Origin: Mytilus galloprovincialis
Lineage: Eukaryota; Mollusca; Bivalvia; Mytilida; Mytilidae
Direction of reading: 5' to 3'
DNA length: 64,000 nt
NCBI RefSeq assembly: GCF_965363235.1
Contig: NC_134846.1
Location: forward strand, 3,601,001-3,665,000
Shown piece after piece: positions 1 through 64,000 of this stretch (its first letter is position 1; each line of letters opens with the position of its first letter). The position numbers were made by a program, and so were the translations under genes. Below the pieces are notes generated by a model that was not told the DNA's origin, did no database searches, and worked only from the letters and a program-made list of their open reading frames with translations.

Positions 1-95
1 TACATGTATTATGGTAAACTTCTGTGTTATTTTGGTCTGTTCAGGAGGGTATCTCATTGGCAATCATACAACAATCTTATATAAAAAAATTATAC

Positions 96-190
96 ATCCC
101 GGCAAGGTAAATAAAAAACAAAAAAATTGCAAAATCAAATTTACAGATCTAACATTGTTGGGTTGATGTTTAGACGAGTTGTATATATGT
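96..190 (+). repeat. 5'-truncated tRNA-derived SINE, 3' half
   Basis: This is the 3' part of the SINE family found complete near 29-30 kb. It starts in the equivalent of the post-B-box 'CCCGGCRAGG' segment, then has a degenerate form of the 'GCGAAAGCAAATTTACAG' stretch and the fixed tail 'AACATTGTTGGGTTGATG' ... 'GACGAGTTGTATATA', and runs into an AT-rich simple tail. The tRNA-like head is missing, as expected of a 5'-truncated retroposed copy. Confidence 0.7.
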
Positions 191-309
191 TTATATAAAA
201 TATAATAGATAAATCATATATAATATAAAGTATATGTATATTATTGAAACCAATTATATTCTGTAAACTAATTTTCATACTTATAAATAAATATATTCTA
301 CATTTTCAG

Positions 310-3300
310 AATTGAATGACGATGATGTTCAATGCAGCTGTTTAGGTGTCACAGAAAATTATGAAAATGGTGAAATTAATGAAAACACAGAAAAGGATCC
401 AATATATTTAAATCAGACTACAGGTTTGTATATATACATAAAGATTGACCCTACAATTGAATGCTCCTATAAAGTAATATTACATGTATTTAATTTTCAG
501 CAATCTATCTACATGTAAATTGGCATATCCTGTCAATACTCTACTAGCTAGGAGCAAAGTGAATATAGGATCTGTATTATAATCAGATTCATATATTTGT
601 ACACACAATTTTACATTATTTCTTATCATGATAGCATATAACCTATTTAATTTCAATGGAGATTGCTACTCTGACTTTTCAAACCCATTTTCAACAATTA
701 GAAGATAAATTTAATTCAAAGGTTATCAAAAATATATCAAGATCAACAGCCTACCTTATATATATTATTCACATAATCTATATATAGATATTAAAGCCAT
801 AAAGGAAATGTGGTATAATTGCAAATGAGACAACTATCCACCAGAGTTTATATAAGGCCAATTAAAACTAATTGATAGATTTTCATCCCCGCCCGCCCCT
901 ATGAAATCGTCCCACCCCGATTTTTTTTATTTAATAAAATTTACAATTCCGGATGTGTTCATTTCTGTTACTAATAACCGTTAAAATTTCGTTTCATTCA
1001 AAGCTTCCATTTTCAAATTTCGGTTTTTTTCCTTGAGTAAATCTAACCAAAATAATTAAGTTGACATATTCTGCTGCTCTATGATGACAACATCATCTTC
1101 CGAGAGTAAAGATTGATTAAGAGAATGACGTGAAATATTCATGTTACGAGAAACTCTCTTTCCAAGACAGCAAATCGCGGTATGTCACAAATTTCTGTGA
1201 ATAGAAAACTGCGGATTTTTTATGCAATGACTGTTTCAGGAAATTTAAACCGTGAATTATATCAAAAGCGCAAGATTCGTGGAAACTATTGATACATAAA
1301 ACATGACTGTATGAAAGACATTGAAACGCCACCACGAATTTGTTAGACATATCCAGAAATCAACGCCACTTTGCTTATAATTTGAATATTATAGTTAAAG
1401 AAATCGGACACGGGTCATGGAAACTATATCAAAATGATAGGGAATTTTGAAAAAAATGTCTGTTTTCATTCTTAATGTAAGTGATAGACAGTTTCCCGGG
1501 GAAGAAAATAAATATACAAAACAATATACACAGCGCATTTAAACGAAACATAATGACTGTTGTTGCAAAAATTAAGGGTCCTGAGCTATTTTAAAAACGA
1601 AGGGAGAGGTTTTTAACATTGCAATGTAAAATACAGGCTGAAATGTCTGAAACGTCAAACTTGCAAACTTCGTGTGGAAAATTGGCTTATAAGGTCATTA
1701 GAAAAACAGGTTGCCGGGTGAAATTTGAAACTTGAATGTCCAAAGAATAAGCAAGTCCAAACCTTGTATGTATAGTTGTTGAACTCTAGGTTCCCACGTA
1801 AAGTTAAAATGCCCCTATTTCAAGAAGAATAAACCGACGAAAACATGGAAAATTCACTAAATTGTTTATTCACGTTCATTGTTTTGATTTTGACCGCCTG
1901 ACAACTTTTCGGAAATATCAAAGTGATTGTAAATAAGGACTCTGTGATGGGCAACTTATAATATCTGTGTTTTAAAGATTTTATTGGTATTTTATTGATA
2001 TCAAGCCAGTCTATCCTGGTTCACGGTACTACGTTCCAGGTATTAGATATTAGCCATACTCTCTCTTATATTGGTATATGTGTAACATACTAAATATTGC
2101 GATCGAGAACCAGTCTAAAGCCAGTCCAGTTCAAGCTATTATCACGTGGTACAATTCTCATTTACATATTATGAATATTAATTAGCAAAAGCACTATTAA
2201 TTTCTGGCTATGACTTATGACAAAAAGTCAACTAACATACGCATTTTATTTTTATGTTGACAAACAGCAAACGTCCAAAATTCAGGCACAAAAGAGTCAT
2301 TAAACAACAACTTTTTTTTCTTGCAAAAATTATGTAAGATTCCTCATACTTGTGTATACATGATATAAGCTTATCATTACACATGCATATATGAAAAACT
2401 TGTCACAAAAGGGTATCATATGAAATAACATTTAAAAAATAAAATCCTCCCACCCGCCTCATTTTTTTTAAAAATTTGGATGAAAATCTACTAATTAATT
2501 TTAGTTGGCAATTGCACACGTGTAGGTTTCCCATACTGCCTTTTACAGTGAGAAAATAAAACATAGTTATGGTAGCAGGTACTGTCAGCTTTATCTAAAC
2601 ATAAAATTGAGAATGGAAATGGGGAATGTGTCAAAGAGACAACAACCCGACCATAGAAAAGACAACAGTAGAAAAACATGCACTTATGTAACTAAATATG
2701 TAACACTTCAAACTGAAACACTTACTGGCTTATTCAAAACAATACTATTTACACACAAAAAAAAAATAAACTGGTATTACAGATATGAACCACTAACAAC
2801 CACTAAATAACAGGATCCTGAATGAATAACAAATAATATTTATATTAACTTCATTTACAGGTTGTGATGATATTGACAGACCAGATCTACTGACCAGTAA
2901 TCAAAGTGGTGACTTATCTTACACAGAATTTGGAATGGAAAGAATGGGAAAATCTGTGATGGAAGGAGTTGAACAGCACATGGAACAGGAAGGTATGTAT
3001 TGGATTATAGTAGAAGTATAAATCCTATACAGGATGCTTATTATCACAAATTTTAAATCAAGTACAAATCTAGGTATAGTCACTTTTACCTTTCTTGAGT
3101 TATCCAGTCTGCACGGTTAGCCACTAGTCCGATGCCCCAGACTAGTTAAATTTCATTTGGACTTGTAAGATTTTGCAAAACTTAGTTTGGCCCAATAAGA
3201 CAATTGTCAGAATATTTGAAAAAGTTTTTGGTGCAGACTGGTTATCACCCTTTATAACATTAAATCATATATGCAAGTGTCTGGTATCATCTCTGGTGTC

Positions 3301-6300
3301 TTATTAGACCAGTCAATCTAGCATAAATTTGACCCTAACCTTAAACATGTTAAAGTATTTGCAACAGAAGATTTTAAAGTTTTAATCTTTAGCATTATAC
3401 CCCAAATATACACAGAACAAAATACCATACAATTATACTTGAGAAAGACTAAAAACATCACCATTTAAAATTCCTATGGAAATTTGTATTGAAAAGGTAG
3501 ATAACTCTGCAAAAAAGGCAAACATTTCGATAAAAATTGATACAAAATTATAACTTATATATATTATTCACATAATCTATATATAGATATTAAAGCCATA
3601 AAGGAAATGTGGTATGATTGCAAATGAGACAACTATCCACCAGAGTTTATATAAAGCTGTAAAGTAATTGCACACGTGTAGGTTTCCCATACTACCTTTT
3701 ACAGTGAGAAAATAAAACATAGTTATGGTAGCAGGTACTGTCAGCGTTATCTAAACATAAAATTGAGAATGGAAATGGGGAATGTGTCAAAGAGACAACA
3801 ACCCGACCATAGAAAAGACAACAGTAGAAAAACATGCACTTATGTAACTAAATATGTAACACTTCAAACTGAAACACTTACTGGCTTATTCAAAACAATA
3901 CTATTTACACACAAAAAAAAAATAAACTGGTATTACAGATATGAACCACTAACAACCACTAAATAACAGGATCCTGAATGAATAACAAATAATATTTATA
4001 TTAACTTCATTTACAGGTTGTGATGATATTGGCAGACCAGATCTACTGACCAGTAATCAAAGTGGTGACTTATCTTACACAGAATTTGGAATGGAAAGAA
4101 GGGGAAAATCTGTGATGGAAGGAGTTGAACAGCACATGGAACAGGAAGGTATGTATTGGATTATAGTAGAAGTATAAATCCTATACAGGATGCTTATTAT
4201 CACAAATTTTAAATCAAGTACAAATCTAGGTTTAGTCACTTTTACCTTTCTTGAGTTATCCAGTCTGCACGGTTAGCCACTAGTCCGATGCCCCAGACTA
4301 GTTAAATTTCATTTGGACTTGTAAGATTTTGCAAAACTTAGTTTGGCCCAATAAGACAATTGTCAGAATATTTGAAAAAGTTTTTGGTGCAGACTGGTTA
4401 TTACCCTTTATAACATTAAATCATATATGCTAGTGTCTGGTATCATCTCTGGTGTCTTATTAGACCAGTCAATCTAGCATAAATTTGACCCTAACCTTAA
4501 ACATGTTAAAGTATTTGCAACAGAAGATTTTAAAGTTTTAATCTTTAGCATTATATCCCAAATATACACAGAACAAAATACCATACAATTATACTTGAGA
4601 AAGACTAAAAACATCACCATTTAAAATTCCTATGGAAATTTGTATTGAAAAGGTAGATAACTCTGCAAAAAAGGCAAACATATCAATAAAAATTGATACA
4701 AAATTATAACTTGACCGCTTCTTTTCAACAGAATATATTGATTCTTGATCAGCATAACTGGAATGTCTTCGTCAGATTTGGTGGTCAGAAAGAAATTCAT
4801 GGGATATATAATTATAAGTACATAATGTATGTACAAACGGTTACTTACTCGTATAACTGATGTTCATTGTTCAGCTGTTGAATTTTAAAATAGATTTATG
4901 ATACATAAAAGTTAATCATATCATGAAAAAAATATTATGGTCTGACGTTGTCTTTTTTATTCTTAAAGGTTCTGATTCAGAAGACGGTATTGCAGTAGAT
5001 GATGACAGTATGGAACACGAAAAAACATGCGTCGTGCTTAGTGAACAAGGTGCTACCAGTATTAATGAAGAAAATGAGGTCCTGTCAGATGTTTCAGATG
5101 TGTCATTGGGAACAATTTCAGGAGACTCTGACTGTTTAACATCAGACACCGATGAATCTGAGTACTCTGACACAAATTCATCGGATATAACAGATTCAGC
5201 ATCTGAATGTGAATCAGAATGTTCAAATGACTCTCATTTTGAAAGTGTTTCTCAACTGACCAATGAATTTGGTGCATTAAAATTATTAGCATCTTTTCAC
5301 AGACACAATTTGACTGCTATTGCCTGTAAAGATATTACAGATACTTTAAAATCTATTTTCCAAGGTGCTGAACATTCCCACATTTTGAACTATGAGTATC
5401 TGATGTCTTTTGTGGAGAAATACCCGATTAAAGAAGTTCACTACTGTGAATCTTGCTTCGAAGTATTCCCTGATAACATAGAACTTGTTAGATGCAGTAC
5501 CGAGAATTGCACAGGATGTCGTTTTAATCGGGATGGTCAACCAAGAAAATGTTTTATTTTTGCTGATATAAAGAACCAACTGAAAGATCTGTTGCAGTCC
5601 CCAGGTAATATCTTAAACATGTATACACCCCTCCACATACACGACATTGTGTTCAATCAGGTGTTCATTGTGTCATCCTGGCACAATATTGTCATCTTGG
5701 TCCCTGTCATAAATTTTGGAAATTGGTACCGATATATGCCCCGTTTTTATACCCCCTCACCCTCCACACTTAGGTAGTTGTGAGGTTTTATGTGTGATTG
5801 CATCAAATGTGTCTGTTGATTGTCCCTTGTCCATCTGTCTGTCCATTCCCTGTGGTTTCAAGATGATAACTTAGAACGGATTAAAGATTATTATTTTTGA
5901 AACTTTGCACAATTTTGAAGTACTATAAAATACAGTTCAAGTAAGATTTTTGAGTTACAAGTGCTGTTTTTAACATTTTGCTGTCCACATTTTTTCACCA
6001 ATACTTAATGTTCCATTAATGTCCTATTTTTAGAAAAGTCTCTCTCTCTCTCAGCCAGTGGAGCTGTTAATAAGTTTTGCTTACCATGTCAAAGTATCCG
6101 GTCTATGAGTGTCACAGTCACAATGAATCATCATATTCATTCACACTTTGCTTCAGTGGGGCTGGGTTGTTGGGGGGAAAGGAATTAAGTCAAAGCCACA
6201 GCCAGCAATCAGAACCCAAAGCAAAACAACTAATAATTGAAGTTTTTGCCAGTTCTGAGTCACTTAGAAACAAAAATAGATGATGAAATAGATTATAATC

Positions 6301-9050
6301 GCCTGTGCAGCGTTGGCAAGTTCAAGTTCCTTTCTCATGTAAATTTAAACCTGCGTGGCTGTAAGGCGTTATTTACCAGACATGGAGTACAAAAAAATGC
6401 CCTGGTATGATTATTTAATAGAGGAATCATATGACTAAAGAATAAGATAGAACCCCTTTTCTACTGAGTGTCGCCTCATTTTGTCTGTTGACATCTTTTC
6501 TGATCTAGATTTCTGTTGTCATTTAATATTAACCCCTATTTCCCAGTTTGATCCCTTGTCAGATGTTGCTTGAGCCCAATTGACCCCATGTGACAAATTT
6601 CTAGTTTGAACACTGTGACAATGTTCTTCATGTCTTTCTATACGACCACAAAAACTTTGTGGTCATATTTTGGCAAAAATATGGTAATTGAATTGTTCCT
6701 GTAACGTTGATACATTGTTTCAGTCAAATATCTGTTGATATCTGCAAAAAATTTAAATTGTTCAGTGCAGAAATTGAAAATCCATTGTCAGTGCATTTGA
6801 AAACCATTGTCTATGAATTGACACCATTGCCACTGCATTTGTTAGACCAGCATTGAAAATGTACAAATCTGGAAAAGGCAAACACCCCCCCCCCCCCCAA
6901 AAAAAAATTAAAAAATTATATGTATATAAGCACAATGTTTATGCAAACACGAATGACACCAATCCTTGATCAACCCAGAAGAGCATGCAGTTCCTGTCAG
7001 TTACTTATTTTACACATCTGTCATATGGGTTGTAGTTAATTTGTGAAAAATCAGAGAAGGGGAAAACAAAAAAAACTGTACAAACATCATTATAATCCTA
7101 AATCGGCAATCACATGTACCAATAAATTATCATAGAAAGCCCAAAATTGAAAATGCAGGAGTCTGTTTGTCAACAGTTTTTCTGCCGGATAGAAATTCTT
7201 TCTTGTTATTATTAATAAGAAAAAAATAATCTTTTTTAGGTGTCATGAAAGAAATCCAAAAGCAGAAGTTGATGTTAGACGTGAGGAAGGAACTCGATGA
7301 TGGAACAATCACAGATATATCAGATGGTTTGATTTATCGTGAAATATTAAATGATTTCCAGGATGAGGATGCTTTTTTACTTACAGCATTATTGAACACT
7401 GATGGAGTAAATCTTTATTCTTCCTCAAAAGTTGAACTTTGGCCCATTTTTTTGGCCATTAATGAACTAAGCCCTAAGGCAAGATTTTCTCGAGATAACC
7501 TTCTTCTTGTTGGCATTTGGCAAGGCAAAGGAAAGCCACCGTTCAAGTCATATTTTAAAAGCTTAAGTGATCAATTAAACATCCTCTATAATGATGGCAT
7601 AAACATTTCAAAAGATGGTGACAATATAACTGTAAAACTTAGAGTTGTGGGTGGTGTGTTTGATTTGCCAGCAAAAGCTGCCATTCTGAAAATGATGTAT
7701 TTCAATGGGCAATATGCTTGCATAACTTGTGAGGAGCCTGGTCGTGTTGTTAAGCAAGGGAAAGGAACATCAAGATGTTTTCCCTATAGAAATGGTCAGT
7801 ACCAGATGAGGTCTAATGAAAGTGTCCTTGAATGTATGGAGCAAGGAACTTTGAAAAAGCCAGTGAAGGGGTTTAAAGGCTTCTCCGGACTAATTGCTAT
7901 AGAAGCATTTGATCTTGTTGAAGGTATATTACCAGATTATATGCATGGTGTTCTACTTGGAGTAACAAAAATGTTGTTATCAAAATGGTTTTCCCCAACA
8001 CAGAGCAAAAAAGATTATTTCATTGGAAAGGATTTAAAGACTATATCCAGTCGTTTACAACATATTCAGCCACCTTCGTGTATTGAACGCCTACCAAGGG
8101 ATTTAGAGAAACACTACCAATCTCTGAAAGCAACTGAGTTACAGGCATGGTTATTGTTTTATTGTATACCCTGTTTGATGGGAATATTGCCAGACAAATA
8201 TTTGAACCATTTTAGCTGCTTATCAGAAGCCATTTATATTCTTCTAGGTGATAGTATTACTGCCGAAAAATTAGAAAGGGCAGGAAATCTGTTGGAGATC
8301 TTCTATGCATCATTTAATGACCTTTATGGGTTAGGCAGTTGTGGCCTGAATGTTCACAACACATGTGCTCATTTAATCCATTATGTAAAAATGTGGGGTC
8401 CACTCTGGGCCTGGAGTTGTTTTGGGTTTGAAGATAACAATGCAATGTTGTTGCAAGCTGTACATGGAACTGGCATAGTCACTAAGCAAATAATGTTGTG
8501 TAAACAGGTTGAATCTACTCTTCGTAGAAAAACTGTGAAGGTGAATTTAGACTCAAGATCTTGGAAAATAACATACAAAGCACATAATTGTGATGTTTGT
8601 GGGAAAATGGTACCATATGATATGGCAATTGTAAATCCAAATGTTCTTGAAAATTTGGAAATAGTTAATGAAAATGATGTTAAAATAATAGAAAGAATAA
8701 GTCTAAATGGAAAACAGTTCTGCTCGTCATTGTACAAACGAATGAAAAAACGAATTTGTAGCTATGTTTTGTATGATGAACAAAATATTGGCTATTTGAA
8801 ATACTTTGTATTGGTAGTCTCGTCAAATTTTGTATATGCCATTATTGAAAAGTTTGAAGCTGTGAATGGATCTTTGATTGCAGAACTCACAGGCGGAAAG
8901 CACATTTTACCTGTGAAAAAAACTGGTGTCAATGAAGTTAAAGCAATCAGTAGCTTAGTGGATACACTCGTGTATGTAAATACATGTCCTGAAGTCCAAG
9001 AATGTGTTGTTTTAATGCCTAGTAGACATGGACATTCTATATTCAAGTAG
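310..9050 (+). CDS. EnSpm/CACTA-type transposase gene (Transposase_21-like), five exons visible
   Basis: Gene model from splice signals and reading phase: exons 310-423, 2861-2992, 4017-4148, 4969-5604 and 7240-9050. Each internal border has AG before and GT after the exon. Every junction is phase 1 (one base carried over, always rebuilding a GGT glycine codon), so the frame runs open through all five exons to a TAG stop. The first visible exon begins with a partial codon, so at least one 5' exon lies before the window. The N-terminal part is acidic and Ser/Asp-rich with no domain I recognise, followed by a cysteine cluster and then the transposase domain. Known for the family: such proteins cut and join DNA of CACTA-like transposons, and some copies persist as host genes. 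I could not place CACTA termini, so whether this is an intact mobile copy or a host-kept gene is open. No break was seen in the visible frame. Confidence 0.82.
755..857. repeat. Dispersed mussel repeat, copy a (with 'GCAAATGAGACAACTATCC')
   Basis: About 100 bp, almost identical to 3554-3655, and related to the longer repeats at 18537-18760 and 55668-56050 through 'GGTATRATTGCMAATGAGAC'. It forms the left part of the tandem duplication that also copied exon 2 of the transposase gene. It lies in intron 1. Confidence 0.75.
858..2508. mobile_element. Non-autonomous TIR element in transposase intron 1
   Basis: Imperfect terminal inverted repeats of about 31 bp: the left end (858-888) begins 'CCAATTAAAACTAATTGATA' and the right end (2478-2508), read on the minus strand, begins 'CCAACTAAAATTAATTAGTA'; both then read 'GATTTTCATCC'. 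A C-rich patch follows on each side. The interior (1.6 kb) shows no coding frame that I trust. The same position in the second copy of the surrounding tandem duplication (about 3656-3665) has only 10-11 unrelated bases, so this block was either inserted after the duplication or lost from copy two with a short remnant. The superfamily is unclear and I see no clean target-site duplication. Confidence 0.7.
2509..3556 (+). repeat. Tandem duplication, copy 1 (contains exon 2)
   Basis: A 1047-bp stretch repeated at a constant offset of 1156 bp (2510-3556 against 3666-4712) with no length change. By eye I count about ten substitutions. It carries the 132-nt exon 2861-2992 with both splice sites. Together with 755-857 it forms one unit; only the 858-2508 element interrupts it. 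Bases 2604-2680 also hold an antisense piece of the dispersed repeat that occurs at 53880-54455 ('GAATGGAAATGGGGAATGTG'). Confidence 0.9.
3554..4712 (+). repeat. Tandem duplication, copy 2 (contains duplicated exon)
   Basis: Second copy of the unit. It begins with the 100-bp dispersed repeat (3554-3655), directly abutting copy 1 at a short 'CTTATAT'-like overlap, and ends at 4712 where both copies share 'TATAACTT'. The exon 4017-4148 keeps splice sites and frame. It differs from exon 2 by two amino-acid changes (Asp to Gly in 'DDIDRP', Met to Arg in 'MERMGK'). Because the exon is phase 1 on both sides, tandem inclusion keeps the frame. Confidence 0.9.
4969..5604 (+). CDS. Transposase gene exon 4: acidic region plus cysteine cluster
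   Basis: The exon follows 'TTATTCTTAAAG' and ends at 'CCCCAG|GTAATA'. An ATG at 4923 would lie in the preceding intron, so it is not taken as a start. The first 85 or so codons are strongly acidic (many Asp, Glu and Ser, e.g. 'DSEDGIAVDDDS'). A roughly 60-residue hydrophobic/basic stretch follows, then a zinc-ligand-like cluster: 'HYCESCFEVFP', 'RCSTENCTGC' and 'PRKCFIFADIKNQLKDLL'. The pattern C-x2-C ... C-x4-C-x2-C followed by a segment ending in QLKxLL is what I know from animal Transposase_21-type proteins just ahead of the catalytic domain. The exon joins in frame to the exon at 7240. Confidence 0.8.
5605..7239 (+). other. Intron 4 of the transposase gene
   Basis: There is no exon-like segment with convincing splice sites. 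It holds a short TC run near 6040, a small hairpin at about 6640-6668 ('ATACGACCACAAAAACTTTG' then 'TGGTCATAT') that resembles the terminal repeat of the element at 14277-16416, and a C run followed by an A run at 6886-6907. Confidence 0.55.
7240..9050 (+). CDS. Transposase gene exon 5: DDE catalytic domain
   Basis: The exon follows 'ATCTTTTTTAG'; the frame enters through GT (7240-7241) completing a Gly codon. It encodes about 603 residues. Landmarks: 'LLNTDGVNLYSSSKVELWP' with the first likely catalytic Asp; 'GQYACITCEEPG', a CxxC knuckle; 'LPDYMHGVLLGV' with the second likely Asp; and 'GPLWAWSCFGFEDNN' with a likely catalytic Glu. A late cysteine pair, 'NCDVCGKM', lies in the C-terminal third. 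This order (DGV...SSK...WP, then D-x-MH, then W-x-FxFE) fits EnSpm/CACTA transposases of animals. The assignment of the three acidic residues is by analogy. The stop is TAG at 9048-9050. The exon has no interruption over 1.8 kb, which argues for recent activity or selection. Confidence 0.85.
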
Positions 9051-10197
9051 TTCACGTAGTTAGGGTAAACTGTGTAATTTTACATTTGTAATTCAGATTG
9101 TTTTGTTCAAAATTAATGTACTTTTGAAAATCATGTCAGTGTATCATTCTTAAATGCATCATTCCAACAACACAATTATAATTAATTGTTTTATTGTTAT
9201 TAAGTCCCCAGCTACGAAGTGTTGAAGACTTATTGTTTTTTGAATCTTTTCTTCTTTTCTTAAGTCCCTGACCACATAGTGTGCAAACATAAACAAATAA
9301 GTGTCAAAAGTGACTCTTTCCTAATTTGTTTATAAAGGTGTGTGCAGTTTACTGAAGAAAAACTATATTTCCATCATAAAAATTCCATTTCATAATGATC
9401 AAATCATGTTTCAAAATCAATGTTTTCTCCTAGCTGGAAATTGAATGATTTACTCTTAAAAGTTAAACATTAATAAGATGTACATTTCATTTTTCTTGTT
9501 TAAACTTAGTGCATTTAAATTGGGGGGGGGGGGGGGGGGGGGGGCAATCTAGGTTACAGGGGGGTTCCAACTATATGTTCCCAATCAAATGCAATGATAA
9601 TTAAAAAAAAAAAGGGGGGGGGTCCTAACCCCCGAACCACAAACCTGGATCTACAGGTAAATATGTACACTAAAGAATATTTTATTGTTAAAACATTGTT
9701 TCATACTTGATTTTTGTTGATTCATTTTTATGCCTTAACATTTGACATATTTTGGTATTCATTGAAGTTGAGATTTTGAAAGTAAATTACATTTTCTGAA
9801 GCATAAGTTAGGATTTTATGTGTATTGAAGAAATGCCAAAAGAATTGAGTTAGTTAGTATATTGTAGTTTGTATTGGATAATGTATATTAAAAAAAGCTT
9901 GTACATGTATATGAATAGGATGATACTGTATATTTTGTAATTCTGTTTTTTTTGGGGGGTGGAGAAATTGTATATCTGAGTATGTTGAGTTCATAACGGG
10001 AACTGTCCTCCCTAAGTGATTAAAATTAATTATGTGTATTTTTTTGTTATGCTTTAATAACAGTAAAGTATCTTAGGATTTACAGCTCTGTGTTTTTCAT
10101 TTTATATTCTCTACATAAGACCTGACTTTTAGTCCCAAAAGAAACATGGCTTTGCCATCTTGTATTATAGTTAAAAAAAAATCTTACATAATTCTTT
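9051..10197. other. 3' flank of the transposase gene
   Basis: No gene seen. It contains a G run of about 22 bases at 9523-9544 followed by a related A/G-run block near 9602-9620. The transposase 3' UTR should lie here, but I could not fix a poly(A) signal, and no CACTA-type terminal repeat was recognised. Confidence 0.5.
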
Positions 10198-10527
10198 TTA
10201 TAGCTTCATAAATAAAGGATTCATAAAAGTTCATAAAATATTCATTAATATTTTTCATGAATTAATTTATGAACCATATGAATTGACTAATTCATAAAAA
10301 ATCATAAAATGTTCATGAACATTTGTTATGAATTATTTTATGAATTTCATGAACTATCTACCAGTTCACAATAGTTCAGAAACTGTTCATGAACTGTATT
10401 TTATGAACTATTCATGAACTTAATTCATGAACTAACCTTATGAACTTAATCATGAATATTCATGCACTGTTCTAGAACATTCATGAACTGTCCATGATGG
10501 TTCATAAGTTCATGAATTTCATCTCGC
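10198..10527. repeat. Array of TTCATGAA-type short palindromes
   Basis: About 330 bp made almost entirely of variants of 'TTCATGAA', 'TTCATAA' and 'ATGAACT', spaced near 12 bp, e.g. 'GTTCATGAACATTTGTTATG' and 'AACTATTCATGAACTTAATT'. Because the core is its own reverse complement, both strands read alike. The array stops sharply at 'CATGAATTTCATCTCGCAGG'. There is no coding frame. Confidence 0.8.
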
Positions 10528-10662
10528 AGGGGATATAAGCTAAGTATTGAAAATAGCCTGGTTTTCAACATAACTTATATAGGCAGTTTTAAATGTTACT
10601 TGTTTAAATAATGCCCCTGACTTATGATTTTTTGTTTGTTTGTCAAAAGTTTTATTTTCTAT

Positions 10663-12017
10663 TTAGCTCACCTGACCTAAGAGGCCATGTGAGCTTTTGC
10701 CATCCCTTGGCATTAATTGTTGAATCATCCATTAATGTCTGGTGTACACTTTTTCATAGATCTTCTCTTCTGAAACTACTGTAATTAATAAATTTTAACC
10801 AAACTTTGGCTAAATGATCCTTAGGGTATCTAGTATATATTTTGTAATTTTTAGCTCAGTGAGGCCCGAAGGGCCCGATGTGAGCTTACGCCATCACTTG
10901 GCGTCCTATGTCGTCTGTCGTCGTAAACTATTTAAAAAATCTTCTCCTCTGAAACTACTGGGCCAAATACATGTACCTTCAAACTTTAACTAAATGTTCC
11001 TAAGGGTATCTAGTTTATAAATTGTATCTGAAGTTTTGATCCATTGACAAACATGGACGCCATGGCTAAAAATAGAACATACTGGTCAAATGCAGTTTTG
11101 TTAATTGGCCCCTTAAGGAGTTATTGCCCTTTAAAGTCAATTTTACACAATTTGTTGATCAAGTTTGCTAATTATATATAACATTTAAAAGTCTTCTCTG
11201 AAATACAGATGAGCGATTCAGGCTCTTTAGAGTCTGTTGTTATCTTGTCCTTTAATTAAGAAACACTGCATTAAGTTTGGTAAAAAACAATAACTTTAAT
11301 ATTTAACGTAGCATTTCAAGATTAATCTGCCTTTAAAATTAAGACCAATCTTGAAAACCCTAGGCTATTTGAAGTTATTGCTCCTGCAATAGCAAGTTCC
11401 CACAATTTATACATGTTATATATATGTTCTTGTTAACAATGATTGTCATATTGAAATCAATTATAGATATCATAAAGATAAATTTAAAACAGCAAAATAG
11501 TAGTGTGGATCCTTATATGAGTTATTGCCCTTGAAAGACAAAATTTTAGCAGAATTTCAAGTTTCATGCAGGAAGTATGATAGATGTAGAGACATTTATT
11601 TATGTTCAGCTAAGTTGAAGATCTGCGAATAAGCTTACATCATGACCAAAATAGTTAATTGATCCTTTATAGGATTTTTTGTCCTTAAGAAATTATTTTA
11701 CCAAAAGTTATGTTTTTTTGCAGATAATAATAGAAAGAAGGAATTTTAATTTTTTTTTAAGTGATAAATATGTTCAGCAAAGTAAGATCTGGGAATAGGA
11801 CTTGTATTATTTAAATTGCCAATTGATCCTTCAAAGCTGTTATTGCCCTTGAAAGAATATATTACCAAATATTTTTTTCTTCGTTTTTTTTATTTTTTAT
11901 TGATTTTTTTATGGAAGTATTATATTTCATTTTTCTTCCAACGGTCGAATATAGAAAAGCAGAAATTTAAGTAACTCACACCAATTATAGGGGCCATTGG
12001 CGATTGGGCCCCTGCTA
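10663..12017. repeat. Bivalve dispersed repeat beginning 'TAGCTCA...GTGAGCTT' (two partial copies)
   Basis: Two starts of one family: 10663-10852 ('TTTAGCTCACCTGACC' ... 'CATGTGAGCTTTTGCCATC') and 10853-12017 ('TTAGCTCAGTGAGGCCCG' ... 'ATGTGAGCTTACGCCATC'). Each start can fold as a hairpin around GGCC. Both then read 'TCTTCTCYTCTGAAACTACT' and 'AAGGGTATCTAGT' or close variants. The longer copy includes 'GACGCCATGGCTAAAAATAG'. I know this family as very common in bivalve DNA; its mobilising machinery is not evident here. No coding sequence. Confidence 0.65.
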
Positions 12018-12796
12018 ATTTAAGTTTTTCATAGTAAAGAAGTGTCTTCATCAGAATTACAGTTTACATGTGTTGTTTACATTAATGTCATTAATTAGTT
12101 CTGCACAGTTAAATGTTAGAAGGAACTCTTTAGTTCACATAAATTCTTTTATAGCTGTTTAACTTAAATCTGCCAATGTTTCTATTTCTTTTGAATCCTA
12201 TTGATAGGTTTTTATTGAATTTGTCACCTATTGTAGAATCTATTTTGATAAGATTCCAGTATTTCCTGAATATTGTATTCTGCTTAAGAATTCGATTGAT
12301 TATTCGTAATGAATGATATATTTTATCTATTTTCAACTTTGTTCTTTTTCTAGACATAAATTCATAGAAATTGATCCAATATCCACCTATTTAGGTGAAA
12401 ATCCTAACTCTGTCCTGATTTCATAGACAGAATTTCATAGAAATTAATCTAATATCTATCTATCCATTAGTGCATATCACAATTTTAAATTAAATAAATG
12501 TGCCTTCAAGTTGTTCATGTGTAAAAAAAAATGCTAAGGATAATGCTGTGGATTCATTTAAATTTTGTGGTCACATGTATCAATTTTCGTGGATTAAAGA
12601 AATTTTGTATTTGTTTTGTTTGGTTTTTTCATAGTCTGTATACAACCCGATGGCAAATTTATAATTCGATTAACATTTAAATTTGTGACTCAGCTGTTTC
12701 AATGAAAACCACGAAAATTGGTATCCCATGAATAATAATGAATCCACATTGAACATTTTCAGCATGAAGGTTTATGCCATTCTGTTCTTATTTCAG

Positions 12797-12922
12797 ATTG
12801 ACATATCTGTAGGACATGCAGTTAGCCTAGACAAACTAAGGAGGAGAAAGGTCTTTGATTCTGAGTTCTCTGTGAAGTTCAAGGTCTTTTTTAGTCTAAA
12901 TTATAATGGGAAGATGTGAACG
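12797..12922 (+). other. Possible exon, partner at 16705
   Basis: The segment follows a good acceptor ('TTCTTATTTCAG') and ends at a strong donor ('GAACG|GTAAGTTTG'). A second acceptor ('ACTTTTCTTTGTAG') precedes 16705. Joining the two gives a short frame starting at the ATG within 'ATAATGGGAAG' and ending in a stop near 16770. Nothing about the product is recognisable, and the 3.8-kb intron would contain the 14277-16416 element. It may be part of an untranslated or non-coding transcript. Confidence 0.25.
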
Positions 12923-13394
12923 GTAAGTTTGAAAGTTTGTAATTGTGCAAAAATATGTTATTTTTAACAAAATGTGCTGTTTCACAAATAAAATCCTCTG
13001 TCTCTTAGACACTTATTTAGCAATAAGGCCACTTTATTGGTATATGAAATGATTGTAAGCTGTATTTGCCTGACTGGTTAAACTGACCATGCCTTCATTT
13101 TCATGGATCAAGTTTATGTGATATTATTAAAAAAAAAGCGACAAATTTTCAATCATAAGTAAAGCAGGCTTAGTTGTTAATTTATGTGTCATTTGGGCTC
13201 TTGTGGAGAGTAAATGTCTCATTGGCAATAATGAATTATACCACATCTTTTTTATATGACATTTGAATGTTGCATTTATATATATATATTATATACATAT
13301 TGCACACTCATTAGCTGGCCAATTGTTTATTAGCATCCATGTTCACAAATAACTACAGTTGTGCAATAATGGGATGATTTTGTGGCACCATGTA

Positions 13395-14135
13395 CTTTAA
13401 CTGTTCTAGAGTAATGCCCCTTTACAAACAAACAAAAGTGCTGAATTTTGTTTCCATTTTCTAACTTTTATAAGTTTGCCTCTGAACCAAATGCTATGAA
13501 ATCAATACACAGCAATGCTTATTACCACAAAATACAGATCAAGTATGTATTAAGGGGGTGGTGTCACTTAACTGTTCTGTAGTTATGCCCCTTTACAAAT
13601 GAAAAATATGCTTATATTTATAGTTTCCGTTCTCTAACTTTGATTTGCCTCAACTAAATGCAATTAAACTTATACACAATGCTTGTTACCACAAAATACA
13701 GATCAAGTTTGAATTTTAAGGGGGTCACTTTAACCGTTTTAAAATTATGCCTCTTCACAATGATTGCTGAAATTTTCATTTCCATTCACTTACTTTAATT
13801 AGCTTGCCTCAACCAAATGCTATGACATGTATGAATAATTGTACACAATATTTATTACCACAAAATACAGATCAAGTTTGACTTTTGAGGTTGTCATTAA
13901 ATGTTTTAGAGGTATGTCCCTATGAAAATGGAAAAATTGCTGGATTTGTTTTTCCTTTCTCTAAATTAAGTTTGCATAAGCTAAATTTTATGAAACTTAT
14001 ACACAATACCTATTACCACTAAATCAGATCAAGTGTTTTCGGTAGAGTCAATTTTACTGTTCTTCAGTTATGTCCTTTTATAACTTTATATGATATGCAA
14101 GCGTGGGCATCATCTGTGATCCATTGATACATTCC
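13395..14135 (+). repeat. Tandem repeat of about 160-bp units
   Basis: Four and a fraction diverged units, each with 'GTTCTAGAGTTATGCCCCTT'-like, 'TTGCCTCAACCAAATGCTAT'-like, 'ACACAATGCTTATTACCACA' and 'AATACAGATCAAGTTTG' segments in that order. The array ends with 'TATGCAAGCGTGGGCATC' near 14095-14115. A single related unit lies at 31995-32150. There is no coding frame across units. Confidence 0.75.
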
Positions 14136-14276
14136 CCATTAAATTTTTTGTTAAACATCAATTTTTTTAATTTTTTGGTTGTCAGAGCCGATTAATGTCC
14201 CATTTGTTTGTAGGTAAGATTTGGTTAAGTAACACACACACATATATATATCAACCAGGTGCTCCGCAGGGCGCAG

Positions 14277-16416
14277 TTTTATACGACCGCAGAGGTCGAA
14301 CCCTGAACAGTTGGGGCAAGTATGGACAAAACATTCAAGCGTGATACAGCTCTGAATTTGGATTGCACAAAACAAATGTCAAGATTTTACAAATCAATTA
14401 AAGATTTCTTCTTCAAACTTTTTAAATCTAAAATTAAATAGTTGACACAGCATAGGTTTCTGACACAGAATGAATGTGGTCTAATGAACTTAAAATATTT
14501 TTTTTGCCTTTGAGCAATTCACTATGCTGTTGAATATTAATCCTCTCAAAAAAATGTTTGAAGAAATTTTCTTTTTATTTATGAAATCTGAAATGAGAAA
14601 AATTTAAACCCCCCCCCCCCCTTTTTTTCACATCCCCGTTTCCCTTTTTCCAAAACTGATATCAATTCAAATTTCTAATGGAGTTTGCAACAATAACTAC
14701 TCTTTTAAATACATCATAAAATATTAAAATGTAAAATAAAGTGCTTGTTATCACTGAATGGTAAAGATTGGTTGGTAGTAAAAGTGAATATACATTGTTT
14801 ATTGTATAAAACAATAAAAAAAAACTTCATCAGCAACATTTTATATTGGCAAATTTCCAATGAAGTTATTTACATAAAGTTATTGGCAAATAAAAATAGA
14901 AAATGACATCATAGTCATGTCTGGCAAATGTCCAACATACATTATCTAAAAACATTTTAGATAAGATAAGGAAAAAAAGCTTCATCAGCAACATTTTATA
15001 TTGGCAAATTTCCAATGAAGTTATTTACATAAAGTTATTGGCAAATAAAAATAGAAAATGACATCATAGTCATGTCTGTCAAATTTCCAACATATATTAT
15101 CAACTTCTATTCTATACAAAGAAAGATAACTCCAATTGAAAATTAATTGCTATTGCACAATATTGTGCAATTAGATATTTCTTGCTATTGTGCAATACTG
15201 TGCAATTGAAAATTTCTTGCTATTGCACAATACTTGATATGGAATCCTGATTTGGACCAACTTGAAAACTGGGCCCATAATCAAAAATCAAAGTACATAT
15301 TTAGATAAAGCATATTAAATAAGCTCAAGAATTTAATTTTTGTTAAAATCAAACTTAGTTTAATTTTGGACCCTTTGGACCTTAATGTAGACCATTTGAA
15401 AACTGGACCAAAAATTAAGAATCTACATACACAGTTAGATTTGGCATATCAAAGAACCCATTTATTCAATTTTTGATGAACAAAGTTTAATTTTGGACCC
15501 CCATTTGGACCAACTTGAAAACTAGGCCAATAATTAAAAATCTAAGTACATTTCTAAATTCAGCATATCAAACAACCCCCAGGATTCAATTTTTGTTAAA
15601 ATCAAACTAAGTTTAATTTTGGACCCTTTGGACCTTAATGTAGACCAATTTGAAAACGGGACCAAAAATTAAGAATCTGCATACACAGTAAGATTCGGCA
15701 TACCAAAGAACCCCAATTATTAAATTTTTTATGAAATCAAACAAAGTTTAATTTGGACCCTTTGGGCCCTTTATTCCTAAACTGTTGGGACCAAAACTCC
15801 CAAAATCAATACCAAAAGAGGGATGAAAGATACCAAAGGGACAGTCAAACTCATAAATCTAAAACAAACTGACAACGCCATGGCTAAAAATAAAAAAGAC
15901 AAACAGAAAAACAATAGTACACACGACCAACCTTCCTTTTATGGTCATAAACCTTGTGTTTAAATTTCATAGATTTCTATTTACTTAACTAAAGTTATTG
16001 TGCGAAAACCAAGAATAATGCTTATTTGGGCCCTTTTTTTGCCCCTAATTCCTAAACTGTTGGAACCAAAACTCCCAAAGTCAATCCCAACCTTTCTTTT
16101 GTGGTCATAAACCTTGTGTCAAAATTTCATAGATTTCTATTAACTTAAACTAAAGTTATAGTGCGAAAACCAAGAAAATGCTTATTTGGGCCCTTTTTGG
16201 CCCCTTATTCCTAAAATGTTGGGACCAAAACTCCCAAAATCAATCCCAACCTTCCTTTTGTGGTCATAAACCTTATGTTAAAATTTCATAGATTTCTATT
16301 CACTTTTACTAAAGTTAGAGTGCGAAAACTAAAAGTATTCGGACGACGACGCAGACGACGCCAACATGATAGCAATATACGACGAAAATTTTTTCAAATT
16401 TTGTGGTCGTATAAAA
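14277..16416. mobile_element. 2.1-kb TIR element with internal tandem repeats
   Basis: The ends are perfect 12-bp inverted repeats: 'TTTTATACGACC' at 14277-14288 and 'GGTCGTATAAAA' at 16405-16416. Inside: a near-identical pair at about 14823-14950 and 14975-15090 ('CTTCATCAGCAACATTTTAT'); a patch of 'TTGCTATTGCACAATATTG' palindromes (15150-15235); three to four copies of a unit with 'GGACCCTTTGGACCTTAATG' (15240-15760); then three to four copies of a unit with 'GTGGTCATAAACCTTGTGT' (15765-16340). The last 80 bp are CG-rich ('GACGACGACGCAGACGACGC'). No transposase frame remains, so it is non-autonomous. A retroelement 3'-tail copy is inserted at 15806-15929. Confidence 0.7.
15806..15929 (-). 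mobile_element. Penelope-like 3' tail inserted in the TIR element
   Basis: The minus strand matches the 3' tail of the Penelope-like element at 40938-43545 ('GAGTTTGACTGTCCCTTTGG' and 'GCCATGGCGTTGTCAGTTTG'). It interrupts a repeat unit of the host element: flanking bases 'CCCAAAATCAATACC' and 'CAACCTTCCTTTTGTGG'-type sequence are contiguous in the neighbouring units. Only the last 115 bp or so of the retroelement are present. Confidence 0.75.
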
Positions 16417-17352
16417 AATGAAAACACCAGATTAGAAAAAAAAGATGCAGTATGATTGCTAAGGAAACAACTGCCATAATAATTATAAGAACAAAATTTA
16501 AACATCATCAGAGTATTAAGGCTTCAATTATTGAAGAAAACAAATGACATACAGTAAGCTATGAAAGGACCTATGATAACAAATTCATCTATTATCATGA
16601 TTATAAGACAGAATAAAATATGTCGGGGGGGGGGGGGGAATCATGAATATTAATATGCCTGAAGGACTTTAGAATATTGAACTTGAATTGACTTTTCTTT
16701 GTAGGATACAAAGAAATCTTGGAGGACAAATTGGTGTGAGTCTTAAAAGACACAGATTTGAAGATAAATGAAAGAAAAAGAATGACAAACATAATTTAAA
16801 GGACTGCAGACTTCCTGATATCTTTCAAACTGTTCTTTTGGTATACATGGTATAAATGTAATATTGCAATATCATTGTATTTGTATAGATATACATTCTG
16901 TAAATCTTGTTGGTGCCTTTTAGCTCCTTAAATGCAACCACTATTTAGTAAACATTGTCATGATTGTTGTTCTATATGTGAGCTTATTAGTTAACTAGAG
17001 CATAGTAATTGCATATATATGCAATCTTAGTCTTTTTAAATAAGAAATAATTTTTAAAACAAGTTATTCTAATCAGACTAATGGAATTTTATTTTGTATG
17101 TTTAACCTGTTATATGCACTTTGTCAAATTTAGCATGTTGCAAATGTGATGCAATATAGAGCAACCTTTATATTTCTTAGAAAATGCTTTTTCTGAACTG
17201 TAATGAAAAGTATGGTTATACATAATATCCAAAAAAAATTTTTTAAGTGAGACATATGTTTTATGAATATTTCAATAAATGTTAGAAACAAGTTTACATA
17301 AAAAATTTCTTATGTATCAAAAATCTGTGTTGTAAAATCTCAAAGATTTTTT
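16417..17352. other. No gene seen
   Basis: AT-rich sequence with a G run at 16625-16638 and the candidate acceptor before 16705 described with the possible exon at 12797. Nothing else is recognised. Confidence 0.5.
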
Positions 17353-18015
17353 TTCGGGATTTTTCTCAATATGTTTAATAAATCAAAATGAGTAATTTTT
17401 GCTTGTAGATTTTATTTCGGGATTTTCCCGAAATGGTAAAAAAAATCTATGCACCAAGTGTGTGCCGACATTAGATTTATATTTCGGGATATTTCCCGAA
17501 ATGTGAAAAGAAATTATTAGTCATGAGACCTAGCATATACATTTAATTTTTCGGGATAAATCCCGAAAACATTTGAAAACATCTGCGTTATGCATTTTGT
17601 AATTAGTTTATTTTTGTCAGGATATTTCCCGAAATGTGTTTCAGATCTGTTTGTTCAAACGCTTTGCCAACATATATGTCATAAAATTTATGTTGAAAAT
17701 GATTTCGGGATTTTTCCCGAAATGTTGAAAGAAATTATTAGTTATGAGACCTAGCATATACATTTGATTTTTCGGGATAAATCCCGAAAATATTTAAAGA
17801 CATCTGTGTTATACATTTTGTAATTAGTTTATTTTTGTCGGGATATTTCCCGAAATGTGTTTCAGATCTGTTTGTTCAAACACTTTGCCAATATATATGT
17901 CATAAAATTTAATGTTGAAAATGATTTCGGGACATTTCCCAAATAAATAGTTGTCATATATACATTTTTACCACAAATATTTTAAAACTTTCATATATTT
18001 TGGGAAATTTCCCAA
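17353..18015. repeat. Ten TTTCGGGA/TCCCGAAA palindromes, partly in 221-bp tandem units
   Basis: Palindromes or half-palindromes at about 17353, 17415-17433, 17482-17501, 17548-17569, 17617-17635, 17702-17722, 17769-17790, 17837-17856, 17924-17944 and 17998-18015, spaced 65-80 bp. The general form is TTTCGGGA, 2-5 A/T bases, then TCCCGAAA. Two tandem units with an offset of 221 bp (for example at 17511 and 17732) carry four of them each and share long unique spacers such as 'GAGACCTAGCATATACATTT'. The outermost copies have decayed. There is no reading frame; the function is unknown. Confidence 0.85.
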
Positions 18016-18536
18016 ACATTTAATGTAAGTTTTATCAATTATAAGAATAAAAACATGGAATATTGTAAAACTTTATGAAATCTGCATTCATTTATAGTAA
18101 ACATTGAAAAAGATTATAAAAAGGAATAAAATGGATTTTACTCTTTTAAAATAGAGTCTGTTGTTAATGTTTGAAGTATTTTAAAAAATATATGTAAACA
18201 GTTGAAGGTTGTCTTCTTTGCAGATTTTCATTGTACTTTCAATAGGTTCAATAAATCATGAAAACGATCTAGATTAAAAAAGGATGAATAAAGAGATCTA
18301 AAAACAACAACATAACATATTTTTTAAGAGAGTTTAACAAAAATATAAATAATTAATTGGTTAGAACCATTGAATATGTGGCACACATTATACACTGTTT
18401 TTTTTAGTTAAAAGGGTTTGCGACAAGAACCGCTCCATGTTTTATTATAATTTGCCATTTTGACGCCTTTGAAGCTATCAAACACTTCAACACTTTACCG
18501 CCTCACTTCTATAATACATAATGGTTTCTACATGTA

Positions 18537-18760
18537 AAAGGAAGATGTGGCATGATTGCCAATGAGACAACTCTCCACAACAGACCAAAATGACACAAAT
18601 ATTAACAGCTATATGTCACTTTACGGTCTTCAACAATGAGAAAAAACCCATACATACTAGTCAGCTATAAAAGGCCCTGAAATGACAACATAAAACAATT
18701 CAAGCGAAAACCCTAACATTGGTGTAACAGTACAACATAAGGGGAAAATTGATAAGCATG
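18537..18760 (+). repeat. Dispersed mussel repeat, copy b
   Basis: It contains 'CATGATTGCCAATGAGACAA', 'CTCCACAACAGACC', 'CTTCAACAATGAGAAAA', 'GTCAGCTATAAAAGGCCC' and 'AAAACAATTCAAGCGAAAAC', the same order as in 55668-56050. Probably a retroposed or small DNA-transposon family; the ends are not defined here. Confidence 0.7.
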
Positions 18761-20169
18761 CTTCTGATTCATATCAGAACACATATACATGTATTTTCTC
18801 ATTTACAGTACTTTCTTTACACAATTGGCGATTGGAGGAACACGTATATTGTGTTAGTTAAATCAAAAGGAAGGTTTCCCAAAAGCATTATTTAGTGGTG
18901 TGTATTTTTCATCTTTTATATAGATTAGACAGTTTGTTTTCCTGTTTTAAGGGTATTAAGTTAAGTCTTGTCATTTTTTGGGCTCTTTATATAGCATGTT
19001 AATTTATTGTCATAAAAATTCATAATATCTAATAAAATTAGTAGATTTAGCTGACAAAGTCCTTATATTTGAATAAAGAAACATTATTTGTAAGTGGAAA
19101 CTTGTTTAATGTTAATTAGGCTGAAATTAAAAATTGTTTGCTATCCCCTCTCTGTGATCAAAGTACGATAACTCTGGTCAATTTTCCTAACATTCAATCA
19201 TTATGTGAAGATGATATAGTTCTGTGTTCATTTATAGTTTTTTTTCAGAAAAACTTCTAATTGTTTTAGAAAGGTTCCAATTATATTTATTCACTACAGC
19301 ATTCGGCATCAGTTAAAAGCTTCTGGAATAAAGTGGTGGCTATAATGTACTATTTTGTGTGTGTGTGCGTATGTGTGTTTGTGTAAGGCGTTATTACACT
19401 TTTTTCATGTATTTGACTTTAGGGATCGAGTAAAGCAGATAAGTTACATCAGCCTTTCTGCTTCATTTGAGTTCTGACATAATTGTATACACCATGTTAA
19501 TCGTAGAAACAAATGCCTTTACGAGTAGAAGGAGGAATGCTGTTGAATATTTTTGATGCATACCACAGCTTCAAACAGTGTATTCTTGACAGCACAATTA
19601 AACCTATGTTTTTAACTGGCATATTGTACCTCAAATTGAAAGTAGAAAGAAAGTTTTGTTTTGATAACTTCCAGGATATGGCTTTTAAAGAGAGTAATTT
19701 CATGAATACTTGGAAGAAGATGCATTTTCTGTGACATAGGCACTTGTTTTAGAATATCCCCCCCTATATACCTTAATGTTATATTAAGGTATCATACAGG
19801 AAATTTGTATTCTGAAACAAGTGCTTGTGATCTTGATTTAGAGCAGTTTGTCCCATCACATGAAGAAACTTAAAGATGATGAGGGTAGATTTGACCTTGT
19901 TCATATAAGACGTTTTAGCCCGTTCTATACAATTAAATGTTACAAAAAAATATTTATAAGATAATAAAATAATTCTTTATATTGGTATATATTAATTTAA
20001 ATATTCCAAAACAAATAAAAGAAATTATTTATATACATAAATGTCTTTAAAAAACGTATGTAAAATACGAGTATCTAGTACATTTACAGATTTTATAACG
20101 ATCTTAAACTCAATAAAAAGAACTATTATGTAACACTTCGGTGTTGACATGAATATCAATAATGTGGTC
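18761..20169. other. No gene seen
   Basis: There are AT-rich unique-looking stretches, a GT-rich patch near 19360-19385, and open frames on both strands around 19500-19730 that overlap each other and have no recognisable content or splice support. Confidence 0.5.
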
Positions 20170-20417
20170 ATTTTTACAAATTTCCAGTTTACAAAACATT
20201 GAATTTTTCGAAAAACTAAGGATTTTCTTATCCCAGGCATAGATTACCTTAGCCGTATTTGGCACAACTTTTTGGAATTTTGCATCCTCAATGCTCTTCA
20301 ATTTTGTACGTGTTTGGCTTTATAAATATTTTGATATGAGCGTCACTGATGAGTCTTATGAAGACGAAACGCGCGTCTGGCGTACTAAATTATAATCCTG
20401 GTACCTTTGATAACTAT
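20170..20417 (+). repeat. Hammerhead-bearing mussel repeat, copy A
   Basis: It shares with 36112-36290 and the reverse strand of 47247-47444 the order 'TAGATTACCTTAGCCGTATT', 'TTTGGCTTTATAA', a hammerhead core, then 'TAATCCTGGTACCTTTGATA'. The left limit is approximate. The repeat has no coding capacity. Confidence 0.75.
20340..20383 (+). ncRNA. Hammerhead ribozyme, type I with minimal stem III
   Basis: Core bases are all present: CTGATGA at 20346-20352; stem II GTC/GAC (20353-20355 with 20363-20365) around a 7-nt loop; GAAA at 20366-20369; stem III of two pairs (AC with GT) closing a GCGC loop; and C at 20377 as the predicted cleavage-site base. Stem I pairs 20340-20345 (GCGTCA) with 20378-20383 (TGGCGT), including wobble pairs. 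This matches the known hammerhead consensus with a very short stem III, as reported for animal retroelement-borne copies. Activity is predicted, not shown. Confidence 0.8.
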
Positions 20418-20537
20418 GTAAAAGAGAAATTATAACCCTGTTCAAGGTAGACAATCAACACATTGACTTTATAAAATTAAACATAGTTCAAAGGAATATA
20501 ACTCTTGTATACAAATGACACATCAATCGAATTAATT

Positions 20538-21725
20538 AAGGCCGTGTTCACATTGACATATACTCGGTGTTGTGTAAGTGTAACTCACACGTAAACTAAA
20601 CAAAATTACGTTCCCATTGATAAAACTCAATGTTTACATGTAGTGTAAATCATGTTTTGTCTACATGCAGTCGATACTCGATGTAGCTTTTGTGTAGATT
20701 AAGTGTACACAAAACTTGGCATTCAAAACATTAGTTTCACCGTGCATATTTAAGAAAGAATCGATTTTTGAATAAATTGATATTTTATAGAAATTATTAA
20801 AAGTTCTTTACAGAAATATTTGTCTAAACTATATATATTTATTTGTTTTGTTTAGAAATAAAACTTAACGTAGCTTTATTAAGCCTTTAGCAAGACTCAA
20901 AGCAGCATCATTGCCGAACACATAATTCATTTGAAAATTAAGGTCTTTCCGAGTGGACTTGACTTACACAGAAATATTTGCCACTGGTCTTTACTCAAAC
21001 AACGATTCACTCATAAATGCATTACTTAAAAAGTGTAAGGTAAATGTATCGTTTGTCTAGTGTCTTTGATCCGTGAAATTACACTTAAAAAGTAAATAAA
21101 AAAAACATTACCCCCTCCCTTTTTCAAATACTTCTTGGAGAAGAAATACCATTAAAGATAGAAATATAGTGATCTCTAATATATCAATCCTTCTTCTTCG
21201 TCTGTAAGTATCTTTAAACTACTGCAAATCATCAAAATGGCTTTCATAAAGAAGCAACCACTTAACTTAAAAAGGGGGGTATTTTGTTTATTTATCTGAG
21301 TCAGAATTATTTCCGCGCAAACGTTTTATTCCGTTTTTTTCGATGCTGGCAATCAACTTTTTTTTTCTGCAACATTTAACACTATAATGTATGGGGAAAC
21401 TCTTGATTCAGAATATTTTTTATCATCTGTAGAACCAGAATTGTTTTCTTTATCCAATTGGGGTCCGGAAGATTTCCATCCCCCCTATTTAGAGTCAAAT
21501 GGTTGTTCCCTTACTGCTAGAAAAGTTGTCCGAAAACGTTTTATTCGATTCTACGTAATGAACATTTAAATGACATAGAGTTTACAAATGTGAACAAATC
21601 TTATGTACAGGTAATTAAACAAGGTGTATAGATGTGAACAAATTTAATGTGAAACCAATGTCCAGTACATTAAACTAATTGTAAACAAGTTTACTGTACA
21701 TGGAGTTTGGTGTGAACACGGCCTT
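20538..21725. mobile_element. TIR element ending in GGCCGTGTTCACA
   Basis: The left end 'AAGGCCGTGTTCACA' (20538-20552) is mirrored exactly by 'TGTGAACACGGCCTT' (21711-21725). The ends are rich in GTGTAAAC/GTTTACAC-like motifs over roughly 130 bp on both sides. TTA stands just outside or overlapping each end, but no clean duplication can be assigned. The interior (1.2 kb in all) has one short frame at 21387-21569 without recognisable content, so the element is non-autonomous or decayed. Confidence 0.7.
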
Positions 21726-24344
21726 AGCTGTGCATTTGTGCGCAACCTTCAAGGAAGATTTTAAATTATCAATATAACCACAAGTTGTTAATCTATAGGA
21801 TACTGACGACTAATGAATGCTAACCCACAGTACAGATTATTTGTTTGAAGTTTTTTAACACGTACTTAGCAAAATGCTCGAACTACTTGACTTTCAAAGA
21901 TCATAATTAACATGTTACACACTGATACAATATGGGTTTTAAACATTACAAACCTGTAATCGTATAAAATACTATACACCTCGCGTGCTTGTTTTAACTT
22001 ATCCAAATAGGTATTTATTTAAAGCCTAAACATTTCGACATATTGTTTTACATTTGGAATTTTCATTGTGTCACAAATTCCAGTTAAGATTTGACTAAAT
22101 ACCAATATCCTGATATCGTCAGGTAAATATGCTACTTTATAGCTTGTTACTTGGTTTAAAACTACGTTCTTTTTTGAAGGACGTAATTTGACCAATAATG
22201 GTTTACTTTTACAAATGGTTACTTGGATTGAAAGTTGTCTCATTGGCACTCATACCACATGTTCTTATATCTATTTATTGTTATAATACATTTTTAAGCA
22301 TCAATCTAAACTAAGCACATTAATCTATTATTATAAACACCACTTTTGTTTGTGCAGCTATATTTTATATACGTGTACGACCACTTATAAAAAAAATTTA
22401 GAAGACACAAGCTTAATATGCTCACTTTAACGCGAAAGTAGCTTCAGTTGCAACAGCTGGTGATTACACACTGCCGCTCTAGCAAATAAACAATTGAAAC
22501 AATACATGTAGGTTTAATTGTTGTATATGAATATCATCTACTAAAGGGCTGATATTGACCATGTTGAATATCTTGACTGGCACTTATTTCAACTATAAAT
22601 ATCTAGATGTACTAACTTATTGGAAACCCATAAGTGTAGAATATTCCGAATAACTTTTGCGTGAAACTATAAGCGACAATGCATTTATCAATTCAGCAAA
22701 AATGACTTTATCTGGAAGTAACTGCATCTTGTACATGTTTTATGCAAGAGAATTGACACCACTCAAATTTGATTAACCTAAAACATCTGTTTACCTCAAT
22801 TCTGAAGAATTGCACAGTTTCAATATGACATTTAGAAGTTATGTGATTGACGGCTTGATCATATTGTATAATTCAAAGGCTAATTTGGTTTTGAAAGATT
22901 TCATTAATTTCCTTTTTGGAAACACAATGTCAGAATAATGACGTAATCATTCTTGTAAATTAATCACAAAAGTATAATGAACATAGAGACTTCAAATGAC
23001 AATGAGTTATAGGGAAAGCGCACAGTAGGGGATACTTCTTATTTTGTATATGAAGGCAAAATAGGAGTAAGGATGTCATATTATTAAAGATAATATCGAA
23101 TATGGCTAAAGTACCATACTTTTCCTGTTGAACTGTAAAAAAAGGCAACACCAGTATGCCTGTGTTTAAATGTCATAAATCGATTGAGAAAACAAATCCG
23201 GATTACAAACTAAAACCGAGGGAAACACATCACCTATAAGAGGATGTAACCAAAGTATCAATCATGACAGGTGCCTCATGGGCTGGATACTTTTTTCATA
23301 GCTTTGTGTTGCGCAGTCTTTTTTGTTTTAGCTAAATACAGTACGTGATGGATATGTTTGTCATTTTCGATTTTTTTTGTATGTTTTTGACCTTCATTTT
23401 GATAAAGGATTTGAATACATTCCTTCTCGTTTGACAATATTTTGATTAAATGCATTAACTGTGATAATATTAGATATACAATTACGATATTTCTCACAAC
23501 GTGAATCAGTGATCTAAACTTTCGTGGTATTAAATAACATAAATTATCAGACGAGTGTTAATTATAAGTGTTTTTTTGTGCATTCTAGAATATATTGTAT
23601 GTGCCTTACATATTTTCGACCTATGTCTAAAAATGCTTATGTTTCTGGTAATTAAAGAGATACTTAAACATTGTAGAACCCATCTAAATGCCGACGAAAA
23701 TATAACATCGAAGAAAGACTGAATTAATATATAATGTAGTATTAATTCAATAAAATCTCCGAAAAAATCATGTTGTTTTATTCCTCAAATTATCTAATCT
23801 TAACAAACAGATATAAGTAGGCACAACACTCAAACCAAAAAAAAACAAACATATATTAAATAAAGAAGATACAGTATTTCCCATATACGTAAAACAAAAC
23901 ATAACAATACATTTTCATGTCAACATCCGGATTTTAGTAACATGTCTGAAGGATATGATAAGCTCGAAATCTGTAATTGTCAAACAAAAAATAACAGATG
24001 TTTTGGCAATCTACCATCAACACTAAGTTATGTAAAGGATTACAAAAGGCAAACACACAGCAAATTGTGAAACACAACGGATGGCGAGGTATATAACATG
24101 GGGCAGACGTATATATCACAATTTAGACAAAAATTCGTTTTTAACTTATAGCACTTCAAACGGTTTTTCTCTATATTTATTTTTTTGATATGAACAGTTT
24201 AATTTTTTTTGTTGGTAATATAATTTTTACTTGCCGTGGTATTCATACATCCCGTCATTGTGTTACTATGCTATAGTCACGTTTTCTATTCTTGTCTTTC
24301 AGTTTTGTTTATGTACTTTAACAACTTTTTTTGTTTGTTTGTTG
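21726..24344. other. No gene seen; short repeat fragment
   Basis: A fragment of the 'GAGACAACTTTC...GTCTCATTGGCACTCATACC' family lies at about 22215-22255 in minus orientation. The rest is AT-rich with no splice-supported frames or tRNA-like folds that I could find. Confidence 0.5.
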
Positions 24345-24925
24345 AAATAGTTGTTTGCTTTAATACTGATTAAGATATAACACAATGTTGAATGCTGACA
24401 TTTTTACCTATAATATCTTTTTTGTCTTCTACTCACACACTGTATATTGGATTTCTAAGCGACTGTCATGCAAGTGAGAGTTCTAAATAGCTTTAAAACC
24501 GGCTTTAAAGCCAGCTTTAATCTTTCAAACGTGTCTTCAGTTGAAAAAAAACCAGCGGTAACAGGAGGGAAAGTGCCCCTGGGGACAACAATCAAAAGTA
24601 AAATCACAAAAATACTGAACTCAGAGGAAAATCAATTCGGAAAGTCCATAATCACATGGCAAAATCAAATAACAAAACGCATCAAAAATGAATGGACAAG
24701 AACTGTCATATTCCTGACTTGGTACAGGCATTTTCAAATGTAGAAAATGGTGGATTGAACCTGGTTTTATAGCTAGCTAAACCTCTCACTTGTATGACAG
24801 TCGCATCAAATTCCATTATATTGTAACCGATGCGTGAACAAAACAAACAGACACAATAGGTAAAAATGTCAAAAATAGGGGTACAGCAGTCAACATTGTG
24901 TTATCATCTTAATCACTATAAAAAC
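24345..24925. mobile_element. Foldback of a dispersed mussel repeat
   Basis: The left arm (24345-24485) and right arm (24782-24925) are inverted and diverged: 'AACACAATGTTGAATGCTGA' against minus-strand 'AACACAATGTTGACTGCTGT', and 'GCGACTGTCATGCAAGTGAG' against 'GCGACTGTCATACAAGTGAG'. The middle has an internal 'AAACCGGCTTTAAAGCCAGC' palindrome, and 'CCTGACTTGGTACAGGCATT' known from the same family. Single-orientation copies occur at 56150-56460 and 63945-64000. Confidence 0.65.
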
Positions 24926-27900
24926 AACAAATGTAACGAAGCACAAAAAGGCATACATCAAATTAACATCCTCATTTCAAAAGACATCCTCATTTCAAAA
25001 GACATCCTCATTTCAAAAGACCCTTAAAAATGCAAAATTTTCTTACATGCTTTAGTTATAAAAAAAAGACCAGTAATGGAGAGGTATATTATATAATCTA
25101 TCAGATTTGAGAAAATCGGAAGGCTGTTCACTTAATTTAGATATTCTTTGAATGATTTAATTTTCAGAAAAAAGCAGGGGAAAACATGATTCTTTGGGGG
25201 GGGGGGGGGGGGTTGACCATTTAAATTATTATATTTCATGAGATGAAATATCAAAAAGAATGTTTAATTGGTTGCAGTTGGTGCTTTATATACTCGAGAT
25301 AATACTGAAACTTAAAATATTCCAAAAAGATGCCTGAATAACAAAATAATATCTGATGAAAGGCGGGACATGGAAATTAGGTTTTTCAGATATTGTCTCA
25401 TTATCAATTTATAAATCTGTTATATCAAATTGAAAATATGAAATATTAAATTAAAAATCTGTTACAATGTCATATCAAATCATTAATTTGTTATATCAAA
25501 TTGGAAAAAAATAAATTAGCATGCCCTAAAAGTCCTCGCCCTAAAGCCTTCCGTAGTAATCATGACCATGGATTCGTTTTTAAAATATGTAAACCATTGA
25601 AATGCTGTTTAATAATTTTTTTTCCTTACAGCCAAGTTAATGAATCTATACTAAAATGTACATACATGTATTAATCAAAAATTGCATGCCCTCAAAATTG
25701 AGGTCACCGTGGTAATAAAACGGTAATCATGACTTTTTTTTAAATTAACGAATCAATGGAAATTTTTGACATTAAAAAAAATCTTTTACAAATCAAAGCT
25801 TTCACTACTACTTACATGTAATTCCAAAATTAAACATCTTGAAAAAAATATATGAATTTAAGTCAGATAAATAACTATTCCTGTTGACTTTAAAAAAAAT
25901 AACAATTTTAAGATAGTAAACCTCTCTTTTTATCTTTGAGCTAAATGCATGAATCAGACTAAATTTATATCAATTTTGATTTGAACATTCTATCTTTTTA
26001 GTACCATTTTTGTGAATGGTAATTATGTCATGGTCAACATGTCTAAAAGATTCCCAAAAGCGTCTTTTTCATTAATAAATATTTAGAATATAAAACCTTG
26101 TACGCCTTTTTGCTTCAAAATGTTTCCATTTAGACCATATATGAACTATTACGGTCATTCAGACTATATTTGAACTAAAATTGTCTATATTTATTCGTTT
26201 ATGTACAAATTACAGTAATAATGTATATGTCTATTCCATAAAATAAGGTTATTAAAATCATTTACGTCAAAAATGGATTTTAGAAATTTCATTTAAAAAG
26301 GCTGTTAGTACAAACAAAAATAATAACAGACGCCTTTCGAAAACAATTGGGAAGATTTTTAACGGTGCTATGGTCAACATATTGGTTTATATATGTGCAG
26401 ACATGCACACTTAAGGTAGGCATAGAGGCAGAAAACACAATAATACATTTATGTTTGCATCACTGGCACTTATAACTGTTGACATTATTTTATTATTAAA
26501 AACTTAAAAGCAATTAACTGTTTATTAACAGTAAAACAACATTTTTATTTTGACCTTAATAATAAGTTTTTGATTTAACGACGTAATACCAGTAGAATTT
26601 AATATAAGGTTATATAAATACCTTTAAGTCGGTTGTCTCTGTGGCACTCATACCACATCGTCTTATTTATATAAACTATTTGTTAGGGTATTTTTTAGTT
26701 CAATAACTTCTACATTTCATTTTGAGAACATTGTGTTTCATGTCCAAATGTTCATTACAATTTACATTTTTGACGAAAGGCAATAAGAAGTTATCGCCTA
26801 ATTTTGAAGGAAGGTAACCCTTTTCATTAAAACAATTGAGAACATATTGTTTCGTTTTCTCTATGTTTCACTGCTTGGTTTATGATAGGTGATAACGAGT
26901 TTGGACTCGATTTTGCTCTGTTATTTGTTCATTAGAATGTTGATGAAGATTTTAATATTTTTTAACATTTCTCTTATCACAAATAAACCTTTTAAAAAGT
27001 AATTTCAGAATCCGGAAGTGTGCAATATGATAAATTGATATGAGTCATTTATTCTAGTTACATGTAAGCACACTATATTTACTGTAGACCTACATACAAA
27101 TCAAGAGTAAAGGTTTTATACTGATATTTATAGAATAATGCTGTGTCTAACCTTGAAGATGCGAAAATAGAAGCCAATGCTGCATATGAAAACCTAAAGT
27201 ACAACTCGAATTACAAAAAAACTGTGAAAAATTTATATAGGAAAATTCTTTTATGGATAACAAAGATTTTTTTTTAATATCTGCACAGCCCGCCGTTTTA
27301 GGCATGGATCCTCCCTTTTATGTTATTTAAAGATAATTTATTGAATGTTTTGTTTGTCCTTATCAATACAATCTTACAATAACCGTTATTTAGACGGGGC
27401 GCTCATCTCCTCCTTTTACCCACTCTCCTTCTTGAGGATCTTGATGGGGTTTACAAAATGATTGGTCTAATGAATACTGAAACACAATGACATAGAGTAT
27501 AAAGAACAAAGAAAATAGACCACCATAAATAAAGAATAGAGTATAATATGGTTCTAAAATATAAAGAACAGAAATCAATCAGAACAGAAATCAATCAAAG
27601 TCACTTGTCTAATAAACCTTTTTTTTGTATACCTAGGAAAGTTGTTGTTTGAGACAAGTGCTCGTGAAAATAAATTAGGCAAAATTCATCTAGAATACTG
27701 ATGTAAAAAATAATGCTAAACTGATGACGTCTCACAAGCCATAGACCATTATATATTTTAGTGATTTATGGTGTAAATTAATTTAGCAATTTCAAGGACG
27801 AACACTTAAGTACAGATAACTGGTCTTACATGTCTTATGCAATGGAAAACTTTGCATTTATAGAAAGGCCATAACAGATAATAAACCGATTATTTTTCAA

Positions 27901-28377
27901 AATTGACAAATCTAATGCCTTCTCATGACCATTATCACGGCTTCAGCACCTCAGCAAGGCCTTAAAATTTTCACAAAATTAGACATTGACATATACCTAA
28001 TTGGTTGAAATTTATCTAATTGACATTACCAGACATGTAAAGTTTAAATAGAGAAGTAGCTTCCAGTTCTAAAATGTCATTTAAAAAAACATCTTTCGAA
28101 CAGTCTGTATCAAAATTAAAATTAAAACATAACATGAAAATAGAAATGAAAAGACTGCCTGTAATGTCACGAATAAATGATTCTTGTGCATGTAACCACG
28201 TCTAAAGAATTAAACTGATTATTCAGTGAAATACAACATCCGGTCATACGCGTGATTTTAACAGTTAAATAATGATCCAAAAAAAAAAACATATGAAGTA
28301 TTTAAAATGAGAATAAATGCAAAGACTACATATTACACAACCTAACGAAACACAATGCAATAAACATGCAATAATGA
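24926..28377. other. No gene seen
   Basis: There are three direct copies of 'CATCCTCATTTCAAAAGA' at about 24967-25021, a G run at 25197-25213, and a short 'GTTGTCTCTGTGGCACTCAT' repeat fragment near 26630-26665. Otherwise AT-rich with no supportable exon or RNA gene. Confidence 0.5.
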
Positions 28378-28505
28378 AATCGAGAATGGATATTGGGAAT
28401 GTGTCAAAGAGGCAACAAGTTAATCCGACCTAAGAAGAGAAAAAACCGAAGGTCACAAGTGGGTCTTCAATACAGCGAAAAAATTCCGTAACCAGAGGCG
28501 TGCTT
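28378..28505 (-). repeat. Fragment of the repeat family seen at 53880-54455
   Basis: 'GAATGTGTCAAAGAGGCAAC' and 'GGTCTTCAATACAGCGAAAA' with 'TTCCGTAACCAGAGGC' correspond on the minus strand to 'CTCTTTGACACATTCCC', 'GTTGCATTGAAGACC' and 'CTCCGGATGCGAGAATTTC' at 54310-54435. Confidence 0.6.
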
Positions 28506-28856
28506 TAAGAAAAATAACAGGCCTCTCAACAAAAATATGTACTAGTTCAATGATAATGGACGTCATACTTAACTCCGAAATATATTAAAGAAACTGAAAA
28601 TAAAATTCATACACGACTAACAGAGGCCATAGGCTCCTCACTGCAACAATTAGTTGCTGTCTACAATAATTATTGACGGAGTCTGTACAAAATGTCAAAA
28701 CCTTAATTACTCCGAATGAAGAGCTAAAGTCTGTACAATATGTCAAAACTTAAATTACTCCGAATGAAGAGCTCTTCAATACGTCTGTAGCAAGGTGTAA
28801 GCAGATGTAATTTGCATTGCCCCTTTCTACTGTCGATTTTGTTTTTGGTCATAATT

Positions 28857-28987
28857 TACAGATCTAACATTGTTGGGTTGATGTTTAGACGAGTTGTATA
28901 TACATTATGTACACAGCCATGTATCACCATCATTGATGGCGATCCGATGGATACATCTGTTGTAGGGTTGTCACTGACTCAAACGTA

Positions 28988-29041
<54 letters not shown>

Positions 29042-29080
29042 ACTCGTCTAAACATCAACCCAACAATGTTAGATCTGTAA
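28857..29080. repeat. Inverted SINE tails around a (TA)n microsatellite
   Basis: A forward tail block (28857-28990: 'AACATTGTTGGGTTGATG' through 'CACTGACTCAAACGTACTT') runs into about 49 bp of TA dinucleotides (28990-29038) and then the same tail inverted ('CAACTCGTCTAAACATCAAC', 29040-29080). The two arms could pair over more than 40 bp. Confidence 0.8.
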
Positions 29081-29258
29081 ATTTGCTTTCGCAAATTTTT
29101 GGTTCTTCCCTCGCCGGGATTCGAACCCATGCTACTGTGATATCGTGACACCAAATCGCCTGCACTGCAGCCGTCCCGCTAGACCACACGACCACCTGGG
29201 CTCTCAAAAAAAGAGCTTTCGCTGGCCGTGTGTTACCTTTCCTCGTCAGTTTTAATCT
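29036..29258 (-). mobile_element. tRNA-derived SINE, copy 1
   Basis: On the minus strand: 'AGATTAAAACTGACGAGG', a tRNA-like head with an A-box-like 'GTGTGGTCTAGCGGG' and a B-box 'GGGTTCGAATCC' (complement of 29117-29128), then 'GCGAAAGCAAATTTACAG' and the common tail 'GACGAGTTGTATATA'. The internal Pol III promoter boxes and fixed tail identify a tRNA-derived SINE. It is part of a 480-bp inverted copy (29036-29517) of 29697-30180. Confidence 0.85.
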
Positions 29259-29517
29259 AGCGGCGTACTGCAGTACATGATATATAAGGCATGAAAATGT
29301 TATTGTTACAGATCAGCTAAATTATCTATAGTAAAGGATCCTACAAATTAATGTAATAAACAGTCACAGAAAATAATTATATTTATAAGAACGTCTGAGT
29401 CAGTGACAACTCTACAACAGATGTATCCATCGGATCGCCATCAATGATGGTGATACATGGCTGTGTATATAATGTATATACAACTCGTCTAAACATCAAC
29501 CCAACAATGTTAGATCT

Positions 29518-29742
29518 AGATTAAAACTGACGAGGAAAGGTAACACACGGCCAGCGAAAGCTCTTTTTTTGAGAGCCCAGGTGGTCGTGTGGTCTAGCGG
29601 GACGGCTGCAGTGCAGGCGATTTGGTGTCACGATATCACAGTAGCATGGGTTCGAATCCCGGCGAGGGAAGAACCAAAAATTTGCGAAAGCAAATTTACA
29701 GATCTAACATTGTTGGGTTGATGTTTAGACGAGTTGTATATA
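29518..29742 (+). mobile_element. tRNA-derived SINE, copy 2
   Basis: Same head and tail as copies 1 and 3. It starts exactly at the centre of symmetry of the cluster ('TTAGATCT|AGATTAAAA'). The B box lies at about 29648-29660. The tail continues into a shared 220-bp spacer leading to copy 3, so copies 2 and 3 form tandem composite units of about 440 bp. Confidence 0.85.
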
Positions 29743-29958
29743 CATTATGTACACAGCCATGTATCACCATCATTGATGGCGATCCGATGTATACATCTGT
29801 TGTAGAGTTGTCACTGACTCAGACGTACTTATAAATATAATTATTTTCTGTGACTGTATATTACATTAATTTGTAGGATCCTTTACTATAGATAATTTAG
29901 CTGATCTGTAACAATAACATCTTCATGCCTTATATATCATGTACTGCAGTACGCCGCT

Positions 29959-30187
29959 AGATTAAAACTGACGAGGAAAGGTAACACACGGCCAGCGAAA
30001 GCTCTTTTTTTGAGAGCCCAGGTGGTCGTATGGTCTAGCGGGACGGCTGCAGTGCAGGCGATTTGGTGTCACGATATCACAGTAGCATGGGTTCGAATCC
30101 CGGCGAGGGAAGAACCAAAAATTTGCGAAAGCAAATTTACAGATCTAACATTGTTGGGTTGATGTTTAGACAAGTTATATATATATA
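29959..30187 (+). mobile_element. tRNA-derived SINE, copy 3
   Basis: Nearly identical to copy 2, ending in 'GACAAGTTATATATATATAT', i.e. a TA-type simple tail at the true 3' end. The A-box-like segment lies near 30028-30042 and the B box 'GGGTTCGAATCC' near 30090-30101. The spacer 29743-29958 before it is the same as the (inverted) spacer at 29259-29470. Confidence 0.85.
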
Positions 30188-30189
30188 TA

Positions 30190-31880
30190 ACATGTATGAC
30201 GAATAACGTATGACTTAACGTTTTGTTTATTAAAACATTCTAAAAAAAAAACAATAAAAACTCGCAATATTTCGACAAAAAAATATCAATTAGAACTGTC
30301 ATGGAATATTGTTAATGTTAGATTTGACTTGGGACCAATATATTTATGTATAAGTGCCAGACACGGATAAAAAACGAAAAATTTGAACATATTAGTATCT
30401 ATCTGTATACTATGATTTATCTAAATTAGAATAAATTACTTTTGTTATTTGCCCTAAAAAAAACTTATACGAATACAACAGTTCTATTTTGATTCGGTTC
30501 ACATATAACAATACACACATAAGCTCTTGAGAGCTTTTTACCGAATATAAAATAACATAAACACAACTTTAAAACACACACAACATGCAGACAAGATACA
30601 AATAAACAACATTTGTTTGCATAAAAACACTACTGGCATCCTGAAATACATGCAAAGCATTACTAAAATACATATCTATATATGCCATATTATACCAGTA
30701 TATCTGTAAGCGGACCTCGAAGAGGACACTCATTAAATACGCATATGCATAATAACTTAAACTGAAATAAGAAGATGTGGTATTAGTGCCAAAGTCACAG
30801 AGTGTAGAAAAGTAAACAACTATAGGTCAAATTTCTGATTTTAACATAAAGCCTTGACTCACGCCGAACAGCAAACTATAAAGGGCCACACAATGACTAA
30901 TGTAAAATAAATCAAACAAACAAAAAAAAGCGGTCTTATCAATAAAAAAAAAAAGAGAAGCAAGAAAACACTTATGAACCACATTCTGTGTCATTTGGTC
31001 TTTGTGAAGAATTGTCTCATTGGCAATCACACAACATATTCATTTAGATATAAATAAATCTTTTCCAAAGTTGACGCAGGGTAAGTCTAGGAAAAAGAAA
31101 AGAAAGAATGTTATCACAGCCTGAACATCGAGTCTCTGCTTGGTGTTATTGAAAACTTTAATAATTATTGATACGATCAGAAAAAAATTAGACGTTGTAT
31201 AGTGGTGAAACAATTAAATTCAAATTTATTTTTATTTTCTTAGATTTTTTATATGTGTCAATTGTATATTTGGATGCATCGTTTTCCAATTTGTAATTGT
31301 GTTTAAAATTTGTTAACACACTTCATAGTAAAGTTAAAAAATCAAATATCTTTCTTCATTTTTAAAACAGATTATGGACAGACTAAATTTGTTTTCCCGT
31401 CTTTGTGAGAACAGAATAATTAAATTGAAAACAAAACGACCTTAAAGAAAAATATATTTTAGTTTCCGTATTTCTAAACACATTAACTTAATTCATAAAC
31501 TCCCGCTAAAAAAAAGTAAACAAATGTACGTGTACCGATACTAAAAACCTTGCAGTAAACATTATTTTATGATACATGTGATAGCAATTGTATAAAGTAA
31601 GTATTTTTATACATTGATATTTACAATGACTTAGAGAGTATATATTGGTCATATAGTCATGCACTTAAAAAATACACATATTCATATAAACTTGCTATCA
31701 ATGGTGTGGTTATTATATTCAAAATAGGCTAGAAATAAACATGTTAGACGTACTTCATTATTGACCGAATTAACTAGACACAGATAATTTCTATCAATAA
31801 ATACTGTTTTATTTGAGGTCAATATTTCACAACTACTTTTGGTATTTTTAGTATTGTTCATTTGTCAATGTTTGTCGAGC
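30190..31880. other. No gene seen
   Basis: AT-rich. A short 'ATTGTCTCATTGGCAATCAC' fragment of the common dispersed repeat is present near 31010-31030 (minus orientation). No supportable exon. Confidence 0.5.
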
Positions 31881-31889
31881 CGCTCTTTT

Positions 31890-32175
31890 AAAACAAACCA
31901 TCTAATGTCAATGCCGTCACTAGAGGAGGCATTATATTCGTCCGTCTGTCTGTTCGTACGTCCGTGCTTACGTTCGTACGTATACGTCCCAATATTGGTT
32001 TCCGTTCTGTAACTTTAGTTTGCCTCAACCAAATGTAATGCCCCTTATACACAATGCTAATTACCACATCATACATATTTCATTAGAATGTGGGTGTCGT
32101 TACTTTTGCTGTTTCATGACCTTTTATAAAGTTATATATGCAAGCGGGGACATTCTCTCCAATTATGTACAACCA
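31890..32175 (+). repeat. Single unit related to the 13.4-14.1 kb tandem repeat
   Basis: A 'CGTCCGTCTGTCTGTTCGTA' stretch precedes 'GTTTGCCTCAACCAAATGTA', 'TTATACACAATGCTAATTAC' and 'TATATATGCAAGCGGGGACA', in the order seen at 13395-14135. It has one unit instead of four. Confidence 0.65.
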
Positions 32176-32552
32176 GTTAAAAACTGGAATCCCATTATTT
32201 ATTTAAAAAAAAACAATATTTAAAGTACAGAGTGATTTTTCTGCAAAAGTAACTACTGTGCCACCGGGGATTGACTCGGGGATCACTGCGACATGACAAT
32301 GTAAGCTACATATGATACAGAATGGTAAGCAGATCCTGCTCCTTCTGTTGCAAAGTAAACCAAAAGTCATTTATTGAACTAAAATTCACAGGCGGAGCTT
32401 ATGAACCGTAAACCAATCTTAATGTTTTTCTACAGGCACAACCACTTTCTATCATGCGATTTAGCATACTTAACTTAATATCATTTTATACGGAACATTC
32501 ACAGACATTGAGGTATAGGTCCATTCGATCTTGGTTTACAGAAAGTATTAAG

Positions 32553-33770
32553 ACCCCAGTCCTACTAAACCACGATCGCACCACGCACCACGCTCAACGC
32601 AATATAAAATAAATTCAGATCGTGTTGAGGTCGCGGTATGAGCGGATAAAAATGTAAAATGTTTCAATCGAGTTGCTACTACGTTCTCATTACGCTTTTA
32701 CAACGATCCCACTACGATTATACCACGTTCTCACCCCTCTTATTCTGCGTCATCTCTACTATTATCACGATCTTTCTACGGTCATAACGTCCTCACTACG
32801 ACCATACTACGATTTATCCGATTGCAACACGATCTTACCGCGATTCTACTGCGCTTATAGCACGCTCTTACCACGATTATAATACGATCAGACCACGTTC
32901 ATATCGCGATCACTACGCTCGCAACAATAAGGTCAACATCGTGTTCCATATAAATACTGTTCCATTCATTCTATTTCTGATTAATAAGTATTTTTCTTGG
33001 AAACAATACAGCCATGTCAACAAAATCTAACATAACACGTTGCTGTGGTGGTAGGGTAGATGTATATGCATAAGGAGCACTGACAGTAACGAATCCTGAT
33101 CCAGCAGAGATGTCGGACCAACCAATTCAACCTGAATCACAACCTTATGTTGGTCCATCAAGCTTAAAATAACGATGTTTTAGTGAACGTTAGTTGGGAT
33201 GACACAGATGTGTCAAGCATGGTTGAACCGTTAAAGAAAAAGGACAAAAAGTCCAAATTACATACAGACAAACGGATCCTGGAGAGCTTTTATATATTTC
33301 ATGTAAAAATGACAATGAGCATAATGGTCGTAGTACGAACGTAGTCAGGTCGTAAGACGAATGTGATGAGGACGGCATGGGCGTGCTAGTATCGTACTCT
33401 TGAACAGCGTGGTGTCAACGCAGTCTAATCGTAGTGGAAGTGTAGATGGGTCGCGGTGAGAACGTGATGGTCGTAGTGAGGTCGTAATAACGTTGCTGTG
33501 AGATCGTAGCGCAGTCTCCCCGAATTGAATCACGCTTTAGCTACGCTCTCGCTACGATGGTACCGCGACCTTTGCAATCTTACCACGACTTTACTACGCT
33601 TCTACTACGACCTGCTTTCGCCACGACTGCACAACAATTGTTTTGAACATGTTTAAAGTTGTCCATGATCTTGAATACCTCGCCACGACCATCTTACGAT
33701 CGCACGAGGATAGTCAAAACTTTCATTTTTTATAGATCGTAGTGAGATCGTGGCCTAGTGGTACAGCGGT
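32553..33770. mobile_element. Foldback element built of 11-bp CpG-bearing units
   Basis: The terminal 25 bp are inverted and match at about 19 positions, both ending 'CCACGATC' inward (32570-32577; minus strand of 33746-33753). From about 32570 to 32935 the sequence is a degenerate array with a period near 11 bp of the form ACYACGNTYNT ('ACTACGATTATACCACGTTC'). From 33325 to 33520 the same unit runs inverted ('GGTCGTAGTGAGGTCGTAAT'), and 33528-33640 returns to the first orientation. A unique middle (32940-33320) contains a short frame beginning 'MSTKSNITRCCGG' and a Lys-rich piece ('EKGQKV'), both short and interrupted. The family is unknown to me. Confidence 0.7.
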
Positions 33771-35834
33771 ATTATACTTTCAGGATTGAGCTAGTTATAA
33801 TAGAAACAAGGATGAAACAACATATGTAGAAATGTACTGCAAAATATCTATAGCACTTAAAAAAGTTATTCGTAAATGATTCCCATATCGCTTGTCTGAA
33901 CATTATTTTGCAATGAAAAAATAATAAGTCTTATAAAAAACATTACAGAACTAATACGAACAGATAGGCCAAACGCTGTATGTAGACTCTACATGACTCT
34001 GGTGTAAAGTACGTAATGTATTTTCTAAATGTCGGCAATTTTCTTAGTACAGATATAAACATTGGTTAACATACGGCCCAGGACTTGCAAACAGAAAGCA
34101 TCCATATAATTTAAATATAAAAAGGATTATTTTTTTCTCTATACTAAACAGCTATTTAATATAATTCCAGATATGATGAATGTACGCAGAATTCGTCAGC
34201 CAAGTTCAAAGTACATAATAGGTTTTAAAGTCCAGAGCTATTTATTTCGTACTTCCATAACTATTGCAGATGCCAGAAACTACCACCGCTAACTGCGGGT
34301 GTAAAACCATATGATCAAGTCCCTGGACCTCGAGGAATTTATAACATACCTTACTTTGGCGCGGCATTAAATTTTAAACCATTTCGTAAGTATACTGATG
34401 GAGTCTAGTATCTTAAAGTTTGCGCTTTCAATTTCAAAAATTGTATTTTGACAGAGATATGTTTTGATACGACATATTTTAAATTGAAATATTACCCTGT
34501 GATGCATAAGGACAACCAGATGTGGCTTTTTGTCCAACATGTGATTCGGCGGCGCTCAGTAAATATATATAGTCAAGCAATGACCACCATTACGCGTTGA
34601 CACCGTCATCCAATGAACCGTATCAATGTGCAAGGAAATCCTTCCTTGTCGAAATTGTATAGAAGTTGAATTGATATTATATTCTTTTGGTGAAATATCA
34701 CCAATCAGCAGTAAGTTTAGCTTGTTAAGATTTCATCTGCATTATTATCTCGACACGATAATGATCATACGTCAAGAAAGGTAACACAAGAGCTTTTACT
34801 ATATGAATGACAGTAGGCGTCATATAAAGAACGGAACACATATATTCCTTTTTTATATCAACTAAACCATCATCATTGTACTTAACAGGCAAGACTGTAT
34901 TTTAAGAAACCGAATCATTAAACAATTTTATGATTCGTTTCATAAAAAAAAGAAAATAGTTTGTTTTTTTTATAGGTAAACATCAACCAGGGGATATAAA
35001 TATGGTACTGAAAAACTTAAAACAAAAATACGGGGATATATACAAGATACAATTTGGACCAAACAAGGGGGTCATCTTTAGTTACCCAGACTATGCTAAA
35101 GTAGTCCTACCATCAACACGAGAAGATTGGTTTGATATAAGCAACATCTTTCATAAGAGAACTAAAACCACAAACAGAATGGTTAGACTTTAAGTATGAC
35201 GTCATATATGTAACATATTGTTTTTGTTTGCTTCCACAGAAAACCCTTAATGCTCGAACTAGCGAATTAATATATGAAACTTTAATCAAAACAGAAAATC
35301 TGGCACCTACAAACTCGCAAAACACCATCGGATATTTAGTGCAATCAAAATTGAAAATTGAATTTGAAACAAAAACTAGGCAGCACATTACTATCAGATA
35401 TGTCACGTATTGACCAATGAGATACTATGTGAGAAAGTACCAATGAAATGCGACGCAAGAAAGTATGTTATATATGTGGCAGAGTCATGCATTGAAAAAC
35501 ATGGCAAATATCACAAGCATATCAGGATGGGAACATGATAATATGTCACTGATACCAGCATGTATTATAACGAACTGAGGTCACCTATATCTAGACACAT
35601 CAAACACATTGTGTTCATCCGAACTGTTTTAAGATGTTGGTGGTCTTGCTCCAAATATCGCCTGCATATCGTGGACACGAAGCAAATGACGACTGTAAAA
35701 ATGTGACCAGACTCGATTCAGGATAATTTTAATTAACGCGGACAAATTATTCATTTCACCCTATTCTATACCTGTTTTAATTATTTTGTGTCAATTTTGT
35801 AAACAACTGCTTCCTGCAAATGGCTGTATTTTGT

Positions 35835-35837
<3 letters not shown>

Positions 35838-35894
<57 letters not shown>
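35838..35894. repeat. (AG)n microsatellite
   Basis: About 57 bp of uninterrupted AG dinucleotides, lying between P450-like pieces 2 and 3. Its antisense reading gives a Ser-Leu repeat with no meaning. Confidence 0.95.
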
Positions 35895-35897
<3 letters not shown>

Positions 35898-36111
35898 CTC
35901 GAATCATATAAATGAAAGGTAAAAAGGAAGGATTAAAGAACTCGATTTTCAAGATTATGACATCAATTTTAAAACGAAAATTGTTTTTACAGAATAGTGA
36001 ATGCGGAGCTAGCATTACAAAAGGATTTCTTGACAAATGTGTGAATTTGTGTAACGTAAAAACGGAAAGATTTTGACAAGCGTTGGAAGTTTTAGACTGC
36101 ACTGACAGGAA

Positions 36112-36290
36112 TAGATTACCTCAGCTGTATTTGGCAAAATTTAGGAATTTTTGGTCTTCAAAGCTGTTCAATCTAGTACTTTATGTGGCCTTTATAACAT
36201 TTTTGATTCGAGCGTCACTGATGAGTCTTTTGTAGACGAAACGCGCGTCTGGCGAAAATATTATATTTTATTCTTGGTATCTATAATGAG
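36112..36290 (+). repeat. Hammerhead-bearing mussel repeat, copy B
   Basis: 'TAGATTACCTCAGCTGTATT' ... 'CTTTATAACATTTTTGATTC' ... hammerhead core ... 'ATTCTTGGTATCTATAATGA'. Same layout as copy A at 20170-20417. It sits inside the P450-like region, between pieces 2 and 3. Confidence 0.8.
36212..36254 (+). ncRNA. Hammerhead ribozyme, type I with minimal stem III
   Basis: CTGATGA at 36218-36224, stem II GTC/GAC with a 7-nt loop, GAAA at 36238-36241, two-pair stem III with GCGC loop, and predicted cleavage after C36249. Stem I is GCGTCA (36212-36217) with TGGCG (36250-36254), five pairs with one wobble. All conserved core positions are intact. Confidence 0.82.
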
Positions 36291-37212
36291 TTTATTTGCA
36301 AGTACAAGAATGGAATATGGTGATATGTTTACAGCACTAGAACTATTAATATAAAGCATGAGTGACCAGCTTCATCGTAGACTTAATGGGCATGCAAGTG
36401 ATATTTACTTTTTTGTGTTGTAAAGGAAATGTTAGCAATTTGACAGTGATAATACTGTTACACCTTGGAAGTTTAAGACTGCACTTGCAAGATCACAAAG
36501 TCGATAAGCTATGTTTACAGCACTGGAGTTTTGAGAGCCTAATAGATCAACATAAGCTTCATTTGTAGACCAAATGGGCCTGTAAGTAATATCTACATTT
36601 TGTATCAGCTATTTATCTGTATTGAAGGCTAAGCCTACAAATTCCAAACAATTTGACAGTGATGATTTTCATTTTCAATTTTGATTTTATGTCCGTCAAT
36701 ATTTTCCTTTTATTATAGCATAAATTGTATTTGTTGACCTTTGTTCCAACCGGAGAAAGATTAATGACATCATGCATGTTTTTTCCATGGTTAGGCGTAC
36801 TTAAAGTCTTAATTGAAGACACTAAAACTATAACTGATCACACCTTCATTTAATTCTCAACAATGCAAAGATACTAAACTTACAAATTTGCACGCCATAT
36901 GTGCATTTCTTCTACACAAGACTAATCAGTGGTGTTATTATTAAAACAGATGTTATTTAAAATTATATCGGAGAGTTAAAGTACGGTTGTATGTATCATC
37001 TTTTCCACATATTTGTTTTAGATAATGTGATCTTCTTCTACAGGGTTATCTTTCCTACCTCAGGAGGATTAGCACGTGTTATAGAATCTGACTTAGTCAT
37101 TGGAGGGTACCAGGTACCTAAGGACGTAAGTAAATATAAAGTATCTCATCAAGTGCTTGATAGACTTGTTTACGTACAATTAGATGTTTTAACAGTTGTA
37201 AGTTAGTTAAGT

Positions 37213-37570
37213 AGAGCCATTGTGTAGTGATTAGTGCATTAGACTTCTAACACGAAGTTTCCTGGTTCGATCCCCGCTCCGGGGGAAATTTTTAGGGACT
37301 GAATATTTCGCGCTTCTTTGACACTTTTGCGAGTATGGTTTTGAGAAAACGATGATAGTCTGTCGGAAGGGGACGATAAATGGCTGACCCTCGTAAAGAA
37401 AGAGCCATATCTCTTGCACATATAAGACAACCTTGTAGATTTCGGAAATGAGTAAGCTAATGCCGCTACAAGGCGGCACTCGCACCTTCACAGTGGAAAG
37501 GGATTAATATAAGTTGCAATAACTTGGTTCCCAATCCACTATAAATAAATATGGTTAAACTAAACTAAAC
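37213..37570 (+). mobile_element. Second tRNA-derived SINE family
   Basis: The head reads 'GAGCCATTGTGTAGTGATTA' (A-box region) and 'CCTGGTTCGATCCCCGCTCC' (B box 'GGTTCGATCCC' at about 37262-37272), so a Pol III tRNA-like promoter. A body of about 250 bp follows, ending in 'CCACTATAAATAAATATGG' and a 'TTAAACTAAACTAAAC' simple tail, typical of a complete SINE. It does not share its body with the 29-30 kb family. Confidence 0.8.
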
Positions 37571-38005
37571 ATATCCAGTATTCTATATGATGCCTACTGC
37601 TAAAGATCCTTCAGGTATATTTAAATTGAACATTAGAGATATGTTTGTATCATTCGTTTTTTTTTTTTTTTGCCATATTGGCGTATTTCAGAACCTCTTC
37701 TCTTTTGCGTAGAGATTCAAGATAAAAGAGGGGAATGGAAAATCATATCCAAGTATCGAAGAAAAAAGATAAAACCATGGCGTAGCATGAGAAGAAAAAA
37801 GAAAAGACAATGCAAGTCAATCAATCACAGTACAAAAAGGTAATGATTCAGCAACTTCACCTCAAGAAAAACCCGACAACAAATAAATTCCTCCGGAAAG
37901 GTAGGCAGAATTTCCTGTAAAATTATCGACGTTCGTCGTGTGATCATGGCAAACAACAAAAATAGGAACCTTTGTAAAAGTTTTACAAGTATGTATAAAA
38001 AACAT

Positions 38006-38215
38006 GCCTCATGTGGTGCAGGATCTGATAACCCTTCCGGAACACCTGAGATCACCCCTAGTTTTTGACGGGGTTCGTGTTGCTTATTCTTATTCCATGC
38101 TGTGTCGTGTGTACTATTGTTTGTCTGTTTGTCTTCTTTCTTTTTTAGCCTGGCGTTGTCAGTTTGTTTTCGATTTATGAGTTTGTCCCTTTGGTGTCTT
38201 TCGTTCCTCTTTTAC
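38006..38215 (+). mobile_element. Penelope-like 3' tail copy
   Basis: 'CTTCCGGAACACCTGAGATC', 'GGGGTTCGTGTTGCTTATTC', 'GGCGTTGTCAGTTTGTTTTC' and 'GTCTTTCGTTCCTCTTTT' match the 3' tail of the elements at 40938-43545 and 52233-53042. No coding part. Confidence 0.75.
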
Positions 38216-40937
38216 CATTGTTTACATCCTGACATTGGGAAGTATGAATACGTTTTGCACCCATATTTATTGGGTTTTCAACACTTGCAGTGATTAGAAG
38301 AAATTTGAGCAAAATTCAAACCGTTTGGCTACATGTGCATATACAATTTTGTAATACATAGGTACTTGGATAGCTCCGTCCAAATATAATGCTCCTGATC
38401 TGACAGTGATTATCTGTCTTTATTGTATTAAGATGCATTCACATTAGGCCCGATTTTATTTTATGTAGACTTGGAATAAGAATTCGAATTACGTTTATTT
38501 GTTTCTTTATTTCTGTAGACTGCCGACAAAACATTATATAACTATAAATTGATATTACAAACATTTGCTGACATAATATACTTTTTAACTTAAAACAAGA
38601 GAAATTACAATCAAAAGGAGATATTATTATTTATTATAGAATAAAAGCAGCAATTGATTATTGTTGTTAAAGTTGCATAAAACACTATGAAGATGCAAAT
38701 TAAAAAGGCATGCATCATATGCCATGCAAATTAATTCTCACTTGCCTTTTATGGTACTGAACGATCTTACACTCGAAAACACATTTTGCTATTGAGTTGC
38801 GACACATGCGCTGTAAACATCAGATAAATCATAGTTTTTGTTTTCTTTTACAGACCGATATTTTACTGTGATTGTATAATCCAAGATGGCGATATACTAT
38901 CATTCTACCTTAATGTCACTAAACAAATCCCAAAAAAATATCATGATTATGATCGCAGTGGACGGTTATTTCAAATTAATACTATGATGACGTCCTAGTT
39001 ATTTGGACTAAAACAATTCCTCACTCACGGAAAATGAAAATTAACTCGACTTAACTAACGTATAAGACAAACGTTAAATACACCAACAATAGATAATTCA
39101 ACCATAAACGATAAGACATAACAAATATTCAAACCGAACCTACTAAAGAAACGTAACTTCATACATGACCTTTGGATGTATTCACACTCAACAAAACAGT
39201 CATATTCGAAAATCGGACACAATAGCATCGTCAATATCTTTTAACAAAAACCTGACACGAAAATTAGAAATGAACATTTTTTTTGCGATATCCATAACGG
39301 TATTTACTTTTCTTTTTTGTTTACAGGACTACTACCAATGAGAACAGAATAATTGTGGACCACGCAGATAAAGGCCTAGGCAAACAATATATTTTGTTCA
39401 AGATGTCAACATTTTTTCTCATCGAACGCAACTGTTTTTCTTACTCTTCATATGTTTAACATCGTAAAACGGCATATAGATATATCTTTTCAAACTGATC
39501 ACTAAAGTGACAATATCGAGGTTCTGTAAACATTTCCTGTTTGTTCATAATATCAAGGAAATTAATATTCTGCTAATACATTCAATTATAAAAAAAACCC
39601 TGTTCTACTTTTATTGCACATATTCAATCATATATGGCGTAATAAAACTCGTTTTACATTTTCGAGATATAATACATATGTAAGTTTGTGCCAATAATAT
39701 GAATATAGTGCGATGTGCTTTGATACACGATGCGACAACTAACCAAACAAACATGAGAACTTGTATGTTAACAAATACTGGTTTAACTGTTATTGAGGTT
39801 TCATTGCCTACTGCATATGAATACTTAGATCAGCTATATATATTCCTGAGTTAATACCAAGCTACATTTTCCAATTTTGAAATGTAGTTCAATTTATGTT
39901 TGATAACCGCCATGTAAAATAGTATCTATTTTCAGTCGAGAACGTAAACCGTTTTTATTTCATACATTTATAAGATTGAAAGTTCTTATGGTGCTCTGTA
40001 TAGCATTCTGTTAAGTCAAACGCTTTCCAACTTATTCTTTCTCTTAATTGTTTGTTTCAAATTGTATGTTATAATGTTACTTCACTTATAGACGTTATTG
40101 GGTAATTTTAAATCGTAATATTTCAGATACAAACACAGTATTTTTTTTTCGTTTTCAGTTATAGTTCAACGAGACAAAGTTGTATGCATAATTTTAGCAA
40201 CATCTGTGATATAGTCTATTTACTGTTCATTTACCTAAAGATTGATCCTAAAAATCAAAACCAAATTTATAAAAATGTGTGATGAATCTTGCTACGGTAA
40301 TATATGCAGTGGGTTATTAAGTCGATCAATCGATGATGTAATATAATTGGGGATACATGAACGAGACCATACGTATTCTGATGGTAGATTGCGCTGTATA
40401 ATTGTCCATCTGTTATCATACTGGTACATCATACAAGTCATGAAAACAATATTTCTAAACTTAAAATAGTAAATTTGACATACTTGCGTCCTTTTGTAAA
40501 TCATGATTGAATTGATAAAAACCGATGAGTTGAGTTAGGATAATTACAACTAAGTATTTTTCAGTCTGTTATGATGTTTTGGTGATTCACCACTGTCCCA
40601 GGTTTAACCCAACCGTAGTCTGTAAGTGTCTGTCCTACGCCAAGACTCTAAAGTTAAGTGGTTTTTTTCTTGGTTAATGTTGTCATTCTTGTATTTCGTA
40701 TTTTTTTTTTGTTATAAATGAGGCTGTAAGTTTACTCGTTTGAATAGTATCACAATTTTTATATCAGGACCTTATTAGATCCGACTATAAGGTCTGTGTT
40801 TTCCCTCATCACTGGTGGCCAAATGGCCAAATAATTGCTTACATCCATCACATTTTAAATCTTTTGCATAGTTGCCTATCAAGTAATCAGTTGAAATAAC
40901 CCCATTGATTTTTCACTATTCGTCTTTGTAATAAAAA
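38216..40937. other. No gene seen
   Basis: I searched for a P450 haem-binding exon downstream of 37125 and found none. AT-rich, with two splice-acceptor-like sites (near 38853 and 39327) not followed by recognisable coding sequence. Confidence 0.5.
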
Positions 40938-41424
40938 AGGGGATGAAAGATATCAAAGGGACAGTCAAACTCATAAATCTAAAACAAACTGACAACGCCA
41001 TGGCTAAAAATGAACAAGACAAACAAACAACAGCACACATGACACAACATAGAAAACTAATTAAGAATATACAACACGAACCCCACCAAAAACTAGGGGT
41101 GATCTCAAATGCTCCGGAAGGGTAAGCGGATCCTGCTCCGCATGTGGCACCCGTTGCTTATGTGATAACAAATCCGGTAAATATCATAATTCGGTAGGTC
41201 ACATTCATGAAAGGGAAGGGGATTGTAGTTATGACGTAAGGAACATATCCGATATCATTTGTGAAACGGTTATTCCATAACGGTCAACCAACTCGTGATG
41301 GGGTATCCGTATGCAGGTGCTGCTGGAATGTTGCTACTTAGAAATGGAAAGTTCGCAATTGGAAAGCTGATATCATCTTTTTTTACGTAAAGTTTTGTTT
41401 TCAACCGACCCTCAATGTCAATTT

Positions 41425-42419
41425 CTAGATGTAAGTCAAGATATGAGGCTCGATGGGATAGATGTGTTCTACATAGTCATCAAATGTTGAATTATGTAGT
41501 GAAAGAACATCATTTACATAGCGGAAAGTAGAGTTAAAGGATATTGGTAACTTCTTATCTTTCTTCCTAAGAAGTTCCTGCATTAAGTCAGCCTTGGAAT
41601 AATAAAGAAACAAGTCGGCAAGTAGAGGGGCACAGTTTGTTCCCATTGAAACGCCGACAGTCTGTTGAAAAACACATCCTCCGAAGGTAACAAATATGTT
41701 GTCAATCAAGAAATCAAGCATCTTGATAATATCAGTTTCAGAGAATTTTTTGTTTGAATCAGAGTGGTCCTTTACAAAGTAGGATCTATCCCCTCCTAAG
41801 ACAAGATACTTGTATCAACGTTGGTCATTCTTTTTTATGTTTTTTTGAAGCAAAGCAATACCAACTCTTTCAATTTGTCTCTTAGTTTGGAATGTGAAAT
41901 ACTTGTGTAAAGGGTAGAAAAGTCAAATGTTTTAATACTGTTACAAGATGAAAGAGAGTAAGATTGTATGTACTCTAAAAGATCTTTGGAATTTTTAAGT
42001 ATACACATCTGATTCACGCCCCCTCTAGAATAGGCAGTTTCACAATAAATTTGAAGCCCGTCTTTGATTGCTGATAACAGCGATGTTAATAATTTAAAAA
42101 AGAGGTTTCGTGGAGCATTTGGAAGACCCAGCAATATAACGTTGTTTGTAAGGACACTTATGTAGTTTAGGTGTCCAATACAGTGATGGAAGATCCAGTT
42201 CTTCATCTTTGGTTGAAATTCCAAAGGAACACAGAACAGACCTATGTGTTTACATGCAAACACGGTGTTGTTTAGGGCTTTATCTGCGGGGACAACAACA
42301 TATTTGTCATGAAGGTAGAATAGGTGTTTTGCAACATTTCGGTCTTCAAAGATTGACGAAGCATGGGCAGTGATAGACCCATTCAGTTTCTTAATTCTGA
42401 TTTGTATCAACGACCTCAT
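41425..42419 (-). pseudogene. Reverse-transcriptase part of the Penelope-like element
   Basis: Readable blocks include 'LRDKLKELVLLCF' following 'IKTFDFSTLYTSI' (RT motif A with its catalytic-type Asp) and 'GVSMGTNCAPLLADLFLYY' (motif B, very typical of Penelope-like RTs), then motif C and the thumb start. The equivalent region in the copy at 52380-52664 encodes the standard YIDD motif. Part of a broken element. Confidence 0.8.
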
Positions 42420-42876
42420 TGGAAAGAGTGTTTTATGTCTTCCTTCTCGTGCTTAGCCCAGACAAATCCTCAACTGAATCCATCAAAAGTTGTATTTCCA
42501 ATTGATGGATTTAGGCTAACGATATTTCTGACCTTTCGATAACACATTTCGTGGAGAAATGTTATTAACAATGTTGAGGTCACCGGTAATAACGTGGTCA
42601 GCAGGATTATATGTGAATTGGGAACTAGCACAAGTGCAATCAGGAGGTTTAGACTTGAAGTCGTCAATATCGAGATCCAGTAAAACGTGTTTGTAATTGA
42701 AAATTTTAGTTGCAATAGGTTTGGTATAGGTATAAGAAATGATTGGTACAGACTGGTCTTTGAAATGAGGAGGTATTTTCGATTGAACTAATTTAGGATG
42801 AAGGATATTGCCTAAGTTGACGCCATCAATACCTTTGTTGGCAAAGAAAAGATTAAGGAAATATCTTTTCTCTTTT

Positions 42877-43494
42877 TCATCTTTGCCAATGCAGACTGGC
42901 CTGAAAAGTCTGTGACTTGCAATATCCGAAATTATAGCTGTAATTTTGTATTTGGTTTGAATGAGGGTTTGTAACAGTGGATTCCAAACATAAATTGAAC
43001 AGAGAATGACATTTTGAAAGGGGTAATGAATAAAGTTTTGTGCGAATGTGATGAATACCTAACGGCTTTTGTATAAATGGCAGCAAGTCATTCATAGATA
43101 TATCATGCAGAGAAGGTGATGAATAATGACGATGACCATGACTACGTCTACGTTGAGAAGTCGAGTTGAAAATATTCATCATTTTCACCGAGTTACACGA
43201 AGGACTAGATAGAATACCTATACCATCAATTTTGTCATTGCAACCATACGGTGTCGCAGTTCCCAATTGTCTAATCCAGTAGTCCTCTTTTTGTCTACGG
43301 AGAGTCGTTGAAAGATTAGGATTGTTAAAGCTATGGTATATCTTTTCGATATTGCGAACTGTCATAAAAACGATGGAATGATCGTGCTGATTGAAATGCT
43401 GGTATAGAATGTCGTTAGCATTGAGGTTAATGTCTGATCTATGACCGCACATACGTTTGTTTAGCCTTCCTTTCGTTTCACCGACGTATACCAA
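42877..43494 (-). pseudogene. GIY-YIG endonuclease part of the Penelope-like element
   Basis: The longest readable part encodes about 205 residues and starts with 'VYVGETKGRLNKRMCGHR', the second half of a GIY-YIG core (YVG, then the conserved Arg and His region). The corresponding 'VVYGLECN' first half lies just upstream. 'QKEDYWIRQLGTATPYGCND' matches the C-terminal part of the domain in Penelope-like proteins, where the Glu/Asp-Trp-Ile stretch is followed by a glycine-containing loop. It lies upstream of the RT on the same strand. Part of a broken element. Confidence 0.75.
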
Positions 43495-43539
43495 TTAGTA
43501 AAGATTGCACTCTAATCCGTAGACGACATTTATCTGATT

Positions 43540-43736
43540 ACTCTTCCGGAGCACCCGAGATCACTCCTAGTTTTTTTGGTGGGGTTCGTGTTGTTTATTC
43601 TTTAGTTTTCTATGTTGTGTCATGTGTGCTGTTGTTAGTTTCTCTTTTTCATTTTTAGCCATGGGGTTGTCAGTTTGTTTTAGATTTATGAGTTTGACTG
43701 TCCCTTTGGCATCTTTCGTCCCTCTTTTATCGATTT
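43540..43736 (+). mobile_element. Penelope-like 3' tail in opposite orientation
   Basis: A tail copy ('CTTCCGGAGCACCCGAGATC' to 'CATCTTTCGTCCCTCTTTTA') on the plus strand abuts the 5' end of the minus-strand element, so the element is bracketed by tails in inverted orientation. At 99-bp scale it resembles the tail at 52850-53040 more than the older tails at 46.7 and 58.4 kb. Confidence 0.75.
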
Positions 43737-45160
43737 ACAATTCAGATCATCGTAACTTTTGGTAAAATATGACTTCTTGGTCAAACTGCTAGTGAATTAA
43801 GCATCTGTAATCAAAATTGCACAAGTTTTGCAGCCTTTGGTTTCACATTTTGAAATGCGACAGCGTAAAATTCGCACTTAAAAAAATAAAATCAGAACCT
43901 ATCTTTGTTTTAAATAATGAAATACTTAGCATGAGGAAAGTATAATCCTGTCCTGTTCTATAGACAAAATTTCATATAGCATATAATTGCATATAACTCT
44001 CACAAAACACTGAGTATAGTTTACTATATCTACTAATATTCATGGTAGAGGCATATTTAAAGCAATTTTCTCATAAAATGTTTCATTGAGAAACAATCCA
44101 CTCAGAATACTTCAAATTTTTAATATTTCATTTAAAAACATGAGATTTTAACATGTTAACATTAGAGAGTATACACAAGATCAATGGTACATGTGAAACT
44201 TCCCATATTAGGTGTTATACCACCATTGATTTCCCCTATTAGTCTTTGTTAAATTTATCTTTCTTTCAAATATGGCATGAGTAAAGTTTAATCCTGTCCA
44301 GTATTACAGACAAAATTTTACATAACATTTGATTGCAGAGTATGACATGTATAACTTTCACCGGAAGTAAAGATTTACCCCTTACTTCCTGTGTACACGC
44401 TTTAGTAGAAATGTAACCTCGTTCCCATTATATTCTATATAAACACAAAAAAGAAAATTATAAATGTGGTTTGACACAACCAAGATAGATATTTATGACT
44501 CAGAATACGTTTACTATTTGTCCCAGAATGTAGAATTAATTTCCTATAAATTAATTTTAAACTCAAGGGAATATTTTTCCGACCCTTTTTCGTATGCAAC
44601 CGGGTGTGACGTACCATGATTTTGTGGTGTGGCACCGGATCATATGGATTTTAAGCTTCTTTGATGCTATTCAACCCTCAATTTAACCGTTGACTAGTAT
44701 ACATACCACATCAAATCCCAACATACACAGATATCTAGTCATAATTGTTTACTGATATATATTTATTTCAGTCAAAAGAATTTTCATGAAATTTTCATTG
44801 ATATTAATTATGTATATGAAGAAATATAGATAGCCATTTGGCACTCTGCTACTTCGGTGCCTTTCCCCAGTACAGCTGATAACAAGTACAAATCAGAAGA
44901 TCGATTGACCAATAAAGTCATAGAAACAGTCCAGTTATTCTATAAAGTAACTACAAATCTTCTCAAGATATTTCTTATACATGTTGTAAAAATACCAAAC
45001 AATCCTCTACAAAACACTATTTCATTGGCGTATACGAAAATCCCCTTACATCCTAAAGGTAACATAACAACACTACTAATGAGAGAAAGTGATGACACCA
45101 GGTGAAAATGATTTAACTAGCACAAAACACCATTGCAACATTTCATGTAGGCTTAATTCC
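43737..45160. other. No gene seen; 3' flank of the galaxin-like gene
   Basis: Two diverged copies of a short repeat ('AATCCTGTCCTGTTCTATAG' at about 43948 and 'AATCCTGTCCAGTATTACAG' at about 44291, both followed by 'ACAAAATTT'). The plus-strand frame at 44857-45105 has no recognisable content. Transcripts of the minus-strand gene ending at 45161 would run into this region. Confidence 0.5.
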
Positions 45161-46302
45161 TTAGCATGAACGCTCCCATGCATGATTCAAAACACCATTG
45201 CAGCAGGTGTTGTAAGCTCGATCATACGATTTTGTTCCACAGCATGAGCGCATCTTTCTGTTCAAAACTTCATTGCAGCATGATTTGTAAACTGGGTTAT
45301 AAGCAACTATCCCACAGCAAAAAAAAGAACGCTCTTTTTTAAGATTCAGTACACCTTTGCAGCAGGTATTATAAGCTGGATTATACGCAACTGATCCACA
45401 GCATCGACGCTGTTTTTTGTGATTCAGTACACCTTTGCAGCAGGTTTTATAAGCTGAATTATACGCAACTGATCCACAGCATTGACGCTCTTTTTTGTGA
45501 TTCAGTACACCTTTGCAGCAGGTTTTATAAGCTGAATTATACGCAACTGTTCCACAGCATCGACGCTCTTTTTTGTGATTCAGTACACCCTTGCAGCAGG
45601 TTTTATAAGCTGAATTATACGCAACTGTTCCACAGCATGAACGCTCTTTTTTGTGATTCAGTACACCTTTGCAGCAGGTATTATAAGCTGGATTATACGC
45701 AACTGATCCACAGCATCGACGCTCTTTTTTGTGATTCAGTACACCTTTGCAGCAGGTTTTATAAGCTGAATTATACGCAACTGTTCCACAGCATGAACGC
45801 TCTGTTTTGTGATTCAGTACACCTTTGCAGCAGGTTTTATAAGCTGAATTATACGCAACTGTTCCGCAGCATGAACGCTCTTTTTTGTGATTCAGTACAC
45901 CATTGCAGCATGATTTATAAGCTGGATCAAATGCAACGGTTCCACAACATGAACGATTCCATTTATTATTTAATGCACCATTACAGCATGATTTATAAGC
46001 TGGATTATACGCAACTGTTCCACAGCATGAACGCTCTTTTTTGTGATTCAGTACACCATTGCAGCATGATTTATAAGCTGGATTATACGCAACTGTTCCA
46101 CAGCATGAACGCTCTTTTTTGTGATTCAGTACACCATTGCAGCATGATTTATAAGCTGGATTATACGCAACGGTTCCACAACACGAACGCCCCCATTCTT
46201 GATTCAATACACCGTTACAACAGGTTTTGTAAGCTGGACTATAAGTTGCATTTCCACACACATCTTGAAAATCAGAACAGAACAATATCATAATGTTGAT
46301 AG

Positions 46303-46335
<33 letters not shown>

Positions 46336-47723
46336 GAGTGAGTGCGTGCGTGAGTGGGTGGGTGAGTGAGTGTGAGAGATTATAAAAATAGAAAATGATA
46401 AAAAAAACATAAATATTAAAATATAACACACTAATAAACTAATAAAATTTGTTGGTAGTAATGGTTTAGTGTTTAATTATGTTAAAAGTATGGTTGATAA
46501 GAAGTAATCTAACTGTTGATACATCTTATGAAACTGCAATTTTCTTAGTTTAACAGTGTGTGTTGGATTTTAAAATATCGTGTCTGCTTATTAGTTCGTT
46601 AGTAATAAATCATTTCCTTCCATCTCTGAAACCGGACAAACAAACATACATATGACCTAACAAATAAGATTGTTTACCGGGTTTGTAATAACATAACTAA
46701 CACAACGGATGCAACCTGCTTTCGAAGCACATAAGATACCCCTCCAGTTTTTGGTGGGGTTCGTTTTGCTTGATATTTAGTTTTCTATGTTGTTTCTTGT
46801 GCACTTTTATTTGTCTGTGTGTTATTTTTTCTATTTTAGCATTGGTGTTGTCTGTATCTACAAATTTATATCTCGTTGTGTGATGGATTTACCATTGCAG
46901 TAGGTTATTGATAGTGCAAACTCCTAACAAATCATATCATAAAGTATATTACATATATACAGCGATCATGGTGGTAAAGAATTTAGATAACAATTTTGTT
47001 TCTTTTTCTCAAAGACTAGCACAATCATTATTTTTCTCGATCAAATGTAATGAATATTAGTCTATAATTTTTTTTTTCATTCTAACTCAAAGTAAAGTAA
47101 AATATTTAATAATTATGGTGTTTTATTAAACGGCAAACATTCTCAAATGCGTTTAAAAACAATCTAAAAAGGACCCCAGCACCGTCTTAAATTCAAAAAC
47201 GTTATGCACAAACACATAAAAGAAAACCGGTGTTAATAAATAAATTCATCATAGATACCAGGATTGGACTTTTTGTATTTGCTCCAGACGCGCGTTTCGT
47301 CTACAAAAAACTCATCAGTAACGCTCGAATAGTATAAGTAAAAATGGCCACAAAAAAAAAAAAAAAAAAGAAACGCAGTTAAAGAGGATTGACGACCAAC
47401 AGTTCTTAAATGTTATGCCAAACACAGCTTAGGTAATCTATTCCCGAGGTAAAAGATATCATTTATAAAGTTTTACAGACAATATATAAATATTGATCGT
47501 CACAAATCGGAATAGCGGAATAATCCAAGGTTATATTATCGATTTCTGTCGAGCAGGGCGTTTGATACAATTAAACTGCGTTATTAACCTTTGAAATAAT
47601 AGCATCACGAAAAATTTCATTTTTAAGTTACTTAGTGTATTGACTTAACGTACCTGCATGTGTGTTCTCTATCAAAGCAAAACACAGCAGTAGAGCAGTA
47701 AAGGTTTCTTTACAAGTGATCAT
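45161..47723 (-). CDS. Galaxin-like secreted protein, 14 double-cysteine repeats
   Basis: Two coding exons: 47723-47654 (70 nt) and 46263-45161 (1103 nt), together 390 codons plus stop. Exon 1 encodes 'MITCKETFTALLL' and further hydrophobic residues ending 'NTHA', a signal peptide, and ends at a GTACGT donor in phase 1. Exon 2 follows 'CTGATTTTCAAG' and restores the frame (G|AT, Asp). The mature part is 14 repeats of about 26 residues: 'CCGTVAYNPAYKSCCNGVLN' plus a basic hexapeptide (HKKERS type). Paired cysteines at this spacing are the signature of galaxin, a coral skeletal-matrix protein; molluscs have similar proteins. Function as an extracellular or shell-matrix protein is inferred. An acceptor-like 'GAATTTTTCAG' just before the ATG suggests an extra 5' non-coding exon. 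Repeats differ mainly at Asn/Lys after the second CC pair. Confidence 0.88.
46300..46376. repeat. Tetranucleotide microsatellite (TTGA)n/(GTGA)n
   Basis: 'TTGATTGATTGATTGATTGA' then GTGAGTGCGTGCG-type units, just inside the intron of the galaxin-like gene, 37 bp from the acceptor of its repeat exon. Confidence 0.9.
46725..46865 (+). mobile_element. Diverged Penelope-like 3' tail in the galaxin intron
   Basis: 'CCAGTTTTTGGTGGGGTTCG', 'TAGTTTTCTATGTTGTTTCT' and 'TTTTAGCATTGGTGTTGTC' match the tail family with more changes than the 52-53 kb copies. Antisense to the gene. Confidence 0.65.
47247..47444 (-). repeat. Hammerhead-bearing mussel repeat, copy C, in the galaxin intron
   Basis: The minus strand reads 'AATAGATTACCTAAGCTGTG' ... 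hammerhead ... 'CAATCCTGGTATCTATGATG'. An A run (plus strand 47352-47370) interrupts the middle. It has the same orientation as the galaxin-like gene, so its ribozyme is in the pre-mRNA. Confidence 0.8.
47281..47324 (-). ncRNA. Hammerhead ribozyme motif, weak stem I
   Basis: On the minus strand CTGATGA, a stem II of GTT/GAC (one wobble), GAAA, AC-GCGC-GT stem III and the cleavage-site C (complement of 47287) are all present. Stem I (GCGTTA with TGGAGC) has two wobbles and one mismatch, so it may be slow or depend on flanking pairing. Confidence 0.65.
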
Positions 47724-47989
47724 TTTTTCCTGAAAAATTCATTAGATGCGACCTATTATCTTACTTGTAATATTTTATAGAAGAATGGATTATAATAAGT
47801 AAAATTTTCGAATAAATAAAAACATAATTCATCAAAAACGTAAATAAAAAAAATACACCAACAGAATAAAGTTCAAATATTATTATAGAATTTGCATTGT
47901 TTTTTTTGTTGTTGTTAAAGGGTATTAGTATCCTGACACATTATGTACGTACCTGTCCAAATTCTAGAGCTTGTACTGTAATACAGTGG

Positions 47990-48125
47990 TGTCAACGTAT
48001 ATTTGTTCCGAATAATATTTGTTCCCGAAGGAAACAATATTATAATAATATTTGTTCTGCGGAAATTATGTCATGGAATATTTTTTCCTTCTGTATTATA
48101 TTTGTTCCACTGATATTAGGACCTT
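47990..48125. repeat. Short AT-rich repeats with TTTGTTCC
   Basis: Four or more variants of 'ATATTTGTTCC' and its reverse complement ('GGAAACAATAT', 'GGAATAT') in 130 bp. Related in wording to the 51717-51890 and 51965-52147 repeats on the other side of the recombinase gene. Confidence 0.55.
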
Positions 48126-48654
48126 ATGTTATATGTTGATGAGTATAACAAATGTTCCTATTTTGCTGAAGTTTAGTTTACACCTGATTGATTATTATAT
48201 AAATCAAAACAGATTTTAAATGCTGATTATATTCTTAACCAAAACAGATTAAATGCTAATTATTTGATTATTATGTAAAATGAAGAGTGTTAATATGAGT
48301 TAGATATATTCACCTGTACTCAACACCTGAATGTATACTAAAACATGGAGGCTGATGAGTATGAGAAAACATTTATTTTGAAGGTTAGTAAATAATGTTT
48401 ATGATAACAAGTTCAGTTGTGAAATATAAATGTTAATTCTAATGAGAAAAGTATCATTTAAAGGTCAAATATGCATACCAGCAATTGTCGATAATTCAGA
48501 AATAATTATTCCATGTCTACAACATTGGGAACAATTATTCCCCATATTCATGATAAATCATACCTGTTCTTATAATAATTGTAAATACCAATTTACCATT
48601 TCGGTAGTAGTAATGGATTGAATATAATAATATTTTTGGGTCGGAAAAGATATT

Positions 48655-48785
48655 ATAGGGTTATTGCATGAATATTAGGGAATATTGTCCCGAGTAGAAT
48701 TTTATATTGCACGAGCTTGCGAGTCCAATATATGTTCTACGAGGGACAATATTCCCCAATATTCATGCAATAACACTTTTATTGT
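48655..48785. repeat. Long hairpin 1
   Basis: 'AGGGTTATTGCATGAATATT' on the left is answered by 'AATATTCATGCAATAACACT' on the right; 'GGGAATATTGTCCC' by 'GGGACAATATTCCCC'; the centre is 'GCACGAGCTTGCGAG'. The arms are about 60 bp with few mismatches. There is no coding sequence. Confidence 0.85.
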
Positions 48786-48950
48786 ATAGAAATATAATAT
48801 TTGAAAGTAAAAATTGGTGTAAACTAAGATTTTGTCGTTGATGACGTCATGAATTTTGAAGATTTATTGCACTAGTGCAATATTAGAATTTATCGCACGC
48901 TAACTTTTTGTTACTTTCTGTGGGTAATATTATATTGCTATGCAATAATA

Positions 48951-49085
48951 TAGGGTTATTGCATTAATATTGGTGGATATTGCCCGAGCAGTATATCATA
49001 TTGCACGAGTTTACGAGTGCAATATGATATACTGCGAGGGCAATATCCACCAATATTAATGCAATAACCCTTTTATTATATAGTA
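48951..49085. repeat. Long hairpin 2
   Basis: 'AGGGTTATTGCATTAATATT' is mirrored by 'AATATTAATGCAATAACCCT', with 'GGTGGATATTGCCCGAGCAG' and 'CTGCGAGGGCAATATCCACC' inside and 'GCACGAGTTTACGAGTGC' at the centre. It has the same plan and outer bases as hairpin 1 but different inner arms that still pair almost perfectly. Confidence 0.85.
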
Positions 49086-50008
49086 ATAAATATTTTACAC
49101 ACAAAAATTATGTTTAACCAGTCAAAATACAAGTTTTTAAAGAAAAATATATCTTATTGCACCTTATGCGAATAAATGATATTTGCAATAGTGCAATAAT
49201 ATTTTCAATTTTTTTTTTGTTGAAAATTTAATTTTTTCTAAAACTTTTACTTAGAGTAAATTTGATCATTGTGATGAGACTAGTAACAGTCATTTTTTCC
49301 TGTTGACGGATGACAGACAGACAATGGACACCAATAAATTGAATAAGAAATTAACTTAGTAACAGAATACACTCAATACAGATGGACAAGTGGCGACAAT
49401 ATGGAAAACAGACAGCCTGACAATTGACGACAATAAACTGAACCAGATATTTTCTGACCGGATGACAGTTGGTATATTTTGCCGATTTCCAATACTAAGC
49501 AAGGAGGTATTGTGCAAGTATATTTCATGTGTTGTCAGCTCAGGATTTATATTTTTTTGTGTTACATTTAGTGAGTTGGTGATGCCTTTGCGACATTGTC
49601 CCATATCTGTTCTTTTTCATATTGGTAGCATTCCTATAAAAGAATGAAAGATTGTGCAAATATATTTTGTAGCATTCCAATATCATAAAAAGGACGAAAT
49701 ATATATTGTGTACAGTTCCAATAACTCAATTCAACACTATTGCCAAGGGCGATATTAATATGGTATTTTTTAAAGGCGATGAATGACATAGGACACCAAG
49801 TGACGACAATAAATTGAATGATGAATACAGATTTGTGTTGTTGTTTTAAGTTGCGATCCTGCCAATTGTTTGACAAAAATGTACTTTTAAAATGTACATG
49901 TAATCTATTATTGCATTGATGTCTTTTTTGTATTTGTTTAGAAAATAAATCAGTTTTCAACAATTTAATAAATAATATAAATTCAACAATTTAATAAGTA
50001 ATATAAAT
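49086..50008. other. No gene seen between hairpin 2 and the recombinase gene
   Basis: Overlapping frames at 49356-49963 have no recognisable content. Just before 50009 the sequence repeats 'AATATAAATTCAACAATTTA' about twice, which may mark the 3' end of the recombinase element. Confidence 0.5.
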
Positions 50009-51533
50009 TCAACAATAAAAAAGTGTCCTTAAATTCCACATAGGTTTTGAAAAGTCTCTGGCTAGAATTCTTGGGATTCGTCTGAAGATTCCAACGGAAG
50101 AAATTGGCTTGAATGTTTTCCTTGGCGGTTCATAACAGTAATTTTGCCTAGAATGTCTCTGACCTTCCCCATTTGACTGTTCCATGTTAAAGTTAATATT
50201 AAAAGTACAGTTATTCAGAACAGTGCCTTTACTGAACATGTTAGATAATGCCTCTGACGCACCTTTAGAAGATTGTTCATGAATATTATTAGGCGCAGCA
50301 GTATAAGAACAGACAGACTGTGAAGATGTGTCCATCGTCGGGCTCATTTGGTGTGAAACAGTAGAACGGTCAATCTTCTGTAAAGCCACATTGTTACATG
50401 TATTGTCACTTTCATTTGCAGTCACTGATTGTCCAACATGTCCAAGTGACGATTTAACACAAGTTAATACATCTGAATATTCCCTTTGCTCATTATCGGA
50501 GAGATCATCATCGTAAGCCTCAATTGAACTTGTACTTTTGTGACCAGATATATGTTTAATTTTGTCTCTAGGTACACCTGCCTTGCGAAGCGTTTTTATT
50601 GTTGTTTTACGCACACTGTGGTTTGTTTTACGGTCCATCCCAGCTTCTTTTGCGGCTATTGGCATCAAGTTTGCCAGCGTATTTTCTCCCATAGGCCTTG
50701 CGTAATACCATATCATGGATTCAACTCTTTCCATTGGAATACATGTCAAATAAAACGGTGACTCTGGTTCCATTACATTTTCCGGACGTCGAAGAAGATA
50801 TGCTTTAAAAAGTCGTATTGGACAGCGGTCAGATTTATTTTCATACATTCGCGGTTTAACTTTACGATTCTCTTTTCCCTTGGTTCCATCACGAGTTTTA
50901 GTAAGTCTCTCAGAAAATTCTAAATACTGTCGATTATCCACAGGGTCCTTCTTCATTAGAATATCTCCCAATTGTAATTGCCGATGTTAATTTCTACCAC
51001 GTAGTCCGAAACATTTTGTAAAATAGTACCAGAGAGAAAATATAAGTATTCTAGGTGTACCATCACCAAGCTGCCCCTGTTCCCACAACAAATCTTCTTC
51101 ATCCTTACTTAATGCCTTTGAAGCATTCGGCTTATGTCCTTTTCCTAGTTTTTTCAACTGGACCTTTTTTGCAGAAAGTGCTCTTGTTGCCAAATTAAAT
51201 TCCTTGTCACGTAATGAATGTGAGTACTCTTTCCTTTAAATACCTCTCGATACTGGCACGAATACCGTCAAACATCCCCGGTTCATATTTCTGTCCATTT
51301 TCTTTCTTTAAGGTTATGTAAAATTCAGACAAGAAAGCATCTAGTGTATTGTGAGGGATGTCCTCGATTTACCTCAACTCCCCCTTTCCAACCAGCCATT
51401 TGTATAATAATTTCAAGTCACGCTTCGTGCATTAACTGTTGATTTTTTTCTTTTGATCGTCAATAAAACTCATCACCATTTGCTTATCAATCATAGACTC
51501 TGTCAAATTATCTGTTTAAACGACGTCTGCCAT
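50009..51533 (-). pseudogene. Crypton-like tyrosine recombinase (DUF3504-type), broken
   Basis: The main open part, 50971-50009, encodes 320 residues with 'DRCPIRLFKAYLLRRP', 'HSVRKTTIKTLRKAG' (HxxR), 'HISGHKSTSSIEAYDDD' (GH, then the candidate Tyr nucleophile): the C-terminal half of a tyrosine-recombinase site. Upstream, 51193-50987 encodes 'LSKDEEDLLWEQGQLGDGTP' and 'WYYFTKCFGLRGRN', the conserved region before it. Further upstream, to the ATG at 51533, fragments such as 'YKWLVGKGEL' and 'DGIRASIERYLK' fit the core-binding half. This set is shared by Cryptons and their host relatives (ZMYM2/QRICH1/KIAA1958 family). It is intronless. An in-frame TAA separates the two downstream blocks, and further stops and one shift lie in the N-terminal third, so it is probably dead. 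The Asn-rich tail ('NNCTFNINFNMEQ') ends near 50009. Confidence 0.75.
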
Positions 51534-51716
51534 CTTGCTTTTCCAAACGACAACAAAGGATGAAATAATATGCATGCCGATTTCGGAACGCTTCAGCTTT
51601 TTTCCGGAAATGCGTGCAAATACAAAGATTTATTGCACGGTCGTTTTCTCGGGTGTTTTTATTAAAATAAACAAACAAATATTTATAACTATATAATAAT
51701 ATATAATATTTTTTTT

Positions 51717-51890
51717 TCCAATCAGGAATATATATTACATAATACTTTTTTCATTCGGAATAATTATTATATAATACTTTTTCCAATCGGGAATAAATAT
51801 TACATAATACTTTTTCCAATCGGGAATAAATATAACATAATACTTTTTCCTATCGGAATAATTATTACAAAAGATTTTTTCCAATTTTTT
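51717..51890. repeat. Tandem repeat of about 38 bp with TTTTTCCAATCGGGAATAA
   Basis: Four to five units of 'TACTTTTTCCAATCGGGAAT' followed by 'AAATATTACATAA', with ATTCGGAAT and TATCGGAAT variants. Just downstream (plus-strand right) of the recombinase gene. Confidence 0.8.
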
Positions 51891-51964
51891 CTTCATTTTA
51901 ATGAATGATATGTCAAAATGATCAAAGTCAAATTGTAATACCAGTCATTAGACAAAATTTCCAC

Positions 51965-52147
51965 CATAATATTTATTCCAAAGATAATTTATTATGTAAT
52001 AAAACTTCCTTTTGGAATTTATTTTATGTGATAAAAATTCTGAGTCATCGGTCCTTGTATTATGCTGATGGAATAAATATCACATAACAATAATTCCAAT
52101 TGGAACTTTTGTTACATAATAAATTATCTTTGGAATAAATATTATGA
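51965..52147. repeat. Long AT-rich inverted repeat
   Basis: 'ATTTATTCCAAAGATAATTT' with 'ATTATGTAATAAAA' on the left and its near-exact mirror on the right ('TTACATAATAAATTATCTTT' then 'GGAATAAATATTATG'). The arms are about 70 bp with a short centre near 52045-52070. Confidence 0.85.
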
Positions 52148-52232
52148 CAGAACTTATATTTTGTGACAGTGGTCGTCATTTGTTGATGTTTTATATCTTT
52201 CTTTTCTTTTCTGTCATTATTTTTTTTCATAC

Positions 52233-53042
52233 TGAAAGAGTTGGTATTACTTTGCTTCATAAAAAAGAATGGCCAACGTAGATACAAGTATCTTGTCTTA
52301 GGGAGGGATAAATACTACGTACTTTGTAAGGGATCACTCTTATTCAAACAAAAAAATCTCTGAAACTGATATTATCAAGATGCTTGATTTCTTGATTGAC
52401 AACATATTAGTTACGTTCGGAGGATGTGTTATTCAACTGACTGTCGGCATTCCTATGGGAACAAACTGTGCCCCTCTACTTGCCGCCTTGTTTCTTTATC
52501 ATTATGAGGCTGACTTCATGCAGGAACTTCTTAGGAAGAAAGATAAGAAGTTAGCAATATCCTTTAACTCTACTTTCCGCTATATAGATGATGTTCTTTC
52601 ACTAAATAATTCAAAATTTGGTGACTATGTGGAACACATCTATCCCATCGAGCTAGAGATATAGGATACTACAGATACAGTTTAGTCGGCCTCATATCTT
52701 GACTTAACCGCTTCACAAATGATATTGGATAAGTTCCTTACGTCGTAACTACAATTCCCTTCAAAAGTGACCTACCGAATTATAATATTTACCGAATTTG
52801 TTATCACATAAGCAACACGACGGGTGCCATATATGGAGCAGGATCTGCTTACCCTTCCGGAGCACCTGAGATCACCCCTAGTTTTTTGGTGGGGTTCGTG
52901 TTGTTTATTCTTTAGTTTTCCATGTTGTGTCATGTGTGCTGTTGTTAGTTTCTCTTTTTCATTTTTAGCCATGGGGTTGTCAGTTTGTTTTAGATTTATG
53001 AGTTTGACTGTCCCTTTGGTATCTTTCGTCCCTCTTTTATGC
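52233..53042 (+). mobile_element. Penelope-like retroelement fragment, RT end plus 3' tail
   Basis: A 5'-truncated copy of the family at 40938-43545. It begins 'GAAAGAGTTGGTATTACTTT'. The readable part 52380-52664 encodes 'GIPMGTNCAPLLAALFLYHY' (RT motif B) and 'FRYIDDVLSL' (motif C, YIDD). It then passes through a shortened junction to the 3' tail (52700-53042), ending 'TCTTTCGTCCCTCTTTTA'. Broken or incomplete; no endonuclease part. It starts about 85 bp after the inverted repeat at 51965-52147. Confidence 0.82.
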
Positions 53043-53282
53043 TGTTAGATTTCTTGTTTGAGTTACATTTTTTATTTCGGAACGGTTTATAACTATGGGT
53101 TATTTTATTGGCAATCATACCACCAATTACAAGTGTATCTCTTTGACACATGTCCGTAAATTGTTTTACTTTCTTATCTTGACTTCCGAAATCTAAACCA
53201 ATAAAATCGAAACCAACATAAATCTCATTTTTAAACTGTAGGTGTCAAACCTTATTAACTTAATTAACCTTGTTTATGTATA

Positions 53283-53716
53283 ATGCTAACCCTTCCGGAG
53301 ATCCTGAGATCACCCCTAGTTTTTTGGTGGGGTTCGTGTTGTTCTTTTTTTGTTCTTGTATTCTTTAGTTTTATATGTTGTGTCATGTGTGCTGTTGTTT
53401 GTTTGTCTTTTTCATTTTTAGCCATGGCGTTGCCAGTTTGTTTTAGATTTATGTGTTTGACTGTCCCTTTGGTATATTTCGTCCCTCTTTTAGACAAATG
53501 ATGTGTGAAAGCCAAATGTGTATAGATATCTAAATACGTGAGGATTGTATAACGACGCGTGTCACATGACGGCTGCTACATGTGAAGCAGGATGTGTGTA
53601 TCCATCCGAACCACTTGAAATTACCCCAAGATTTTGGTGTGGGTCTGTTTGATAGTCTTTTCCCTATTTTTAGCATGGTTCTGCTGGTATCTTTTGCCTC
53701 TCTTTCATCAAATATT
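53283..53716 (+). mobile_element. Two further Penelope-like 3' tails
   Basis: 53283-53497 is a well-kept tail ('CTTCCGGAGATCCTGAGATC' to 'TTTCGTCCCTCTTTTA'); about 53560-53716 is an older, shorter one ('TTTGGTGTGGGTCTGTTTGA', 'TATCTTTTGCCTCTCTTTCA'). Both lie on the same strand as the fragment ending at 53042. Confidence 0.7.
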
Positions 53717-53879
53717 ACTTAAAAGTTAAAGGGCACTCCATGTATTGTCAAAAACGTTCTTTTTGGCGTTAATATTTATTCACTTATAGGGTCGTTGCAT
53801 CGAAACTAAACACATTTATTATTAATAAACCAGTTGTTAGCATGACACGGGTTATGTTCTTTCATATATGTTATGATGG

Positions 53880-54455
53880 TATGATACTAAACCCCTCACG
53901 GGGAGGATTGTGTCTGATATTCATATGATGAAGACATAATTTTTCAATCAGTTTAATTGAAGTCCGGAGCTGGCATGTCAGTTAACTGCTAGTAGTCTGA
54001 TGTTATTTATGTATTATCGTCATTTTGTTTATTTTCTTTGGTTAAATCTTTTGACATCAGACTCGGACTTCTCTTGAACTGAATTTTAATGTGCGCATTG
54101 TTATGCGTTTAATTTTCTGCATTGGCTAGAGGTATAGGGGGAGGGTTGAGATCTCACAAACATGTTTAACCTCGCCGCATTTTTGCGCCTGTCCCAAGTC
54201 AGGAGCCTCTGGCATTTGCTAGCCTTGTATTATTTTAACTTTTAGTTTCTTGAGTACAATTCGGAGTTTAGTATGGTGTTCATTATCACTGAACCAGTAT
54301 ATATTTGTTTAGGGGCCAGCTGAAGGACGGCTCCGGATGCGAGAATTTCTCGTTGCATTGAAGACCTGTTGGTGACCATCTGCTGTTGTCTGCTCTATGG
54401 TCGGGTTGTTGTCTCTTTGACACATTCCCCATTTCCATTCTCAATTTTATTATAT
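53880..54455 (+). repeat. Dispersed mussel repeat with internal inverted segments
   Basis: It contains 'TCAGTTTAATTGAAGTCCGG' and, inverted, 'CGGACTTCTCTTGAACTGAA'; then 'CGCCTGTCCCAAGTCAGGAG' and the ending 'GTTGTTGTCTCTTTGACACA' + 'TTCCCCATTTCCATTCTCAA'. The ending recurs, inverted, at 2604-2680, 3760-3836 and 28378-28505, and the middle recurs inverted at 55910-56010. Confidence 0.7.
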
Positions 54456-55667
54456 ATGTAAACTGCATTTTATCTTAAGTTCACACCATGATTGGCTCAA
54501 TTTCAAACATGCTATTTCAGCATAACAAAAAAAAAACCCAAATTAGTTATGTTAATTGAAAATGTTCTAGAAAAATGTGTTCCAGGTAAGGTAAACAAAG
54601 AATGAATAGGTCAACAATTATGAACATCATTACATTTACCAGTACACTTATTACATGTGATTTAATGAAATTAGTCAATAATGATCGGCATGATTTTCAA
54701 GATTTTTTCAGATAAACATAAACAAATTAAATGATGCATATCTATAATTTGAGAAATTGTTCTATATAAAAAAAATATGTTCTTTACCTGATTCGTTTTT
54801 GAAAACGGAATGACTGTTTCAATATTTAGCATTTCTATACAAGTCAAATATTCGGTTATTTAAAAATCTATACATGTAAATGTCATTAAATATTAATTAT
54901 GTTACTAAGTGTTATTAGACTTTTGAAACATGTTACATGTATTTAGTGTTATTATCTTTTTAAACGATTGACAATTTGTCATGGTCTGTATTAAATTAGA
55001 GCTAAACGATGATGTTAGCAAATTATTTGAATTTGGTCACAAATATTGCTTGTTATATGTTTTAATGTTGTCTTATATAAATCCAATTTCATATTAGGCA
55101 TAATGAAATTTAAGGATTATGTACCCTTCTGTTGATTCAATGCTAAACATATGGAATTTTATAGAAAATCTTCAGTTTTTATCCTTGTACTATCATATTT
55201 GGCAATTTGATGAATGACAGATATAGGATTATTGCATACAAATCTAGCATTGATTTCCTTAAAACAAGTTTATTAATGTAGCTATTGGTTAAAAAAATCA
55301 AAATATTTACCAAATCAAGGACACCTTTTAGGGTGCGCTCGACTTTAGTGACTCAGCACGAGGTATTTTGGAATTTACAGGTTGGTTAGAACTTTTTGTA
55401 CAGAATAAACGCTAGCACATCATAGAAAAGCAAGTGAGTAATCTATGTTTCAGATTTTATAACAAAAACCTCTGTATTAAAGGCTGTGGATTTTTTTATA
55501 AAAATCTTGGTTTATTTGCCACAAAGTACTCTTTTTCTTTTAAATGCAAGGAAACAGTAAATTATAATGCTTTCCATCAAGTTTCCCCCTAGTATATGTA
55601 CAATATGGCGAATTAAATATGTACCAACCGTACTTTGAACGACAAAATTATTTTATATATAAAAAAG
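54456..55667. other. No gene seen
   Basis: AT-rich, with no splice-supported frame, RNA-like fold or repeat array recognised. Confidence 0.5.
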
Positions 55668-56050
55668 AATATGTGGTATGATTGCCAATGAGACAATTGT
55701 CCACAAGAGACCAAAATGACACAGACATTAACAACTATAGGTCACCGTACGGCCTTCAACAATGAGCAAAGCCCATACCGCATAGTCAGCTATAAAAGGT
55801 CCCGATAAGACAATGTAAAACAATTCAAACGAGAAAACTAACGGCCTTATTTATGTAAAAAAAAGAACGAAAAACAAATATGTAACACATAAACAAACGA
55901 CAACCACTGAATTACAGGCTCCTGACTTGGGACAGGCACATACATAAATAATGTGGCGGGTTTAAACATGTTAGCGGGATCCAAACCCTCCCCCTAACCT
56001 GGGACAGTGGTATAACAGAACAACATAAGAACGAACTATAAAAATCAGTT
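55668..56050 (+). repeat. Dispersed mussel repeat, copy c (long)
   Basis: It starts 'ATGTGGTATGATTGCCAATG' and contains 'CTTCAACAATGAGCAAAGCC', 'AGTCAGCTATAAAAGGTCCC', 'CTCCTGACTTGGGACAGGCA' and 'CCTGGGACAGTGGTATAAC'. It is the fullest copy here of the family also at 18537-18760; its 3' half is the inverse of part of 53880-54455. Confidence 0.75.
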
Positions 56051-56149
56051 GAAAAAAGGCTTAACCTGCTTAAATACAAAAATAAGAAAGCAATGAATGA
56101 GGCTGTTAAATTTGATGCCTATTTGTGCGTCTTTTCTAAATATTTGTTT

Positions 56150-56465
56150 GTTTTTATTGTTATCAAGATTATAACACATTGTTAACTGATGTATCCCTAA
56201 TTTTGACTTTTTTATAAATTATGTCTGTTTGTTTTGTTGACACATCGTTGTCAATAGAATGGAATTCGACGTGATTGTCGTACAAATGAGAGGTTAAGCG
56301 ATCTATGACCAGGTTCAATCTCCATTTTCTAAATTAGAAAATGTCTATACCAAGACAAGATTATGACAGTTGTTATCAACCGTTTGATGTGTTTGAGCCT
56401 TTGATTTTGCCATTTGATTAGGGACTTTCCGTTTTGAATTCTTTTCGAAGTTCAGTTTTTTTTTT
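56150..56465 (+). repeat. Dispersed mussel repeat, single-orientation copy
   Basis: 'GTCTGTTTGTTTTGTTGACA', 'GTCGTACAAATGAGAGGTTA', 'CATTTTCTAAATTAGAAAAT', 'GATGTGTTTGAGCCTTTGAT' and 'TTAGGGACTTTCCGTTTTGA'. The same family forms the foldback at 24345-24925. Partial copies of its 3' part lie near 57080-57180 and 61215-61400. Confidence 0.65.
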
Positions 56466-56559
56466 GTGATTCTACGTTTGGATAGCTCTTCCTTTATCTC
56501 GGCTGCTCATGATAAATGAAGTGTGCTCATTGACTTTTTTTGTGATTTGACAGACAAAA

Positions 56560-56900
56560 AAGGGGCGTAAGATACAATAGGGACATTCTGCTCAAAAGTC
56601 TATAATAAACTGACAACGTGATGTATAAAACAAAGGCCATTAGACAGACAAAAAATCAAAAACAGCATAGACAAATAAAGACTTAGCAATAGGAATCCAA
56701 TGAAATCTTGGGGTGAATTCAGATGCTCCGGATGTGCAAGTTGATTCTGCTCTATATGTGGCTTTTGTCGTGTTGTACATGCTAGTACAACCCCGGTAAT
56801 TAATCTAATGCGGTAGGTACGACCTTAAAAAGAACATCCATTATCATCTGTGAAACAGATATTTTATAACGGTCGACCAACTAGTGATGGCGTCAGTACA
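56560..56900 (-). mobile_element. Diverged Penelope-like 3' tail
   Basis: The plus strand reads 'GATGCTCCGGATGTGCAAGT', 'AATGCGGTAGGTACGACC' and 'TATTTTATAACGGTCGACCA', matching the complementary strand of the tail of the 40938-43545 element from its 3' end up to the base at about 41300. Older than the 52-53 kb tails. Confidence 0.65.
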
Positions 56901-57468
56901 ATTTACAAAGGGATGAAGACAGGGATACAGTGACAACAGTGAAACCGGTTGAACCAACCTAAAACGATGTCTTCGAAAAAATTCAACGATATCAATACTA
57001 AAGAATCATGTCAGTATCTCGAATATCCGAATACTAGTAAAGTGTTTAGTCTAGTATCTCTGTCTGTACTAAGTTAAGAATCATACGACAGTTGTGTTTC
57101 ATTCGTTGGTGTGTTTGAGCTCATGATTATAACAAAAAACTTCACTTTGAATTTTTCTTTAAGTTTAGTTTTTTTTTGTTTCGTTTGCAATATATTCCAT
57201 TTCAGTGAATACTAGGTTTTTAAAGAAATGTTGAAGACATAACTAGTTTTATAATTGTATTAAATAAAAAAAAAAATCCTTGAAAGAAATTGAATATTTT
57301 TGATAAACCAAATGCTATATGTATTACATATCATTCATCGAGTTTTCTTTTAAATAACAAAAGGTAAACTTAACGTAAAATGTACCATGCGTAGGTTTAC
57401 AGGGTAGTTACTCTTATCTGAAATATAGATAAGGTGGTCCATCAAATTTATTTACAATTATTCATTGT

Positions 57469-59328
57469 CTAGCAAAAAACACCGTGACAACATCTCTTGA
57501 AAGAAGGATTGTAGGCAACAGTTCCACAACATGCACGTTGCTTGAAAGTATTCAGTACTCCATTACAGCAGGTTTTAAAATCTGGATTATACGCTACGGT
57601 TCCACAGCAACCACGTTGCTTGAAAGTATTCAATACTCCATTACAGCATGTTTTGAAATCTGGATTATACGCTACTGTCCCACAGCATCCACGTTGCCTA
57701 AAAGTATTCAATACTCCATTACAGCAAGTTTTGAAACTAGGATTAAACCATCTTGTCCCACATACAGCTGAAAAAGATATACGCCATTAAAACGTGTAGT
57801 TATATGTTAATAATCATGATGATAATCTCATCATATATAAATAACAGGTTAATAATTTTTTTATCAGATGCGTGTTTCGTATGTAAAAGACTCATCAGTG
57901 ATTCCCGAACCAAAAAGGGCTAACAAGGGCTAAACAAAGTACGCGTTTGAAGAGCATTGCAGAACCAAAATTCTGAAAAGGTTTTAAAAAAAATAATTAT
58001 AGATAACAGGATTGTAATTTTGTATTCGCAGCAGACGTGCGTTTCGTCTACAAAAGAGTAATCAGTGACCCACAAATCTAACAGAGTATAAAGGGCAAAA
58101 TAAATTACGAAGTTAAAGAGCATTGAAGTTTTGCTTAAAACAGCGAAGATACTTTGTTGCAGGGGTAGAATATAACACGTATAAGACAAATATTCAGATC
58201 GAAGTCGTATCTTATGGACGTTTAAATATGACGTCATTATGAACTATATTTTCAAATCAATGGATATTTATCGATCACTAATTAAACGCCAACACGTGTT
58301 GGTTGGTCGTTATAGAATGCTATCAGATATGCTACTTATGTCGGAACAATCCAATTCCTTTTTCAGGAATTTGACCAACCGAACTAGACTATTTACCGGA
58401 TTCGTAATAACATTAAAAAACGATAGGTGCCAAAGGTGGAGCAGAATCTGCTTACCGATCTGGCACAACTTTGATCAACCCCGTTGGTTGTTGGTGGGGT
58501 TATTATTGCTAAGTCTTAAGTTTTTAAGTGTGTGTGTTGTGTACTAATTTTTGTTTGTTTCTTAGTCATGGCGTATTCATTTTTTTTTCGGTAGATGTGT
58601 TTAAATGTTCTTCTGGTATCTTTCGCTCCTTTTCTTTAATTAACATTTTGTTGTTTTTATGTAATCAGGGTCAAATGTTTGGCTTCACAAAACGACGTCA
58701 TATTTCAAAACATGCCACAGTAACGTCACGAATCGATTTAGCGATTTTCAACAAATGATAAATTCCTGATTTGATACCAGCATTTTCTAAATGAAATTGT
58801 GGGTAGGACCTTCAAATCAAAAAGATGCTAAAAAGGATAAGATTTTAAATAATACATAGTCTATATAGTTATACCTTTCAACAATTGACTGATGTTTTTC
58901 TTTTGTATTTTGAATGTCTTTCGGTTATCTTGTTTGATGATTTATTGTCTTATTTCGTATATCCATATCACAAAAATACTTACATAAATGGACATGTAAC
59001 AGAATGTTGAAGGCTGATTGTCCTTTTATTTACTTTTGATATTTTATCTTTATTTATTCAAAATAATTCTCGTTTAAAAAATCTACAAATTGAAATAAAA
59101 GTTTCCATGAATATATTGTTAGTATGTAGCAAATTAAAAAGTAATTCTATTTTGCTGCAATATTTCGTTATATACCATTATACATGAATGCTCAATTTGA
59201 ACAATTTGCAAGATCCTTATTTGACTGGTATAGGGAGGTGAAGAGCAAACAAACGTACCTGCTTCGCTTTGTTGTATTAACGAGGAGCATATAAGTATAA
59301 AAGCTATAGTTCCTTTGCATTTGTCCAT
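57469..59328 (-). CDS. Galaxin-like secreted protein, 4 double-cysteine repeats
   Basis: Two coding exons: 59328-59259 (70 nt) and 57767-57469 (299 nt), 122 codons plus stop. Exon 1 encodes 'MDKCKGTIAFILICSSLIQQ' then SEA, a clear signal peptide, and ends at a GTACGT donor in phase 1, exactly like the gene at 45161-47723. Exon 2 follows 'ATCTTTTTCAG' (G|CT, Ala). The mature protein has four repeats of the form 'CCGTVAYNPDFKTCCNGVLN' plus TFKQR; the first lacks one Cys (VCGT), the last ends 'CCHGVFC'. An in-frame Met further upstream was not chosen because a 'TTTGTTTTGCAG' acceptor lies between it and the signal peptide. A smaller paralogue of the 14-repeat gene 10 kb away, same strand; the matrix role is inferred. 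Confidence 0.88.
57850..58145 (-). repeat. Two decayed hammerhead-bearing repeats in the intron
   Basis: 57850-57965 and 58000-58145 on the minus strand. The first keeps CTGATGAGTC and GAAAC, but stems II and III no longer pair well. The second has 'GTAGACGAAACGCACGTCTG' with an altered CTGA core. Neither is expected to cleave. They are in the sense direction of the gene. Confidence 0.65.
58270..58645 (+). mobile_element. Diverged Penelope-like 3' tail in the galaxin intron
   Basis: 'ATTTACCGGATTCGTAATAA', 'GGTGGAGCAGAATCTGCTTA' and 'TGGTGGGGTTATTATTGC' match the tail family over about 370 bp with many changes. Antisense to the gene. Confidence 0.65.
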
Positions 59329-59486
59329 TATTTTCTGCAAAACAAAATTTGATAGCTGATTAAAAACATACCTCTTTAAAAGGTTCTTCACTGCGATCTT
59401 ATTTTTTTTATCATGTTTATTTACAAATAGAGATTCATCGTTAGTATTGAATACAAGGTTGCAATTTACGTTTGTGTTATAAAAAA

Positions 59487-59803
59487 TGTCAATTAACCTT
59501 GTATTTCACGACTAAAAATGTCGATTAACGTTGTATTTCAAGACTGCAAAATGTCAACAAACCCTTTTTTCACGACTGAAAAATGCCAATTAACCCTGTA
59601 CTTCACGACTGAAAATGTCAATTAACCTTGTATTTCACGACAGAAAATGTCAATTAACCTTGTTTTTCACGACTGAAAAATTTCAACTAACCCTGTATTT
59701 CACAACTGAAAAATGTCAATTAATCCTGAATTTCACAACTGAAAAATGATAATTAACCCTGTATTTCACGACTGAAAATGTCAATTAACACTTTATTTCA
59801 TGA
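59487..59803. repeat. 32-bp minisatellite
   Basis: About ten units of the form 'GAAAATGTCAATTAACCTTG' + 'TATTTCACGACT', 31-33 bp each. It lies 160-475 bp 5' of the signal-peptide exon of the four-repeat galaxin-like gene, so in or near its promoter or first intron. Confidence 0.9.
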
Positions 59804-60237
59804 AGATCATCAAACGAATCATAATTATAATGTACATTCACGACATAAAATGTATTTCATATATTATATCAAGTTACACAATTTATAAATAATTGAAGAC
59901 GGTTCAAAACTGCAATTCAAAATATTGCCATTATTTCAGCACTTATTTGAAAAGAAATAATTATAACACCCACAACTTAAGGTCTATTATAAGCAATTAT
60001 ATTTTTGTCATTCAATGCAAATTACTGACTTCTTATCGTCCTGAATGTCACCGTTCTACCATGTAAAGTATTTCGTAGCTTTTCATTAACAGTTGGTAGT
60101 GAAGTTGATGGATATTCTATGTTAAATATCGATGAAAATCTTATAAGTCAAATCTAAATTATATAGAGACTTTTATCTACATATTCTATAAGATCTGTAT
60201 GATGTTTAGCCTGCTGAGTTAGCAAATACAAAGACAG

Positions 60238-60397
60238 AGGCATTTGGTTCTTGAGTCTTTAGTTTTCTATGTTGTTTCATGTGTACTATTGTTTGTCTGT
60301 TTGTCATTTTTTATTTTTAGACATGTCGTTGTCAGTTTATTTTCGATTTATGAGTTTGACTGTCCCTCTGGCATCTTTCGTCCCTCTTTAATAAGTT
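60238..60397 (+). mobile_element. Penelope-like 3' tail copy
   Basis: 'TAGTTTTCTATGTTGTTTCA', 'GTCGTTGTCAGTTTATTTTC' and 'GACTGTCCCTCTGGCATCTT' then TCGTCCCTCTTT. Only the last 150 bp or so of the element. Confidence 0.75.
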
Positions 60398-61537
60398 CTT
60401 CTGTATTTATCGCGACTATAGTACATGATCTTAGCTGGTAATCATTCAAACGTAAACATATTTTACAAGTTGTACATGTGTGTTATACATATTTACTTAA
60501 CAGCAATAATTCCAATTGTGGAACAAATTGACATTTAATGCATTTGTTACTAGAAAATTATTTTCTCTCAAGTTTATGAAAATCAAGTTTTCATTATGTT
60601 GGTTACATACGATTTACAAAGTTTAACACAAATTGAAGGACAAGCTGATCATTATTTGCCACGTTGGGATAAAGATCGCTTAAGACTAGATAAAAGAGTT
60701 AAAGAACTAAGTTAAAAATTCAAGTATGCTTCAAAAACGTAGATAATTATTGATGTTTTTTAAAGAATTTTACAGAGTTTTGATTACAATAACAACCCTT
60801 TGTCTGGTTAAAAGTATTACAGTATTAATGTTTGTATTTACCTTTTTGTTATTGAGTAAAAAGCATCACCTTTAGTACACGTATGTTTAAAGTATTGTGA
60901 CCATTCGATATTTATATACTATCAAAGTTCAAGTGTAATTATCATGATTATGTGATGTCATTTAATATAAGTCCGGATTTCCAGCGAAACAAGGTTAGGG
61001 AATTTCCGAATGACCAGTAAACAGGATGTTTTTCTATGTTTATGGACTGACTAATCCTTTTGTATCGGCCGCATCTCGGCATTGTGTTATTTTCCATAAA
61101 TTTTGTATTATTTTCTTTTATGTTTGTTAATGTGTTTTGTCTATATGTTGTTTTTTTTTTTGTTTTTTTTTGTGATAATATGACGTGGCTCTGTATATAT
61201 ACATCTCGCCATTATGTTGTTGTTTTATGATAGTTTTTGTATTCTTGTCATTCATATATGCTAAATTAGTAAATCAAGAATATGACACTTGAAATCCATT
61301 CGTTTTATGTGTTAGAGCTTTTGATTTTGCTATTTGATTGAAGACTTTCCTTTTTGAATTTTCCGCGGAGTTCCGTATTTTTGCGATTTATTTATTTCAT
61401 TTAGTAGTTTGGATGATACCTAGTGCAATTAAGAGATCGTTGGCCAAAAAGCTAGTGATGTAGTCTTATCGCTGTAAAATGTCCAACGAATAAATCATAT
61501 ATATTTTTAATAACTAATGGTAATAAATATATCATAT
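60398..61537. repeat. Repeat fragment at 61215-61400; otherwise no gene seen
   Basis: 61215-61400 carries 'GATAGTTTTTGTATTC', 'TTTGATTTTGCTATTTGATT' and 'AGACTTTCCTTTTTGAATTT', the 3' part of the 56150-56465 family. The remainder is AT-rich with T runs near 61150. Confidence 0.55.
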
Positions 61538-61666
61538 TAGGTCAATGTCAGGAAAATATAAACTTGTTGTGTGAGGCTGAGAAACTGGGGAAGGTGAGGT
61601 TCTTCCGAGCTCTTCCCTAGTTTTGCGCTGAGTACAATACAATTAGTTTTGTATGACATTGACCTA
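61538..61666. mobile_element. 129-bp hairpin MITE
   Basis: Perfect 13-bp ends 'TAGGTCAATGTCA' (61538-61550) and 'TGACATTGACCTA' (61654-61666), and an inner stem formed by 'GGCTGAGAAACTGGGGAAG' with 'CTTCCCTAGTTTTGCGCTG'. No coding room; target duplication not clear. Confidence 0.7.
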
Positions 61667-63944
61667 CTTTTGTTTTTATACATGTACTACAAAATGAATT
61701 AATACATTGATAGCTTTTTCAATCGTTACACAAATGTCAAACTTATTTTCATCCCTTAATGGACCCCTGATTGTGAAAAAACTGTTCCATGATGAAATTG
61801 ACATAATACAAAATATAGCTTAGTTACTATATTTACGAAATAAATACAAGTAGTTGCAGTATACTACTAGTTTCATATACAGGTTCGTGTCAATTTACCC
61901 TATTCACGAAAATTCCAACTTTTATTGTCAATGTATTTATAATTTCACAAGATAATTATGCTTTTATGATCAGATAATATTATAAATACCGACAGCTTCA
62001 AACTGCAATTTCGTACTTTCACAATAATGTATTCAGATATAATAAAAAAAAATAATCAGAGACAAAATGTCATTGAGTGTTATTATTTGAATATTACCGG
62101 ATACCCAGTCATCAAGGCAGGTTAATAACCAGTAAACAGGATGGTTTCTGCGTATTTAAAATCACTTACACGATAGATTATCTGTATAATAGATTCGATT
62201 TGCTTTATTCGTCTTATATAAACACATGAACTAGTTTTTTTTACAACCTGTTCTCCCCTGATTTAGAGAATTTTTATGATAATAAAAATTGAACAGTATA
62301 AACAATTCTATACCGTTTTGTTCAGATATTATTTACGGCAACAATAATTTATCAAATAATATACTTTTTGGAAGACTGTTCTTTGAAAATTAGATTTTAC
62401 TTTGTTTGTATAATCTTATCATTTAAACAATCATTATATTGGAATTATTTATCCTTATTTGTTAAAAAGTAATAGTCAGAAATACATGTATAATGAGACT
62501 AATTTTGTGTTCAGCATTGACTTTGTAAATAGTTCAAATACTTTAAACTATTCAAAATGTATAAATGTGTAAGGGTTGACCTTTTCAAATAAATAGTTAT
62601 TATATGAAAGGATGTTTACACGAATACCTATTTGTAAACACGGTGATCTAATGTTTGTGTTTACTGTTCAAATAATGAAATTTATTTACCGAATTGTAAC
62701 CGAATTGGAACGAAAGATAACAAGGTTACAACAAATATATTGCTTGTACTTTAATAAAGGTGACATCACTTCAAATGTTTACCTTCGTAAGACGAACATA
62801 GTATATCATTTTAAAGATAAATTTTTGAAATAATTACTTTTTACATGTAACCATGGTGACATGTTCTATTGTTCTTAATATGTGTATATAAGTAAGATGA
62901 TATTTAGTAGTTGTCGATGTTCAGTAGTAGTCGTTTGTTAATATGGTTCATGAGTGTTTCTCGTTTCTCTTTTTTTTATATCATGTATATACTAAACCAT
63001 TGCTTTTTCCGGTTTGAATGTTTTTACACTAGTAATTGCTGAAACCTTTATAGATTGCTGTTTGGTTTGATCCAAGACTCCGTGTTGAAGACCATACCTT
63101 TGCCTATAATGGTTTAGTTTTATAAATTATTATATCAATTTAATTTATAGATTTAGAAAAGTTTAACCTTCCGAACTCTGCAAACATATTATCGATCTGG
63201 CATATCTTTTAAATCCTTTGTAAATTATTAGTTTAATCGAGTTATGACTATTGCATAGCAGTTAACAACCACTTCTGTGATAATATATTGACCATCAGCT
63301 TCAAGGGGGATCTTCGTTTTCAAAATTAACTAATTCAATGTTATTGCTGTAACACTTTTATCCTTAGTGTCTGTGTCTTAATACCTTGTCAATAATGGTG
63401 TTTTACATCTTAGTTTTTGCCATTTATCTGACATACTTCTGTGATATTGGTCATTTTTTATCATCTTATAGAATTAGGTGCAATTTGTCTGGCCATCTTG
63501 ATAATTAGATAAAACGCCAACGAGAAGATCAAATGGGATTTTATTTAGGATTAAAGGGAATTTAGTATTATTACATATTATTAGTTGTATTGTTCTTTAT
63601 CAGTAACTGTTGTCGAATAAACCTATACCACTGAAAATAGAAAGTAGATCATCTTTAAGGGTTAAACCGGTGAAGAGCAACCTGGGCAACAAACTGCCCA
63701 AATTACTAGAAAAAAACTTTTTAGAAATGTTGAATAAAACATATATATTTTTAGATAGTAGTTTACCGTTGTTCGATAGTTATTAATTGATTGAAAGAAA
63801 ACAAATATGGGTCACGAGCCAAAACCCAGGGACAAACATTAACTATGAGACTGCGATGTCACAACAACAAACGCCAACATACATAGAAACATAGAAACAG
63901 AGTTTTTGATAACAACAGCCAAATTAAATTTAGGACATTTAAGA
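61667..63944. other. No gene seen
   Basis: AT-rich. 'AACCAGTAAACAGGATGGTT' near 62127 resembles 'GACCAGTAAACAGGATGTTT' near 61010 and may mark a small shared repeat. The frame at 62612-62833 has no recognisable content. Confidence 0.5.
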
Positions 63945-64000
63945 TTGGTAAAACCTGGTTGTATAGCAAGCCAAACCTCCCGCATATATAGCTATTATAA
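63945..64000 (-). repeat. Edge fragment of the 24345-24925 / 56150-56465 repeat family
   Basis: 'AAAACCTGGTTGTATAGCAA' and 'GCCAAACCTCCCGC' parallel 'GAACCTGGTTTTATAGCTAG' and 'CTAAACCTCTCAC' at about 24758-24790. It runs off the window. Confidence 0.55.

What the first reader, a model, noticed from the sequence alone, without database searches (positions are those of the whole stretch)
20340..20383. Intact type I hammerhead ribozymes carried by a dispersed mussel repeat
Three repeat copies (20340-20383, 36212-36254, and minus 47281-47324) keep every core base of a hammerhead: CTGATGA, GAAA, a paired stem II, a two-base-pair stem III with GCGC loop, and the cleavage C. Two more copies (57.85 and 58.0 kb) have decayed cores. 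Very short stem III forms are known from animal retrozymes and from Penelope-like elements; which class this roughly 180-250-bp repeat belongs to is not settled by one window. Its co-occurrence with Penelope-like elements makes a link worth testing.
Basis: partly seen in the sequence, partly recalled or inferred. Interest (0 to 1): 0.72.

Follow-up and report, generated by a model that had tools for sequence, protein, structure and literature searches.

The report
Mussel ribozyme retroelement with fixed copying start
The three hammerhead ribozymes are real and belong to a very abundant, already described kind of mussel mobile RNA element (a retrozyme); the new part is that most of the genomic copies examined end at one internal point about 40 bases beyond the ribozyme cut, which suggests that circles or uncut tandem RNAs, not cut linear ones, are what gets copied into the genome.

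Summary
Observation confirmed. The three window copies keep a hammerhead core; Rfam RF00163 scores are just under the curated cut-off (33.0, 28.2, 24.4 bits; cut-off 34). A related family with 3,208 exact cores has compensatory changes in all three stems.

The "180-250-bp repeat" is a set of 5'-truncated pieces of a 342-356-bp unit that also forms tandem arrays, with about 34,000 core matches above control in the genome. By anatomy it is a metazoan non-LTR retrozyme, already reported from Mytilus galloprovincialis.

What I add concerns mobilisation, which the 2020 paper left open (it named circles as templates and Penelope-like elements as candidates). Of 39 insertions, 30 end at one internal point, roughly 33-50 nt 3' of the cleavage site; none ends at the cleavage site; 5' ends scatter. 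Three empty sites show near-blunt insertion. Laps of one array share variants. A linear self-cleaved monomer could template only about 40 nt, so the template was probably the circle or an uncut multimer. An internal start downstream of a hammerhead is what a Penelope-like RT showed in vitro (PMC11167929). No partner element was identified; the Penelope link stays indirect.

The parts
20132..20420 (+). Family A retrozyme insertion, 0.81 unit, 5'-truncated at unit position 67, ending at the common 3' end
   Evidence: 92.8% identity to the 356-bp unit, unit 67->356
20340..20383 (+). Type I hammerhead; cleavage predicted after C20377; stem I 6 bp, stem II 4-5 bp, stem III 2 bp with GCGC loop
   Evidence: (RF00163 33.0 bits)
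20378..20417 (+). 40-nt tail between cleavage site and inferred reverse-transcription start (..CCTTTGATAACTAT|)
   Evidence: same end in 30 of 39 insertions
36106..36301 (+). Family B retrozyme insertion, 5'-truncated, same 3' end (GAGTTTATTT|)
   Evidence: unit B 144->3
36212..36255 (+). Type I hammerhead, cleavage after C36249
   Evidence: (28.2 bits)
47237..47454 (-). Family B retrozyme insertion, 5'-truncated, same 3' end
   Evidence: unit B 136->342
47281..47324 (-). Type I hammerhead, cleavage after C47287; one mismatch in stem I, structure predicted unstable (+0.9 kcal/mol)
   Evidence: (24.4 bits)
57980..58124 (-). Decayed family B copy (core lost), same 3' end
   Evidence: unit B 203->5
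57822..57980 (-). Decayed family B copy (CTGATGA and GAAAC kept, stem II broken), same 3' end
   Evidence: unit B 182->339
41835..43494 (-). Context only: broken retroelement frames read by eye as an N-terminal-GIY-YIG Penelope-like element (Naiad type, recalled)
   Evidence: Pfam gave no RT or GIY-YIG hit; a 480-aa frame of a related element, L039, gave one RT hit at E 1.3e-4 in PADLOC

Best explanation
The repeat is a mussel retrozyme: a non-coding retroelement of about 350 nt with a type I hammerhead. Proposed cycle: tandem copies are transcribed, the hammerhead cuts the RNA into monomers, and host ligase closes them into circles (circles shown by others for M. galloprovincialis, not here). 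A reverse transcriptase supplied in trans then starts at a fixed internal site roughly 33-50 nt 3' of the cleavage site, just upstream of a conserved 30-nt block, on a nicked target. It copies one to several laps and stops at scattered points, giving near-blunt, 5'-truncated, often multi-lap insertions. Because the start lies only about 40 nt from the 5' end of a self-cleaved linear monomer, the linear form can give only a stub; circularisation (or escape from cleavage) is needed to make a usable template. The most likely enzyme is a Penelope-like RT, because internal initiation with required RNA 3' of the start is the property reported for such an enzyme. Shown here: ribozyme conservation, common 3' end, scattered 5' ends, no excess of target-site duplications, variants shared between laps. 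Inferred: circle as template, role of the 30-nt block, identity of the enzyme.
For: Common 3' end: 30 of 39 insertions end within 8 nt of one point (binomial p 5e-32 for a 17-nt interval; the point was taken from the first array, L003); 0 of 39 end or begin within 4 nt of the cleavage site; no 5' end falls in that interval. All 5 window pieces, which were not chosen for their ends, end there. By eye, three family D copies end 33-34 nt 3' of their cleavage site. Genome-wide exact counts: tail 20-mer 11,362, of which 2,485 (21.9%) continue 12 nt across the point; an internal control 20-mer 3,763, of which 2,324 (61.8%) continue.

Empty sites: L003 (2.7-unit array) sits in a retroelement frame, with the intact site in 28 of 29 related loci fetched; L021 and L016 each have one related empty site (L064; L014, the latter only 76-83% identical). 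All are near-blunt (0-4 bp ambiguous by microhomology), with 13, 0 and 4 filler bases at the 5' joint. Direct repeats at joints are no commoner than in mismatched controls (score 7 or more: 4 of 39 against 9.1%).

One template per array: in 12 of 12 lap comparisons (8 arrays at 7 loci; three comparisons each from L003 and L008) laps share more variants than with other insertions, e.g. 7 of 8 against 0.5, 17 of 19 against 2.2; in 11 of 12 at least one shared variant is rare elsewhere.

Constraint: A against B consensus identity is 100% over unit positions 1-30 after the start, apart from one extra base in B, and 97.7% in the hammerhead; other stretches 54-88%. Double-sided pair changes in stems I, II and III of family D.

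Literature: mussel circles outnumber linear RNA (PMC7229834, passages); a Penelope-like RT starts internally, 3' of its hammerhead, and needs RNA beyond the start (PMC11167929, parts 1-3 of 4).
Against: No autonomous partner with the same tail or block was found; only about 297 kb (with overlaps) of 1.385 Gb was read. The one hammerhead-bearing PLE-like locus seen (L022) has, by eye, a 13-16-bp target-site duplication, unlike the retrozymes, and its own putative 3' end is not marked in genome counts (21 of 35 continue across it, 60%, like the control). Penelope insertions of a rotifer are reported both with 8-10-bp duplications and without (PMC3846280, passages), so this point cuts neither way strongly. 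No clear AT preference at joints (74% and 70% against 67% and 70% further out). 9 of 39 copies do not end at the point. 5' ends are not quite uniform (KS p 0.02), as expected from choosing loci by the core. Uncut linear multimers, or exchange within an array, would leave nearly the same marks as circles. The family B consensus rests on 1-14 copies per position; the L011 copy differs from it at two places in the 30-nt block. The block contains a B-box-like word (GGGTCGATGCC, 2 mismatches), so it may be conserved as a promoter. RNA, cleavage and circles were not tested here.
Confidence: 0.6

Rival explanations
1. SINE-like mobilisation by a LINE: the conserved tail TGGTAYC..TTGAT..TATT is a borrowed LINE 3' end, and the LINE RT starts there.
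For: The tail is itself copied and similar in families A, B and D. Some LINE clades leave little target-site duplication (recalled).
Against: No poly-A or short terminal repeats seen at the 3' ends listed. The most conserved block lies 3' of the start, outside what a single-lap copy keeps at that end. Multi-lap arrays. No LINE with this tail was seen, but no dedicated search was made.
Confidence: 0.22
2. Same RT start, but the template is the uncut linear multimer read from tandem arrays, not a circle; the hammerhead then limits rather than enables transposition. (This overlaps with the best explanation, which allows escape from cleavage.)
For: The Anolis PLE used unprocessed RNA in vitro and did not need ribozyme activity (PMC11167929). 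Genomic arrays exist.
Against: In mussel the linear form was under 5% of the detected RNA in one set of blots, with linear/circular ratios up to 10-25% in another (PMC7229834, passages). Laps share variants as expected for one circle (12 of 12 comparisons), though a homogeneous parent array would do the same.
Confidence: 0.3
3. The repeat is a DNA-level satellite or the tandem core of a DNA transposon; the ribozyme is incidental.
For: Long arrays occur, e.g. about 13 units at C1:28984482-28989164 and 9-10 units in family D.
Against: Single polarised insertions with one common 3' end and scattered 5' ends; three empty sites show that only retrozyme sequence (plus 0-13 filler bases) was inserted; double-sided pair changes keep the ribozyme in family D.
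Confidence: 0.04

Closest known systems
Metazoan non-LTR retrozyme of Mytilus galloprovincialis (Cervera & de la Pena 2020, PMC7229834; parts 1 and 3, Discussion and passages read)
   Same: Type I hammerhead, ~350-390-bp tandem units, low GC, thousands of copies, mussel; self-cleavage and abundant circular RNA reported there. That paper already proposed circles as templates and PLEs as candidate enzymes.
   Different: No sequences were at hand to test identity. There: about 5,000 copies and two ribozyme families in a draft genome, and for metazoan repeats in general target-site duplications larger than 4 bp when present. Here: about 34,000 core matches above control, at least three families, no excess of duplications, and a common internal 3' end, of which I found no mention in the parts read.
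Poseidon Penelope-like element PAc of Anolis (Frangieh et al. 2024, PMC11167929; parts 1-3 of 4 read)
   Same: Hammerhead followed by an internal RT start (commonest start 111-118 nt into the frame with the cut at 26, so 85-92 nt 3' of it; roughly 33-50 nt here); RNA 3' of the start is required; ends of genomic copies fall on the RT start sites.
   Different: PAc encodes RT and GIY-YIG endonuclease; the retrozyme is non-coding. PAc prefers AT-rich 5'-ATT and starts without homology to the target; here no clear preference, and 0-4 bp of possible microhomology.
Plant LTR retrozymes (described from PMC7229834; PMC4918200 seen in listings only)
   Same: Hammerhead, circular RNA, non-autonomous.
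   Different: Type III hammerhead, LTRs, primer binding site, 4-bp duplications.
Newt and axolotl hammerhead repeats (PMC7229834, part 3)
   Same: Type I hammerhead in ~330-350-bp repeats; weak stem III with tetraloop.
   Different: Sequences not compared here; reported to cleave better as dimers.

Membership tests
Metazoan non-LTR retrozyme | Type I hammerhead with intact core | tested here: met
   (Rfam scores just below the curated cut-off)
Metazoan non-LTR retrozyme | Tandem or dispersed units of about 170-400 bp | tested here: met
   356, 342 and 350-356 bp
Metazoan non-LTR retrozyme | Low GC, no LTR, non-coding | tested here: met
   GC 38.8% and 34.8%; the only frame of 90 aa or more inside the L003 array is 94 aa, antisense; the three empty sites show no terminal repeats beyond the laps
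Metazoan non-LTR retrozyme | Expressed as circular RNA; self-cleavage | not testable with these tools
   Reported for M. galloprovincialis in PMC7229834
Metazoan non-LTR retrozyme | Target-site duplications longer than 4 bp, when present | tested here: not met
   No excess over control in 39 insertions; 0-4 bp at three empty sites; the feature is stated as optional
Penelope-like element | Encodes RT and GIY-YIG endonuclease | tested here: not met
   Unit has no long frame; it can only be a dependent element
Penelope-like mode of copying (works like) | Internal RT start 3' of a hammerhead, leaving a fixed tail | tested here: met
   30 of 39 insertions; three family D copies by eye; counts. The RT start itself is inferred from copy ends
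Penelope-like mode of copying (works like) | AT-rich (ATT) target | tested here: inconclusive
   weak difference only; T-rich at the three empty sites
SINE | A and B boxes of a polymerase III promoter; LINE-derived 3' tail | tested here: inconclusive
   No A box at 1 mismatch or fewer; one B-box-like word with 2 mismatches in the conserved block (box consensus recalled); no search for a LINE tail was made
LTR retrozyme | Type III hammerhead and LTRs | tested here: not met
   Type I; no LTRs

The most novel reading that the evidence does not exclude
The ribozyme acts as a template gate. It lies just 5' of the reverse-transcription start, so cutting ruins linear RNA as a template while circularisation restores it; a Penelope-like RT then copies the circle by rolling from an internal start set by a portable 30-nt RNA handle, which at one locus (L087-L089) has been joined to a unit without any recognised hammerhead. 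This would explain how animal retrozymes move and why their circles accumulate.
Probability: 0.35. Interest if true: 0.78.

Novelty: new member of a known kind. Interest (0 to 1): 0.55.

Why it matters
Which enzyme moves animal retrozymes was left open in the 2020 paper, which named LINEs or PLEs and proposed circles as templates (PMC7229834, Discussion read; the same in PMC7761336, passages). A common internal end just beyond the ribozyme cut turns this into a direct test: give a purified PLE or LINE RT the circle, the cut monomer and the uncut dimer, and see where and whether it starts. It would also give a simple functional logic for placing a ribozyme beside an RT start, in Penelope-like elements too.

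Tried and rejected
A minus-strand hammerhead look-alike (CTGATGATACCCTCGGG.ACGAAAC; L015 6187 -, L020 1749 +), which suggested a viroid-like two-polarity element, was rejected: it fails the stem test (absent from the 38 hits). It is the complement of a segment in family A (GGACGTTTCGTCC) that can pair with the ribozyme core; the family B consensus lacks that segment, so a general shut-off role is unlikely.

The circular MFE folds of A and B do not form the hammerhead, and in isolated 48-nt pieces the MFE is also another fold (-10.0 against -6.0 kcal/mol for 20340). No conclusion was drawn, because tertiary contacts are not modelled.

Search for a partner: the 28-nt block alone occurs 5,804 times. 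Two of its places that seemed to lie outside known retrozyme tails were looked at: L086 was a plain retrozyme; L087-L089 was a composite, not an autonomous element. There Rfam gave the hammerhead of the retrozyme part (E 8.2e-6) and four matches of E 0.29 or worse, and ARAGORN no tRNA in L087 and L088. A phage-collection search found nothing.

Protein searches for the Naiad-like frames gave no Pfam RT, no significant PDB relative, an insignificant NCBIfam hit and a weak PADLOC RT hit, so the PLE name rests on eye and recall. Papers not held: PMC8557442, PMC4209133, PMC5785218.

Literature searches. Of the papers listed I opened parts of five (PMC7229834, PMC11167929, PMC7761336, PMC3846280, PMC8490949). 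None of the parts read reports a common internal 3' end for animal retrozymes; the other papers were seen as listings only, and the library is open-access only.

Full report
The observation. Each has CTGATGA, GAAA, a stem II, a two-pair stem III closed by GCGC, and the cleavage C. Rfam's type I model matches all three from its first to its last position, but below its curated cut-off of 34 bits: 33.0 (E 2.3e-4), 28.2 (E 0.0094) and 24.4 (E 0.17). The loose core pattern occurs four times in the window against 0.08 expected. The copy near 57.87 kb keeps the two core words but not stem II; the copy near 58.0 kb has lost the core. The hammerhead structure of the third intact copy is predicted unstable (+0.9 kcal/mol; -6.0 and -5.0 for the others).

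Abundance. In the window's own genome (1.385 Gb, no name given; the window is C9:3601001-3665000) the pattern CTGATGAN{4,20}GAAAC has 35,828 matches against 1,953 for the pattern read backwards. Among the first places listed several lie 342-364 bp apart. The repeat is thus a tandem-forming element of about 350 bp; in my sample many copies are solitary and truncated.

Is the ribozyme kept by selection? I aligned 31 of the 38 hammerheads (25 distinct; further laps and duplicates left out). Against the hammerhead structure 98.0% of 300 cells pair, 4 of 12 pairs show changes on both sides (reached by 4 of 500 shuffles) and the covariation score is reached by none of 500; the number of further pair types is not unusual (167 of 500). 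Sliding the partners drops pairing to 17-48%. Caveat: the rows had already passed a stem test, so the pairing percentage is inflated. All the double changes come from a third family, here called D (CTGAAGAGACATGTATTGTCGAAATGCGCATC; rows from L004, L021 and L064), so they count as few events, though they fall in all three stems. Family D is a real family: 3,208 exact cores and its own arrays with 350-356-bp spacing, e.g. 9 exact matches spanning 10 units at C1:26024005-26027186. Between the A and B consensus the hammerhead is 97.7% identical, other stretches 54-88%.

Anatomy of insertions. I mapped 45 retrozyme pieces on the fetched loci and the window. Dropping 3 cut by a locus end and 1 copy of a 6.2-kb duplication (L021), and merging 2 split pieces, left 39 insertions. 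Thirty of 39 end within 8 nt of one unit position, typically after GATAACTAT(T) in A and GAGTTTATT(T) in B, that is about 40-43 nt (A) or 43-53 nt (B) 3' of the cleavage site. The nine others end at unit 131-347 (L005, L009, L011 twice, L014, L017, L019, L034, L078). None ends or begins within 4 nt of the cleavage site. The 5' ends scatter from unit 11 to 283 (KS against uniform p 0.02; against p 1.5e-18 for the 3' ends). Loci L003-L021 were chosen for a core match, about a quarter of the 100 places listed, which biases the 5' ends and hides insertions shorter than about 70 nt. The five window pieces were not chosen for their ends, and all five end at the point. By eye, three family D copies end 33-34 nt after their cleavage site, again at TATT.

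Genome-wide check. Exact matches to the 20 nt before the end number 11,362, and 2,485 of them (21.9%) run on for 12 more unit bases. For one internal control 20-mer the figures are 3,763 and 2,324 (61.8%). If mutation removes equal shares, about two thirds of the tails stop at the point. The tail is also three times commoner than the internal word, as 5' truncation predicts, though differences between subfamilies could add to that.

Target sites. Flanks of each insertion were compared with all other loci. The 2.7-unit array L003 lies inside a retroelement frame whose uninterrupted form is present in 28 of 29 related loci; L021 and L016 have one related empty site each (L064; L014, at 76-83% identity). 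In all three the target looks intact: no loss, 0-4 bp that could be microhomology or duplication, and 13, 0 and 4 extra bases at the 5' joint. Over the 39 insertions, direct repeats at the joints are no commoner than in mismatched pairings (score 7 or more: 4 of 39 against 9.1%). Metazoan hammerhead repeats were said to have duplications larger than 4 bp when present (PMC7229834, passage), so this is a difference. Rotifer Penelope insertions occur with 8-10-bp duplications and without (PMC3846280, passages). AT content at the joints is only slightly raised.

Laps. In the family A arrays with overlapping laps, 12 of 12 lap pairs (8 arrays at 7 loci) share more variants with each other than with other insertions: L003 7 against 0.5, L008 up to 8 against 0.3, L016 17 against 2.2, L009 11 against 3.0; in three pairs only one variant is shared, against 0.0. 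Rare variants are shared in 11 of 12 (none in one L005 array). In several arrays the laps are no closer to each other than to the consensus, as expected when each lap has since gathered its own changes. An array thus mostly descends from one monomer. This fits repeated copying of a single circle, but a homogeneous multimer or later unequal exchange could give the same.

The block after the start. Unit positions 1-30, immediately 3' of the end point, are identical in the A and B consensus apart from one extra base in B, and 29 of 30 also match the composite locus L087. The B consensus rests on 1-14 copies per position, and the L011 copy differs at two places in the block. A single-lap copy does not keep this block at its 3' end, so its conservation points to a function in the RNA. 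Candidates are binding of the RT, or a promoter: it contains GGGTCGATGCC, two mismatches from a polymerase III B box (consensus recalled), a match expected by chance about 0.15 times per unit strand (my estimate). At C1:10932620-10934180 a truncated family B copy with intact hammerhead is followed by two units of [block of ~103 nt + 282 nt of unrelated sequence X], ending again just upstream of where the block would start. X has no ribozyme recognised by Rfam. I read this as template switching at the block; it is one locus.

Mechanism. If the RT starts about 40 nt 3' of the cleavage site, a self-cleaved linear monomer (which begins at that site) can yield only a cDNA of about 40 nt. The sampled insertions that end at the point run through the cleavage site, so their template was closed there: a circle or an uncut multimer (stubs of about 40 nt, if they exist, would have escaped my sampling). 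Northern blots in the 2020 paper show mostly circles in mussel (PMC7229834, passages), and that paper and its follow-up review already proposed circles as templates and PLEs as candidates. The Penelope-like element of Anolis starts reverse transcription internally, most often 111-118 nt into its frame, with a hammerhead cut at 26 and a second adjacent start, and needs RNA up to position 172 (PMC11167929, parts 1-3 of 4 read); its authors call such initiation unique to PLEs. The geometry here is similar. That paper also found ribozyme activity dispensable in vitro and unprocessed RNA to be the main substrate, which favours the multimer rival.

What is not settled. I found no element in the loci read that shares the tail or the block. 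The retroelement frames in the window (41.8-43.5 kb, minus) and in the tandem 4,018-bp units around C3:50302800 look to me like Naiad-type PLEs (recalled; Craig et al. 2021 was not held). I saw no hammerhead in the latter, but Rfam at E<=10 also missed the minimal hammerhead of L022 in the same call. Profile searches barely recognise the RT. L022 carries a minimal, PLE-like hammerhead (CTGATGATGCCGCATTAGCGGCGAAACATGTC) in tandem and inverted copies; by eye one copy ends 59 nt after the cut, flanked by a 13-16-bp direct repeat. Genome counts around that end are small and do not stand out from the control (35 and 21).

Verdict. The finding is real and belongs to a known kind, the metazoan retrozyme, already described from a mussel. 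The extra result, a common internal 3' end just beyond the ribozyme cut with near-blunt insertion, bears on an open question and is directly testable; the PLE attribution remains an inference.

Noticed in passing
window 53863-53927 (+); L039 2431-2495 (+); L022 5028-5092 (-): SECIS-like matches (29.4-31.7 bits, cut-off 35). In L039 it lies 55 nt after the stop of the 480-aa retroelement frame. I recall that Naiad PLEs of clams were reported to encode selenoproteins; that paper was not held.
   Followed up: partly
L087-L089 (C1:10932620-10934180): Composite insertion: retrozyme B with intact hammerhead followed by two 385-bp units that carry the retrozyme's conserved block but a different body (X, with a GGTTCGAATTC word) and no hammerhead recognised.
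   Followed up: partly
L022 1531 (-), 2448 (+), 3581 (+): A second, minimal hammerhead type with a 2-nt stem III loop on tandem and inverted 1.1-kb repeats, PLE-like, with a 13-16-bp flanking direct repeat by eye; not found by Rfam at E<=10.
   Followed up: partly
Family A unit 29-60 (e.g. L003 about 1832-1862): Segment complementary to the ribozyme core (CGTTTCGTC against GACGAAACG); some copies extend to TCATCAG against CTGATGA. Absent from the family B consensus.
   Followed up: partly
window 48653-48784: Long imperfect hairpin matching two microRNA families below their cut-offs (49 and 45 bits); probably an inverted-repeat element.
   Followed up: no
window 45161-46438 (-): 425-aa open frame made of cysteine-rich repeats (..CCGTVAYNPAYKSCCNGVLNHKKERS..); a 316-aa frame is also open on the other strand.
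   Followed up: no
window 7230-9050 (+) and 50009-50986 (-): Transposase_21/DUF1258 frame and a DUF3504/phage-integrase-like (tyrosine recombinase) frame.
   Followed up: no
G000 C1:28984482-28989164 and C1:29329474-29333436: Two retrozyme arrays of about 11-13 units with a very similar pattern of exact matches, perhaps copies of one duplicated segment.
   Followed up: no
L015 846-1327: Apparently an insertion inside a retrozyme copy that duplicates about 18 bp of it (unit 91-108).
   Followed up: no
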